Shown here: in pieces, positions 1 to 46,393 of the stretch
How the letters are laid out: the number at the start of each line of letters is the position of its first letter
How positions within the stretch are numbered: the first letter of the stretch is position 1
Notes under the pieces: model-generated
What the model was told of the DNA's origin: nothing
Database searches by the model: none
The model's input: the letters and a program-made list of their open reading frames with translations, nothing else
NCBI GenBank assembly: GCA_025363475.1
Contig: JANYDS010000095.1
Coordinates: 89,236-135,628 of the forward strand
Reading direction: 5' to 3'
DNA length: 46,393 nucleotides
Source: Terriglobia bacterium
GTDB taxonomy: Bacteria > Acidobacteriota > Terriglobia > Bryobacterales > Bryobacteraceae
Translations under genes and position numbers: made by a program

Positions 1-786
1 TTCATCGAGGATGGTATTCACGGCGAGCCATTCCTGGTCGCTGAGTGAAGATATAGTGGGCCGCTTGAGAGCGGGCAACACCGCGAGGACTGCAGCAAGG
101 TTGTCACGATGCACGTTGAGCATCAGGCCGACTTTGCCGAGGGCAGCGATGGCTCCATCGAGGAGCATCTTGAGGTCGGCGAGTTTGCTGCGTTTCCAGT
201 CGTCCGCGCAGGCAGCTTTGTTGGCGATGAGCTGGGTGTTGGATTCCATCAGTGTTTCCACAATCCGGAGCTTGTTGGCGCGGAGGGAAGAACCGGTTTC
301 GGTGACTTCGACAATGGCGTCTGCGAGGACCGGCGGCTTGACTTCAGTGGCACCCCAGCTGAATTCGACTTTGGCGGTGACGCCGTTGCGGGCGAGGTAG
401 CGTTTGGTGGCACCAACCAATTCCGTAGCGATGACTTTGCCTTCGAGATCCTTGACGGACTGGATGTTGCTGGATTCAGGAACGGCGAGCACCCAGCGAA
501 CTTTGCCGAAACTGGCTTTGGAATAGACGAGGTCGGCTACGGGGACGATATCGGCTTCGACTTCTTCGACCCAGTCACGACCCGTGAGGCCGGCGTCGAG
601 GACTCCATCCTGAACGTAGCGGGCCATTTCCTGAGCGCGGATTAGCATGCACTCGATTTCGGGGTCGTCAATGGTGGGGAAATAGGAACGGGAACTGGTG
701 GAGATGTTGAAGCCCGCGCGACGGAAGATGTCGATAGTGGCGTTTTCGAGGCTGCCTTTGGGGATGCCTAGTTTCAGTTTGTTCAT
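1..786 (-). CDS. hisG: ATP phosphoribosyltransferase, long form (partial, 3' end off window)
   Basis: Catalyses the first step of histidine synthesis, joining ATP and PRPP. Reading the minus strand from 786 gives an uninterrupted frame that begins [13 protein letters not shown] and runs off the left edge after 262 codons. The N-terminal part has the HisG periplasmic-binding-like fold with the conserved [10 protein letters not shown] segment. The last 50 or so visible residues ([11 protein letters not shown] onward) belong to the C-terminal regulatory domain, so this is the long, self-contained form that is feedback-inhibited by histidine and does not need HisZ. Its ATG overlaps the hisI stop as ATGA, so the two are translationally coupled. 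Only the final part of the regulatory domain is missing. Family assignment is firm. Confidence 0.95.
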
Positions 787-1163
787 TTGGTTGTTCCGTA
801 TGTCGTGGAGGGATCGTAAGTCGGTTTTTCGGACTCGATCCATTGTCCGTTTTCGAGTTTGCGGTAGAAGCAGCTTTGGTAGCCTGCGTGACAGACACCG
901 GGGCCGAGGGCATCGACCTGGATGAGGAGCGTATCGTCGTCGCAGTCAGTGGAGATTTCGCGGACTACGAGTTTGTGGCCGGAACTTTCACCTTTCATCC
1001 AGAGCTTGTTGCGGGTGCGGCTGAAGAAAGTGACGAAGCCGGTTTCGAGAGTTTTCTGCCAGGCGACCTCATTCATGAAGCCGACCATGAGGACGCGTTG
1101 AGAAGTTGCGTCCTGCACTACGGCGGGGATGAGACCGTCCAGTTTATTGAAGTCTAGGGGCAT
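783..1163 (-). CDS. hisI: Phosphoribosyl-AMP cyclohydrolase
   Basis: Opens the adenine ring of phosphoribosyl-AMP, the third step of histidine synthesis; cytosolic, zinc- and magnesium-dependent. Starting at the ATG at 1163 the protein has 126 residues, normal for a monofunctional HisI without the HisE domain. The metal site is visible: C74 in DCDDD (with D75 and D77 for magnesium), then C91 and C98 in [12 protein letters not shown] longer reading from 1202 adds 13 residues but would start before the family's normal N-terminus, so 1163 is preferred; no strong ribosome binding site is seen. It is the first structural gene after the histidine attenuator and overlaps hisG by ATGA. Placing hisI before hisG differs from the enterobacterial operon order. 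Confidence 0.95.
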
Positions 1164-1203
1164 GATGTTCGTTTCGATATGGCCGCAGAGGGCTGGCGTC
1201 ATG

Positions 1204-1232
1204 AAAAACGCCCGCCGATGATGCGGCGGGCG
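1204..1232 (-). terminator. Intrinsic terminator of the his attenuator
   Basis: On the minus strand a perfect 9-bp GC stem (CGCCCGCCG / CGGCGGGCG, plus-strand arms 1209-1217 and 1224-1232) with a 6-nt loop is followed directly by five U residues (plus-strand A run 1204-1208). It lies between the leader peptide stop and hisI, so it terminates before the structural genes. Its 5' arm also takes part in the competing antiterminator helix described for 1226-1278. Confidence 0.88.
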
Positions 1233-1317
1233 TCCTTTCGTTTGACCTGGAAAATCGTTTTATGCCAGGACGCGCCGCGCGTGGTTCACCGGATGATGGT
1301 GGTGATGCCGGGCGGCG
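1226..1317 (-). promoter_or_regulatory. His operon attenuator: anti-antiterminator and antiterminator segments
   Basis: Four RNA segments can be assigned on the minus strand. Segment 1 (1312-1317, CGCCGC, leader codons 5-7) can pair with GCGGCG in segment 2. Segment 2 (1268-1278, GCGGCGCGUCC, leader codons 18-22) can instead pair with segment 3 (1226-1235, GGACGCCCGC), giving six pairs, one bulged C and four more pairs. Segment 3 overlaps the 5' arm of the terminator. A ribosome stalled at the His codons (1293-1307) would cover segment 1, free segment 2 to pair with 3, and block the terminator. A ribosome reaching the stop codon would cover segment 2 and let the terminator form. Pairings were drawn by eye; energies were not calculated. 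Confidence 0.8.
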
Positions 1318-1331
1318 GAGAACACTGACAT
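1260..1331 (-). CDS. hisL: His operon leader peptide (23 aa, five consecutive His)
   Basis: A short frame starts with ATG at 1331 and stops with TAA at 1260-1262. Codons 9-13 are CAT CAC CAC CAT CAT, five histidines in a row, and codon 17 is a sixth His. The rest contains Arg, Val and Ala in a GC-rich stretch that doubles as antiterminator RNA. It sits directly upstream of the terminator and hisI, the position and composition of a classical histidine leader peptide; its function is to sense charged tRNA-His by ribosome stalling, not to make a stable protein. No Shine-Dalgarno sequence is obvious. A weak promoter-like pair (ATGGCA, 18 bp, TACACT) ends 7 nt before the ATG, so a leaderless or very short transcript is possible. 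Confidence 0.88.
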   Translation of the reverse strand: MSVFSAARHHHHHPVNHARRVLA

Positions 1332-1382
1332 GTCGTTTAGTGTAGCAAGGCCTGGTGTTTGGTGCCATTGAGGTTGGGTTAC

Positions 1383-1426
1383 TGTCGGGTTTAGTCTGGT
1401 TTTGCGGCGTTTATGTCGGGTTTAGT
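1383..1426. repeat. Pair of 13-bp direct repeats in the gap upstream of the his leader
   Basis: The sequence TGTCGGGTTTAGT occurs at 1383-1395 and 1414-1426, 31 bp apart. The surrounding 1332-1596 gap has no convincing gene. It also holds, at 1445-1466, a 22-bp block identical to 4814-4835. Function is unknown. Confidence 0.5.
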
Positions 1427-1596
1427 GGCCCGTCAGCTCACCGGGCGGCTTTCAGCTGGGGCTCCGCCGTCCCTCGCGTTGAGATCACATTCCCATTCCA
1501 GTTTGTCGGGCAGTTTCTTTAACTCCGCCTGTTTATTTAGGCGCCCGAGAGTTTCGAGGCGCCGTTAACCGGAGCGCATCGCGCATTCGCTGGTCG

Positions 1597-2304
1597 TCAA
1601 TCAGGGTATTGGTCCGCATGATGGGCTTCTTTTTGGTGCTCGGCGCAAATTGCACCGCTGGATACTGGCGGATGTGCTGCCGAGCTGGAGGCTGTTGCGG
1701 GGGTTTGGCGAAACGGAATCACTTTGGCGGTATCTGGTTTGTTTAGAATAGGTTGCCTGAGTTTTTCGATTTCTGCCTGGTGGATTTTGCGTTTGGTCTG
1801 GATACGGTCGAGCTCTTTGGAGTACTGGACGAGCTGGCGGGAGATGCGGGATTCGTAACGGCCCAGCTTTTCGAAGGAATCTTCGTCTTCGGTCCAGGCA
1901 CGGGCTTGGGCCACCATGGCTTCGGTTTCTTCGTCGTTGGTGGACTCGGGACGGATGTTTTGGGAGACGCCGACGTTGAGGATGTTGTTTTCGATGGCGA
2001 CGATGCGGTTGAGGCGGGTGTGGCAGTCGATGATTTTCTGGAGGAACTGGCGTTCGGATTCGTTGGCTGGTTTGTAGTCGCGGTAGAGTTCGGAGCTCAG
2101 GCGGCGGTAGCCTTCGAGTTCATGGGTCTGGAGGATCATGCGGTGGCCGGACAGACCGTGCTGGAAGGCGTTCATGGCGGCTCGGGCTTTGCCTTCTATG
2201 TTGGTTTGGGTGGCGGCGTCGGCGAGGTGCAGTTCCACGGGAGTGGCTTTGCCGGGGTTTGGGGCTGTGGCTTTATTGATGGCTGTGCGGATGGTTGCTT
2301 TCAT
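1597..2304 (-). CDS. Hypothetical protein, ANA..HGLSG-type family
   Basis: A 235-residue protein of unknown function. Residues about 42-53 (AAMNAFQHGLSGH) match a motif I associate with a family of hypothetical proteins repeated in Acidobacteriota genomes, usually written NA.(K/R)HGLT. The motif is followed by a predicted helical core of about 130 residues rich in Glu, Arg and Gln (roughly 60-190), possibly coiled coil. The C-terminal 45 residues are low-complexity with Pro, Thr, Ser, Ala and His and are probably disordered. No signal peptide or membrane segment is seen. It stands alone between the histidine operon and the toxin-antitoxin stretch. The coding call is solid; the function is not known. 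Confidence 0.75.
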   Translation of the reverse strand: MKATIRTAINKATAPNPGKATPVELHLADAATQTNIEGKARAAMNAFQHGLSGHRMILQTHELEGYRRLSSELYRDYKPANESERQFLQKIIDCHTRLNRIVAIENNILNVGVSQNIRPESTNDEETEAMVAQARAWTEDEDSFEKLGRYESRISRQLVQYSKELDRIQTKRKIHQAEIEKLRQPILNKPDTAKVIPFRQTPATASSSAAHPPVSSGAICAEHQKEAHHADQYPD

Positions 2305-2570
2305 TTTGTTGCCTTTCGGCTGAGATGCTAGCAGGCGTTTTGGGGGCTGCGTGGGTCGGCTGGAGTTATGTCATTGATATTAGTGGAGATTGAGTTTTGA
2401 GATTTGTGAACCGAGTAAGTGCGACGTCAACAGCGTCGCGGATTTCGCCATGGATGTTGAGGGATTTTTCTTCGAGGCAATTCGGCGGGTGGGTAGAAGG
2501 CAATAACATGACGCTGGCGGAAAGACGCGGATTCCGCGCGATGTTTCCTGGTTATTGTTAGGATTATGCC

Positions 2571-2831
2571 ATGGTGCCCGCAGCGAAACCGACGGCTCAG
2601 TCCGGGTTGGAAAACGATGTGATTCGCCTGTGGGTTGACACTTGGCGGAACGCCGGTCGTGAGCTTGAGAAAATTCGGCGGATCAAATCCGGGGGTGGAT
2701 CCTCTGCTGACGCGGTCGATTCGTTGTTTCGGGGAATGGAAAGTGTGCTGGCCACGCCCGCGCCCGCCAGATCCGGCCTTGTCGAGCAACAGAAGTGGTT
2801 CAGCAGGATTCGAACGGGCACAGCCGCATGA
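2571..2831 (+). CDS. Small partner protein of an AbiEii-type nucleotidyltransferase (putative antitoxin-like)
   Basis: An 86-residue soluble protein. The stretch LWVDTWRNAGRELEKIRR and the C-terminal SGLVEQQKWFSRI are features I recognise from small hypothetical proteins encoded immediately upstream of AbiEii/AbiGii-like nucleotidyltransferases in Acidobacteriota and related soil bacteria. The start at 2571 has an AGGA element about 8 nt upstream. Its stop overlaps the next ATG (2828) as ATGA, the arrangement of the intact two-gene module. Here the second gene is truncated, so this gene may be an orphan. A role as antitoxin is inferred only from gene order. Confidence 0.6.
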   Translation: MVPAAKPTAQSGLENDVIRLWVDTWRNAGRELEKIRRIKSGGGSSADAVDSLFRGMESVLATPAPARSGLVEQQKWFSRIRTGTAA

Positions 2832-2947
2832 AGCCGTTGCTGGAGGCCGCTCTTGAAATCCAGCGCCTGTTCGACAGTTGGAGCTGGAAATTCTGCATTA
2901 TGGACGATGGGGTTGCACGCAAGGACGAGCGCGGTCGGGTAAGATAG
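2828..2947 (+). pseudogene. 5' remnant of an AbiEii/AbiGii-type nucleotidyltransferase
   Basis: The ATG at 2828 opens a 39-codon frame. The first 24 residues (MKPLLEAALEIQRLF, then SWSWKFCI) match the N-terminus of AbiEii-like nucleotidyltransferases, where the sequence normally continues FCFIGG.AVQRWGEPR into the GSX-DXD catalytic core. Here the similarity stops after FCI and the frame ends at TAG 2945-2947, only a few bases before another gene starts at 2954. More than 150 residues, including the whole catalytic site, are missing, so the toxin is a dead remnant. The intact small partner gene overlaps it upstream. Family membership rests on pattern recognition of a short segment. Confidence 0.55.
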
Positions 2948-2953
2948 TCTTAC

Positions 2954-3212
2954 ATGCAGGCCCGCGTATCTACGAAGGGCCAGGTGGTTCTGCCCGGACC
3001 CATTCGCCGGCCAGCCTGGCCTTCAACCCGGCGATTCGCTTGATGCTGATATCCGGGATGGGCGGATTGTGCTCACACCACACAGAACAGCGACGACGGA
3101 ACCCCGGATTATCAACGACCCGTTAACCGGACTGCCCGTCCTGACTGTGGGGGCGGGTGGAGCAATTCTGACAGGGGAACAGGTTCGGGAAATTTTGTCG
3201 AATTTTCCGTAG
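2954..3212 (+). pseudogene. SpoVT/AbrB-type (MazE/VapB-like) antitoxin, +1 frameshift
   Basis: The ATG at 2954 begins MQARVSTKGQVVLPGPIRR, the standard SpoVT/AbrB swapped-hairpin start (STKGQVVLP.x.IR). The frame is then lost at 3007-3013, where CGCCGG is followed by CC instead of one C. Dropping one C restores a full protein: QPGLQPGDSLDADIRDGRIV, then a tail TATTEPRIINDPLTG..VLTVGAGGAILTGEQV ending at TAG 3210-3212. The total length is one base more than a multiple of three, as expected for one inserted base. The intact protein would have 85 residues and bind its own operator and the PIN toxin encoded downstream at 3232. Either decay or a sequencing indel in a C run could explain it. Confidence 0.72.
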
Positions 3213-3231
3213 TCCGCAACGAGGATCCACA

Positions 3232-3634
3232 GTGAAATACCTTTTGGACGTCAACGCGCTAATTGCTCTGGGATTTCTGGAGCATGAGTTCCACGGGCGC
3301 CTTGGCTGCCTGGGTCGGTGCATTGCCGCGCCGGGCACAATTGATGACCTGCCCGATCACGGAACTGGGCTTCGTGCGGGTTCTCTCGCAGGTACCGCAG
3401 TTCGGACTGACTGTTGCGCAGGCGAGAGATGTGCTTGCGCGGATAAAAACATCCGAAATCATTCAATTCAGCTTTCTCGATGACTCCCGCGATGCGTCGA
3501 GACTACCCTCCTGGGTCAAGTCACCGAAACAAATTACCGACGGTCATCTGGTGGAACTCGCGACTTCAGCAGGCTTATTATTGGCGACGCTGGATCAGGG
3601 GATTCCAGACGCGTTTGTGATTCCGAAGGTTTAG
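3232..3634 (+). pseudogene. PIN-domain toxin (VapC-like), +1 frameshift
   Basis: From GTG 3232 the frame reads MKYLLDVNALIALGFLEHEFHGR, a typical VapC start with the first acidic active-site residue in LLDVNALIAL. At 3301-3304 (CTTG) it changes frame; dropping one T continues as LAAWVGALPRR, CPITELGFVRVL, then TDGHLVELATSAGLLLATLDQGI and the stop at 3632-3634, covering the remaining PIN motifs. The repaired protein is about 133 residues, normal for the family, and would be a ribonuclease. GAGG upstream supports the GTG start. The gene pairs with the AbrB-type antitoxin at 2954, which also has a one-base insertion, so neither half of the pair is intact. Confidence 0.78.
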
Positions 3635-3719
3635 CGGAATGTCGAGCTAACCGGCTGCTTCTGTGGACGGCCTTGACGAATCATGATTCATCATGAAACA
3701 CTTGATCAGGAGCTCTCAT

Positions 3720-3947
3720 ATGGTCCAAGTCAAGGAAAAATTCGCGACGCAGGTAGATTCGCAGATCCTGTCCAGTATTCGTTCCCTGGCGCAGAGTGAG
3801 GGACGGCAAATTCAGACGCTTGTGGATGAAGCGTTGTCAGACCTCATTGAGAAACGGAAAAACAATCGGCCCCGCAGCCATGTAATGGCTGCCTACCTCT
3901 CCAGTCACGAAAAATACGGCGAGTTGTATCAAAAACTCGCCAAGTGA
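3720..3947 (+). CDS. Antitoxin of the Doc/Fic module
   Basis: A 75-residue protein from ATG 3720. It has an N-terminal strand followed by two helices (VKEKFATQVDSQILSSIRSLAQSEGRQ, then LVDEALSDLIEKRK), the layout of a ribbon-helix-helix DNA-binding protein, and a C-terminal tail (HVMAAYLSSHEKYGELYQKLAK) suited to bind a toxin. It does not resemble the Phd antitoxin of phage P1. The stop overlaps the next start as GTGA, so it is coupled to the Doc toxin. An in-frame ATG at 3693 would add nine residues outside the domain. Role inferred from fold layout and gene order. Confidence 0.75.
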   Translation: MVQVKEKFATQVDSQILSSIRSLAQSEGRQIQTLVDEALSDLIEKRKNNRPRSHVMAAYLSSHEKYGELYQKLAK

Positions 3948-4327
3948 GAGATTACCTCACACTGCCCGAAGTCCTCGCGATTCATACCGATCAGGTTGAA
4001 CGCTACGGCGGTTCGCAGGGAGTCCGCGACTATGGCCTGCTCGAGTCTGCGCTCTTCCGTCCCCAAACCGGTTATTACGCCGATCTCATGGAAGAGGCGG
4101 CAGCACTTTGGGAAAGTCTGGCACAGAACCATCCTTTCATTGATGGCAATAAGCGAACCGCTTTCGCGGCAACCTATACTTTTCTGGCAATTAACGGTTC
4201 ACATATGACGGCAGATGCGGCAGAGGCTTATCTGTTTATCTCAGGGCTATACGAGGCAGGCTCGTTCAGCTTTGAAAACCTGGTTCCATGGTTACGCCGT
4301 CACACAAAAACGCACGCACCGCGGTAA
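3944..4327 (+). CDS. doc: Doc-type Fic toxin (death on curing)
   Basis: A 127-residue Doc-family protein, the usual length. Doc toxins phosphorylate elongation factor Tu and stop translation. The Fic signature is complete: HPFIDGNKRTA at residues 63-73, with catalytic His63 and the anion-binding GNKR loop. The N-terminus (DYLTLPEVLAIHTDQVERYGGSQGVRD) and LESALFRPQTG also match the family. It starts with GTG at 3944, overlapping the antitoxin stop, which implies coupled translation with the antitoxin first. This is the only toxin-antitoxin pair in the 2.5-4.4 kb stretch that looks functional. The region 4328-4503 downstream shows no supportable gene. Confidence 0.9.
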   Translation: MRDYLTLPEVLAIHTDQVERYGGSQGVRDYGLLESALFRPQTGYYADLMEEAAALWESLAQNHPFIDGNKRTAFAATYTFLAINGSHMTADAAEAYLFISGLYEAGSFSFENLVPWLRRHTKTHAPR

Positions 4328-4503
4328 AGCATGCTTAGATGCAATCCAGGCAGAGGATCAAGCTGCTGCTGTTTGTAATTTGGAACCACGGGGCGCCCTG
4401 ATTGAAGCTGTTGTTGCCATGCCCAAATCATCATTCGTCGGGCGGGCGGACGCCTTCAACCGGGCTTGAGCCAATACCGCTTTCATGCTTTCGACGTATC
4501 TAT

Positions 4504-4737
4504 TCACATCGTGTTATGGCCGTTGTCAAGCCGCCACTTCGCACAGGGCCAGTTGGAAGGCCACTTTTTGAAGAACGCCACATACAAAGAAGCAATAGCC
4601 GCTATGGTTGCAGCAATTACGGTAATCCACTTGATCCAATGTTCCCCACGTTCACGGCGTCTCTTGCTGCGTACATACTGCGCATCTTCAACTATTTGTT
4701 TCAACTTCGTTAAACCTGAATTCCGAAGTTGAAACAT
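4504..4737 (-). CDS. Possible small single-pass membrane protein
   Basis: A 77-residue frame with a charged, helical N-terminus (QLRNSGLTKLKQIVEDAQYVRSKRRRERG) followed by one hydrophobic segment (about residues 38-56, ITVIAATIAAIASLYVAFF) and a short basic, Trp-rich tail. The codons are poorer in GC than neighbouring genes, which fits the accessory character of the region. No homologue is recognised, and the ribosome binding site is weak (GGAAACGG about 10 nt upstream). It could be a chance open frame, so confidence is low. Confidence 0.38.
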   Translation of the reverse strand: MFQLRNSGLTKLKQIVEDAQYVRSKRRRERGEHWIKWITVIAATIAAIASLYVAFFKKWPSNWPCAKWRLDNGHNTM

Positions 4738-4782
4738 TAGGGGCCGTTTCCTGCGCCTGAGAGGGTTAGGCGGGGGCGGCGA

Positions 4783-5088
4783 TCACCCCACCGCGTCAAT
4801 CGCCTCTTCGAGCGCGGCTTTCAGCTGGGGCTCCGTCATTGTCGTGCTGATGAAGAGTTCCTGCCTGGCACCGTTCGATAACCCTATTGCCTTCCAGCCG
4901 TTTTGTACCGGAACCGTGATGCGGATCTTGACTATGCCTCTGGCATCCCGTACGGGCCGGATGACTCCGGGGATGATGGAGCGGATATCTTCGCGGAGCA
5001 CCAGCTTGTCGAGCACGGGGCGCAAACTGTCGAGAATACTGTGTTCAATTTTCAGTTTTCCTTTGGCCGTCCGCAGCCTAAATGGCAT
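4783..5088 (-). CDS. Conserved hypothetical protein (possibly DUF2103-like)
   Basis: A 101-residue soluble protein with a helical start (ILDSLRPVLDKLVL) and an alternating strand pattern around IIPGVIRPVRDARGIVKIRITVPV, then NGARQELFISTT and a C-terminal helix. The central part reminds me of DUF2103 proteins, but the metal-binding residues reported for that family are not evident; there is no Cys. It is divergent from the isocitrate dehydrogenase gene with only 19 bp between the starts, so promoters must overlap. A 22-bp block in its 3' end (4814-4835) is identical to the non-coding block at 1445-1466. Confidence 0.65.
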   Translation of the reverse strand: MPFRLRTAKGKLKIEHSILDSLRPVLDKLVLREDIRSIIPGVIRPVRDARGIVKIRITVPVQNGWKAIGLSNGARQELFISTTMTEPQLKAALEEAIDAVG

Positions 5089-5107
5089 GGCCCTATACTA
5101 CGACTGA

Positions 5108-6112
5108 ATGGCTCACCATATTACTCTTATCCCCGGCGACGGTATTGGCCCTGAGGTTGCGAACGCCACTGTGCGCGCCATTGAAGCGACCGGGGTGCCG
5201 TTCGTCTGGGACCGCGTGGATGCGGGCGTGGCGGCGCAACTGGCCACGGGGCAGTATCTGCCGGAGGCGGTTTTTGAATCCCTGGCGAAGACGCGGGTGG
5301 GGTTGAAAGGGCCGGTGGGGACGCCGATCGGGACGGGGCATTCCAGCGTCAACGTTGCCTTGCGCAAGCGGTTGAATTTGTTTGTTAATTTTCGCCCGGT
5401 GCGCATGCTGCCCGCGCTCAAGTCGCGCTTTGCTGACCTGCCGATTGATCTGGTGATTTTCCGTGAGAATACGGAGGATCTGTATTCGGGGATTGAGCAT
5501 GAAGTGGTCACCGATGTGGTGGAGAGTCTCAAGATTATTACCCGCGTGGCTTCCGAGCGCATTGCGAAAGCGGCGTTTGAATATTCGGTTCGTGAGCATC
5601 GCAAAAAAGTAGTGGCGATTCACAAGGCCAACATCATGAAGATGAGTGATGGCCTGTTTCTGCGCTGCTGCCGTGAAATCGCGGCAGGCTTTCCGGAGAT
5701 TGAATACAGTGAACTGATTGTGGATAACGCATGTATGCAGCTGGTGATGAGGCCGGAGACGTTTGACGTGCTGGTGCTGCCGAACCTTTACGGCGATATC
5801 GTTTCTGATTTGTGCGCTGGTCTGGTTGGCGGTTTGGGGATTGTTCCGGGTGCGAATCTGGGGGATACTTGCGCGGTGTTTGAGGCCGTGCATGGCTCGG
5901 CTCCGGATATTGCCGGCAAGGGGATTGCTAACCCCACGGCGTTAATGCAGAGTGCCCGGCTGATGCTGTCACATCTGGGTGAGCGCGATGCGGCTATGCG
6001 GCTGCAGCGGGCTATTGAACTGGTTTATAGCGAACGGAAACATCTTACTGGTGATGTTGGTGGAACGGCTAGTACGGATCAGTTCACACAGGCTGTGATT
6101 GACAGGTTGTAA
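5108..6112 (+). CDS. NAD-dependent isocitrate dehydrogenase
   Basis: Oxidative decarboxylation of isocitrate to 2-oxoglutarate in the TCA cycle. The protein has 334 residues and the full beta-decarboxylating dehydrogenase pattern: HSSVNVALRKRL (79-89) for isocitrate, FRENTEDLYSG (118-128), the catalytic Lys in HKANIMK (about 173), Asp pairs in VDN and GDIVSD (207, 230, 234), and HGSAPDIAGKGIANP (262-276). In the last motif Asp267-Ile268 occupy the positions that are Lys-Tyr in NADP enzymes, which indicates NAD specificity. Tartrate or isopropylmalate activity is less likely because the SSVNVALRK loop is isocitrate-type. It ends directly against the convergent gene at 6113. Confidence 0.88.
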   Translation: MAHHITLIPGDGIGPEVANATVRAIEATGVPFVWDRVDAGVAAQLATGQYLPEAVFESLAKTRVGLKGPVGTPIGTGHSSVNVALRKRLNLFVNFRPVRMLPALKSRFADLPIDLVIFRENTEDLYSGIEHEVVTDVVESLKIITRVASERIAKAAFEYSVREHRKKVVAIHKANIMKMSDGLFLRCCREIAAGFPEIEYSELIVDNACMQLVMRPETFDVLVLPNLYGDIVSDLCAGLVGGLGIVPGANLGDTCAVFEAVHGSAPDIAGKGIANPTALMQSARLMLSHLGERDAAMRLQRAIELVYSERKHLTGDVGGTASTDQFTQAVIDRL

Positions 6113-7054
6113 CTATTTGCCGCCGAGGATGCCGAGAATGGCGTAGTTGCCTTCGTGACACGCGTACTCATAGAGCGGGCCGGGCACGGAGTTGAAGGGC
6201 AATTCGAGGGACCACGGTTTTGCCCAGGTGGAGGGATCTTCCATGGTGGCCCGATATTCAATGGTTTTATCGCTTACCCGCGTGAAGCGCTCCGTTACTT
6301 TCAGATCTTTCGAGGACCCGCGGTAACGCGACTGGTCTGAGAAATTGGTGGTTTCGACAACGAGCGTGTCGTTATCCCAGTGTCCGATGGAATCCCCAAA
6401 CCACTGGCGGACGGACGGGGGCTGGTGTTTGGCGTTCATGTGGACGATGCGACCGTCGTGAACCATTTCGAGCACGATGAGGATGGAGTCCGGGGACTGC
6501 ACGATCTGGTAGTTGTCGTTATAAAGCGCGGGCGTCATGGGCACGGCGGAAGTGTTGCCTACAAGACAACGCGTGTCGTTGGAAAGGCTCTTGTAATCGC
6601 CGGCGACGGTGGCTCCGCGCCTGACTCTGTTGCGTGCCTCGGGGAGAACCGGGGGGATGTGGCCGTCCGGTGGATCGACAACCATCGAGGTCCGGTTCTG
6701 CCCGCCGTAACGCGCGAGGCCTGTGCCGTTGTCGTAGAAAAGAACATTGTAAGCACCGCCCTGGATGGTGACCGGGCGACCGCCGTCAATGGTTGCGCCT
6801 TCCTGCCAGCGCTGCGCTTCTCTGGCTTCCCATTCGCGGGTCTCAGCTTCGGAGAGAAACGCTTTGCCGCCAAAGGTGTCGGGACGCTCAAAGGGAGTGC
6901 GTGTGGCGTTATTCCAGACTCCGGTGAGATCGGGATGCCCGTCAGCGCCGCGGGGAATTTTTGCACCCGTTGATACAGCCTTGGTTTGGGCAGAGAGAAC
7001 GGTAACGGTGAAGAGCGCCAGTGCGCCGGTTTTAATCCAGTTCGAGCAGGTCAT
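6113..7054 (-). CDS. Secreted protein of the DLTGVW-type family (paralogue 1 of 3)
   Basis: A 313-residue protein with an N-terminal signal peptide (hydrophobic GALALFTVTVLSAQ). The mature start has PRGADGHPDLTGVWNN. The C-terminal third holds the conserved block GDSIGHWDNDTLVVETTNFSD, VTERFTR and DPSTWAKPW, followed by YEYACHEGNYA. The same blocks recur in the genes at 25356 and, more weakly, 26452, so this is a paralogous family common in Acidobacteriota whose function I do not know. The beta-rich periodic pattern suggests a periplasmic barrel or propeller-like fold. The ATG at 7054 is chosen because GAGGG lies 5 nt upstream; the ATG just before it is too close. Confidence 0.82.
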   Translation of the reverse strand: MTCSNWIKTGALALFTVTVLSAQTKAVSTGAKIPRGADGHPDLTGVWNNATRTPFERPDTFGGKAFLSEAETREWEAREAQRWQEGATIDGGRPVTIQGGAYNVLFYDNGTGLARYGGQNRTSMVVDPPDGHIPPVLPEARNRVRRGATVAGDYKSLSNDTRCLVGNTSAVPMTPALYNDNYQIVQSPDSILIVLEMVHDGRIVHMNAKHQPPSVRQWFGDSIGHWDNDTLVVETTNFSDQSRYRGSSKDLKVTERFTRVSDKTIEYRATMEDPSTWAKPWSLELPFNSVPGPLYEYACHEGNYAILGILGGK

Positions 7055-7072
7055 CATTTCCCTCAGAACAGC

Positions 7073-7082
7073 ATACATGTAT
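7073..7082. promoter_or_regulatory. 10-bp palindrome upstream of the secreted-protein gene
   Basis: ATACATGTAT is a perfect palindrome 18 bp before the chosen start at 7054, close to where a promoter would lie. It could be a repressor half-site overlap; PadR-type regulators use ATGTAT/ATACAT sites. Short enough to arise by chance. Confidence 0.3.
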
Positions 7083-7092
7083 CTAAACTTAT

Positions 7093-7846
7093 TTAACCGG
7101 GCGGGTGGCGCGGCGGGTTGGAGAATTTCAGGGCACCGTCATCCAGTGAACTCCATTTTAGACTGAGTGTGTCCTGGAAATAATTCTGGTTGACGCGCCA
7201 GGGTGCGGTTGCACCCTGCTTTGGCCAACTGCCGAGCGCGCGTTCCATGCAGCCGGAGTTGAAGTTCTGGACGAAGGGTGCGACGGCGGATTCGTCGCCT
7301 TTTTGTGGCGTAACCTGGCGCACACCTTTGTGATCCATGGCGTTCAGCAGGCGGCACATCCAGGCGCAGATGAGGTCGGCTTTGAGAGTCCATGAGGCGT
7401 TGATGTAGCCGAAGACAGAGGCAAGGTTGGGGACACCGGAGACCATGACGCCTTTGTAGGAAAGAGTTTGCGAAAGGTCAATCTTTTTGCCGTCGACTTC
7501 GAGGTGGATACCTCCGAAGGCCTGCATGACGAGGCCTGTGGCGGTGACGATGATGTCGGCTTCGAGTTCCCTGCCCGACTTGAGACGGATGCCGGTTTCG
7601 GTGAAGGTTTCGATCTGGTCTGTGACTATGCTGGCACGGCCTGATTTTATGGCTTCAAACATGTCCGCGTTTGGCACCAGACAGAGCCGCTGTTCCCAGG
7701 GTTTGTAGCGCGGCGTGAAGTGAGTGGCGACGTCGAACTCCGGGCCCAGATGCTCCTGGACTTTCTTGACGATGCCGGCTTTGACGAAATCGGGGTAACG
7801 CTATGCCAGCTGATAGATGTAAGTGGCGAAGGCGATATTTTTCCAG
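7093..7846 (-). pseudogene. 3' fragment of an EthA-like Baeyer-Villiger (flavin) monooxygenase
   Basis: The C-terminal half of a class B flavin monooxygenase. Conserved segments in order are FTPRYKPWEQRLCLVPN, IETFTETGIRLKSGRELEAD, IIVTATGL, LSYKGVMVSGVPN, YINASWTLKADL and PWRVNQNY, closely following Mycobacterium EthA. The N-terminal FAD domain (GxGxxG) and the family fingerprint are missing: similarity starts at about WKNIAFATYIYQLA near 7846, exactly where the TonB-receptor fragment ends. An in-frame amber codon lies at 7801-7803 between YQLA and RYPDF. An internal ATG at 7677 could still start a 194-residue piece, but it could not bind FAD normally. The sequence shows a deletion-type join followed by a nonsense mutation. 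Confidence 0.85.
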
Positions 7847-8452
7847 GTTGTAAAGGTCGCGGTAGTACTGCACGTCGTCACGAACGCCATCGACGAAGAA
7901 GTCAGCAGAGGTGCTGTTGCCGCGAATGACGAGTTGATCACGGTTGTTTTCTCCCTGATGGGCGGAGATGCCGGGGACGTAGCGGACCACATCGCCGATG
8001 CTCATCATCATCTGGTCTTTGATCTGTTCGCCGGTCACGACTGTGATGGACTGCGGGACGTCAAGCAGCGGAGTCAGGGTTTTAGTGGCGGAGCGTGTTG
8101 CTGTGGTGAGGTAGTCAGCGTTTTCTATTACTGTGACAGTGGATTGCACGGGAGACACATCGAGCTGGAAGATGGCCGGAGCGGTGCTCTGCTGCGGCAA
8201 ATCGAGGCTGCGGGAGAGAGATGTAAAACCATCTTTCGAGACTGTGACGGTGTAATTGCCTGGGGCTGTCTGGAGGGTGAACTCTCCTGACGGGGTGGTG
8301 GTTAGCCCGCTCTGCCGGCCTGGGGTGATGCTGATTTGTGCGCCCGATATGGGGCTGTGCGCGGGGTCGAGGACGATGCCCTTGAATTGCACTGGCGGAG
8401 TTTGTCCGGCGCATAGAACTGCGGTCAGAATGGTTGCGTAAAAGAACTTCAT
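7842..8452 (-). pseudogene. 5' fragment of a TonB-dependent siderophore receptor
   Basis: From ATG 8452: signal peptide (MKFFYATILTAVLCAGQ), a carboxypeptidase-regulatory-like repeat (FKGIVLDPAHSPISGAQI, then PSGEFTLQTAPGNYTVTVSKDGF), and a plug domain (LDVPQSITVVTGEQIKDQ, then VVRYVPGISAHQGENNRDQLVIRGNS, FFVDGVRDDVQYYRDLYNLE). The plug is of the siderophore-receptor type. Normally it leads on to VEVLKGP and a 500-600-residue beta-barrel; here it stops after YNLE near 7842 and joins flavin monooxygenase DNA out of frame. The open frame continues to 7655 as nonsense. The start codon directly abuts the fur-family stop with no gap, so it was the second gene of an iron-response operon. Confidence 0.88.
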
Positions 8453-8914
8453 TTATTGCTCCCTTGAGTTGGCGCGGACGCAGATGCTGCAGCGTCCGCC
8501 TACTTCCATGCGAACTACGCCGATGCTGAAGCCCTGCTTTTGGGCGATTTCCTGCTTCAGCTGGTCGAAGACGGGGCTTTCATATTCTTCGATCCGGCCG
8601 CACTCGAAGCAGGCGAGGTGGATGTGGTCGCGGCCGGTACGGATCTCGTAGTAATGTTTCTCGCCGTTGAGGTGCATCAGATCCAGTTCGTCGATCAGAC
8701 CGAGCTTTTTGAGGATTTCGAGCGTGCGGTAGACCGTGGCCCGGTTGATGCGGGCGTCGCGGTCGCGGGCGAGTTGGAGCAGGCCGGCGGCGTCGAGGTG
8801 GCTGGTGGCGGATTCGATGATTTCGAGCAGGACGCGGCGCTGGGCGGTGAGGCGGAGCCCTTTGGCGGTGAAGGCGTCTGCGAGGGATCGGGATGTCGGG
8901 GTGGCAGTGGACAT
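8453..8914 (-). CDS. Fur-family metal-responsive repressor
   Basis: A 153-residue winged-helix regulator. The DNA-recognition region is RINRATVYRTLEILKKLGLI (residues 55-74). The dimerisation half has HIHLACFECGRIEEYESP and a second CSIC pair; C102/C105 and C142/C145 form a structural zinc site. Fur, Zur and PerR types cannot be separated with certainty from sequence; an adjoining siderophore-receptor gene favours iron. It is the first gene of a minus-strand unit with the TonB-receptor fragment, and two inverted repeats (8922-8937 and 8973-8988) lie just upstream, as expected for autoregulation. Confidence 0.92.
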   Translation of the reverse strand: MSTATPTSRSLADAFTAKGLRLTAQRRVLLEIIESATSHLDAAGLLQLARDRDARINRATVYRTLEILKKLGLIDELDLMHLNGEKHYYEIRTGRDHIHLACFECGRIEEYESPVFDQLKQEIAQKQGFSIGVVRMEVGGRCSICVRANSREQ

Positions 8915-8921
8915 TATTTAG

Positions 8922-8937
8922 TTGCGAATCGGTCGCA
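8922..8937. promoter_or_regulatory. Fur-family operator candidate 1
   Basis: TTGCGAATCGGTCGCA contains the inverted arms TGCGA and TCGCA around a 5-bp spacer, 8 bp upstream of the fur-family start. The same arms recur in the palindrome at 8973. Probably an autoregulatory site. Confidence 0.55.
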
Positions 8938-8972
8938 TTAAATGGCGTGAGAAATACTTTGGGATGCCTTAG

Positions 8973-8988
8973 TTGCGACTAGTCGCAA
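8973..8988. promoter_or_regulatory. Fur-family operator candidate 2 (perfect 16-bp palindrome)
   Basis: TTGCGACTAGTCGCAA is a perfect palindrome in the 163-bp gap between the fur-family gene and the divergent gamma-glutamyltransferase gene. It shares TGCGA...TCGCA arms with 8922-8937. The two centres are about 51 bp apart, close to five helical turns, so both could be bound on one DNA face and control either direction. Confidence 0.65.
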
Positions 8989-9077
8989 TAGAGGACCAAA
9001 AGAGTCCTATATCAAATTCAAGAGTAAACGGTGAGTGTTTGGCGTGTCAATGTATTTCATGGGTATAGTTTCTAGTT

Positions 9078-10667
9078 ATGCCCTTTACACGCCCAGTAAT
9101 GCGAGGCCGGACGTATGCGGTTTCTACGCGCAAGCCTCAGGCGACGCAGGCTGCTGAGCGCGTTCTGCGTGACGGCGGTAACGCGTTCGATGCCGCGGTT
9201 GCTGCGATGACGGTGCTGGCGGTGACTGACCCTGCGATGACCGGGATGGGCGGCGATGCCAACGTGCTGGTTTACAGTGCGCGGGAGAAGAAGGTCCACG
9301 CGATCAATGCGACGGGGACTACGCCGGGCCTGGCGACGATTGACTGGTACCGGGCGAACTGTGGCGGGGCGATTCCGGTGAGTGACGGGCTGCTTTGCGG
9401 GACGGTGCCTGGCGTTCCGGCAGCGTGCCATATTCTGCTTGACCGCTGGGGTACCCGCGGGTTTGCGGAGCTTTCGCGGGATGCGATTTATCTGGCGGAA
9501 GAGGGGTTTCCGGTCAGTGAATATTTGCTGGAATTTCTGGCCGTGCATGGTGACAAGCTGCGGAAGTATCCGACGTCGGCGCGGATCTATTTTCCGAACG
9601 GGCGGATGCTGCGGGCGGGAGAGATTTTGCGCAATCCGGATCTGGCGGAGACGCTGCGGGCGATGGCGAACCGGGATGAATTCTATCGGGGTGCGATGGC
9701 TCGGCGGGTAGCTTCGTTTTGCGAAAACAATGGCGGGTTGTTCCGCTGTGAGGATTTTGCGGCTTATGAAGCCAGGGTCGAGGAGCCGGTTTCCGTCAAC
9801 TATCGGGGCTATCAGGTTTATAAGAATGCCTCGGCATGTCAGGGTCCGACGGAACTGGTGCTGCTCAACCAGCTGGAGCGGCATGACCTTGCGGCTTTGG
9901 GACATAATTCCGCCGCCTATATTGGCCTTTGCGCGGCGGCGGCGAAGCGGGCGTATGGAACCCGAGAAAAATATCTGGGTGACCGGGCGTTTATTGATAT
10001 TCCGTTTGATTTGATTTTGGCGAAGGATTATCAGGGCGAGCCGATGGGTGAGGTTTTTGGCAAGGGCGCGGCCAATCATGCGGGTGATACCAGTTATCTG
10101 GCCATCATCGATAAAGACCGCAATGCGGTTTCGATGACTCCGAGCCTGCATTCAGCGTTTGGGACGGGCATCGTGATCGGGGACACGGGTTTGATTTTCA
10201 ACTGCCGCGGGGATTGCTTTGTGATGAATGAGAAACATCCCAACGCCCTGATGCCGGGCAAGCGGCCACGGAGTACGCTGACACCGACGCTGATTTTGAA
10301 GGATGGCGAACCGTCGATGGTGCTGGGGAGTCCGGGTGGGGACGATCAGCCTTTGCGGATCGCACAGACGTTTCTCAATATGGTGGATTTCGGGATGAAT
10401 ATTCAGGATGCGATTGAAGCGCCGCGCTGGAGCACGACGAGCTTTCCGGCTACTGAATTTCCGCAGACGGCATATCCGGGGCATTTGTCGGTGGAAGACC
10501 GGATTCCGGCCGAAGTGCGCGCTGAACTGGGGGTGCCTGGCCACCAGGTTGAGACTGTTGGCCCGTGGACGATGGGCGCGAATTGCGGGGTTACGGTGGA
10601 CCATGAATCCGGCGTGCTGAGTGCCGGTGCGGATCCGCGTGGCGATAGTTATGCGTTAGCCTGGTAA
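9078..10667 (+). CDS. Gamma-glutamyltransferase family (Ntn-hydrolase)
   Basis: A 529-residue member of the gamma-glutamyltranspeptidase family, which cleaves itself and then transfers or hydrolyses gamma-glutamyl groups. The N-terminal block GGNAFDAAVAAMTVLAVTDPAMTGMGGDA and the autoprocessing site are clear: Thr338 in HAGDTSYLAIIDKDRNAVSMT would become the N-terminal nucleophile of the small subunit. SPGGDDQPLRIAQTFLNMVDFGMNIQDAIEAPRW is the family's C-terminal signature. No signal peptide is present, so it is probably cytosolic, unlike the periplasmic E. coli enzyme. It lies 17 bp ahead of the oxalate-CoA ligase-like gene and may be co-transcribed, though no functional link is evident. Confidence 0.9.
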   Translation: MPFTRPVMRGRTYAVSTRKPQATQAAERVLRDGGNAFDAAVAAMTVLAVTDPAMTGMGGDANVLVYSAREKKVHAINATGTTPGLATIDWYRANCGGAIPVSDGLLCGTVPGVPAACHILLDRWGTRGFAELSRDAIYLAEEGFPVSEYLLEFLAVHGDKLRKYPTSARIYFPNGRMLRAGEILRNPDLAETLRAMANRDEFYRGAMARRVASFCENNGGLFRCEDFAAYEARVEEPVSVNYRGYQVYKNASACQGPTELVLLNQLERHDLAALGHNSAAYIGLCAAAAKRAYGTREKYLGDRAFIDIPFDLILAKDYQGEPMGEVFGKGAANHAGDTSYLAIIDKDRNAVSMTPSLHSAFGTGIVIGDTGLIFNCRGDCFVMNEKHPNALMPGKRPRSTLTPTLILKDGEPSMVLGSPGGDDQPLRIAQTFLNMVDFGMNIQDAIEAPRWSTTSFPATEFPQTAYPGHLSVEDRIPAEVRAELGVPGHQVETVGPWTMGANCGVTVDHESGVLSAGADPRGDSYALAW

Positions 10668-10684
10668 CATTACGGTTTAACAAG

Positions 10685-12190
10685 ATGAGCAAACCTTCAA
10701 CACTTTGGGAACTGATTGAGCGCGCACCTGCGGACACGGTCGCGATAATCTCACCTGAGACCGGCGTTACCCTCACTTATGGCGACCTTCGCAAGCAGGT
10801 GCGCGCTGCCGCGGATGTATTCGCGTCGGCTGGCATTCGGCCGGGTGACCGTGTCGCTATCGCGCTGCCGAACGGGATTCCGGTGCTGGTTTGTTTTCTC
10901 GCGGCGTCCATTGCGGGAACGGCTGCGCCGCTGAATCTGGCGTACCGGCATGATGAGTTTGTCTTCTACCTGGATGACACGAAGGCGAAGCTGCTGGTGG
11001 TGCCTGAAGAAGGCGGCGATGTGGCGCGGGGGGCGGCGGGCAACTCGATTCCGGTTCTTGCAGTGGCCATGTCGGGTATGGATCTGGTCTTCGCCGGCGC
11101 GCCTGTGGCTTCGGCGACTGCGGCCGACCCGACGCCGGACCAGATTGCGTTGATTTTGCATACGAGTGGCAGCACGGGCCGCCCGAAGCGGGTACCGATT
11201 CCGCATTTCAAGCTGGCACGTTCAGCCGCCAATATCGCGGCGCACTATGAGCTGACTGAGCAGGATGTTTCGCTTTGCGTGATGCCGCTGTTCCACGTTC
11301 ACGGCCTGGTGGCATCCGTGCTTTCCACGCTCTATTCAGGTGGCAGGATTATTGTTCCGGGCAAGTTCAATGCGCTTTCGTTCTGGCGCACGGTTCGCGA
11401 TTTCGGCGTGAGCTGGTATTCGGCGGTGCCTACGATTCATCAGGTCTTGCTGGCGCGGGCGGGCGGGCAGCGTCCGGATGGCGCAGAGTCGTTGCGCTTT
11501 ATTCGTTCGTGCAGTGCGCCGCTTTCAGCCGTCCACATGGGGCAGATGGAAGAGGTGTTTGGGGTGCCGGTGCTGGAGGCTTATGGAATGACGGAGGCGT
11601 CGCACCAGATGTCGTCGAACCCATTGCCGCCGGACCCGCGCAAGCCTGGGACGGTGGGTCGCGCGACCGGTATTGATGTCGGCATTATGGATGCGGAGGG
11701 TAACCTGCAGCCTACGGGAACGGCTGGTGAAGTGGTGATCCGGGGCGAGAGTGTTGTGACCGGGTATGAGAATAATCCGGAAGCCAATGCGACGTCGTTT
11801 GTGGACGGCTGGTTCCGCACGGGCGACCAGGGCGTGATTGATGAGGCAGGTTACCTGAAGCTGGTGGGCCGTTTGAAGGAGATGATCAATCGGGCTGGCG
11901 AGAAAATTTCGCCGCTTGAGATTGATGAATTGCTGGCGACACATCCGGCTGTTGCGGAAGCGGTCTGCTTTGGTTTTGCGCACCCCACGCTGGGTGAAGA
12001 TGTGGCGGCGGTGGTGACTTTGAAACAGGATGTCAGCACGACGGAAGCCGAGTTGATCGCGTTCTGTAAAGAACGGCTGGCGGATTTCAAGCGCCCGCGC
12101 AAGATCCATATTGTGGAGACGATTCCACGCACGGCGACGGGTAAAATTCAGCGGCGCGTTGTGGCTGCGGCGTTCACCCCGACGGCATGA
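10685..12190 (+). CDS. Oxalate-CoA ligase (oxalyl-CoA synthetase-like acyl-CoA synthetase)
   Basis: A 501-residue member of the ANL adenylating family. The AMP loop is HTSGSTGRPKRVPI (159-172), with Arg where most relatives have Gly; the central motif EAYGMTEASHQMSSNPLPPDPRKPG is followed by GWFRTGDQG, LVGRLKEMINRAGEKISPLE and C-terminal RTATGKIQRR with the adenylation Lys. The segments PLFHVHGL, SWYSAVPTIHQ, RFIRSCSAPL and MSSNPLP closely match plant AAE3 and yeast Pcs60 oxalyl-CoA synthetases. An OxlT-type transporter two genes downstream supports oxalate as substrate. It overlaps the reductase gene at 12187 by ATGA. A related short-chain acid is the alternative. Confidence 0.83.
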   Translation: MSKPSTLWELIERAPADTVAIISPETGVTLTYGDLRKQVRAAADVFASAGIRPGDRVAIALPNGIPVLVCFLAASIAGTAAPLNLAYRHDEFVFYLDDTKAKLLVVPEEGGDVARGAAGNSIPVLAVAMSGMDLVFAGAPVASATAADPTPDQIALILHTSGSTGRPKRVPIPHFKLARSAANIAAHYELTEQDVSLCVMPLFHVHGLVASVLSTLYSGGRIIVPGKFNALSFWRTVRDFGVSWYSAVPTIHQVLLARAGGQRPDGAESLRFIRSCSAPLSAVHMGQMEEVFGVPVLEAYGMTEASHQMSSNPLPPDPRKPGTVGRATGIDVGIMDAEGNLQPTGTAGEVVIRGESVVTGYENNPEANATSFVDGWFRTGDQGVIDEAGYLKLVGRLKEMINRAGEKISPLEIDELLATHPAVAEAVCFGFAHPTLGEDVAAVVTLKQDVSTTEAELIAFCKERLADFKRPRKIHIVETIPRTATGKIQRRVVAAAFTPTA

Positions 12191-13167
12191 AGAGCGTAAT
12201 TGTCGGCGCGGGGGCGATTGGGGCGTACGTGGGTGCCGCGATGGCGCGTGCCGGGCAGGATGTGACGTTGTTTGCGCGCGGTCCGCATTTGGCGGCTATG
12301 CAGCGGAATGGCGTGCGGATTGTTACCGGTCACGACGATTGGCAAGTGGCCGTCAAGACCACTGCGGACCTTGAAAGCGTGGGGCCGGTGGATTATGTTT
12401 TCCTGGCGGTGAAGGCGCACAGTCTGCCGGAAGTTGCTGCTCGCATCAAGCCTCTGCTGGGGCCGGAGACGGCGGTGGTGGGGATGCAGAATGGCGTGCC
12501 CTGGTGGTTCTTTAGCGTGCCGGGTGTGCCGCTTGAAGGCACGCAGCTTGAAAGCATTGATCCGGGCGGCGTGATTGGCGGGGCGATTGAACCCGGGCGG
12601 GTGATCGGGTCCATCGCTTATATTGCGGCGGAGATTGTGGAGCCGGGCCTGATCAGGCATATCGAGAGCAACCGGCTTTCTGTGGGCGAACCGGATGGGG
12701 CACGAAGTGACCGGGTACGGCGGTTAGCTGAGGCGCTGGTGGCGGCGGGAATTAAGGCTCCTGTTACTACGCGGCTGCGCAATGAGATTTGGGTTAAGCT
12801 GCTGGGCAATATGGCATTCAATCCGATCAGCGCGCTTACCGGAGGCACGCTGGCGGGTATTGCGGGCTTCCCGGATACGCGTGAACTGGTGCGGTGCATC
12901 ATGCAGGAAGCCTGTGAGATTGCGGCGAAGCTGGGGCTGGATTTGCCCGTGACGATTGAACAGAGAATCGAGGGCGCGGCGAAGATTGGCGAGCATAAAA
13001 CTTCGATGCTGCAGGATCTGGAAAAGGGGCGTCCGCTGGAGCTGGAACCGATTACAGGCGCGGCGCTTGAAATTGGAGATAGACTGGGTGTTCCCATGCC
13101 GTACACACGGGCCGTTTACGCCTGCACAAAACTTCTCGCCACACAGATCAACAAGGACAAACTATGA
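12187..13167 (+). CDS. Ketopantoate reductase family protein, probable oxalyl-CoA reductase (PanE2-like)
   Basis: A 326-residue NADPH-dependent reductase of the ApbA/PanE family. The nucleotide-binding motif is GAGAIGAYVGAAMARAG (residues 7-23), LAVKAHS follows at about 75, and LRNEIWVKLLGNMAFNPISALTG carries the catalytic Lys and Asn. By family alone it would be called 2-dehydropantoate 2-reductase. Yet it is translationally coupled (ATGA on both sides) between an oxalyl-CoA synthetase-like enzyme and an oxalate/formate-type antiporter. In Methylobacterium extorquens the homologous PanE2 reduces oxalyl-CoA to glyoxylate during growth on oxalate. I infer the same role here; pantothenate synthesis remains the alternative. 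Confidence 0.82.
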   Translation: MKSVIVGAGAIGAYVGAAMARAGQDVTLFARGPHLAAMQRNGVRIVTGHDDWQVAVKTTADLESVGPVDYVFLAVKAHSLPEVAARIKPLLGPETAVVGMQNGVPWWFFSVPGVPLEGTQLESIDPGGVIGGAIEPGRVIGSIAYIAAEIVEPGLIRHIESNRLSVGEPDGARSDRVRRLAEALVAAGIKAPVTTRLRNEIWVKLLGNMAFNPISALTGGTLAGIAGFPDTRELVRCIMQEACEIAAKLGLDLPVTIEQRIEGAAKIGEHKTSMLQDLEKGRPLELEPITGAALEIGDRLGVPMPYTRAVYACTKLLATQINKDKL

Positions 13168-14420
13168 ACCGATGGGGCCGTCTGGCCGCTGCTGTGATTG
13201 CGATGGCAATCATCAGCAACATGCAATACACATGGACGTTGTTCGTGAAGCCGATCTCGGCCGGAATGCACTGGAAGCAGTCTGATGTCCAGTATGTGTT
13301 TACGATTCTGATCGCGGTGATGACGTGGGCGATGCCGCTGTCGGGCTGGCTGATTGACCGGATCGGGCCGCGTATATTTACGTCGGCAGCGGGTGTGATT
13401 TGCGCTGTCGGGTGGAGCGGTTTGGGGCAGGCGCAGAGTCTTACGACTCTGTATGCACTGGCGGCGCTGGCGGGGCTGGGCGTTTCGTTTGTCTATTGCT
13501 CGTCGATTGCGGTGGCGCTGAAGTGGTTTCCGGATCGGCGGGGGCTGGCTTCCGGATTAATCGCCGGAGGATATGGCTCTGGTGCGGCTGCATCAGTGCT
13601 GCTGTTCAGGGGTCTCATCAAAGACAACGGCTACGCGTCCACGTTCATCGTGACCGGCATCAGTATGGGTGTGCTGATTATTCTGATCGGGCAGTTCCTG
13701 AAGTATCCGCCTGCGAACTACGTTGCGGCTGCACCTGCGCCGGTTAAAGCTGCCGTTCGGAAGCACAGCGGACATGACTTCAATTCGCTGGAAATGCTGC
13801 GCACGCCGCAGTTTTATTTCATGTACATCATCATGCTGGCGATTGGAATTGGCGGGCTGATGGCGAGTGCGCAGGTTGCGCCGATCGGTGACAACTTCAA
13901 GATCGGGACTTACGCGATGGGCTGGGCGCTGTTCCTGAATCCGATCGCGAATGGCGGCGGGCGGTTCGGCTGGGGCTGGGTTTCTGATCATATTGGCCGT
14001 GAGCGGACCATGTTTGTGGCGTTCCTGCTGCAGGCGATATTTTTGATGTGTGTGGTGACGCTGGGCCGGCAGTCAGAGGCCTGGTTTGTGTTCTCTATGG
14101 TGGCAGTGTTCCTGACCTGGGGCGAAGTTTATGCGCTGTTTCCTGCTCAGTTGGGAGATATGTTCGGGACGAAGCATGCGGCGTCGAATTACAGTTTTTT
14201 GTACAGCACCAAGGGGCTGGCGGCTTTGCTGGCCGGCGGCTGGGCTACGCTGCTGTTTGAGAAGACGGGTACGTGGGATAACGCTTTCTATCTGGCGGCG
14301 GGGTTATCTCTGTTTGCCGCGTTTGGGGCACTGGTGCTTTTGAAAATGCCTTCACCGCGCAAGCGGCATGTTGCGGATGCGGATTCGGTTGGGGTGTACG
14401 AAGCGGCGGCGGGAGATTAA
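13164..14420 (+). CDS. OFA-family MFS transporter, oxalate:formate antiporter-like
   Basis: A 418-residue inner-membrane protein with about 12 hydrophobic segments. The start (NRWGRLAAAVIAMAIISNMQYTWTLFVKPIS) matches the OxlT N-terminus (ISxxQYxWTLFxKP). Family landmarks follow: GWLIDRIGPR, GGGRFGWGWVSDHIGRERTMF, and NYSFLYSTKGLAALLAGG, which contain the Arg and Lys that bind the oxalate dianion in Oxalobacter OxlT. It probably imports oxalate, perhaps in exchange for formate or another product. The ATG overlaps the PanE-like stop. Substrate is inferred from family plus neighbours. Confidence 0.86.
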   Translation: MNRWGRLAAAVIAMAIISNMQYTWTLFVKPISAGMHWKQSDVQYVFTILIAVMTWAMPLSGWLIDRIGPRIFTSAAGVICAVGWSGLGQAQSLTTLYALAALAGLGVSFVYCSSIAVALKWFPDRRGLASGLIAGGYGSGAAASVLLFRGLIKDNGYASTFIVTGISMGVLIILIGQFLKYPPANYVAAAPAPVKAAVRKHSGHDFNSLEMLRTPQFYFMYIIMLAIGIGGLMASAQVAPIGDNFKIGTYAMGWALFLNPIANGGGRFGWGWVSDHIGRERTMFVAFLLQAIFLMCVVTLGRQSEAWFVFSMVAVFLTWGEVYALFPAQLGDMFGTKHAASNYSFLYSTKGLAALLAGGWATLLFEKTGTWDNAFYLAAGLSLFAAFGALVLLKMPSPRKRHVADADSVGVYEAAAGD

Positions 14421-14421
14421 C

Positions 14422-15285
14422 GTGACGCGCGGGATTGCAGTTGGCGTTTTGTTGGCAGCCTGTGCCAGTGCGCAGCAACAGCCTGCACCATTTGTTACGA
14501 AGCAGCTTTCGAAAGGTGTTTACTGGACCAGCGGCGGAGGCGGTAACAGCGGCATTATCATCGGCAGGAAAGGCGTCACGATTATTGATGCCAAGACTAC
14601 ATTGGATAGCGGCAACCAGTTGCTGGCCGAGGTTGCAAAGCTGACGCCGAAGCCGGTGATGAATGTGATCCTGACACATAGTGATGGCGACCATGTGAAC
14701 GGGCTGGCTGCGTTTCCAGGTGCTGTCACGGTGATTGCTCATGCGAACAACCGGAAGGAGCAGGAAGCGGCGATTCAGGGCGGTGGACGCGGTGCGCCTC
14801 CTGCCGATCATTTGCCGACGAAGCTCATCACGAAGGATAAAGAGACGCTGAGTCTTGATGGTGTGAAGTTCACGCTGCTGCACTGGGGCGTGGCGCATAC
14901 CAGTGGCGATCTGATTATTTTGCTGCCTGCGCAAAGGATAGTTTTCACTGGCGATATTATCGCTACACAGCGCCAGGACCCGATTATTCATGCGGAAAAG
15001 GGCGGGACATCGGAAGGGTGGATCAAGGCCACTACCGGGCTTGTGGGGCTTGATGCGACGACGTTTATTCCGGGTCATGGCGAGCCGCAGACGAAGGTTG
15101 ATATTCAGGCGCGGCTGAAGGCTACGGATGAGAAACGGACGAAGATTAAGGGTTTGATTGCGGAGGGCAAGACTCCGGATCAGATTCGGCTGGCGGTGGG
15201 AGATCCGGCTCCGGTGGCGGGTGGACGGGGGCCTGGTTTCGGCGGGCTGGTGGATATTGTGTATGCGGAGAGCTTGAAGAAGTAG
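14422..15285 (+). CDS. Secreted metallo-beta-lactamase-fold hydrolase
   Basis: GTG 14422 is chosen because GGGAGA lies about 6 nt upstream and a signal peptide (TRGIAVGVLLAACASAQQ) follows at once; a longer frame starts inside the transporter gene. The 287-residue product has the fold's metal motif as HSDGDH (86-91), in which the second His of HxHxDH is Asp, then HWGVAHTSGDLI, FTGDII and FIPGHGEPQ. It is most like periplasmic cyclase/lactamase-type hydrolases of unknown substrate. It starts one base after the transporter stop, so it is probably the last gene of the oxalate operon; a biochemical link to oxalate is not evident. Confidence 0.85.
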   Translation: MTRGIAVGVLLAACASAQQQPAPFVTKQLSKGVYWTSGGGGNSGIIIGRKGVTIIDAKTTLDSGNQLLAEVAKLTPKPVMNVILTHSDGDHVNGLAAFPGAVTVIAHANNRKEQEAAIQGGGRGAPPADHLPTKLITKDKETLSLDGVKFTLLHWGVAHTSGDLIILLPAQRIVFTGDIIATQRQDPIIHAEKGGTSEGWIKATTGLVGLDATTFIPGHGEPQTKVDIQARLKATDEKRTKIKGLIAEGKTPDQIRLAVGDPAPVAGGRGPGFGGLVDIVYAESLKK

Positions 15286-15315
15286 TTCCGCGCACTACTG
15301 GCGTCCCAACGATTT

Positions 15316-15489
15316 TTATTGTTCGGAATGTTCCAGCACTTCGAGACGGCGTTCGTGGATTTCGGCAATGCGGGCCAGCGCTCTGATGTTCTCCGAATCG
15401 GTTTCGCGGTCTTTGCATTGCAGTTGGGCAGTCATAACCAGACCTTCGCCCCTCTCGGTTAGCCGTTCGATGCGTTCGTCGATAGTCAT
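15316..15489 (-). CDS. Small coiled-coil protein, MTIDERIERLTER type
   Basis: From ATG 15489 the 57-residue product begins MTIDERIERLTERGEGL and ends IRALARIAEIHERRLEVLEH. Heptad-like Leu/Ile spacing suggests a short coiled coil. Small proteins with this exact kind of start and an AEIHERR..LE tail occur many times in Acidobacteriota; function unknown. A longer frame from 15606 adds an implausible N-terminus. Converges with the secreted hydrolase gene and diverges from the DUF104 gene. Confidence 0.6.
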   Translation of the reverse strand: MTIDERIERLTERGEGLVMTAQLQCKDRETDSENIRALARIAEIHERRLEVLEHSEQ

Positions 15490-15594
15490 GAGTCTCAGAA
15501 TAGCAAGCAATGTCCGGGCCCGATTTGTGCCCTGTCGACCGGATTTGCAGGATTCAAACACGTGGGTGCGCCAAGCGGTTAAACTGGTGCAGTG

Positions 15595-15861
15595 ATGCTC
15601 AGGCAAATTGAAGCAATCTACGAAGGCGGCGTGTTACGGCCGCTGGAACCAGTTGAACTGCCGGAATCCGAGCAAGTAACTCTAACGATTTCAATTTCGG
15701 CAAGGGGCGGCAGTAAGCGGGACTGGGCTGTAGTTGAGATGGCGCGAACTGAGACAGCCAGGCTCGCACGGATACCGATAATTGAAGAGGTCAGGGCGGC
15801 GCTGGCAGTGATACCCGGTTCTCTCTCAGCTGACCTGATTGCTGATCGCCGCGATTACTGA
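15595..15861 (+). CDS. DUF104/AF2212-type antitoxin
   Basis: An 88-residue protein whose N-terminus (RQIEAIYEGGVLRPLEPVELPESEQVTLTI) is the signature of the AF2212-like (DUF104) family, small beta-barrel antitoxins usually encoded just before a VapC/PIN toxin. The C-terminal region (RIPIIEEVRAALAVIPGSLSADLIADRRDY) would wrap the toxin. A GTG one codon upstream is an alternative start. The toxin partner directly downstream is only a remnant, so this antitoxin appears to be an orphan. Confidence 0.78.
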   Translation: MLRQIEAIYEGGVLRPLEPVELPESEQVTLTISISARGGSKRDWAVVEMARTETARLARIPIIEEVRAALAVIPGSLSADLIADRRDY

Positions 15862-15867
15862 CCAGGG

Positions 15868-16002
15868 CACTACTTCTTCGATACCAGCGCGGTTCTGAAG
15901 TACTATCACGCCGAAGCTGGTTCGCCCCGTGTTCGCTTAGCGAAACTCCTGATTCTCTTCAGGAAACGCCGGTCCAAATTACGCATCGACATCGATGTTT
16001 AG
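15868..16002 (+). pseudogene. Truncated PIN-domain toxin
   Basis: Reading from 15868 gives HYFFDTSAVLKYYHAEAGSPRV, the N-terminal signature of PIN toxins (YFFDTSAL.KYY..E.G) with the first catalytic Asp. After RV the similarity ends in a basic tail and TAG at 16000-16002; about 100 residues with the other acidic residues are missing. The start is also lost: CTGACCAGGGCAC would need one G fewer to give a T-R-H-Y start in frame. It follows the DUF104 antitoxin by 6 bp. Remnant, not functional. Confidence 0.72.
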
Positions 16003-16009
16003 TTGAACC

Positions 16010-16045
16010 GAAAGAGGAGGGCAGATAAGCGGTCTGTCCTCTTTC
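16010..16045. terminator. Long imperfect hairpin between convergent genes
   Basis: Arms GAAAGAGGA (16010-16018) and TCCTCTTTC (16037-16045) pair perfectly. An inner CAGA/TCTG stem follows after a 3-nt bulge, with a 7-nt loop. It lies between the truncated PIN gene and the convergent lipoprotein gene, where a bidirectional terminator would be expected, but there is no adjoining T run on either strand. Confidence 0.4.
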
Positions 16046-16100
16046 TCAGTGCTGATGTTAGCAATTTTTCGGTAGAGGGTGCCAGTGTCTGGTCGAAAGC

Positions 16101-16373
16101 CTAACGCTTCTGTTCGGGCTTTTCTTTTTCTTCCGGATCGCCTGGCATACGGTTGCCGTCGCGCGCATATTTCTGTTCCGTGGAACTTCCCAGCGCGGGA
16201 GAATTGGCATCCTTCGGCTCACCTTTCGGGTAGCCCGACGACGACACACCGGTCATGGTCTGCTGCTTGCTCCCGCCATCGGGTCCTGTAGTACTTGTTC
16301 CGCATCCCGCAAGAACACCCGCCGCGATGAGAGCGGCTGCAACTGTGAGTTTCCGAAGCATGTTTGTTATCAT
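16101..16373 (-). CDS. Small lipoprotein
   Basis: A short secreted lipoprotein. The sequence LRKLTVAAALIAAGVLAGCG is a lipoprotein signal peptide with lipobox VLAGC, so the mature protein is Cys-anchored in a membrane. The mature part, about 65 residues, is hydrophilic and rich in Gly, Ser, Pro, Lys and Glu (ending DPEEKEKPEQKR) and is probably disordered. Two ATGs are possible (16373 and 16361); neither has a clear ribosome binding site, and the shorter gives the more typical signal peptide. It diverges from nrdJ. Function unknown. Confidence 0.7.
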   Translation of the reverse strand: MITNMLRKLTVAAALIAAGVLAGCGTSTTGPDGGSKQQTMTGVSSSGYPKGEPKDANSPALGSSTEQKYARDGNRMPGDPEEKEKPEQKR

Positions 16374-16435
16374 CACTGAACACAAATGTAGTTGGCAATG
16401 GCTGGAACAAACATACAACATATGGAAAAAAAAGC

Positions 16436-16463
16436 TTGACTGCCACTACCAGTAGGGTTCAAT
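16436..16463 (+). promoter_or_regulatory. Putative sigma-70-type promoter of nrdJ
   Basis: TTGACT at 16436-16441 (five of six to the -35 consensus) is followed after 16 bp by TTCAAT at 16458-16463 (four of six to the -10). It is about 57 bp upstream of the nrdJ ATG, and AGGAG at 16506-16510 supplies the ribosome binding site. No NrdR box was convincing. Confidence 0.35.
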
Positions 16464-16520
16464 ATTGCAGGTGCGACGCCAATCGACTGTTCGCAAAGAG
16501 TACCCAGGAGTTTCCCGCCC

Positions 16521-19355
16521 ATGTCAAAATCAGCTATTGCAAATGCGACAATAAATGAGTTGCAACCACAAACCTTAACCCAAGGCACCGGTGCAGGTGT
16601 CAGTTTTGAACGCTATTTTACGGCCCGTCTCGAAGCGGGCAAGACGCCTTATGACGAAGTCCAGTGGGAGACGCGTAACGCGACCATTGGCAACGATAAA
16701 GGTGCTGTGATTTTTGAACAGCGCGATATTGAGGTACCGGCAGACTGGTCACAGACCGCCACCAATATCGTCGCCAGCAAGTATTTTCATGGCAAACCTG
16801 GCTCGCCCGAGCGCGAACGCAGCGTGGGCGAACTGGTGCATCGCGTTGTCGACACCATTGCCAACTGGGGTTTGAAAGACGGTTACTTCGCGACGAAGGT
16901 GGATGGCGAAAACTTCCGCGATGAACTGGCACACATGATGCTGCATCAGAAAGCAGCGTTCAATTCGCCGGTCTGGTTCAACGTCGGGGTGAAGGAATCG
17001 CGCGGCTATGGTTGGTTCTATGATGCCCAGACGGACGCGTCCAAAAAACTGACGAACGAAGCCAAGCCGCAGTGTTCGGCCTGCTTTATCGTGTCAGTAA
17101 AAGATTCGCTGGAATCCATTCTGGATCTGGCGAAGACAGAAGGCATGCTGTTCAAGTGGGGTTCAGGCACAGGCTCCAACCTTTCTCCGCTGCGGGAAGA
17201 AGACGCGATTCTTTCAGGTGGCGGCCGTGCGAGTGGTCCGCTCTCTTTCATGAAGGGTTTTGATGCGTTCGCGGGTGTGATCAAGTCAGGCGGCAAGACG
17301 CGACGCGCCGCGAAGATGGTGATTTTGAACGTTGACCATCCGGACGTTGAGCGCTTTATCTGGTGCAAGGCGAAAGAAGAAAAGAAAGCCCACACGCTGA
17401 TTGAAGCGGGCTATGATTCTTCGCTTGACGGCGATGCTTACAGCTCCATCTTCTTCCAGAACGCGAACAATTCCGTTCGCGCCACGGATGAGTTCATGCA
17501 GGCTGTTGTAGAAGACCGGGACTTCTGGACGAAGGCAGTGGGGTCCGGCGAGAAGAAAGACCGGGTGCGGGCACGCGACCTGATGAAGCAGATTGCCGAT
17601 GCCACGTGGCAGTGCGGTGACCCGGGGATGCAGTTTGATACCACGATCAACCGGTGGCATCCGTGCCCGAATACGTCGCGGATCAATGCGTCGAACCCAT
17701 GTTCGGAGTACATGTTCCTTGATGATTCGGCCTGCAATCTTTCCTCGCTGAACCTGATGAAGTTTGTGGGGCCAGACGGGCAGTTTGATGTGGAAGCGTT
17801 CCGCCATGGCGTGGACACGCTGATTATGGCGCAGGAAATACTGGTGGATAACGCGGCTTACCCGACGGAAAAGATTGCGGGCAACTCGCATGACTACCGC
17901 CCGCTGGGGCTTGGCTTCGCTAATCTGGGTGCGCTGCTGATGTCATTCGGGATTCCTTATGACAGCGACCGCGGTCGCGATTACGCTGGTGCTATTTCGG
18001 CTGTGATGTGTGGTCAGGCGTATCTCACCAGTGCGCGCATTGCGGAATCCACCGGGCCGTTCCCTGGTTTCGCGAAGAATGCGGAACCGTTTCTGGATGT
18101 GATTAAGATGCACCGCGACGCGGTCAACCACATCAACCATCGCAATATTCCGGCAGGCATGTTCAGCGCAGCGAAGAAAGCGTGGGAAGACGCCTTCAAT
18201 CTGGGTGCTGTGGCAGGTTACCGCAACGGCCAGATGACCGTGATTGCGCCCACAGGCACCATCGGCTTCATGATGGATTGCGATACCACCGGGATTGAGC
18301 CGGATCTGGCGCTGGTGAAGTACAAGAAGCTGGTGGGTGGCGGTGTCATTAAGATTGTCAACAACACCGTGCCTGCCGCGCTGATCAAGCTGGGCTATTC
18401 ACCGGAGCAGGTGGAGGCCACTGTCAGCCACATTGATTCCACAGGCACCATTGAAGGCGCGCCGCATCTGAAGAATGAACATCTGCCGGTGTTTGACTGC
18501 AGTTTCCGGCCGCAGAATGGCACGCGCAGCATTCACTATATGGGTCACCTGAAGATGATGGGCGCGGTTCAGCCCTACGTTTCGGGCGCGATCTCGAAAA
18601 CGATCAACATGCCGGAAGAGTGCACGGTTGAGGATGTGATGGATGCCTATATCGAAAGCTGGCGTCTGGGTCTGAAATCGGTTGCGATTTACCGCAATAA
18701 CTCCAAGAAGGTGCAGCCGATGAGCACCGGGGCGGGCAAGACTGCCGAGAAGAAGGCGTTGTCCGCAGCGAGTGCGAAAGAAATTGCGGCGGTTGTGACG
18801 GAGAAGGTGGTTTACCGGCCGGTGCGGCGGAAGCTGCCGGATGAACGGCAATCGATCACCCATAAGTTCACGATTGGCGGGCATGAGGGTTACATCACGG
18901 TCGGGATGTTTGAAGACGGGACGCCGGGTGAGATTTTCATTACGATGGCGAAGGAAGGGTCCACTATTTCAGGTTTGATGGACAGCTTTTCGACGTCGAT
19001 CAGCTATTGCCTGCAGTATGGCGTGCCGCTTAAGTTCCTTGTGGATAAGTTTGGGCATGTGCGGTTTGAGCCGAGTGGCTGGACGGGCAACCAGAATATT
19101 CCGTATGCGAAGTCGATTCCGGATTATATTTTTCGGTGGCTGGCGACGAAGTTCCTGGGGGCTGAATACGCCAGCAATGAGGCGGGGAATCCGATGGTGC
19201 TGCGGCCTACGGAGACGAATCCGCAGGAATCGCTGCCGTTCCTGGCCTCGGTGGCGAGTGATGCGCCGATGTGTGCGGAATGTGGCGGGATGATGACGCG
19301 CAATGGCAGTTGTTACAAATGCGAGAACTGCGGCGGGACGAGCGGCTGTAGTTAA
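16521..19355 (+). CDS. nrdJ: Vitamin B12-dependent ribonucleotide reductase (class II)
   Basis: Reduces ribonucleotides to deoxyribonucleotides using adenosylcobalamin; works with or without oxygen. The 944-residue length fits the large NrdJ type. Key segments: AAFNSPVWFNVG, CSACFIVSVKDSLESIL, FKWGSGTGSNLSPLRE, the active-site NPCSE at 392-396 (Cys394, Glu396) followed by CNLSSLNL, and VIAPTGTIGFMMDCDTTGIEPD. The C-terminus carries a Cys-rich tail, CAECGGMMTRNGSCYKCENCGG, with zinc-ribbon spacing and the likely redox-shuttle Cys. It starts with AGGAG 10 nt upstream. Its stop TAA shares TTAA with the stop of the convergent gene. With metH it makes the cell B12-dependent for two core steps. Confidence 0.97.
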   Translation: MSKSAIANATINELQPQTLTQGTGAGVSFERYFTARLEAGKTPYDEVQWETRNATIGNDKGAVIFEQRDIEVPADWSQTATNIVASKYFHGKPGSPERERSVGELVHRVVDTIANWGLKDGYFATKVDGENFRDELAHMMLHQKAAFNSPVWFNVGVKESRGYGWFYDAQTDASKKLTNEAKPQCSACFIVSVKDSLESILDLAKTEGMLFKWGSGTGSNLSPLREEDAILSGGGRASGPLSFMKGFDAFAGVIKSGGKTRRAAKMVILNVDHPDVERFIWCKAKEEKKAHTLIEAGYDSSLDGDAYSSIFFQNANNSVRATDEFMQAVVEDRDFWTKAVGSGEKKDRVRARDLMKQIADATWQCGDPGMQFDTTINRWHPCPNTSRINASNPCSEYMFLDDSACNLSSLNLMKFVGPDGQFDVEAFRHGVDTLIMAQEILVDNAAYPTEKIAGNSHDYRPLGLGFANLGALLMSFGIPYDSDRGRDYAGAISAVMCGQAYLTSARIAESTGPFPGFAKNAEPFLDVIKMHRDAVNHINHRNIPAGMFSAAKKAWEDAFNLGAVAGYRNGQMTVIAPTGTIGFMMDCDTTGIEPDLALVKYKKLVGGGVIKIVNNTVPAALIKLGYSPEQVEATVSHIDSTGTIEGAPHLKNEHLPVFDCSFRPQNGTRSIHYMGHLKMMGAVQPYVSGAISKTINMPEECTVEDVMDAYIESWRLGLKSVAIYRNNSKKVQPMSTGAGKTAEKKALSAASAKEIAAVVTEKVVYRPVRRKLPDERQSITHKFTIGGHEGYITVGMFEDGTPGEIFITMAKEGSTISGLMDSFSTSISYCLQYGVPLKFLVDKFGHVRFEPSGWTGNQNIPYAKSIPDYIFRWLATKFLGAEYASNEAGNPMVLRPTETNPQESLPFLASVASDAPMCAECGGMMTRNGSCYKCENCGGTSGCS

Positions 19356-20359
19356 ACGCGGGCAGCCAAGGTACCGAATTGCGCGGTTTTGGCGGCTAGT
19401 TCCACTTTAGCCGCCACATATTCAGAGGTCAGGCGGGCAATTAGAGTTGCTGCCGGGGGTACGTCGTGCACTGCCCCGATGCCCTGGCCGCAGCCCCAGA
19501 TGTCGCGCCAGGCTTTGAATTCGGAACTGCCGCCGGAACCGAAATTCATCTTCGAGGGTTCGCTTGGCGGCAGGTTTTCCAGATCGAGCCCGGCCTTGAC
19601 CAGCGAAGGCTTGAGGTAATTTCCGGGTACTCCGGTGAAGAGATTCGTGTAGACGATATCTTCGCCGGTTGAATCGACAATCATTTGTTTGTAGGCTTCC
19701 GCCGCATTGGCCTCGTGAGTGGCGATAAAGGCTGAGCCGATGTAGGCCAGATCGGCACCCATGGCGAGGGCGGCAAGGATTGCGCGGCCTGTGGCGATTG
19801 AACCGGAGAGTGCTACTGGTCCGTTAAACCATTCACGGATCTCCTGAATCAGCGCAAATGGAGACAGCGTACCCGCGTGACCGCCAGCTCCTGCCGCCAC
19901 CAGGATCAGGCCATCGGCGCCCTTTTCAATTGCTTTGTGGGCATAGCGGTTGGTAATCACGTCATGCAGCGTAATGCCCCCGTAGCTGTGGATTCCAAGA
20001 TTCACGTCTTCGCGTGCGCCTAGCGACGTGATGATGATGGGAGCTTTCCATTTGATGCAAAGCGCGAGATCCTCTTCGAGTCGTACGTTGCTCTTGTGGA
20101 CAATCAGGTTCACCGCATAGGGTGCGGAAGGCTGGTCCGGATTCGCCTGATCCCAGGCGGCCAGTTCTTCCGTGATGCGGTGCAGCCATTCGTCCAGAAC
20201 TGACACCGGCCTCGCGTTCAGAGACGGAAACGCCCCTGTGACACCAGCCTTACACTGCGCGATCACCAGATCAGGATTGGAAATGACAAACAGGGGCGAG
20301 CCGATTACGGGTATACGCAAACGTCCGGCGAAAACAGAAGGCAAGCTCATCTGTTGCAT
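19352..20359 (-). CDS. Nitronate monooxygenase / 2-nitropropane dioxygenase-like FMN protein
   Basis: A 335-residue TIM-barrel flavoprotein of the NPD family, which oxidises alkyl nitronates; several members are instead FMN-dependent oxidoreductases of unknown substrate. Seen: the N-terminal IPVIGSPLFVISNPDLVIAQCKAGVTGAFPSL, the FMN/phosphate loops LVAAGAGGHAGTLSPFAL (with the conserved His) and VALSGSIATGRAILAALAMGADLAYIGSAFIATHEA. The C-terminus contains WRDIWGCGQGIGAV. The start may be Met4 (20350). It is the last gene of the long minus-strand cluster and overlaps the nrdJ stop by 4 bp on the opposite strand. Confidence 0.85.
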   Translation of the reverse strand: MQQMSLPSVFAGRLRIPVIGSPLFVISNPDLVIAQCKAGVTGAFPSLNARPVSVLDEWLHRITEELAAWDQANPDQPSAPYAVNLIVHKSNVRLEEDLALCIKWKAPIIITSLGAREDVNLGIHSYGGITLHDVITNRYAHKAIEKGADGLILVAAGAGGHAGTLSPFALIQEIREWFNGPVALSGSIATGRAILAALAMGADLAYIGSAFIATHEANAAEAYKQMIVDSTGEDIVYTNLFTGVPGNYLKPSLVKAGLDLENLPPSEPSKMNFGSGGSSEFKAWRDIWGCGQGIGAVHDVPPAATLIARLTSEYVAAKVELAAKTAQFGTLAARV

Positions 20360-20398
20360 TCTATCCGGCGAGCTTGCGCCCGGAGCTTCGCGGGCCGG

Positions 20399-20494
20399 CT
20401 AACGGGCTTCGCGCCGATATAGCCACCAGTCTGAAAGGCCGAGAACCAGAAGATAGCCGCCGTATAAGCCGCCCGCGACGAACAGAAGAGTCAT
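20399..20494 (-). CDS. Possible 31-residue membrane microprotein
   Basis: ATG at 20494 to TAG at 20399-20401 encodes MTLLFVAGGLYGGYLLVLGL followed by SDWWLYRREAR: one transmembrane segment and a Trp/Arg-rich end that fits the positive-inside rule. It lies 31 bp after the MFS transporter stop and 39 bp before the nitronate monooxygenase start, on the same strand, so it would be in their operon. No clear ribosome binding site. Its composition, rather than length, makes it believable; it may be a subunit or regulator of the transporter. Confidence 0.4.
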   Translation of the reverse strand: MTLLFVAGGLYGGYLLVLGLSDWWLYRREAR

Positions 20495-20525
20495 GCTGGC
20501 TTATCGGCACAAACCGCATTTTTAT

Positions 20526-21689
20526 TTAGCCTTCGCGCACGAACATCAGACCAAGGGCCCCGAGCAGGGGTCCGGCTGCGAGTGTAAGGAAGGCCGCATG
20601 GAACGAGTGTGTCTGTTGGTAAACCGCGCCCACCGCTACGGGGACAATAACGCTGCCCAGTTGCCAGAATGCATTGGTGACGCCCGCGGAGCTGCCTGCT
20701 CGACTTACACCAGCCGTTTCGGTCACCATGGCTCCCAGCAGCGGGCTGTAGGCGAACGCTGTCACACCCAGTACGGGGGCGAGAATGCGGAACTGCAGTG
20801 TCGTTTCGAGGGTGCCAAAAATCAGCAGCGCAACAACGAAAGACAGCAGGCAGACAATCACAGGGATTTTGCGGATGCCTCCGAGACGGTCTGACAGCAG
20901 CCCGATGAGCGGTTTGGAAATAATGGCACCGGTGCCGAACATGGCCACGATCATGCCTGCTTCGATGGAGGAAAAGTGCCGTCCGCGAACCATCAGCGTG
21001 CTGGCCCAGAAGGCAAAACCCCAGGTTCCCCACATGGCGCCGAAGCCAGAAATAGCTTCCAGTACCAGGTTGCGGTCATGGAAAAGATCCATCACATCGG
21101 CGAGTTGAAAACCGGATTCGGCGCGGCCCCCCGGATTATCGCGGACTGCGATAAAACAAAGCACCGCACCGACCAGGGTGACACCGCCGAGCACGTGATA
21201 GACCCCGCTCCAGTGAAGGCTGGCCAGCAGCCGGGGGATGAAGAGGTTGGTGACCACGACGCCGAGCGAGGTGGCCGTCATGAAGATTCCCATGGCGGTG
21301 CCACGGTCTTTGCGTTCAAACCAGACGGCGATCAGCTTGACGCCGGTGGCGTAGTCCGTGCCCGCAAACAGACCCATAAGGGCCTGGATGACCAGGCCGC
21401 CTGTGACGGACGAAACGAAGCCAAAGAGAAATGTAGAGACACCCAGACCGCTCAGCGCCAGGGTCAGCATGAGGCGGGGACCTATGCTGTCGCTGGCGAT
21501 TCCGCCGAACAGGTTTGAGAGTACGTACCCTGAATAAAACGCCGTGACGAAGACACCGAGGGCAACCAGTGGAAGTCCCAGATCGCGACCTGCGGAGCTG
21601 GCTACGCTGGACCAGGCGAGGCGATCGACGAAGCTCAGCACCAGGGCGAGCCAGGCGAGGGCGAGTATGAGCCAGCGCTGAGGAAACAA
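20526..21689 (-). CDS. MFS transporter (organic anion symporter-like)
   Basis: A 387-residue integral membrane protein with about 12 hydrophobic segments. The family features are DRLAWSSVASSAGRDLGL at the first loop, GGIASDSIGPRLML (the loop 2-3 motif) and GLLSDRLGGIRKIPV in the second half. These resemble the anion:cation symporter branch that imports sugar acids and aromatic acids; the actual substrate is unknown. The frame starts with TTG at 21689, 3 bp after the dienelactone hydrolase stop, which indicates one operon. Adjacent hydrolase and monooxygenase genes suggest a catabolic role. Confidence 0.85.
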   Translation of the reverse strand: MFPQRWLILALAWLALVLSFVDRLAWSSVASSAGRDLGLPLVALGVFVTAFYSGYVLSNLFGGIASDSIGPRLMLTLALSGLGVSTFLFGFVSSVTGGLVIQALMGLFAGTDYATGVKLIAVWFERKDRGTAMGIFMTATSLGVVVTNLFIPRLLASLHWSGVYHVLGGVTLVGAVLCFIAVRDNPGGRAESGFQLADVMDLFHDRNLVLEAISGFGAMWGTWGFAFWASTLMVRGRHFSSIEAGMIVAMFGTGAIISKPLIGLLSDRLGGIRKIPVIVCLLSFVVALLIFGTLETTLQFRILAPVLGVTAFAYSPLLGAMVTETAGVSRAGSSAGVTNAFWQLGSVIVPVAVGAVYQQTHSFHAAFLTLAAGPLLGALGLMFVREG

Positions 21690-21692
21690 ACG

Positions 21693-22454
21693 TTAACCGA
21701 GCGCCGCGCGGTAGAGCGCGACGAGTTTGTTGTAGGAATGTTGGGCGTCCGGTGCGCTGAAGATGGGGGCGCCGTTTTGCAGCGGCATGTCGCGCATACA
21801 CCAGCCGTGGAGAGCGGGAATCAGTTCCACTTCCGCGGCTACACTGGCCGCCGCAAATGCTTCCCTGAGAGTACCTTTGGCTTCGGGCTGTTTTTCGTCA
21901 TCGTTGGCTGCGATACCGACGTAAACGTGAGCTTGTAGCGTGGGGATGAGCAGATGAGGACTGGCTGGTTTATCCGTTACGAGGCCGCCTCCATGGAAAG
22001 ATGCGACTGCGGCGAAGCGGTCGGGCAACGAGGCACCGGTCCGGAAGGCGAGCGCGCCGCCCATGCAGTAGCCGTGAGTGCCGAGTTTCCTGGCGTGATC
22101 GACCTCTGGCCGGGCGTCGAGAAACGCCACGTATGCGGAGGTATCGCTTTCGGCTGCACCCTCGGCGCTCACTGTTCCAATCAGGGCATAGAGGCGGGTG
22201 ACCATGTCTTTATTTGTGAAATCGATGGGTGCATCCATTACCGGCGCTTTCGCTGCGCGGTAGAACGGATTGGGTACGAGGACGGAGTAACCTTCAGCCG
22301 CCAGACTGCTTGCGATTTCGCGGATTACGGGCCGGAGTCCGAAGCCATCTGGCCAGAACAGAATTCCTGGGTGCTTGCCTGTTTTCGGGTGGAAGTATGC
22401 GGCATCGCAGTTGCCTTCCGGTGTTGTGATTGCGACTTCTGATTCGATGATCAA
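21693..22454 (-). CDS. Dienelactone hydrolase family protein
   Basis: A 253-residue alpha/beta hydrolase. The nucleophile elbow is GTHGYCMGGALAFR, with Cys in place of Ser as in dienelactone hydrolases; Asp and His candidates are NDDEKQP and LHGWCMRD. The N-terminus (SEVAITTPEGNCDAAYFHP, then ILFWPDGFGL) fits the family, and no signal peptide is present. Dienelactone hydrolases open lactones formed during ring cleavage of aromatics, but many act on other esters. It lies 77 bp downstream of the quinoprotein gene and 3 bp upstream of the MFS gene. Confidence 0.88.
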   Translation of the reverse strand: MIIESEVAITTPEGNCDAAYFHPKTGKHPGILFWPDGFGLRPVIREIASSLAAEGYSVLVPNPFYRAAKAPVMDAPIDFTNKDMVTRLYALIGTVSAEGAAESDTSAYVAFLDARPEVDHARKLGTHGYCMGGALAFRTGASLPDRFAAVASFHGGGLVTDKPASPHLLIPTLQAHVYVGIAANDDEKQPEAKGTLREAFAAASVAAEVELIPALHGWCMRDMPLQNGAPIFSAPDAQHSYNKLVALYRAALG

Positions 22455-22531
22455 CTCTAGAGTTTATCTCCCTGGTTAGCCTCGGAACCGGACGGGGGCG
22501 TCTGGCGCGGGCCGGGGTGCCACGCCCTCCA

Positions 22532-24559
22532 TTAGGTGCGGGGGAGTTTGAAGGCTAGTAATTCTTCGGAATAGACTCCGCCGCCAATTGCCACCACCAG
22601 GTACTGCTCTCCGTTCAGCATGTACGTCATGGGCGAACCGGTCTGCGGTGCGGGCATAAAGACCGCGCCCACTTCCCTGCCTGTGCCTTTGTCATAGGCC
22701 CGCAGCATGGCACCACGACCTCCGGGGGTGGGTCCAAAGCCTGCTTCGCCGCAGATCACCAGGGTCTTCGTCGTGAGCGGACCCAGCAGGCCGGGGCGAC
22801 CGGTACGCGGAATATCTATTCCCTTGAGCGCTGGATTATTTTTGATGTTATCCGGCGTTTCGCCATGAGCGATCTGCCAGGCAATGTCGCCTTTCGTCAG
22901 ATCAATAGCTGTGATGCGGCCATAGGGCGGCTTGAGCAGGGGCAGGCCATGGACGTTGATGCCACCACCACCGCCTTCACCGCCGCCTGCGGGCGCAGCG
23001 GTTGGAGCGGCTGGAGGGGCACCCATTGCACCACCTCTGCGCGGAGCCACCCCGGCTGTACCCTGGACATAGTTGAAATCGGAGAGGGTCTTGTTGGGGT
23101 TTTCGATGATGCCGAGCAGCGCAATTGCACTCTGCGAAAACACGTAGAGGATATGGGTCTCGGGGTCATAGGAACCACCGGGCCAGTTGGTTCCGCCCTG
23201 TGAACCGGGGGAAATAATGGTGGCGAGGGGTCCGCCCACTTTGCTCAACACGGGGGGAGTAAAGATAGGGCCGATCTTGTACTTCGAGATGGCTTTTATG
23301 GCTTCTTCGCGAAGTTCCGGCGTGAAGTTAATCAGGCTGTCAATGGAGATTCCCTGGTTATCGTAGGGCGGCGGTTTGGTGGGGAACGGCTGGGTGGGTG
23401 AATACCATTCCGTGGGAACGTCGCCCTTCTCCACCGGTCTTTCTTCGATAGGCCAGATGGGCTGACCGGTTTCCCGATTGAAAACGTAAAGAAAAGCCTG
23501 TTTGGTTGGCTGCGCTACGGCTTTCACGATTTTGCCGTTAACAGGAATATCAACCAGCATGGGCGCACAGGGGATGTCCATATCCCACAGGCCGTGGTGA
23601 ACCAGCTGGTAATGCCATTTGCGTTTGCCTGTTTGCAGATCAACGGCGACGATACTTTCGCCGTACAGAGCATTTCCCGCCCGGTAGCCGCCGAAGTAAT
23701 CGCCGGTGGGCAGTTCCACCGGGATGTAGGCGAGGCCCAACTCTTCATCCACGGAGATCTGGCCCCAGACGCCGGTGTTGCCGCTCTTTGATGCCGAATC
23801 GTTTTCCCAGGTGTTGTAGCCGTATTCGCTGGGCTGGGGAATGGTGTGGAAGATCCAGAGTCGTTTGCCGGTTTTGACGTCGAAACCGCGAACATAACCT
23901 TTCACATTGTTGTGATTTTTGGGAACGTTGCCGGCCAGGTGCGCAGCACCGACGATCACAACATTCTTCGCAACGATGGGTGTGGCGTGGAGTCCGACAT
24001 CGCCGTTGACCAGATCGATTTCCTGGTCATCATCCAGCTTGAGATCAACCACGCCGGCTTTGCCAAACCCGGGTACGGGGATGCCGGTGTGGGCGTCGAG
24101 CGCAACCATGCGGTAACCGGCGGTGACGTAGAGGATGCGTTCCTCTTTGCCATCGGTCCAGTAAGCGACGCCGTGGCCGGACAGCTGGCGGGGGCCGTTT
24201 GCTCCGCGGGCGCCTTCGTTTTCACTGTGCATCCAGAGCATTTCACCGGTGGCGGCGTCGAGCGATACGACGGCTCGGCGGGTGCCGGCGGTTGTATAAA
24301 TTTTGCCTTTCACCATGAGCGGAGTGCTTTCGAACTGGTACTCCGGGCGCGGTCCGAGCGAATCCGCTTTGAAGCGCCAAGCCACTTCGAGGTTGTTGAA
24401 ATTGGCTGCGTTGATGCGGTCTAGCGGGGCGTAGCGGGTGCTGCCGAGATCTCCTCCATAGGTGCGCCATTCGCCGTCTTTGGTCCCGTTTTGGGCAAGG
24501 GCGGGCAGGGTTGTCAGGAACAGGCAGAGGGCGGAGGTCAGAAGGGAGAAGGGGCGCAT
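22532..24559 (-). CDS. PQQ-dependent dehydrogenase (quinoprotein, membrane-GDH-like, periplasmic)
   Basis: ATG 24559 is chosen: GAGGG lies 5 nt upstream and a signal peptide (PFSLLTSALCLFLTTLPALAQ) follows; the frame is open 103 codons further upstream but that part is not protein-like. The 675-residue product is an eight-bladed propeller with repeated tryptophan motifs (DAATGEMLWMH, DVKTGKRLWIFH, DLQTGKRKWHYQ) and the quinoprotein hallmark QLVHHGLWDMDIP. No CxxCH heme motif is present, so electrons must go to a separate acceptor. A Gly/Pro/Ala-rich insert at about residues 505-535 is unusual. It probably oxidises an alcohol or sugar; the substrate is unknown. Confidence 0.9.
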   Translation of the reverse strand: MRPFSLLTSALCLFLTTLPALAQNGTKDGEWRTYGGDLGSTRYAPLDRINAANFNNLEVAWRFKADSLGPRPEYQFESTPLMVKGKIYTTAGTRRAVVSLDAATGEMLWMHSENEGARGANGPRQLSGHGVAYWTDGKEERILYVTAGYRMVALDAHTGIPVPGFGKAGVVDLKLDDDQEIDLVNGDVGLHATPIVAKNVVIVGAAHLAGNVPKNHNNVKGYVRGFDVKTGKRLWIFHTIPQPSEYGYNTWENDSASKSGNTGVWGQISVDEELGLAYIPVELPTGDYFGGYRAGNALYGESIVAVDLQTGKRKWHYQLVHHGLWDMDIPCAPMLVDIPVNGKIVKAVAQPTKQAFLYVFNRETGQPIWPIEERPVEKGDVPTEWYSPTQPFPTKPPPYDNQGISIDSLINFTPELREEAIKAISKYKIGPIFTPPVLSKVGGPLATIISPGSQGGTNWPGGSYDPETHILYVFSQSAIALLGIIENPNKTLSDFNYVQGTAGVAPRRGGAMGAPPAAPTAAPAGGGEGGGGGINVHGLPLLKPPYGRITAIDLTKGDIAWQIAHGETPDNIKNNPALKGIDIPRTGRPGLLGPLTTKTLVICGEAGFGPTPGGRGAMLRAYDKGTGREVGAVFMPAPQTGSPMTYMLNGEQYLVVAIGGGVYSEELLAFKLPRT

Positions 24560-24656
24560 AAAGCCCTCGTAGTTTACTCCTTTGCGGTGTCGGAAGGAAT
24601 CGCATTTTCGAGTTTGGTCCCCGCCTTGCCGAGAGAAAACGGAAGGAAGAGACTTA

Positions 24657-24815
24657 ATGCTAAAGAATTTGACAGACCTGAACGGTTTTGCGATCCATGC
24701 GACCGACGGCGACCTTGGTACCGTGGACGAGTTCTTTTTTGATGAAGCAGACTGGAGCCGAAGATATCTCCTCCTCCGGCGAAACGGCTGTGAGTTCGCA
24801 GGAAGAGCGTACTGA
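24657..24815 (+). pseudogene. PRC-barrel domain remnant
   Basis: ATG 24657, after a strong GGAAGGAAG site, opens MLKNLTDLNGFAIHATDGDL, then GTVDEFFFDEADWSRRYLLL, the N-terminal half of a PRC-barrel protein (normally HATDGEIGKVDEFYFDD..W.IRYLV). After RYLLL the sequence is disrupted and stops at 24815; the second half, which completes the barrel, is absent. It lies on the plus strand within the gap between two minus-strand genes. A 52-residue truncated product is possible but could not fold as known PRC barrels. Confidence 0.65.
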
Positions 24816-24856
24816 AGCCGCGGCGGGCAGGTACTAATTACCCGGAGCGGGACAAA

Positions 24857-24890
24857 GGCCGCCACCACGGCAAGTCGGTGGCTGGCGGCC
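24857..24890 (-). terminator. GC-rich hairpin after the DUF6152 gene
   Basis: GGCCGCCACCAC (24857-24868) pairs with GTGGCTGGCGGCC (24878-24890) with one bulged base and a 9-nt loop. On the minus strand it follows the stop of the DUF6152 gene by about 10 bp and is followed by TTTG, so it may be a weak terminator or an mRNA-stabilising stem separating that gene from the quinoprotein gene. Confidence 0.5.
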
Positions 24891-24900
24891 CGCCGTCCAT

Positions 24901-25323
24901 TTATTTCGGGTCGTCTGGGGCGCCGGTACCGGAAGATCCGAGGAACAGTTTCTTGCCGTCAACCAGGGTTACATTGCGACCGTTGGCGCGCAGCAGGGAA
25001 TGGTCCCGCGACTGATAACCGTCGACGACAATTTCTGTGCCGACTTTCAGGCTGTCCCGTGTCACTCCGCGGCGGAGCAGCGAATTGGGGCTGCCGCCTT
25101 CCACCATCCAGACTTCCTTCGCCCCGTCAGGTTTAGTAATTTCGACATGTATCCAGGAATGAGGGTTTACCCATTCCACCTTGACCAGCTTGCCTTTCAG
25201 CAGGATAGGCCGGTTGGCGTCGAATTCACCTCCAAAAGCGTGATGGGCAATTGCCGGCGCGGCTACGACCAGAACGCCCGCGATGGCGAGGGTGGCGGTC
25301 ACAATCGATGTGCGGAGTTTCAT
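24901..25323 (-). CDS. DUF6152 family secreted protein
   Basis: A 140-residue secreted protein. The signal peptide (RTSIVTATLAIAGVLVVAAPAIA) ends just before HHAFGGEFDANRPILLKG, the typical mature N-terminus of DUF6152 proteins. A small beta-barrel pattern follows (GKLVKVEWVNPHSWIHVEITKPDG, then GTEIVVDGYQSRDH), reminiscent of OB-folds. Function is unknown; the family often sits next to quinoprotein dehydrogenases and DLTGVW-type secreted proteins, as here. ATG 25323 is preferred, with GAGG 9 nt upstream; ATGs at 25329 and 25338 are alternatives. Confidence 0.82.
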   Translation of the reverse strand: MKLRTSIVTATLAIAGVLVVAAPAIAHHAFGGEFDANRPILLKGKLVKVEWVNPHSWIHVEITKPDGAKEVWMVEGGSPNSLLRRGVTRDSLKVGTEIVVDGYQSRDHSLLRANGRNVTLVDGKKLFLGSSGTGAPDDPK

Positions 25324-25355
25324 TGACATAATCCTCATTTTTTACTGGCTTTCGC

Positions 25356-26423
25356 CTAATTTTTACCGGCTTTCGCCTCTGCTTCTTCTTTTTCCCGCAA
25401 CCGCGCGCCGCTTAAAATACCGCCCATGGCGTAATTCGCTTCGTGGCAGGCGTATTCATAGATATGAGCATCCGTGGCAGGCCAGGTATACTCTCCCGAC
25501 CACGGTTTTGCCCATGTGGCGGGGTCTTCAATGGTGAATCGATAGAGCAGTTCTTTCGGCCCCGAGCGCGTGAACCGCTCGGTGACTTTCATGTTCTCAG
25601 TGGCTCCGCGAAACCGTGTTTTGTCATTGAAATTGGTGGTTTCAACAACCAGCGAGTCGCCTTCCCAATGGCCGATGGAATCACCGAGCCACTTACGGAT
25701 CGTGGAAGGGATGTGGGTTGAATTCATCCGCACGATGCGGACGTCGTGGACCATTTCAGTCAGGATCATGATGGAATCGCGCGTTTGCACAATCTGGTGC
25801 AGGTTGTTATAGAAGTAATCCGGCAGCGCGGGCGGGCCGGCGGTGGACCCGAAGCCCAGCAGGCAGCGCTCACCGAGCGGTCTGCGTTCCGGGTCATCAT
25901 AAGAACCGGGCATTCTTTCGAGGCCGGGATCATTGCTCTCTGTGGCGTCAGAAGTAGGGCGCGCACGCAGACCGCTCATGCGCTTTTGAGCGTCTGCTGT
26001 ATAAGCGGGGACGCGTCCGTCGGGCGGATCGATAACGAGGGAGGTTCTGATCTGGCCGTCAACTACGTTATAGGAAGAGCCAGGGTCAAGCCAGCCGCCG
26101 TTATAACCGCCGACGTTGCCGGCAGCACCACCGGAGCCGTCGCCACCTTTGGGCGGGGCAGTGCGGTCACCGGCTATGGCCTGATCCTGCTGGGCGGTGC
26201 GTGCGGCAGCCGCTGTTTCGAGCTTCTTCGCCTGCTCTTTCGTCATGGTGGCGCTGGTGCCACGGGTTCGTTCCACCGGTGTCATGGTGGCCAGATCGAA
26301 GGTACCCTGAAGGTTCGGATGACCATCGGCCATTCGCGGAACTGCATAGGGTTTTGCGGTCTGACCAGACAGACCTGCCGCGAGCCCGAGCGCCGCTGCT
26401 AGAACGAATAGGTGATTCCGCAT
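25356..26423 (-). CDS. Secreted protein of the DLTGVW-type family (paralogue 2 of 3)
   Basis: A 355-residue protein. ATG 26423 has GGAG upstream and begins a signal peptide (RNHLFVLAAALGLAAGLSGQ). The mature start VPRMADGHPNLQGTFDL corresponds to the DLTGVW region of paralogue 1. A Gly-rich insert (about residues 88-110) is followed by VIDPPDGRVP, GDSIGHWEGDSLVVETTNFND, VTERFTR, DPATWAKPW and YEYACHEANYA, nearly the same C-terminal blocks as the gene at 6113. Probably periplasmic; function unknown. It lies 32 bp upstream of the DUF6152 gene. Confidence 0.82.
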   Translation of the reverse strand: MRNHLFVLAAALGLAAGLSGQTAKPYAVPRMADGHPNLQGTFDLATMTPVERTRGTSATMTKEQAKKLETAAAARTAQQDQAIAGDRTAPPKGGDGSGGAAGNVGGYNGGWLDPGSSYNVVDGQIRTSLVIDPPDGRVPAYTADAQKRMSGLRARPTSDATESNDPGLERMPGSYDDPERRPLGERCLLGFGSTAGPPALPDYFYNNLHQIVQTRDSIMILTEMVHDVRIVRMNSTHIPSTIRKWLGDSIGHWEGDSLVVETTNFNDKTRFRGATENMKVTERFTRSGPKELLYRFTIEDPATWAKPWSGEYTWPATDAHIYEYACHEANYAMGGILSGARLREKEEAEAKAGKN

Positions 26424-26451
26424 TTTGGTGTCTCCGCTTATGTTGCTGCGC

Positions 26452-27303
26452 CTACTTGTCGAGCGGCTTTTTGCGCCACTGGCCATAAACTAATTCTTCC
26501 ACAAATTCGGCGCACTTGAAATCCATGATCTGGACGTTCTTTTCCTGGCGACGGTAGAGGGGCATGCTAATTTTCCAGGGGCGTGAGAAAATTTCCTTAT
26601 CTTCGATGGTGGCTTCGTAGGAAATAACGTCAGGGCTGGTTCGGGTATAGCGCTCCACGACATGTAACTGGTCGCTGTGATAGTTGCCGGAGCGGTCGAA
26701 CCAGGACTGGTCGTTGATGCCAGTAACGTCCACTACCAGGGTTTCGCCTTCCCAGCGGCCGACTGACTGCCCCATCCAGGAGTCAACAGGGGCCGGGCCG
26801 GGGTTTTTCATAAAGATGTTCCGCACCGCGCCCGCATATTCGTAGGCGATGAATACGGTGTCCGCATTCTGAAAAATCTGGAACGGGTAAGGCATGTAGG
26901 TGGCCCGGGGAACTCCAGGCAGGTAGCACTTTATTTCAGGGTCAGCCTTCAGCCAGTTGTCTTGATTCTCTTTCTTTTTTGCGAGGGCGGCGGGCAGATA
27001 GGGGATAGCCCCGCCTTCCACGACACCCATGCCCGGAGGCACGGCACCCACTGCTCCGAGAGCTAAAACTGCCGCTGCTGGAACCGGACCGTAAGGACCA
27101 GGCCGGACCGCCATGGCCGGGCGCGCAACATGGGCTTCGACATCGTAGTTGGCTTCATTGAGGACTTGCCAGATGCCGTTCAGATCAGGCTTGCCGCCGT
27201 CAGTTCGCGGTGCGCGGTATGCGGCCGGAGCCTGTGCCATGGCGGTGGCACCTGCCAGGACCAGAATTACCGCAGCGGCATTCGTTGCTTTCAATCTCAA
27301 CAT
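26452..27303 (-). CDS. Secreted protein of the DLTGVW-type family, divergent (paralogue 3 of 3)
   Basis: A 283-residue protein from ATG 27303 with signal peptide ATNAAAVILVLAGATAMAQ. It begins TDGGKPDLNGIWQVL and keeps the family's central block as GQSVGRWEGETLVVDVTGIND, VVERYTR and IEDKEIFSRPW, but the YEYACHE end is replaced by FKCAEFVEELVYG. A Pro/Gly/Ala-rich stretch (about 65-95) precedes a segment with IKCYLPGVPRATYMPYPFQI. First gene of the minus-strand cluster; the promoter must lie in 27304-27479, which it shares with metH. Function unknown. Confidence 0.82.
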   Translation of the reverse strand: MLRLKATNAAAVILVLAGATAMAQAPAAYRAPRTDGGKPDLNGIWQVLNEANYDVEAHVARPAMAVRPGPYGPVPAAAVLALGAVGAVPPGMGVVEGGAIPYLPAALAKKKENQDNWLKADPEIKCYLPGVPRATYMPYPFQIFQNADTVFIAYEYAGAVRNIFMKNPGPAPVDSWMGQSVGRWEGETLVVDVTGINDQSWFDRSGNYHSDQLHVVERYTRTSPDVISYEATIEDKEIFSRPWKISMPLYRRQEKNVQIMDFKCAEFVEELVYGQWRKKPLDK

Positions 27304-27479
27304 TCCAGACACATTCTCCCATGAACGACACCGCAGGCCAGGCGCGTCGCCTTTGCGATTCGTTGGCCATTATATAAGAGATTTTTAATTTTGCAATGGT
27401 TCTGGTGGCGAGACAGGAAGGGGAGGGTTCGGAGGCAGATGTCATATCTACGCATCATGATATATTTATATGTATCTAA

Positions 27480-30400
27480 ATGTCTTCCAGTTTTCAGGAA
27501 CGTCAAGCCTCCTTATTTGACGCTTTAGCGACGCGCATTCTCGTGCTCGACGGGGCTATGGGAACCATGCTTCAGGCACGTGACCTGACGGCTGCTGACT
27601 TTGGCGGGGCGGCGCTCGAAGGCTGCAACGAGTATCTGGTTAAAACGCGGCCGGACGTGATTGACGATGTCCACCGCGCGTATCTCACGGCTGGTTCGGA
27701 CATTATCGAAACCAATACGTTTGGCAGCACCGCGATTGTGTTGGCCGAATATGAAGTGGAGAATGAGGCGTGGGACCTGACTTTCAGGGCCTGCCAGCTC
27801 GCGCGGAAAGCGGCGGACGCGTTTTCCACGCCGGGGAAACCCCGGTTCGTGGCTGGTTCCATCGGCCCCACTACAAAAGCGATCAGCGTCACGGGCGGCG
27901 TGACTTTCCCGCAACTGGTGGAGAATTTCCATGACCAGGCGAAAGCGATGCTGGAGGGCGGCTGCGACATCCTGCTGGTGGAAACAGCGCAGGATACCCG
28001 GAATATTAAAGCGGCGCTGCTGGGAATCAAGAAGCTGATTGGGTCGCTTGGAATCCGGATTCCAATCATGGTTTCGGGCACCATTGAACCTATGGGCACC
28101 ATGCTCGCGGGGCAGAATGCGGAGGCTCTGCTGGCCTCTGTTGCGCATGCTGATTTGCTCTCGATTGGGCTCAATTGCGCTACGGGTCCGGAGTTTATGA
28201 CGGATCATATCCGCAGTCTGGCGGACATGGCTTCGACGCGAATTTCCTGCTATCCCAATGCCGGCCTTCCCAATGAAGACGGGTTGTATCTGGAGACCCC
28301 GTTTTCGCTGGCCGAACAGCTGGAACGCTTTGCCAAACACGGCTGGCTCAACATTGTGGGCGGCTGCTGCGGGACCACCGATAAACATATTGCGGCTATT
28401 GCGCAGATGATTGAAGGGAAGAAGCCGCGGGCGGTGAAGGCACCGTCCCACCGGGCTTACTACTCCGGCATCGAGTTAGTGGAAGCGGAAGACAGTAACC
28501 GACCATTGATTGTTGGTGAGCGGACTAATGTAATTGGTTCGCGGCTGTTCAAGAATCTAATCGCCGATGAGAAGTGGGAAGAGGCGGTTGAGATTGCGCG
28601 ACGGCAGGTTAAGAATGGCGCGCATGTGATTGATGTCTGTCTGCAAAGTACTGACCGCGACGAACTGGTGGACATCCCGCTCTTTTATGAGAAACTGATC
28701 CGCATCATTCAGGCGCCGGTGATGATTGATACCACCGACGCGAAAGCGATTGAACTGGCGCTGACTTACTGCCAGGGCAAGAGCATCATCAACTCCATCA
28801 ACCTTGAAGATGGTGAAGAGAAATTTGAACGCGTTGTGCCGCTGGCGAAGGAGTATGGCGCGGCGCTGGTTGTCGGAACGATTGATGAGGACAAACTGCA
28901 GGCGCAGGCCTTCACGCGGGAACGCAAGCTGGCGGTGGCGCAGCGGTCAGTTGATTTGCTGGTCAATAAATACGGCGTGCCGCCGGAAGATATCATCATC
29001 GATCCGCTGGTTTTCCCCTGTGCTACCGGCGATCAAAACTATATCGGCGGTGCGGTCGAAACCATTGAAGGTTTGCGGCTGATCAAGCAGACTATCCCTT
29101 TCGTGAAGACAACGCTGGGGGTGTCAAATATCTCATTCGGTCTGCCCGCAGCGGCTCGCGAAGTGGTCAATTCGGTGTTTCTGTATCACTGCACGAAGGC
29201 GGGTCTTGATCTGGCGATTGTGAATGCGGAGAAGCTGGAACGCTTCGCTTCCCTGCCCGATGATGAACGCCGGCTGGCGGAAGATCTGCTGTTCAATACG
29301 CCTCCTGCGGGAGTGGATGCTCCGCAGGACTGGCGCGAACAAACCGCCGAGCAGAAAGCATCTATCAACCAGCACCATATCGCCGCAATAGCGGAGTTTT
29401 TCCGCAGTCGGGTCCGCGTTGCCAAGGTAAAAGCGACTGACCTGCCGCTGGATGAACGGCTGGCGAATTACATCATTGAAGGAACGAAGGAAGGGCTGGT
29501 TCCGGACCTTGCCGTGAAGCTGGCGGAAGGTACGTCGCCGCTCGATATCATCAACGGTCCGCTGATGGCGGGAATGTCTGAAGTAGGCCGGCTTTTCAAT
29601 GCCAATGAACTGATTGTGGCGGAGGTGCTTCAGTCTGCGGAGGCTATGAAGGCGGCGGTGACTTATCTGGAAGGCTTCATGGAAAAAGCTGACATGGCTT
29701 CGCGCGGCAAGATACTGCTGGCGACTGTGAAAGGCGATGTGCATGATATCGGCAAGAATCTGGTTGAAATCATCCTTGGTAACAACGGCTATACGGTAGT
29801 CAATCTGGGAATCAAGGTTCCCTCGGAGCAGTTGATTCAGGGTTACCGCGAACACAAGCCTGACGCGGTGGGCCTGTCTGGCCTGCTGGTCAAGAGTGCG
29901 CAGCAGATGGTGCTGACTGCGGGCGATTTCAAGGAAGCCGGGATTAGTGTGCCGATTCTGGTGGGTGGTGCCGCACTTTCTGAACGGTTCACTCGTAATA
30001 AGATTGCGCCTGCGTATGGCGAGGCTGTTTGTTACGCCAAAGACGCTATGACCGGGTTGCGGCTGATGAATCAGTTGATGGATCCGGTTGGGCGCGCTGC
30101 TGTTATTGCGGCGAATACTAATCTGACGCCGGGAGCGTTTGCCGAAACTGTTGTTGAAGAGAATCCGGCGGCGAAATCGGAAGTAAGAAGCAGTAAAGTA
30201 CGTGTGGATTTGCCGCTGCTCGCCGCGCCTTATCTGGACCGCAAGGTTCGCGATGTGCCGCAACTTACTGAACTGTGGAGTTACGTTAATCCGTTCATGT
30301 TATTCGGGCGGCATCTGGGTTACAAGGGCAATTTCGAAAGAGACTTGGCCAAGGGTGATGCGAAGGCACTGGAACTGAATCAGCTGGTGAATGAGTTAAA

Positions 30401-31031
30401 GATTGAGGCTGCTGCCTATTTGAAAGCCAAGGCGGTCTGGCAGTTTTTTGAAGCAGAGCGGGCTGGGAATGCAATTCAGTTATTTGCACCCGGTGGCGCG
30501 GAACCGATTCATACTTTTCAATTTGGTCGCCAGCCTCGTGAAAACGGACTCTGTTTGAGTGATTACCTTCTGCCTGCGAAAGATGGCAAGCGGGATCACA
30601 TGGCGATATTTGTGGTGACTGCGGGCGCTGGAATCCGGGAGATTGCGGAAGCCAAGAAAGCGCGTGGCGAATATTTTCAGACTCATGCGTTGCAGGCGCT
30701 GGCAATTGAAACAGCTGAGGGTTGCGCCGAGTGGTTGCACCGCCGCATTCGTGAGGATTGGGGTATTCCGGACCCTGCCACTATGACGATGCAGGAGCGA
30801 TTTACGTCGCGGTATACAGGGAAGCGTTACAGTTTTGGTTATCCGGCTTGTCCTAATCTGGACGACCAGGTGGGGATTTGGAAACTGCTGAAGCCTGAGG
30901 AAATCGGCGTGGAATTGACCGAGGGGATGATGATGGAACCGGAGGCTAGTGTGAGCGCTATTGTGTTTAGCCATCCGGATGCGGCTTATTTTACGGCTTC
31001 GGATGAGGTGGAACAATCTGTCGGCGCTTGA
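27480..31031 (+). CDS. metH: Cobalamin-dependent methionine synthase
   Basis: Transfers a methyl group from methyltetrahydrofolate to homocysteine through cobalamin. All four modules are present in 1183 residues. The homocysteine domain (about 15-320) has zinc ligands Cys233 (LNCATG) and Cys296/Cys297 (GGCCGTT). The folate/pterin domain (about 345-600) has GERTNVIGSRLF. The B12 cap and binding domains (about 645-880) have DVHDIGKNL, with His755 as cobalt ligand. The reactivation domain (about 900-1170) has RYSFGYPACPNL for SAM. The start has no obvious Shine-Dalgarno; an AT-rich stretch precedes it. No SAM or cobalamin riboswitch was recognised in 27313-27479. Confidence 0.97.
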   Translation: MSSSFQERQASLFDALATRILVLDGAMGTMLQARDLTAADFGGAALEGCNEYLVKTRPDVIDDVHRAYLTAGSDIIETNTFGSTAIVLAEYEVENEAWDLTFRACQLARKAADAFSTPGKPRFVAGSIGPTTKAISVTGGVTFPQLVENFHDQAKAMLEGGCDILLVETAQDTRNIKAALLGIKKLIGSLGIRIPIMVSGTIEPMGTMLAGQNAEALLASVAHADLLSIGLNCATGPEFMTDHIRSLADMASTRISCYPNAGLPNEDGLYLETPFSLAEQLERFAKHGWLNIVGGCCGTTDKHIAAIAQMIEGKKPRAVKAPSHRAYYSGIELVEAEDSNRPLIVGERTNVIGSRLFKNLIADEKWEEAVEIARRQVKNGAHVIDVCLQSTDRDELVDIPLFYEKLIRIIQAPVMIDTTDAKAIELALTYCQGKSIINSINLEDGEEKFERVVPLAKEYGAALVVGTIDEDKLQAQAFTRERKLAVAQRSVDLLVNKYGVPPEDIIIDPLVFPCATGDQNYIGGAVETIEGLRLIKQTIPFVKTTLGVSNISFGLPAAAREVVNSVFLYHCTKAGLDLAIVNAEKLERFASLPDDERRLAEDLLFNTPPAGVDAPQDWREQTAEQKASINQHHIAAIAEFFRSRVRVAKVKATDLPLDERLANYIIEGTKEGLVPDLAVKLAEGTSPLDIINGPLMAGMSEVGRLFNANELIVAEVLQSAEAMKAAVTYLEGFMEKADMASRGKILLATVKGDVHDIGKNLVEIILGNNGYTVVNLGIKVPSEQLIQGYREHKPDAVGLSGLLVKSAQQMVLTAGDFKEAGISVPILVGGAALSERFTRNKIAPAYGEAVCYAKDAMTGLRLMNQLMDPVGRAAVIAANTNLTPGAFAETVVEENPAAKSEVRSSKVRVDLPLLAAPYLDRKVRDVPQLTELWSYVNPFMLFGRHLGYKGNFERDLAKGDAKALELNQLVNELKIEAAAYLKAKAVWQFFEAERAGNAIQLFAPGGAEPIHTFQFGRQPRENGLCLSDYLLPAKDGKRDHMAIFVVTAGAGIREIAEAKKARGEYFQTHALQALAIETAEGCAEWLHRRIREDWGIPDPATMTMQERFTSRYTGKRYSFGYPACPNLDDQVGIWKLLKPEEIGVELTEGMMMEPEASVSAIVFSHPDAAYFTASDEVEQSVGA

Positions 31032-31048
31032 CGGATAGTATTGCTAAT

Positions 31049-31067
31049 ATATTGCTGTGGGCAATAT
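31049..31067. promoter_or_regulatory. Inverted repeat over the brnT start, putative BrnA operator
   Basis: ATATTGC (31049-31055) and GCAATAT (31061-31067) form a perfect 7-bp inverted repeat with a 5-bp spacer that contains the GTG start of brnT (31057). BrnA-type antitoxins repress their own operon, so an operator here would be sensible. A further TTGC repeat lies just upstream. Confidence 0.45.
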
Positions 31068-31347
31068 TGAATTTGCCTGGGATCGGCATAAAGCTCGCGC
31101 CAACCTGGTCAAACACGGCGTTTCGTTTGAAGAAACCCGGACTGTGTTTCTCGATGAGAGCGCCCGGTTAATCGACGACCCTGACCACTCAGAAGATGAA
31201 GAGCGATTTGTGCTGCTGGGTTACAGTTTCGAAGCCCGGTGCCTGATGGTCAGCCACTGCTACAGAGAATCACCTTCCGTGATTCGTCTGATTTCAGCCC
31301 GCCGAGCTACACCTTCAGAGGAAAACGAATACTGGAGATACCGATGA
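31057..31347 (+). CDS. brnT: BrnT-type ribonuclease toxin
   Basis: A 96-residue toxin of the BrnT family (RelE-like fold), which cleaves RNA and stops translation. Family blocks are FAWDRHKARANLVKHGVSFEETRTVFLD, DPDHSEDEERFVLLGYSFEARCLMVSH, and the C-terminal VIRLISARRATPSEENEYW. It starts with GTG at 31057 inside a small inverted repeat. The stop overlaps the antitoxin start as ATGA, the usual toxin-first order of brnTA. All family residues seem present, so it is probably functional. Confidence 0.9.
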   Translation: MGNIEFAWDRHKARANLVKHGVSFEETRTVFLDESARLIDDPDHSEDEERFVLLGYSFEARCLMVSHCYRESPSVIRLISARRATPSEENEYWRYR

Positions 31348-31625
31348 GAAGCGAATACGATTTTTCCCAGTCCCGAAAGAACCCCTACGCCGCCAAACTG
31401 AAGCGCGCCGTCACGATTCGCCTGGATACCGCGTCTGTGGATTATTTCAAGTCTCTCGCTGCTGAACTTGGTATGCCCTATCAGAACCTGATCAATCTGT
31501 TCCTGAGAGACTGCGCGGCGCAGAAACGTCAGCCGGTTATGCAATGGCCGACGGGGGCGTCGGCTGGGGGTCAGGGGACCCGCCCTCCGTTGTCAACGGA
31601 TGTGGATGGGATAAAGGATGCTTAG
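31344..31625 (+). CDS. brnA: BrnA-type antitoxin
   Basis: A 93-residue ribbon-helix-helix antitoxin. The N-terminus RSEYDFSQSRKNPYA is the BrnA toxin-binding segment, and KRAVTIRLDTASVDYFKSLAAELGMPYQNLINLFLRDCA is the DNA-binding fold. The last 25 residues are Gly/Pro-rich. Coupled to brnT by ATGA. Its 3' end overlaps the convergent gene at 31593 by 33 bp. Confidence 0.88.
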   Translation: MRSEYDFSQSRKNPYAAKLKRAVTIRLDTASVDYFKSLAAELGMPYQNLINLFLRDCAAQKRQPVMQWPTGASAGGQGTRPPLSTDVDGIKDA

Positions 31626-32021
31626 CGGCGAAAAGGCAGTGATCTTCCACTTGCCTTTGATTTGCCTCATCTCAAGCTGAACCCGTTCGCGGCGTCGTTC
31701 GACACGCGCCGGATCGGCTTTCGATTTCAACTGCACAAGAAAATCCACGTCGAGTTTGTGGACACCGTTTACTTCTGCGTCATCCAGAATATCGAGCGCT
31801 ACTGAGGGGTCAGTCTGTGCCGTGATGGCGTCGACGTTCTGAACGATTTCGCCATAGCCCGTCATGGATGAATCGAACAAAGCAATGATACCGGCGGGAT
31901 CGTTTTCGCTGAAGTAAGTAGCGAGACTGGAAAGCGTGGAGAAAGGCGTTTGCTCCGCGGCTGGCACGCCAGCCGCGGAGAAGAGCAACAGAATACCGAG
32001 ACTAAGTCCGGTAATTCGCAT
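31593..32021 (-). CDS. Small secreted protein, possibly NTF2-like
   Basis: A 142-residue protein with a signal peptide (RITGLSLGILLLFSAAGVPAAEQ). The mature part has helices (LSSLATYFSENDPAGIIALFDSS) then strands (VHKLDVDFLVQLKSK, RVQLEMRQIKGKWKITAF), the order of an NTF2/SnoaL-like cone fold; this is an impression, not a match. Its start lies 20 bp inside the 3' end of argJ, so it is likely translated as the last gene of that operon. Function unknown. Confidence 0.7.
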   Translation of the reverse strand: MRITGLSLGILLLFSAAGVPAAEQTPFSTLSSLATYFSENDPAGIIALFDSSMTGYGEIVQNVDAITAQTDPSVALDILDDAEVNGVHKLDVDFLVQLKSKADPARVERRRERVQLEMRQIKGKWKITAFSPLSILYPIHIR

Positions 32022-33189
32022 TAATGTGGACGTAGTCTTCCGTCAAATCACAAGTCCAGAAAGTGGCGTTGCCCTTTCCCTTCCCTGCGATGCGGAAAAC
32101 AATGGAAACATCCGTGTCATCGAGGCGCAACTTCATATCGCCTTCATCAAACGGAGCCGCCAGACCACCCTTGCAAACCTTGACGTCCTGTAGCGTGATA
32201 TCCACAGAAGACGGATCAAAGTTCACACCGGAGTTACCGGCCGCCGAAAGAATCCGGCCCCAGTTCGGATCAGACCCGGCAATGGCTGTCTTGACCAGCG
32301 GTGAATTGGAAATGGACCGCGCGATGGCAGCTCCGGCAGCATCACTCAGCGCACCGTGAACTTCCACTGCTACCAGTTTCCGAGCGCCTTCACCATCCCG
32401 CACGATCTGACGGGCCAGCGACTGCAACGTCTCGGTCAGAGCCTCTTCAAACAGGCTCATTTCCTTGGGATCGGGCCGAACCCCGGAAGCGCCGTTGGCG
32501 AGCACCACCAGAGTGTCGTTCGTCGAAGTGTCACCATCAACCGAAATGCGGTTGTAGCTTAACTCCGTCGCCCGGACCAGCATGCGGCGCAGCAAGGTCT
32601 GTGGAATGACAGCATCCGTCATCACAAAGCCGAGGGTGGTGGCCATGCGCGGATGAATCATGCCGGAGCCTTTAGTTACACCGGCAATGCGGACCGCACC
32701 ACGGCGCAGCGTCACTTCACGGGATGCGCCTTTGGCCTGCAAATCCGTGGTCAGGATGGCACGGGCAACGTCCGGCAAGCCGGTGTCATTGAGCGTCTCA
32801 ACCAATTCCGGCAGCTTGGAAAGAATCAGATTCTCGTCAAGCTCGACACCGATAACTCCAGTGGATGCCGGGATGATCTGGTTCGGATTCAGCTTGAGGA
32901 GCTTTGCCAGTGCCTTCGTTGTATTCGAAGCGACTTTGTCTCCTGACTTCGTCGCGCAGTTGGCATTACCGGCGTTGACGAGGATAGCGCCGCAAAGTCC
33001 TTTTGAGGCGCGCATATTGGACCGCGCCAGTTTTACGGGCGCGGCTTGAACTCTGTTGGTCGTAAACACTGCCGCGGCCGCGGCAGGCACTCCCGAAACA
33101 ATCAGGGCGAGGTCATCCTTTTCCTGTTTGCGTATGCCACCGTATGCGGTGGCGTACTTAAATCCCAGCGGTAAGTCGAAAGGTCTCAT
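32002..33189 (-). CDS. argJ: Bifunctional ornithine acetyltransferase / N-acetylglutamate synthase
   Basis: Recycles the acetyl group in arginine synthesis. The 395-residue proprotein cleaves itself before a Thr nucleophile; here the site is KGSGMIHPRMATTLGF with Thr184. The residue after it is Thr, where most relatives have Met. Other landmarks: VFTTNRVQAAPV at the N-terminus, NAGNANCATK (about 72-81), ISVDGDTSTNDT, and the C-terminus ending in NANYRT. Its ATG overlaps the fmt stop as ATGA. Whether it also uses acetyl-CoA (bifunctional) cannot be told from sequence. Confidence 0.95.
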   Translation of the reverse strand: MRPFDLPLGFKYATAYGGIRKQEKDDLALIVSGVPAAAAAVFTTNRVQAAPVKLARSNMRASKGLCGAILVNAGNANCATKSGDKVASNTTKALAKLLKLNPNQIIPASTGVIGVELDENLILSKLPELVETLNDTGLPDVARAILTTDLQAKGASREVTLRRGAVRIAGVTKGSGMIHPRMATTLGFVMTDAVIPQTLLRRMLVRATELSYNRISVDGDTSTNDTLVVLANGASGVRPDPKEMSLFEEALTETLQSLARQIVRDGEGARKLVAVEVHGALSDAAGAAIARSISNSPLVKTAIAGSDPNWGRILSAAGNSGVNFDPSSVDITLQDVKVCKGGLAAPFDEGDMKLRLDDTDVSIVFRIAGKGKGNATFWTCDLTEDYVHINANYRT

Positions 33190-34151
33190 GCTCCAAGTCG
33201 ATCTGCGTTTGTGAGGCGATGGCCGTTGGCAAAAATTTCTCCCGCCATTTTTTTACGGCCCTCGAGTTGTACTTCCAGTAATTCAAGAGCAGCACCGTCT
33301 CCGCCAGTGGCAAAGACGCCGCGCTCAAAAACCAGCGTTCCCGGCGCAAGGTCCAAATGCTGAGGGACCAGCCGTGAACGCCAGATATGCAGCTGCTGAC
33401 CACGAAACGTTGTTAGCGCTCCGGGCCAGGGCTGAAAACCGCGAACTAAATCGTGAATTTTCTGAGCCGAATCCTGCCAGTTGATCCGACCGTCTTCTTT
33501 TTTCAAAATCGGCGCGTAAGTGGCTAGGGTATTATCTTGCGGCTCCGGTTGCAAGTGGCCCGCAGTAAGCTGCGCCAAAGTCTTGACGAGAAGCGCTGCC
33601 CCGGCCCCGGCCAGGCGCACCGAAAGTTCGGGGCCTGTTTCATCCGGCCCGATGGGCGTTTCCCAGCGCAGGAGCGTGTCGCCGGTATCAAGACCGGCAT
33701 CGATCCGCATCGTGGTGACGCCGGTTCGCTTCAGACCGCGGGCGATGGACCATTGAATGGGGCCCGCTCCGCGCAACTCCGGCAGCAGGGACGCATGAAC
33801 ATTGATAATGCCCAGCGGGGCGATATCGATAATCGCCTGCGGAATGATCTGGCCGTAACCCACTACGACCATGCCGTCCGGTGCCAGTTCGCGCAATCGT
33901 TCCACTGATTCGGGGCGACGGATTCGTTCCGGCTGATACACCGGAATACGGTGCCGCAGCGCACAGGCTTTCACCGGAGAGTGCCGCAGTTCCTGCTTGC
34001 GCCCCTGTGGACGGTCGGGCTGCGTCACTACCAGCGGCACATCATAGCCGGCCGCAATGATGGCTTCGAGCGTGGGAACGGCGAATTCGGGAGTACCCAG
34101 AAATACGATTCGCTGGCCGCGCTGGCCACCAGATGAGGATGTTATTCCCAC
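33186..34151 (-). CDS. fmt: Methionyl-tRNA formyltransferase
   Basis: Formylates initiator methionyl-tRNA. The 321-residue protein has FLGTPEFAVPTLEAI at the start, the catalytic set Asn117, His119 and Asp155 in NVHASLLPELRGAGPIQWSI and GLDTGDT, and a C-terminal tRNA-binding OB domain from about 210. It overlaps the end of def by 10 bp and the start of argJ by 4 bp. The first ten residues (GITSSSGGQR) are a poorly conserved extension, so a later start near Arg11 is possible, but no better start codon is seen. Confidence 0.95.
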   Translation of the reverse strand: MGITSSSGGQRGQRIVFLGTPEFAVPTLEAIIAAGYDVPLVVTQPDRPQGRKQELRHSPVKACALRHRIPVYQPERIRRPESVERLRELAPDGMVVVGYGQIIPQAIIDIAPLGIINVHASLLPELRGAGPIQWSIARGLKRTGVTTMRIDAGLDTGDTLLRWETPIGPDETGPELSVRLAGAGAALLVKTLAQLTAGHLQPEPQDNTLATYAPILKKEDGRINWQDSAQKIHDLVRGFQPWPGALTTFRGQQLHIWRSRLVPQHLDLAPGTLVFERGVFATGGDGAALELLEVQLEGRKKMAGEIFANGHRLTNADRLGA

Positions 34152-34672
34152 TCACCCGCCTTGATCAATTTGCGGATTTTGCGCTTGATCAGATCCCGCT
34201 TGAGCCCGCTCAGATGGCTGATAAACAGGATGCCATTCAGGTGATCGATTTCATGCTGGAAAGCACGTGCCAGCAAGCCTTCGCCGTCAATTTCAAACCA
34301 TTCGCCCTTGACGTTCTGCGCGCGTACGGTGACGTTTCGGGCGCGCGAAACCGGCTCGCGGAAACCTGGAATACTCAGGCAGCCTTCTTCGCCGGTCTGT
34401 TTACCTTCTTTTTTGATGATTTCCGGATTGATCAGGATAATAGGTTCGGGCGCGGCGTCTTCATCGTCATCAGCCTTCGCAATATCAATGACGGTAATGC
34501 GCTGCCCGAGGTCAACCTGCGGAGCCGCAATGCCGATGCCGTGCGAGGCGTACATGGTTTCAAACAGGTCTGCCACCAGGGCATGCAGGTCAGCCGTGTC
34601 GAACGCCGTCACCAGACTGGCGGGCTTTTCGAGGGCCGGGGCATTCATGTAACGCACAACTTTGTAAATCAT
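34142..34672 (-). CDS. def: Peptide deformylase
   Basis: Removes the formyl group from nascent proteins; works after Fmt. The 176-residue enzyme shows all three motifs: GIGIAAPQV (45-53), EEGCLS with metal ligand Cys98, and QHEIDHLNG with His140, Glu141 and His144. An acidic insert (ADDDEDAAPE, about 67-76) is present between strands. The start directly abuts the aroC stop and the end overlaps fmt, in the common def-fmt order. Confidence 0.96.
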   Translation of the reverse strand: MIYKVVRYMNAPALEKPASLVTAFDTADLHALVADLFETMYASHGIGIAAPQVDLGQRITVIDIAKADDDEDAAPEPIILINPEIIKKEGKQTGEEGCLSIPGFREPVSRARNVTVRAQNVKGEWFEIDGEGLLARAFQHEIDHLNGILFISHLSGLKRDLIKRKIRKLIKAGEWE

Positions 34673-35839
34673 CTAGTAGTTCCGTACCTGTTCGAGGTAG
34701 CCGTCGAAATTGCGTTTGGTTTCGCCGAGTGAATCGCCGCCGAATTTTTCCAGCATTGCTGCGGCCAGGACGATGGCGACCATCGCCTCACCGATCACAC
34801 CGGCGGCCGGGACCACGCAAATATCGGAGCGTTCATACGCTGCTTTGGCAGGCTCGCGTGTTTCCAGATCCACCGATTCCAGCGGCCTGCGCAGCGTGGA
34901 AATAGGCTTCAGAAAACCGCGCACGCGAAGCTCCTGGCCGTTCGTCATACCGCCTTCTATGCCACCGGCGCGGTTGCCGCCCCGGAAGAAACTGCGGTCA
35001 TCGCGATTGTAATGGATCGTATCCTGCACTTTGGACCCGAAACTCATCGCGCCCTCTTCGGCGAACCCTACTTCCACACCCTTAACGGCCTGCATGGAAA
35101 CGATGGCCTGCGCGAGCTTGCCGTCGAGACGGGAATCCCACGTAATGTGTGAACCAAGCCCGGGGGGCAAACCTTGGGCCACTACTTCAAAGATGCCGCC
35201 CACGGTGTCGCCGGTGCGGTAAGCTTCGTCCACAATCGCCTTCATTTCGACTTCAGCTTCAGCATCGGCGCAACCGAGTATGACTTCAGTCCGGCGGCTG
35301 AGTTCCACGATTTCATCCCAGGCGACTATTCGTTCCAGACGGCGGGAACCGACGCCAATTACGTGGCTCAAAACTTCAATGCCAAACTGAGCCAGAAATT
35401 GCTTTGCGATGGCCCCAACCGCCACGCGGGCTGTGGTTTCGCGGGCACTGGAACGTTCGAGGATATAGCGCGCGTCCGGGAAATTGTACTTGAGCGAACC
35501 AGCGAGATCGGCATGACCGGGGCGGGGTCTCGATACTGCTTTATGCTTCTCGGGATCGCCCGCTTCGACGGGCATGGATTCGGTCCAGTTTTTCCAGTCG
35601 CTGTTCTGAATGATGATGGCGATGGGGGAACCGATGGTGATGCCCTGGCGCACGCCCGTAACCACCGACGCGGTGTCGGTTTCAATTTTCATGCGTCCGC
35701 CACGGCCAAAGCCCTGCTGGCGGCGCCACAGTTGATGGTTGATCGCGTCAAGCGCGATAGGGATTCCGGCCGGAAGCCCGGTAAGGGTCGCCACGAGGCA
35801 CTCTCCGTGAGACTCCCCGGCCGTTTCAAATCGAAACAT
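34673..35839 (-). CDS. aroC: Chorismate synthase
   Basis: Makes chorismate from EPSP, the last common step to aromatic amino acids; needs reduced FMN. The 388-residue protein begins with FRFETAGESHGECLVATLTGLPAGI and has the family signatures RPRPGHADLAGSLKY, ARETTARVAVGAIAK and the FMN-binding RGGNRAGGIEGGMTNGQ. First gene of the aroC-def-fmt-argJ run, preceded by a 96-bp gap to the HEPN gene in which no terminator is obvious. Confidence 0.96.
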   Translation of the reverse strand: MFRFETAGESHGECLVATLTGLPAGIPIALDAINHQLWRRQQGFGRGGRMKIETDTASVVTGVRQGITIGSPIAIIIQNSDWKNWTESMPVEAGDPEKHKAVSRPRPGHADLAGSLKYNFPDARYILERSSARETTARVAVGAIAKQFLAQFGIEVLSHVIGVGSRRLERIVAWDEIVELSRRTEVILGCADAEAEVEMKAIVDEAYRTGDTVGGIFEVVAQGLPPGLGSHITWDSRLDGKLAQAIVSMQAVKGVEVGFAEEGAMSFGSKVQDTIHYNRDDRSFFRGGNRAGGIEGGMTNGQELRVRGFLKPISTLRRPLESVDLETREPAKAAYERSDICVVPAAGVIGEAMVAIVLAAAMLEKFGGDSLGETKRNFDGYLEQVRNY

Positions 35840-35935
35840 GTAGGTTGAACTTCTATGTTGACAGAAAAGCAGGGGGTTGCGCTACAAGGCAGAGGGAAAA
35901 GACGGTGGTGCTGGCTGCAAGTTGTTGATTCTGCG

Positions 35936-36303
35936 TCAGGCCTTTGATTCCGCTTCTTTGCTGAGGAGGTGGGCGAGGGCTGTGCCGGCTGCGGTTTTGA
36001 GAGCTGGAATATCGTGCTCTATCATGAACCAAATACGTTCCGGTTCGATTCCATCATATTCGTGACGCAGAAAGTTTCCGAGGCAGCGCAACTTAGGCCA
36101 CTCGATTTCCGGGCAAAGCTCCGTAGCGGTTGCACCCAGTTTTGCAGAGGCTTCACAGATGCACTCAAGACAACGTTCGATTGCGTCTCGCTCAACGCCG
36201 CCTTCGAGAAACGCCTCATATCAATGGCAGCGGCGTATTGATTGATGCGCTCAATGTTTTCAACAATGTCCAGAAACCTCTGAATTGGATCGCTAGAAGG
36301 CAC
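35936..36303 (-). pseudogene. HEPN-domain toxin (HepT-like), -1 frameshift
   Basis: From GTG 36303 the frame reads SSDPIQRFLDIVENIERINQYAAAIDMRRF, then shifts. Adding one base near 36208-36211 (sequence CGTTTCTCGAAGG) restores LEGGVERDAIERCLECICEAS, then EIEWPKLRCLGNFLRHEYDGIEPERIWFMIEHDI and the TGA at 35936-35938. FLRHEYD is the RX(4-6)H-type ribonuclease motif region of HepT-like HEPN proteins. The total length is one base short of 123 codons, as expected. Overlaps the MNT gene by 11 bp. Without frameshifting the product would lack its catalytic half. Confidence 0.78.
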
Positions 36304-36589
36304 GCAAAACCTCTGGTGCCACACTTCGCTGCACTCTCGGCTTGAGTGTTCCCTCTTCGATGAGATCAACCTTCACGCCCAGGAGCTCTGCCAGTCGGAT
36401 CTCGATCCCTATGAGATCGAGCAATGAGAGGCGGCGGCTCTTGTGGTAAGCGGCAAGCAAATCGACATCCGATTCCGGACCCGCTTCGCCCCGCGCGGTG
36501 GAGCCGAACTGGGACAATCGCACGACACCAGCCTCTTTAAGTTCCGGCTCGTGTTCGCGCAACATCGACAAAACGTGTTCGCGGTCCAT
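36293..36589 (-). CDS. MNT-type minimal nucleotidyltransferase (antitoxin)
   Basis: A 98-residue protein with the catalytic pattern FGSTARGEAGPESDVDLL: Gly29-Ser30 and Asp41/Asp43. MntA-type antitoxins inactivate the HEPN ribonuclease by adding AMP to a Tyr near its active site. The C-terminal half (DLIGIEIRLAELLGVKVDLIEEGTLKPRVQ) is typical. It precedes and overlaps the HEPN gene, which is frameshifted, so this antitoxin survives with no full toxin. AGGGTAAG upstream of the ATG supports the start. Confidence 0.88.
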   Translation of the reverse strand: MDREHVLSMLREHEPELKEAGVVRLSQFGSTARGEAGPESDVDLLAAYHKSRRLSLLDLIGIEIRLAELLGVKVDLIEEGTLKPRVQRSVAPEVLRAF

Positions 36590-36619
36590 GATTTAGTCTT
36601 ACCCTGATGTTGTGCCAGG

Positions 36620-36991
36620 TCAAGCGGAACGCATAAGCCGAAAAGCCAGCAGGAACCAGGCAGCTAGAAATGCCAGCCCGCCCAGCGGAGTCACGGCACC
36701 CAGAGCCCTGATTCCACTGAGTGCCAGCACATAGAGACTGCCCGAAAACAACAGTATCCCCGCCAGCAGCAAGCTGCAAATCCAGGTTCCTGCCGATTGT
36801 GAAATAGCCCCAAGCCGGGGCAAAATCGAAACGATCAGCAGCCCCAGCGCGTGAAAGAAGTGATAGAGAACGGCCTTCTCATAAACGCCCATGGAATAGT
36901 CATCCAGGCGTCCCTTGAGGCCATGCGCGCCAAACGCTCCCAGACCTACCGCAACACCCAATAAGACCGCCGCAGCAGCACTCCAGTTCAT
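36620..36991 (-). CDS. DUF423 family small membrane protein
   Basis: A 123-residue inner-membrane protein with four hydrophobic segments. The start NWSAAAAVLLGVAVGLGAFGAHGLKGRLD and the middle YEKAVLYHFFHALGLL are the DUF423 (YgdD-like) signatures; GAVTPLGGLAFLAAWF closes it. ATG 36991 is the family-like start; the frame extends upstream into the next gene. It is 10 bp from the end of the split-barrel gene upstream, so probably co-transcribed. Function unknown. Confidence 0.9.
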   Translation of the reverse strand: MNWSAAAAVLLGVAVGLGAFGAHGLKGRLDDYSMGVYEKAVLYHFFHALGLLIVSILPRLGAISQSAGTWICSLLLAGILLFSGSLYVLALSGIRALGAVTPLGGLAFLAAWFLLAFRLMRSA

Positions 36992-37001
36992 GCTGCCAAT
37001 T

Positions 37002-37655
37002 CTACTCCGCCGCTGATCCCCTGAACCGGCTGACGTGCTGCGGAATTTCAATTCCCGCCGCAAGACGCTCATCCGGCACCGGCGTTCCTGGCACGATACT
37101 CAAAGGCAGCACACCTGCCCAGGCCGGCAGAGAATAATCTTCCTCATCGTCAACAGGACCGCCGGTGCGAACTTTGGCGGAGGCTTCTTCAATCGTGAAT
37201 TCCAGCACCGTGGTCGCCTTCAACTCTTGTACGTTTGGCTTCCGAACGTCCGCCCACCTGCCCCTGATCAGGTGCTCCACGACCACAGAAAGGGCATGGC
37301 TTTTCCTGTCCGGATCCTCAATCTTTCGCGCCGTGCCGAACACCACTGCGGACCGGTAATTCATTGAATGACGGAAGGCAGACCGTGCGAGCACCAGACC
37401 ATCCACCAGGGTCACGGTGACGCAGGCCGCAACACCTGTCTCCAGCAAACGCAGCATGCGACTGGCTGCGGAACCGTGCAGGTAAAGAGTATTGCCTTCG
37501 CGCCCAAACAGCGTTGGAATCACAAACGGCTGGCCGTCCATATTAAAGCCGACGTGAGCCAGAAAAGCAGCATCAAGGACGGCATGAACGTCAGCCTCTT
37601 CACGGGAGCCCCGTTGCGGCCGGCGGTGAAGCTGCGTTCGATCAGTCAAGGTCAT
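37002..37655 (-). CDS. Pyridoxamine 5'-phosphate oxidase-like FMN-binding split barrel protein
   Basis: A 217-residue flavin- or heme-binding split-barrel protein of the NimA-like type. Seen: HAVLDAAFLAHVGFNMDGQPFVIPTLFGREGNTLYLHGSAASRML near the start (the DG.P.V.P...R..D.LY.HGS pattern), then VTLVDGLVLARSAFRHSMNYRSAVVFG. Members reduce nitroimidazoles or act on unknown substrates. The C-terminal 60 residues (VRTGGPVDDEEDYSLPAWAGVLPL) match longer relatives. Divergent from the M48 protease gene 43 bp away. Confidence 0.85.
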   Translation of the reverse strand: MTLTDRTQLHRRPQRGSREEADVHAVLDAAFLAHVGFNMDGQPFVIPTLFGREGNTLYLHGSAASRMLRLLETGVAACVTVTLVDGLVLARSAFRHSMNYRSAVVFGTARKIEDPDRKSHALSVVVEHLIRGRWADVRKPNVQELKATTVLEFTIEEASAKVRTGGPVDDEEDYSLPAWAGVLPLSIVPGTPVPDERLAAGIEIPQHVSRFRGSAAE

Positions 37656-37698
37656 GGTGTCAATATCCTAACCCGATTTCACCCTGTGCCAGGTTTTA

Positions 37699-39123
37699 AT
37701 GGTTATAGCCTACTGGAGAACTCCCCCATTGAAACGTGCTCTATTCTTTTCGCTTTGTACGATCCTGCTGCCACTGCAAGCCCCGGCACAAAACCGGCAA
37801 AAACAGGCGGAAGTAAAGATCCAGAGAACATCGCTGACTAAAGACCAGGAGATTGAACTGGGCAGACAGGCTGCCGCTGGCGTAGAAAAGCAAATGGAAG
37901 TTTTGAAAAATCAGGAATTAGAGGCCTGGCTCAACAGAGTCGGCCAGCAACTGGCGCGAACTCCGCAGGCTAACGCCTACCCCTACTATTTCCGCCTGGT
38001 CAATGAGGATTCCATCAACGCCTTCGCGTTGCCGGGCGGCCCGATGTTCGTCCACACGGGCCTGATCAAAGCTGCCGATAACGAAGCTGAAGTGGTGGGC
38101 GTGCTGGCGCATGAAATGTCCCATGTTGCACTTCGGCACAGCGCTGCGCAAATCGGCAAGCAGCAAACCTGGGGGACGCTGTTCGGCGTTTTGGGAGCGG
38201 CAGCGGGAGCACTGACGGGCGGTACGAACGGCTGCGGCGCGTTGTGCCAGGTGGCAGAGACGGGAATCGGCCTGGGCGGGACCACAGTGCTGATGAAGTT
38301 CTCGCGCGGCTTCGAGCGTGATGCCGATCTGAATGGCGCACGCATGATGGCGGCGGCCGGTTACGACCCCATTCAGCTGGCTAAGTTTTTCGAAAAACTG
38401 GAAGCCCAGGCGGGTGCGGCAAATGAACCGAAGGGCTTGCAAATGTGGCTGTCATCGCACCCGACATCCGGAAGCCGTGTCCAGTACGTTTCTGAAGATA
38501 TCCGGTACTATGCGAAGTCTTCTTACAACAGTTCCACCGGAAATTTCGCCCGGGTCAAACAACTTGTCGCCAGAATTCCACCACCTAAACCAAAACCTGC
38601 GGCGCTGCTGCAGGCGAAGCAAGGCAATCCGCGCGGGGGGTTGCCCCAGGATTTCGCTGATTATCAGGCCGCCGGGTTTTCCATCGGCTACCCTTCCGGC
38701 TGGCAGGCGGGGCAGGCACAGGCAGGGGGCAGTGTGTACCTGACGCCGCAGGGCGGTGTCACCAAATCTGCCAGCGGAGTGGAACTGATCCTGGGCGCGA
38801 TGGTTGACTACTATCAACCCGCGAACGGTGGGGTCGCGCTGGATGCCACTACCAGTGAACTGCTGCAGTCCCTGGAGAAGGGCGATGCAAACCTGCGGGC
38901 GGAACGTTCCAGCCGGACGGAGGTTGGCCGCAAACCTGCGCTGCTAACCCGTGTATCCACCAGAACGTCTCTGCAAAACGAACCCAATCAGACCATTTTT
39001 CTTTATACCGTGGCACGCGAAGCCGGACTTTGGTACGTCGTTTTCGCTGCCCCGGCCTCGCGCGTTAATGAATACGAACCTCTGTTCCGCACGATGGCAC
39101 AGACGATTCAGTTTCCCGATTGA
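37699..39123 (+). CDS. M48-family periplasmic metalloprotease
   Basis: A secreted zinc protease of the M48 (BepA/YfgC-like) family, involved in outer-membrane protein quality control in relatives. A signal peptide (KRALFFSLCTILLPLQAPAQ) suggests the true start may be TTG 37729, which has GGAG 10 nt upstream; the ATG at 37699 would put ten extra residues in front. Zinc motif HEMSH is at 138-142 (numbered from 37699), and the third ligand Glu is in FERDADLNGARMM. NAFALPGGPMFVHTGLI precedes the motif as usual. The C-terminal 150 residues form an extra domain (GFSIGYPSGWQA..., DYYQPANGG) instead of TPR repeats. No lipobox. Confidence 0.88.
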   Translation: MVIAYWRTPPLKRALFFSLCTILLPLQAPAQNRQKQAEVKIQRTSLTKDQEIELGRQAAAGVEKQMEVLKNQELEAWLNRVGQQLARTPQANAYPYYFRLVNEDSINAFALPGGPMFVHTGLIKAADNEAEVVGVLAHEMSHVALRHSAAQIGKQQTWGTLFGVLGAAAGALTGGTNGCGALCQVAETGIGLGGTTVLMKFSRGFERDADLNGARMMAAAGYDPIQLAKFFEKLEAQAGAANEPKGLQMWLSSHPTSGSRVQYVSEDIRYYAKSSYNSSTGNFARVKQLVARIPPPKPKPAALLQAKQGNPRGGLPQDFADYQAAGFSIGYPSGWQAGQAQAGGSVYLTPQGGVTKSASGVELILGAMVDYYQPANGGVALDATTSELLQSLEKGDANLRAERSSRTEVGRKPALLTRVSTRTSLQNEPNQTIFLYTVAREAGLWYVVFAAPASRVNEYEPLFRTMAQTIQFPD

Positions 39124-39136
39124 GGTTTCCTGTTAG

Positions 39137-40147
39137 ATGCCCTTTGAGACACTCTCACGACTGGTGCCGGTAACGCCAGGGGGAACTCCCGGCGATTCTA
39201 CGACCGCACCGGATTTCGTGGCTGCCGCGCGATCGGTGATCAGCTTCCTGCACGAGAAAATGGGCTTCGATTTGTGGATGGTCACACGGACTGAGGGCAA
39301 TGACTGGATCGTCCTCCAAAGTGAAGACCACGGCTATGATGTGGAACCGAACACGGTCTTCAAGTGGACGGATACCTTCTGCGCCCACATGGTGGCAGGC
39401 AACGGGCCGCGCGTTGCCCCCCGTTCGGATGACGTACCTGCTTACGCGGCAGCGCCCATTGGCCGGCAGGTCAAGATCGGGGCCTATATCGGTGTTCCGC
39501 TGACCTACACCGACGGTTCACTGTTTGGGACACTGTGCGCGATTCATCCCACGCCCCGGGATGAAACAACGAAAGCTGACCTGCCTTTGATTGAATTGTT
39601 CGCAGCCATGCTCAGCAGCGTGCTCAATTCAGAAATCAGAGCCAGCGAGGGAGCAAGACAGGCGGAACGGTCGCGGGAAGACGCCGAAATCGATGCCCTT
39701 ACGGATCTCTACAACCGCCGTGGCTGGAACCGCCTGATGGAAGCCGAGGAGGAGCGTTGCAAGCGCTACGGACATCCGGCCTGCGTGGTGGCAATTGATC
39801 TGGACGGGCTGAAGGCAATCAACGATGTTGAGGGTCACGCGGCTGGCGACGAACTGATTCGCAAAGCGGGCCATGCCATCCGCGAAGCAGTGCGGGATGT
39901 GGATGTAGTGGCGCGAACGGGTGGGGATGAATTCCTGGTTCTTGGCACTGAATGCCACCCGGAGAACGCCACTGTGCTGGTGCAACGGATTGAGGAACAA
40001 CTGACATTAGCGGGCGTCTCTGCGTCTCTGGGTTACGCGATGAGGACTCCGGGGCAAGGCCTCAGCGCTGCGGCGCAACAGGCTGACCACGCCATGTACG
40101 CGCGAAAAGCGACACGACATGCTGCGACTGCCAGCCTGATTTCCTGA
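39137..40147 (+). CDS. GAF-GGDEF diguanylate cyclase
   Basis: Makes the second messenger cyclic di-GMP. The 336-residue cytosolic protein has an N-terminal GAF sensor domain (about 25-170; FLHEKMGFDLWMVTR, IGAYIGVPLTYTDGSLFGTLCAI) and a GGDEF domain (about 185-325) beginning DALTDLYNRRGWNRL. The active site TGGDEFLVLG is intact (262-266). An inhibitory site RDVD (253-256) sits exactly five residues before GGDEF, so product inhibition is expected. The GAF ligand is unknown. It lies 13 bp after the M48 gene. Confidence 0.94.
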   Translation: MPFETLSRLVPVTPGGTPGDSTTAPDFVAAARSVISFLHEKMGFDLWMVTRTEGNDWIVLQSEDHGYDVEPNTVFKWTDTFCAHMVAGNGPRVAPRSDDVPAYAAAPIGRQVKIGAYIGVPLTYTDGSLFGTLCAIHPTPRDETTKADLPLIELFAAMLSSVLNSEIRASEGARQAERSREDAEIDALTDLYNRRGWNRLMEAEEERCKRYGHPACVVAIDLDGLKAINDVEGHAAGDELIRKAGHAIREAVRDVDVVARTGGDEFLVLGTECHPENATVLVQRIEEQLTLAGVSASLGYAMRTPGQGLSAAAQQADHAMYARKATRHAATASLIS

Positions 40148-40177
40148 TAGAATCGCCCTGACCGCAGGGAGGTTGCA

Positions 40178-41209
40178 ATGACTTTTCGTTTTTCCGTACT
40201 GGCACTGACCGCCGCACTTGGAGTTCTGCCGGCGCAGGCGCCCAGTGCCGATCCATACGCCAATAATCCAGACGCGGGCAAGCTGCAGTTTCCGCTCGCC
40301 GCGCCCGCAGGTAAAGACACCGGAGCCATCACCACCGCCCTGCCCGGCGGGGTGAATCAGGGGAGGGTTGACCCGGCCACGTGGAAATACGGACCGGCTT
40401 TTAACCCGCCACCCAACGCCAAAATCTGGAATCCCGTCAAGCTGAAAATGATGCGAGGCGAAAAGATTACCGGCGGCACTGTGTTCAGTTCCACAGACCC
40501 CGCCACTTATTGCGCCATGGCCAACGCCGGGTACGATTTCATCTGGACCGAAATGCAGCACGATTCGCGGGACTGGGAAGCGGTGGGCCGTATGTGGCGG
40601 ACCTGTCCGCATGCTAAGGCCGTGCCCGGCGTGCGCGTTGCCTATGCTGACGAACGCGAAATCCAGCACGCGCTCGATCTGGGTGCTTTGGTTATTGTGG
40701 TACCCACTGTCGATACGGTGGAAGAAGGAAAAGCAGGGCGCGACTGGACCTACTTCCCTCCCCTCGGCAAGCGGAGCAATGGCGGCGGGCAGGCTTTTGA
40801 CCCCGAAGTGTGGGGCAGCGTTCCGGGCGGCTATCGGAATACCATCAATGACAACGTGGTGCTGATTGAAATGATTGAAACCATTGATGGCGTGAAGAAC
40901 GCCCGCGAAATCGCGGCGATTCCCGGCGTCACGGCCATCTTTGCGGCCAGCGGCGATCTGGGTAATTTCTCCGGCTACAGCCAGGGTTCACCCGATTACG
41001 AACGCCTGATCAACGCGGTGCACGACGCCGCCCTCGCTGCGGGTAAACGGCTGTGCGGCCCCTTCGCGTGGCGCGACCGGCCCGATTTCACCTGCTTCCA
41101 GAACGCCAGCGAAACGGCTGCGATTGCGCGCGGAGTCGCGGCAGAACTGGGTACACTAAAAGACACGCAGCCGAAGCCTGAAGTGGGGCCATACGCACCG
41201 AAGAAATAG
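40178..41209 (+). CDS. Secreted HpcH/HpaI aldolase-fold protein
   Basis: A 343-residue protein with a signal peptide (TFRFSVLALTAALGVLPAQA), then a 55-residue linker, then an HpcH/HpaI-type TIM barrel: GGTVFSSTDPATYCAMANAGYDFIWTEMQHD (with the metal Glu/Asp region), GVRVAYADEREIQHALDLGALVIVVPTVDTVEEG, VVLIEMIETIDGVKNAREIAAIPGVTAIFAASGDL with the second metal Glu. These enzymes cleave hydroxy-keto acids in the cytosol; an exported form is unusual but recurs in Acidobacteriota. GGGAGG lies before the ATG. Substrate unknown. Confidence 0.85.
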   Translation: MTFRFSVLALTAALGVLPAQAPSADPYANNPDAGKLQFPLAAPAGKDTGAITTALPGGVNQGRVDPATWKYGPAFNPPPNAKIWNPVKLKMMRGEKITGGTVFSSTDPATYCAMANAGYDFIWTEMQHDSRDWEAVGRMWRTCPHAKAVPGVRVAYADEREIQHALDLGALVIVVPTVDTVEEGKAGRDWTYFPPLGKRSNGGGQAFDPEVWGSVPGGYRNTINDNVVLIEMIETIDGVKNAREIAAIPGVTAIFAASGDLGNFSGYSQGSPDYERLINAVHDAALAAGKRLCGPFAWRDRPDFTCFQNASETAAIARGVAAELGTLKDTQPKPEVGPYAPKK

Positions 41210-41212
41210 AAC

Positions 41213-41689
41213 ATGAAAAATATCCTCGCGTGGCTGTTACCCACTCCGGCAGGCAACAACCTCGCGGGGTCTAAACTGCCTATCTATGTGTTCGCGGTCA
41301 TCGCCGTCATCAGCACAGTGCGAAGCTTCATCCATCTGCTTTCAGCCGATGGCGGGGCGGGCAGCATCGCCGGTATGGACCTTTCGGCAGGCGGTGCCGG
41401 TATCATCTTTTCATTCGCGCTGTGGGGCAGTTCGCAACTTGTGCTTGCCCTGCTGCAGATTGTCGTCCTCTTTCGCTACCGGTCGCTTGTTCCGCTGATG
41501 TATGTGCTGCTGATTGCAGAGAGCCTGCTGCGTGTTCTGGTGGGGCACATCAAGCCAGTCACGTTTTCCCATACGCCGCCGGGCGCTTATCAAAATTACC
41601 TTTATCCGCTGCTGGCCCTGGTCATGCTGGTAATGTCATGCAACGGGTATCGTGACGATGCCCGAAATAACCGTGCCCGAAAAAACTGA
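41213..41689 (+). CDS. Membrane protein of unknown function (about 4 TM)
   Basis: A 158-residue membrane protein. Hydrophobic segments lie at about 24-43, 62-85, 87-107 and 127-145. The loop between the first two is Gly/Ala/Ser-rich. The C-terminus is short and basic (DDARNNRARKN). No family recognised. It starts 3 bp after the HpcH/HpaI gene and overlaps the DUF2252 start by 38 bp or less, so it is probably within the same operon. Confidence 0.75.
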   Translation: MKNILAWLLPTPAGNNLAGSKLPIYVFAVIAVISTVRSFIHLLSADGGAGSIAGMDLSAGGAGIIFSFALWGSSQLVLALLQIVVLFRYRSLVPLMYVLLIAESLLRVLVGHIKPVTFSHTPPGAYQNYLYPLLALVMLVMSCNGYRDDARNNRARKN

Positions 41690-42998
41690 CGCGGGACTGA
41701 ATACCGAGCGCATTGCCAGAGGCAGAAGCCGTAGAGAAGTAACCAGCCGGCAAGCTTTGGCGACGCTTCAGCCTGACAGGCGGACGTTTGACCCCGTCGC
41801 CATTCTGCTGGCATCGGCCATAGACCGCGTGCGCCAGTTGCTGCCACTCAAGTACGCGCGCATGAAGGCATCGCCGTTCGCTTTCTTCCGCGGCGCTGTC
41901 TCCATCATGGCTGCGGACCTTGCGAATCTGCCCAATTCCGGACTCCAAGCGCAGCTGTGTGGCGATGCACATGTGCAGAATCTGGGCTCATTCGCCGCCC
42001 CTGACGGCAAACTTATTTTCGATTTCACGGATTTTGATGAAACCATCCGGGGGCCTTGGGAATGGGACGTCAAACGCATGGCTGCGAGCATGATTCTCGC
42101 GGGCCGGGAATCCGGTCACAACCGCGCCACTTGTAAGTCCGCAGCCCAGGCTTTCGTCGCCAGCTACTGCAAGGCAATGGATGGTTTTTCACGCCAGCCG
42201 GTACTTGAAGTCGCACGGCATCAGGTGCGCCGCGAGCACCGTATTGAACCCATTCACGCCGCTTTGCTGCAATCTGAACGTGCCCGCCCGCTGGACCTGC
42301 TGAACAAGCTCACAGAGCGGAATCGCAACGGCATTTCCCGCTTTCGCAACCAGCGGCCCAATGTCTGGCGAGTGAGCGGCGAAGCGCGTCAGGGTGTGCT
42401 GCATTCACTGGCCGTGTACCGGGACAATCTGGCTCCGGAGCGTCGTCATTTTTTTGATTTGTTTCAGCCCGTTGATGTTGGCTTCAAGGTGGTCGGCATC
42501 GGGAGCGTGGGCCTGCGGGACTATGTTGTACTGTGCGAAGGGAACGGCACCTCAGACCCGCTATTCCTTCAGATCAAACAGGAGACAGCGTCCGCATATG
42601 CGCCATACCTGCCCGGAGCGCATACGCGGCGGCATGAGGGCCAGCGCGTAGCGGAAGGGCAGCGGGCGATTCAGCCTCTTTCAGATCTGCTGCTGGGCTG
42701 GACCACTATCGGTGAACACACTTTTCTGGTGCGCCAGCTTAATGACCACAAAGGTTCCATTGACCTGCAGCGCCTGCGGGGCAGCGGCCTGAAGAGTCTG
42801 GGTCTGGTGGCAGGTGAGTTACTCGCGCGGGGCCACGCACGCTCCGGGGACGCGTGTCAGATCCGCGGGTATTGCGGGTCAGGGGATAAGATCACGCGGG
42901 CCATCGGTGCATTCGCGGAAGCTTATGCCGACCAGAGCGAGGCGGACTACACTGCGTTTCTTGGGGCCATCAGAAGCGGGAAGATCAAGGCCGCTTAA
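41652..42998 (+). CDS. DUF2252 family protein (kinase-like fold)
   Basis: A 448-residue cytosolic protein. DUF2252 landmarks: RMKASPFAFFRGAVSIMAADLA, LCGDAHVQNLGSFAAPDGKLIFDFTDFDET (the HxxN...DFD set resembling an aminoglycoside phosphotransferase catalytic loop), WEWDVKRMAASMI, and later GSVGLRDYVVLCEG and LQIKQETASAY. Function is unknown, though the motif order suggests phosphotransfer. The frame starts with GTG at 41652; ATG at 41658 is an alternative that shortens overlap with the membrane protein gene. Its stop shares the TTA triplet with the convergent gene's stop. Confidence 0.9.
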   Translation: MTMPEITVPEKTDAGLNTERIARGRSRREVTSRQALATLQPDRRTFDPVAILLASAIDRVRQLLPLKYARMKASPFAFFRGAVSIMAADLANLPNSGLQAQLCGDAHVQNLGSFAAPDGKLIFDFTDFDETIRGPWEWDVKRMAASMILAGRESGHNRATCKSAAQAFVASYCKAMDGFSRQPVLEVARHQVRREHRIEPIHAALLQSERARPLDLLNKLTERNRNGISRFRNQRPNVWRVSGEARQGVLHSLAVYRDNLAPERRHFFDLFQPVDVGFKVVGIGSVGLRDYVVLCEGNGTSDPLFLQIKQETASAYAPYLPGAHTRRHEGQRVAEGQRAIQPLSDLLLGWTTIGEHTFLVRQLNDHKGSIDLQRLRGSGLKSLGLVAGELLARGHARSGDACQIRGYCGSGDKITRAIGAFAEAYADQSEADYTAFLGAIRSGKIKAA

Positions 42999-43951
42999 GC
43001 GCCAGCGATCTTTTCAGCCGCTGCCAGACCAGAGAGGAAAGCACCTTCGACGCGCGGTGCGCCAAAAGCATCGCCGGCAATCGCGAGCAGGCCAGGCATT
43101 CGCGAAAACAGGCACGGCTGCTCATCCACAGCAAGCGGTTTGCTGAACATCCAGCGGTGTAACTGGGCGGCAAGGACCGGACCTTCCCAGTAAGTCGACG
43201 CCGCGCCAGTGAGTAACCTGGTTACTTCGGCTGGCGAAGCTTCCAGATACTTGCTTGTAAAGTCCGCGCGTGCATGGATTGTGAGGGCGGCTGTCCCGGA
43301 GGAAATCCCCTTCTGTGTGTTGTCGGCAAGCCACTCAACCGGCCCTGCGTCAGGCCGGACATAGCCTGGAGCAGGAACCTGGCTTCGACCGTTGAGAAGC
43401 ACCATCAGCGCGAAGCATGGCTCGAACGCAATACGTTTCAAAGCCGCGAGAATTTCGGGAGGCAATTGATCCACACACGGACTGAGCAAGGCCAGGGTTT
43501 GCTGCGCGGGCGCAGTTAACAGAATCGCGTCGGTACGAAATATCCCGCCGAAATCTGTAGACACAAGCCACTGCGCCCCATCACGTTCAATTCCGGATAC
43601 ACGCGTCAGCGTCCGCACATCACAAACCCGCGCAAGGTGTTTGGCGAGGGAATTCATCCCGCCCGCCGCGCAGTATCTGGTATGGCCGCTCTCAACAAAC
43701 CACGGTCGCACCACCTGCGCCTCTTCCCACTCAGAGACTGCCTGACGAAACCGTTCACTGCGAACAGTAAAGAACTGCGCGCCATGGTCAAAAATGCTTT
43801 CACTGATACGGCGTGTAGCCAGACGCCCGCCAGCACTCCGTCCTTTGTCCAGCAGGACAACCGACCAGCCGCGGGCCTGCAAAACGCCGGCAGCAGTCAG
43901 GCCCGCCATACCGGCTCCGACGATCACGCAGTTCCGATTTGTGTTACTCAA
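42995..43951 (-). CDS. Renalase-like FAD/NAD(P)-dependent oxidoreductase
   Basis: A 318-residue FAD enzyme. The dinucleotide-binding start is CVIVGAGMAGLTAAGVLQARGWSVVLLDKGRSAGGRLATRR, and FDHGAQFFTVRSERF is a hallmark of the renalase branch of amine-oxidase-like flavoproteins. The C-terminal flavin contact is GLLAIAGDAFGAPRVEGAFLSGLAAAEKI. Bacterial renalases oxidise isomeric dihydro-NAD(P); that role is an inference from family. Convergent with the DUF2252 gene. Confidence 0.88.
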   Translation of the reverse strand: MSNTNRNCVIVGAGMAGLTAAGVLQARGWSVVLLDKGRSAGGRLATRRISESIFDHGAQFFTVRSERFRQAVSEWEEAQVVRPWFVESGHTRYCAAGGMNSLAKHLARVCDVRTLTRVSGIERDGAQWLVSTDFGGIFRTDAILLTAPAQQTLALLSPCVDQLPPEILAALKRIAFEPCFALMVLLNGRSQVPAPGYVRPDAGPVEWLADNTQKGISSGTAALTIHARADFTSKYLEASPAEVTRLLTGAASTYWEGPVLAAQLHRWMFSKPLAVDEQPCLFSRMPGLLAIAGDAFGAPRVEGAFLSGLAAAEKIAGA

Positions 43952-43977
43952 CGGTTTGAATTACTCAACGGCTTCGG

Positions 43978-44205
43978 TTAATCAACGACGATGCGCGCAC
44001 CCTTGCGCGGCTCATGCGACATCTTTTCGATCCGCTCATCCAGCATGGTCCGCACGCCCTTGAGAAACTCCAGCCGGGAGGCCCGAAAGTGCTCCGATAC
44101 TTTTTCTGACCCGCCCAGAGATTGCAACAGCGGACCCACTACCTGACTGACCTCACAGAGCACGCAGCGCTCGGTTCCGTTTTGCGGCTTTTCATCGCCC
44201 ATCAC
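43978..44205 (-). CDS. Small protein with CxxC, partner of the ArsA-like ATPase
   Basis: A 75-residue soluble protein with one CVLC motif (residues 14-17) near the start, a helical middle (LLQSLGGSEKVSEHFRASRLEFLKGVRTMLDERIEKM) and a basic end (RKGARIVVD). The single CxxC could bind metal as a dimer or be redox-active. It overlaps the ArsA-like stop by 4 bp (ATGA) so is co-translated with it. The pattern FLKG.R..LDERI recurs beside ArsA-type genes as I recall it. Function unknown. Confidence 0.7.
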   Translation of the reverse strand: MMGDEKPQNGTERCVLCEVSQVVGPLLQSLGGSEKVSEHFRASRLEFLKGVRTMLDERIEKMSHEPRKGARIVVD

Positions 44206-45389
44206 GAAGTCCTCATTTCCACGATCAGCATATTTCCCTCCATATGCGCCCCGGCCGGCTCCATCGCACTCATCGACGTGGGCAGACCGATGTGCCTGCG
44301 GATAGCTCCCAATTCCACGACCAGTTCATCGTCTTTCTTGAACAGGCCGATCTCGCCTTTTTCCGTAAATGGCAGCTTCAGGCGCACTTGATATACACCA
44401 TCTTCGCGGACAAACTGATAGGGACGTTCGGTCCTGGTGACGGTCGACGGATCGACGCCTTCGCCATAGAGTGTGCGGGCAAACTCGCCCAGACGCTCAA
44501 GCCCCAGCACTTCGCGCGGGAACAGCGGCACGCGTGAAATCGGAATCGGCGAAAAATAGCTTTCGATTTCGGCCAGAACTTTGGTTTGCATCTCGCGCCA
44601 GCCGGCGAAGAACTCGCCGTGGATTTCCCCGGGAAACAGCCGGTTCACAATCACCTGATCCACCGTGAGCCCGTGCAGGGAGAAATAGACAAAAGCCCTC
44701 TGCGTTTCGCGCAACACCATTTTCTCCGCATTGGTCACGAGCCGGACGCTGGTGACTTCCGCGTCTTCGAGAACCTGATCAATGCCTTCAATTTTCCCAA
44801 ACAAATCCTGAATATTCTGGAAGTATGCTTCGGGCGGCAGATCTACCGGGCTCACGCGGTTCGCAATCGGCCGGATGGCTTTAAAGAGCTTACGTTCGAA
44901 GGAAAATACATGCTTCATGTACCAGTCGAGCGTGGTCGGCAGGCTGACAAAACGCAGGCTCTCAGCCGTGGGCGCGCAGTCGAGTACTACTACGTCGAAC
45001 TGGCCGCTCTTGCGGTATTGATTGACGTACATCAGGGCGCTCAGCTCTTCCATGCCTGGGAAAAGGGCCATCTCTTCGGCTTCCACATCACCCAGTCCGC
45101 TGGTGCGCAGGAGGGCGGTTATGTAGCCGGAAATCGCGTTCCAGTGGCGCTTGATTTCACGCTGGATATTGACTTCCTGAATCCAGAGGCGGGGGGCGAC
45201 TTCAAGCGGTTCACCGGTCGCCCCGTGGAAGAGTTTCCCGCCGAGGTCAAAGGAATCCGCCAGGCTGTGCGCGGGGTCAACGCTCATTACGAGGGTACGG
45301 TGTCCGAGGCTAGCCAGTTGAACACCTGTGGCGGCGGCAACGCTGGTTTTACCTACGCCCCCTTTGCCGCTGTATAAGAGAATTCTCAT
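44202..45389 (-). CDS. ArsA/Get3-type ATPase with C-terminal HSP20-like domain
   Basis: A 395-residue P-loop ATPase of the ArsA/Get3 group. The signature loop is SGKGGVGKTSVAAATGVQLA (7-26), followed by SVDPAHSLADSF (switch I region) and VVLDCAPTAESLRFVSLP (switch II). The last 75 or so residues (YQVRLKLPFTEKGEIGLFKKDDELVVELGAIRRHIGLP) form an alpha-crystallin/HSP20-like domain known in cyanobacterial and other bacterial ArsA relatives. There is only one ATPase half, and no arsenic-resistance gene nearby, so arsenite export is unlikely; targeting or chaperone work on membrane proteins is more plausible. Confidence 0.88.
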   Translation of the reverse strand: MRILLYSGKGGVGKTSVAAATGVQLASLGHRTLVMSVDPAHSLADSFDLGGKLFHGATGEPLEVAPRLWIQEVNIQREIKRHWNAISGYITALLRTSGLGDVEAEEMALFPGMEELSALMYVNQYRKSGQFDVVVLDCAPTAESLRFVSLPTTLDWYMKHVFSFERKLFKAIRPIANRVSPVDLPPEAYFQNIQDLFGKIEGIDQVLEDAEVTSVRLVTNAEKMVLRETQRAFVYFSLHGLTVDQVIVNRLFPGEIHGEFFAGWREMQTKVLAEIESYFSPIPISRVPLFPREVLGLERLGEFARTLYGEGVDPSTVTRTERPYQFVREDGVYQVRLKLPFTEKGEIGLFKKDDELVVELGAIRRHIGLPTSMSAMEPAGAHMEGNMLIVEMRTS

Positions 45390-45431
45390 TGCAGATGAGA
45401 GATGACGCGCGTGGGCAGGGCGATGGAGTAT

Positions 45432-46328
45432 TTACTGGCGCGGAAGGCGGACTGACACTGTGAGATCGCGCAGCACCAACGTTCGTGGTTCGCTGAGGCA
45501 CTGCAAAACGCGGTCCAGTTCATCGATATTCGCCACACCCAGTGCCAGCTGGTGTTCTTCCGGCTGATACCTGGTGCCGGTTGGATAGTCGGTGAACGGG
45601 GTTTGCTTCTGCTCGATGTGGTTGCCGAGGACGTACGCGACGGGCTTGCCGTCGGCAAACGCAGCCAGCTGGTGGAGGCTTTGTTTGAAGGCCGAAAAAT
45701 CGGCCAGATTGACGTAAAGGCGGCCGGGGTAGACGGTGTCGCCGGTTAGCAGGATACCGGTGGCATGGTCGTAAAAGGCCAGTGAGTCATCGGTGTGGCC
45801 GGGGATGGGGATGATGTCGAGGACCCGTTTGCCCAAGTCTAAGCTTCGCGTTTCATCGGGCCAGTTTTTGAATCCGAAGAAGACTTTCACGCTTGCGAGG
45901 TCAGGTTTCACGAGCGTGGTGTCGGGCCGGCCGGCGAACTGAGCATCCCCGGCGATATGGTCTTCGTGTTTGTGCGAATGAACGATGAGCAGCGGAATGG
46001 CGGGGCGCGAGTTTGTGACGAGCCAGCGGTCAATGAGGCGGTCTGCGGCTTCGCGTACTCGAGCATTAGGCGACCCCGTATCCCACAGCAGCGCCTGGTC
46101 TGAGCCAAAGATCAGGTAGAGGAAAGGCTTCTCGTAGTCGGAACAGCCGGACTGGCGCAGAATGAAGAAATTTGGGTTGTATTGGTGGACGTAGAACTCC
46201 TGCATTTCGGAGCATTGCGGTCCTCCGGTGGGCCAGTGTTCGGGCAGTGTACCGGTCTCAGGCACTTGCCCCGTGAGGCAGGCGGCGGAGAGCAGACTAA
46301 AGACAATAGCGACGCGAAGGAAAACCAT
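45432..46328 (-). CDS. Secreted metallo-beta-lactamase-fold hydrolase
   Basis: A 298-residue secreted enzyme with signal peptide VFLRVAIVFSLLSAACLTGQ. The metal motif is full length: HSHKHEDH at 117-124 (HxHxDH = 119-124). It is followed by IIPIPGHTDDS, LLTGDTVYPGR and VLGNHIEQ, giving the remaining ligands of a two-metal site. The final 40 residues (GTRYQPEEHQLALGVANIDELDRVL) are an extra helix. Unlike the one at 14422, all metal-ligand His are kept. Substrate unknown. The 65 bp from 46329 to the right edge hold no supportable gene. Confidence 0.88.
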   Translation of the reverse strand: MVFLRVAIVFSLLSAACLTGQVPETGTLPEHWPTGGPQCSEMQEFYVHQYNPNFFILRQSGCSDYEKPFLYLIFGSDQALLWDTGSPNARVREAADRLIDRWLVTNSRPAIPLLIVHSHKHEDHIAGDAQFAGRPDTTLVKPDLASVKVFFGFKNWPDETRSLDLGKRVLDIIPIPGHTDDSLAFYDHATGILLTGDTVYPGRLYVNLADFSAFKQSLHQLAAFADGKPVAYVLGNHIEQKQTPFTDYPTGTRYQPEEHQLALGVANIDELDRVLQCLSEPRTLVLRDLTVSVRLPRQ

Positions 46329-46393
46329 ATGGATGATTGTGGCTCACGCGTTTTGCTTGCAGCTTAAAGTAACGAAGCGTCAAATGCACGGGG

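Follow-up and report, generated by a model that had tools for sequence, protein, structure and literature searches.

Upstream of the histidine biosynthesis genes of a Bryobacteraceae bacterium, the 46,393-nucleotide stretch of DNA analysed here (the window) very probably carries a ribosome-mediated his attenuator. We judge it highly likely that the element attenuates transcription of the his operon and that its leader peptide is translated from a leaderless mRNA. Judged from its conservation, the his attenuator of Acidobacteriota appears to be real and widespread; the attenuation principle is known, and what is new is the his leader peptide that is very probably leaderless.

The element and the first genes of the operon comprise the following features, in window coordinates.

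1363–1368, minus strand: weak −35-like hexamer ATGGCA, four of six matches to TTGACA, 18-nt spacer
1339–1347, minus strand: extended −10, TGC-TACACT (hexamer 1344–1339), read from the sequence; TANNNT is conserved in leaders
1260–1331, minus strand: leader peptide ORF of 23 codons, MSVFSAARHHHHHPVNHARRVLA, start ATG 1331, stop TAA 1262–1260; probably translated from a leaderless mRNA
1293–1307, minus strand: regulatory run of five His codons, CATCACCACCATCAT, read from the sequence; His clusters occur in relatives
1273–1317, minus strand: 1:2 helix of the minimum-energy fold, arms 1317–1301 and 1290–1273, loop holding part of the His run; duplex −28.5 kcal/mol
1267–1281, minus strand: segment 2, the antiterminator strand, within the 3′ end of the leader ORF; pairs with 1236–1224
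1224–1236, minus strand: segment 3, common to the antiterminator (with segment 2) and the terminator (with segment 4)
1204–1233, minus strand: intrinsic terminator, GC-rich hairpin ACGCCCGCCG-CATCAT-CGGCGGGCGT followed by U5
783–1163, minus strand: hisI, phosphoribosyl-AMP cyclohydrolase, first structural gene (PF01502, E=1.6e-30; start by conservation)
1–785, minus strand: hisG (ORF and Pfam match), 3′ end beyond the window

The elements that an earlier reading of the letters alone (the sequence-only reading) had described at this locus were all recovered. The 23-codon frame with five His codons at 1307–1293 re-reads correctly on the minus strand, in both coordinates and run; a sixth His codon (1283–1281) lies past the run, and the 15-base His pattern has six matches genome-wide, the window's copy counted among them. 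The reported terminator with U5 and the mutually exclusive stems are real: the computed hairpin has 10 bp (nine GC-rich pairs and one A-U; −21.1 kcal/mol) and its U5 ends at 1204, and the antiterminator 2:3 helix, which like the 1:2 helix was computed, joins 1281–1267 to 1236–1224 through 13 bp (−23.9 kcal/mol). The −10-like hexamer TACACT does stand exactly 7 nt before the leader ATG, separated from it by AAACGAC. For this locus (L007), segment 2 pairing was scored at −24.5 against a shuffled mean of −13.9, and the region 1345–1200 folds with z = −3.9 relative to dinucleotide shuffles. The leader stop codon is 96 nt from hisI, with the terminator in between.

Conservation places the start of hisI at ATG 1163, close to where the alignment with most relatives begins, which gives 126 residues; the ATG at 1202 is the first in the frame but is not the conserved start. 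Along the contig, Pfam matches to eight genes place after hisI, in this order, hisG, hisD (histidinol dehydrogenase), a class I/II aminotransferase that is the hisC candidate, a HAD hydrolase, hisB (imidazoleglycerol-phosphate dehydratase), a class-I glutamine amidotransferase that is the hisH candidate, and two His_biosynth proteins. The his operon totals nine genes with hisI first. We take the two His_biosynth proteins to be hisF and hisA, the assignment between the two being presumptive. The HAD hydrolase (L133, 6197–6883, minus strand; PF13419, E=4e-19) lies between hisC and hisB, and its position makes it a candidate histidinol-phosphate phosphatase. The host had been called an apparent acidobacterium, and the closest named HisI relatives agree: identity is 78% to the protein of an 'uncultured Acidobacteriia bacterium' and 76% to that of a 'Bryobacteraceae bacterium'; Bryobacteraceae are placed in Acidobacteriota, Terriglobia, by the NCBI taxonomy. 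Elsewhere in the window, at 2954–3634 on the plus strand, ORF pieces in several frames presumably resemble the start of an AbrB-type antitoxin and a PIN-domain toxin; Pfam searches of all four pieces gave no family up to E 0.1.

The His-rich leader ORF is conserved well beyond the host. HisI was present in 59 of 61 genomes (the window's own and 60 relatives), and a wider sample of 396 genomes from the phylum gave it in 247. The 127 upstream regions compared were 60 loci from the set of own genome and relatives (including the own locus and a second match in G052), seven from named acidobacteria and 60 from the phylum; because these last were picked by hand, mostly from the best-scoring matches listed, the phylum sample is skewed towards hisI genes near the query. 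A short ORF with at least three His in seven residues was found in 100 of the 127 regions, 50 of the 60 phylum regions included. When only ATG starts were allowed, 94 of 127 regions still qualified, whereas 20 rounds of dinucleotide shuffling gave 2.1 on average and 4 at most, and the antisense strand gave none; ORFs with at least five His in seven residues occurred in 74 of 127 regions and in none of the 20 shuffle rounds.

The leader peptides themselves vary (MAVTIAVRHHHHHRAISVRRVLS, MSLVHHAHRSHHHRSPKRPAGVCA and MQTLRHHGHHHHHGNPMPADCHGLN are examples) around a constant His cluster, and since the cluster is kept while the other residues change, we read the pattern as selection on the His codons. 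His-rich ORF, terminator and antiterminator complementarity recur in relatives at every rank from genus through family, order and class to phylum; the leader spans at least 12 families of Acidobacteriota. We accepted the attenuator call because the leader ORF is conserved beyond both shuffles and antisense. For all further comparisons 98 leaders were used, that is, the 100 less L018 (a chance-like GTG ORF) and less one upstream region at 80% identity; L037, L038, L040, L041 and L043 were excluded as duplicates, and an alternative start for L025 was computed and left unused. The leaders are related by descent, so the counts given here are not independent.

The start codon of the leader stands at a nearly constant distance from a putative promoter. 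Leader starts had been picked by His content, blind to any −10 element, and in 88 of the 98 a TANNNT has its first base 12–16 nt ahead of the ATG; twenty upstream background windows of 5 nt gave a mean of 1.7 and a maximum of 6. Of these 88 leaders, 83 have a gap of 8, 9 or 10 nt between −10 and ATG; in the window the gap is 7 nt. At 87 hisI ATGs assigned in the same 98 loci (by a simple rule, not manually, as the ATG nearest the start of the HisI alignment), TANNNT stands at −16 to −12 in none and a Shine-Dalgarno core is present in 35. Such cores accompany six of the 98 leader ATGs, below the background mean of 12. With a gap of 7 nt, there is no room for a Shine-Dalgarno sequence if transcription starts at the ATG. 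Positions −1, −2 and −3 of the leader ATG are pyrimidines in 63, 72 and 68% of cases, with C at −1 in 49 of 98, a pattern that would suit transcription starting on the A of the ATG. Moreover, a −35 element matching TTGACA at five or six positions (best of spacings 15–19) precedes 37 of the 88 leaders, distant members included. We also observed two promoter types for the one leader, either TGn extended −10 with a poor −35 or a strong TTGACA-like −35: TGn precedes the −10 in 39 of 88 leaders, comprising 29 of the 37 with a poor −35 (three matches or fewer) and only two of the 37 with a strong one.

According to the accessible text of Zheng et al. (2011), leaderless genes are predicted in all three Acidobacteria genomes considered there, at a mean of 13.3%, and a TA-like signal about 10 bp before a start most probably marks a leaderless gene (PMC3160421). 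The suggestion of the sequence-only reading that the leader peptide might be leaderless has thus gained strong support from sequence, in the form of a −10/ATG spacing that is fixed in 88 of 98 leaders and seen at none of the 87 hisI starts.

A his attenuator with an ordinary short 5′ UTR, transcribed from a start site farther upstream and translated by Shine-Dalgarno-independent initiation, is the strongest competing account, and an improbable one. It draws on the 10 of 98 leaders in which the strict TANNNT window is empty, and on the ilvB leaders of the same family (described below), whose −10 elements, where visible by eye, stand about 12–13 nt before the ATG, outside the strict leaderless geometry, so that short 5′ UTRs may occur in these bacteria. 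The fixed spacing in the other 88 leaders, the properly spaced TTGACA-like −35 elements of distant members and the scarcity of Shine-Dalgarno-like cores all speak against it, and the leader peptide of the his attenuator is very probably leaderless.

The conserved ORF is coupled to a conserved terminator. A hairpin followed by a T-tract is present in 94 of the 98 leaders (median −21.6 kcal/mol), beginning a median of 30 nt past the first base of the leader stop codon. This control is a loose one, because 74 of 294 shuffled regions also yield a hairpin of −8 or better, and strength therefore counts for more than mere presence. The absence of either the His run or the terminator from relatives would have spoken against the sequence-only reading; instead, a His run occurs in 94 of 127 regions and a hairpin with T-tract in 94 of 98 leaders.

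Over the 94 leaders, the duplex between segment 2, in the 3′ half of the ORF, and the 5′ arm of the terminator has a mean of −19.9 kcal/mol; the corresponding means are −15.1 when segment 2 is shuffled and −17.0 when the arm comes from another locus. Leader by leader, only 46 of 94 had five or fewer of 100 shuffles reaching the real pairing. An alignment within the genus (A1, 15 sequences) was too conserved for covariation, and a permutation test was used in place of a covariation count, covering families with at least four leaders. Cognate pairing exceeded permuted pairing in families f1 (25 leaders, 0 of 5000 permutations reaching the real value), f8 (14 leaders, 0 of 5000) and f30 (14 leaders, 27 of 5000) and in a mixed set (24 leaders, 0 of 5000); no cognate preference was seen in f52 (six leaders, 3104 of 5000). 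That cognate strands beat permuted ones within groups indicates that the two strands tended to change together. With His ORF, terminator and cognate antiterminator pairing all recurring in relatives, the interpretation of the element as a classical his attenuator is upheld as far as sequence can carry it.

Folding the leader with and without a stalled ribosome, as the sequence-only reading had proposed, bore that interpretation out in part. When a ribosome footprint covers the His run and the 3′ arm of the terminator has yet to be made, a mean of 0.76 of the 5′ arm is paired with segment 2 over the 94 leaders. For the complete leader at equilibrium, the terminator is favoured in many cases even with the ribosome stalled (mean 0.74 of the 5′ arm; 0.94 at the window's locus), and antitermination would therefore have to be kinetic. 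With no ribosome and the 3′ arm unmade, a mean of 0.59 of the 5′ arm pairs upstream, so that the termination classically expected of an untranslated leader is not clear; nor does the 1:2 helix, a candidate protector, show a clear effect in this state. The value of 0.00 for a ribosome at the stop codon is true by construction.

From the observed anatomy, conservation, complementarity and fixed promoter–AUG spacing we infer how the switch would work, from the start site and the stalling of the ribosome to termination and how it is relieved. RNA polymerase would initiate at, or within about 3 nt of, AUG 1331, as the position of the −10 suggests, and a ribosome would load on the bare 5′ AUG and translate the His run. 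When charged tRNA-His is ample, the ribosome would reach the UAA at 1262–1260 and cover segment 2; segments 3 and 4 would then pair and transcription would stop at U1208–1204. When charged tRNA-His is scarce, the ribosome would stall at 1307–1293, leaving segment 2 (1281–1267) free to pair with segment 3 (1236–1224). With 2:3 paired, the terminator would be held off long enough for transcription to continue into hisI and the downstream genes.

The leader is not universal among the regions compared. The scan found none in 27 of the 127, the same-genus locus L016 among them, and the match in L018, also of the same genus, looks like chance; ten of the 27 come from phylum families in which hisI may be fused or internal. 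By eye, a −10-like element persists with no ATG and His run behind it in L016, L018, L034, L103, L106, L110, L115, L119–L122 and L126–L128, which appear to be leader losses in some relatives of the same genus, family and order. Among 54 named non-acidobacterial hisI loci, only four weak, chance-like ORFs were found (L071, L089, L091 and L101); the loci were taken irrespective of whether hisI comes first and do not amount to a survey of those phyla.

In family f27 the leader stands before another gene. In all three f27 genomes examined for hisG, a His-rich ORF lies some 150 nt ahead of the hisG match (L286, L291 and L292), no leader precedes hisI in the two genomes examined for it, and the f27 operon may begin with hisG. 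The −10 elements of these hisG leaders fail the strict TANNNT pattern, and in L291 a TTTAAT is seen by eye about 10 nt before the ATG. Across 16 genomes, a His leader before hisG was convincing only in these three; the other 13 had none (one locus was short and one had far-upstream, coding-like ORFs). The hisD loci of the same 16 genomes returned the same three leaders and one weak GTG ORF.

These f27 leaders also bear on the idea that the element is a plain terminator or 5′ UTR element, its His run belonging to an ORF that arose by chance or to a small metal-binding protein. In favour of this, a poly-His stretch could be capable of metal binding, and an upstream transcription unit might end at a simple terminator. 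Against this stand the His clusters of 94 of 127 regions amid varying residues and with no antisense counterpart, the cognate antiterminator pairing, and the presence of His-rich ORFs before hisG in a family whose two genomes examined lack a leader before hisI. The probability we assign to this idea, already very small, was lowered further because the operon genes were named by Pfam matches, and it is now close to negligible.

Other amino-acid operons were scanned in 15 genomes. No convincing Trp leader was found in the 23 trpE loci scanned (26 matched), and no convincing leader in the 23 leuA loci scanned (30 fetched). Among the 15 best ilvB loci, ATG ORFs with many Val, Ile and Leu codons were present in all five f1 genomes, the window's own included, and in one of two from f3; the other eight gave none that was convincing. 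The ORFs are located as follows.

L225, L226, L227, L228 and L229 (about 210–305 nt upstream of the ilvB match) and L232: ilvB leader ORFs

The leader of the own genome (L225) reads MLLSLSGRITATVPVSGIVVVVVSVPF; by eye, a hairpin and T-tract come after these ORFs, the hairpin of L225 being GC-rich. These ilvB leaders are probable branched-chain attenuators.

None of 4227 Rfam families reached its gathering score in the window. When matches up to E 5 were admitted in six loci, those falling on leaders, all below threshold, were to His_leader (L007 and L030), Thr_leader (L007), and anti-hemB and isrD (L014). The His_leader family (RF00514) scored 25.0 bits on L007 and 23.5 on L030, against a gathering score of 49, and did not match the other four loci up to E 5; such low scores say little, because the unrelated anti-hemB scores as well on L014 (25.9 bits, against 49.5). 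Membership in RF00514, the T-box family (RF00230) or a riboswitch family was rejected on these Rfam scores. A T-box or riboswitch sensing tRNA or a metabolite and overlapped by a decoy ORF is scarcely credible, for although T-boxes control his genes in Firmicutes and Actinobacteria, according to the available part of PMC9413887, no T-box or riboswitch reached its gathering score in the window or appeared among the matches up to E 5 in the six loci.

The element resembles the his attenuator of E. coli and Salmonella (RF00514) in having a His run within a short leader ORF and mutually exclusive antiterminator and terminator before the his operon, and the subthreshold matches to this family on L007 and L030 fall at the right place and strand. 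It differs from that attenuator in scoring below the gathering score of 49, in preceding an operon that begins hisI-hisG, and in having its ATG right after the −10, with no room for a Shine-Dalgarno sequence. It is also like the candidate his attenuators of Firmicutes (Bacillus cereus group, Peptostreptococcaceae and Erysipelotrichales), short leader peptides before his genes that, in the text available to us, were found by comparative genomics, carry three to five consecutive His codons and are not detected by RF00514 (PMC9413887). Those candidates belong to another phylum, and the same text does not mention leaderless initiation for them.

Leaderless leader peptides are described, in the portions of the sources accessible to us, for trpL of S. 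meliloti (PMC7298713) and for leuL, trpL and ilvL of Streptomyces lividans (PMC8079986), and a leader formed without a ribosome-binding site is indicated for ilvBNC of C. glutamicum by the title of Morbach 2000 as referenced in PMC4046766. The present element is like these in that the leader mRNA would start at the AUG or lack a ribosome-binding site; it is unlike them in that they serve Trp, Leu or branched-chain operons of Alphaproteobacteria or Actinobacteria, whereas here a his operon of Acidobacteriota is concerned. The accessible text of PMC3896937 rules out a His leader peptide in front of hisD in C. glutamicum. Our literature search, mainly of non-subscription sources, gave among the matches listed no characterised attenuator in Acidobacteriota, his included, and no leaderless his leader.

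As far as the accessible text of the two papers goes, a gammaproteobacterial origin with very few transfers was suggested for the amino-acid attenuator motifs of Rfam (PMC3766115), and predicted attenuators of Acidobacteria were described with almost no associated function (PMC2965389). Tentatively, and as a possibility we consider unlikely rather than likely, the his attenuator of Acidobacteriota could be ancient, having arisen independently of the gammaproteobacterial his leader or before it, with leaderless initiation as an integral part of the switch. The promoter would be locked to the start codon, the sensor AUG would come first in every transcript and the first ribosome would load at once, so that his expression would depend on charged tRNA-His as well as on the cell's ability to initiate in the leaderless, 70S-type mode.

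A his attenuator in at least 12 families of Acidobacteriota with the same promoter–AUG geometry would show that this form of control is old or arose more than once, and would give the phylum a well-supported amino-acid attenuator. The dozens of natural variants, apparent losses included, would provide material for testing how a leaderless AUG couples translation to transcription.
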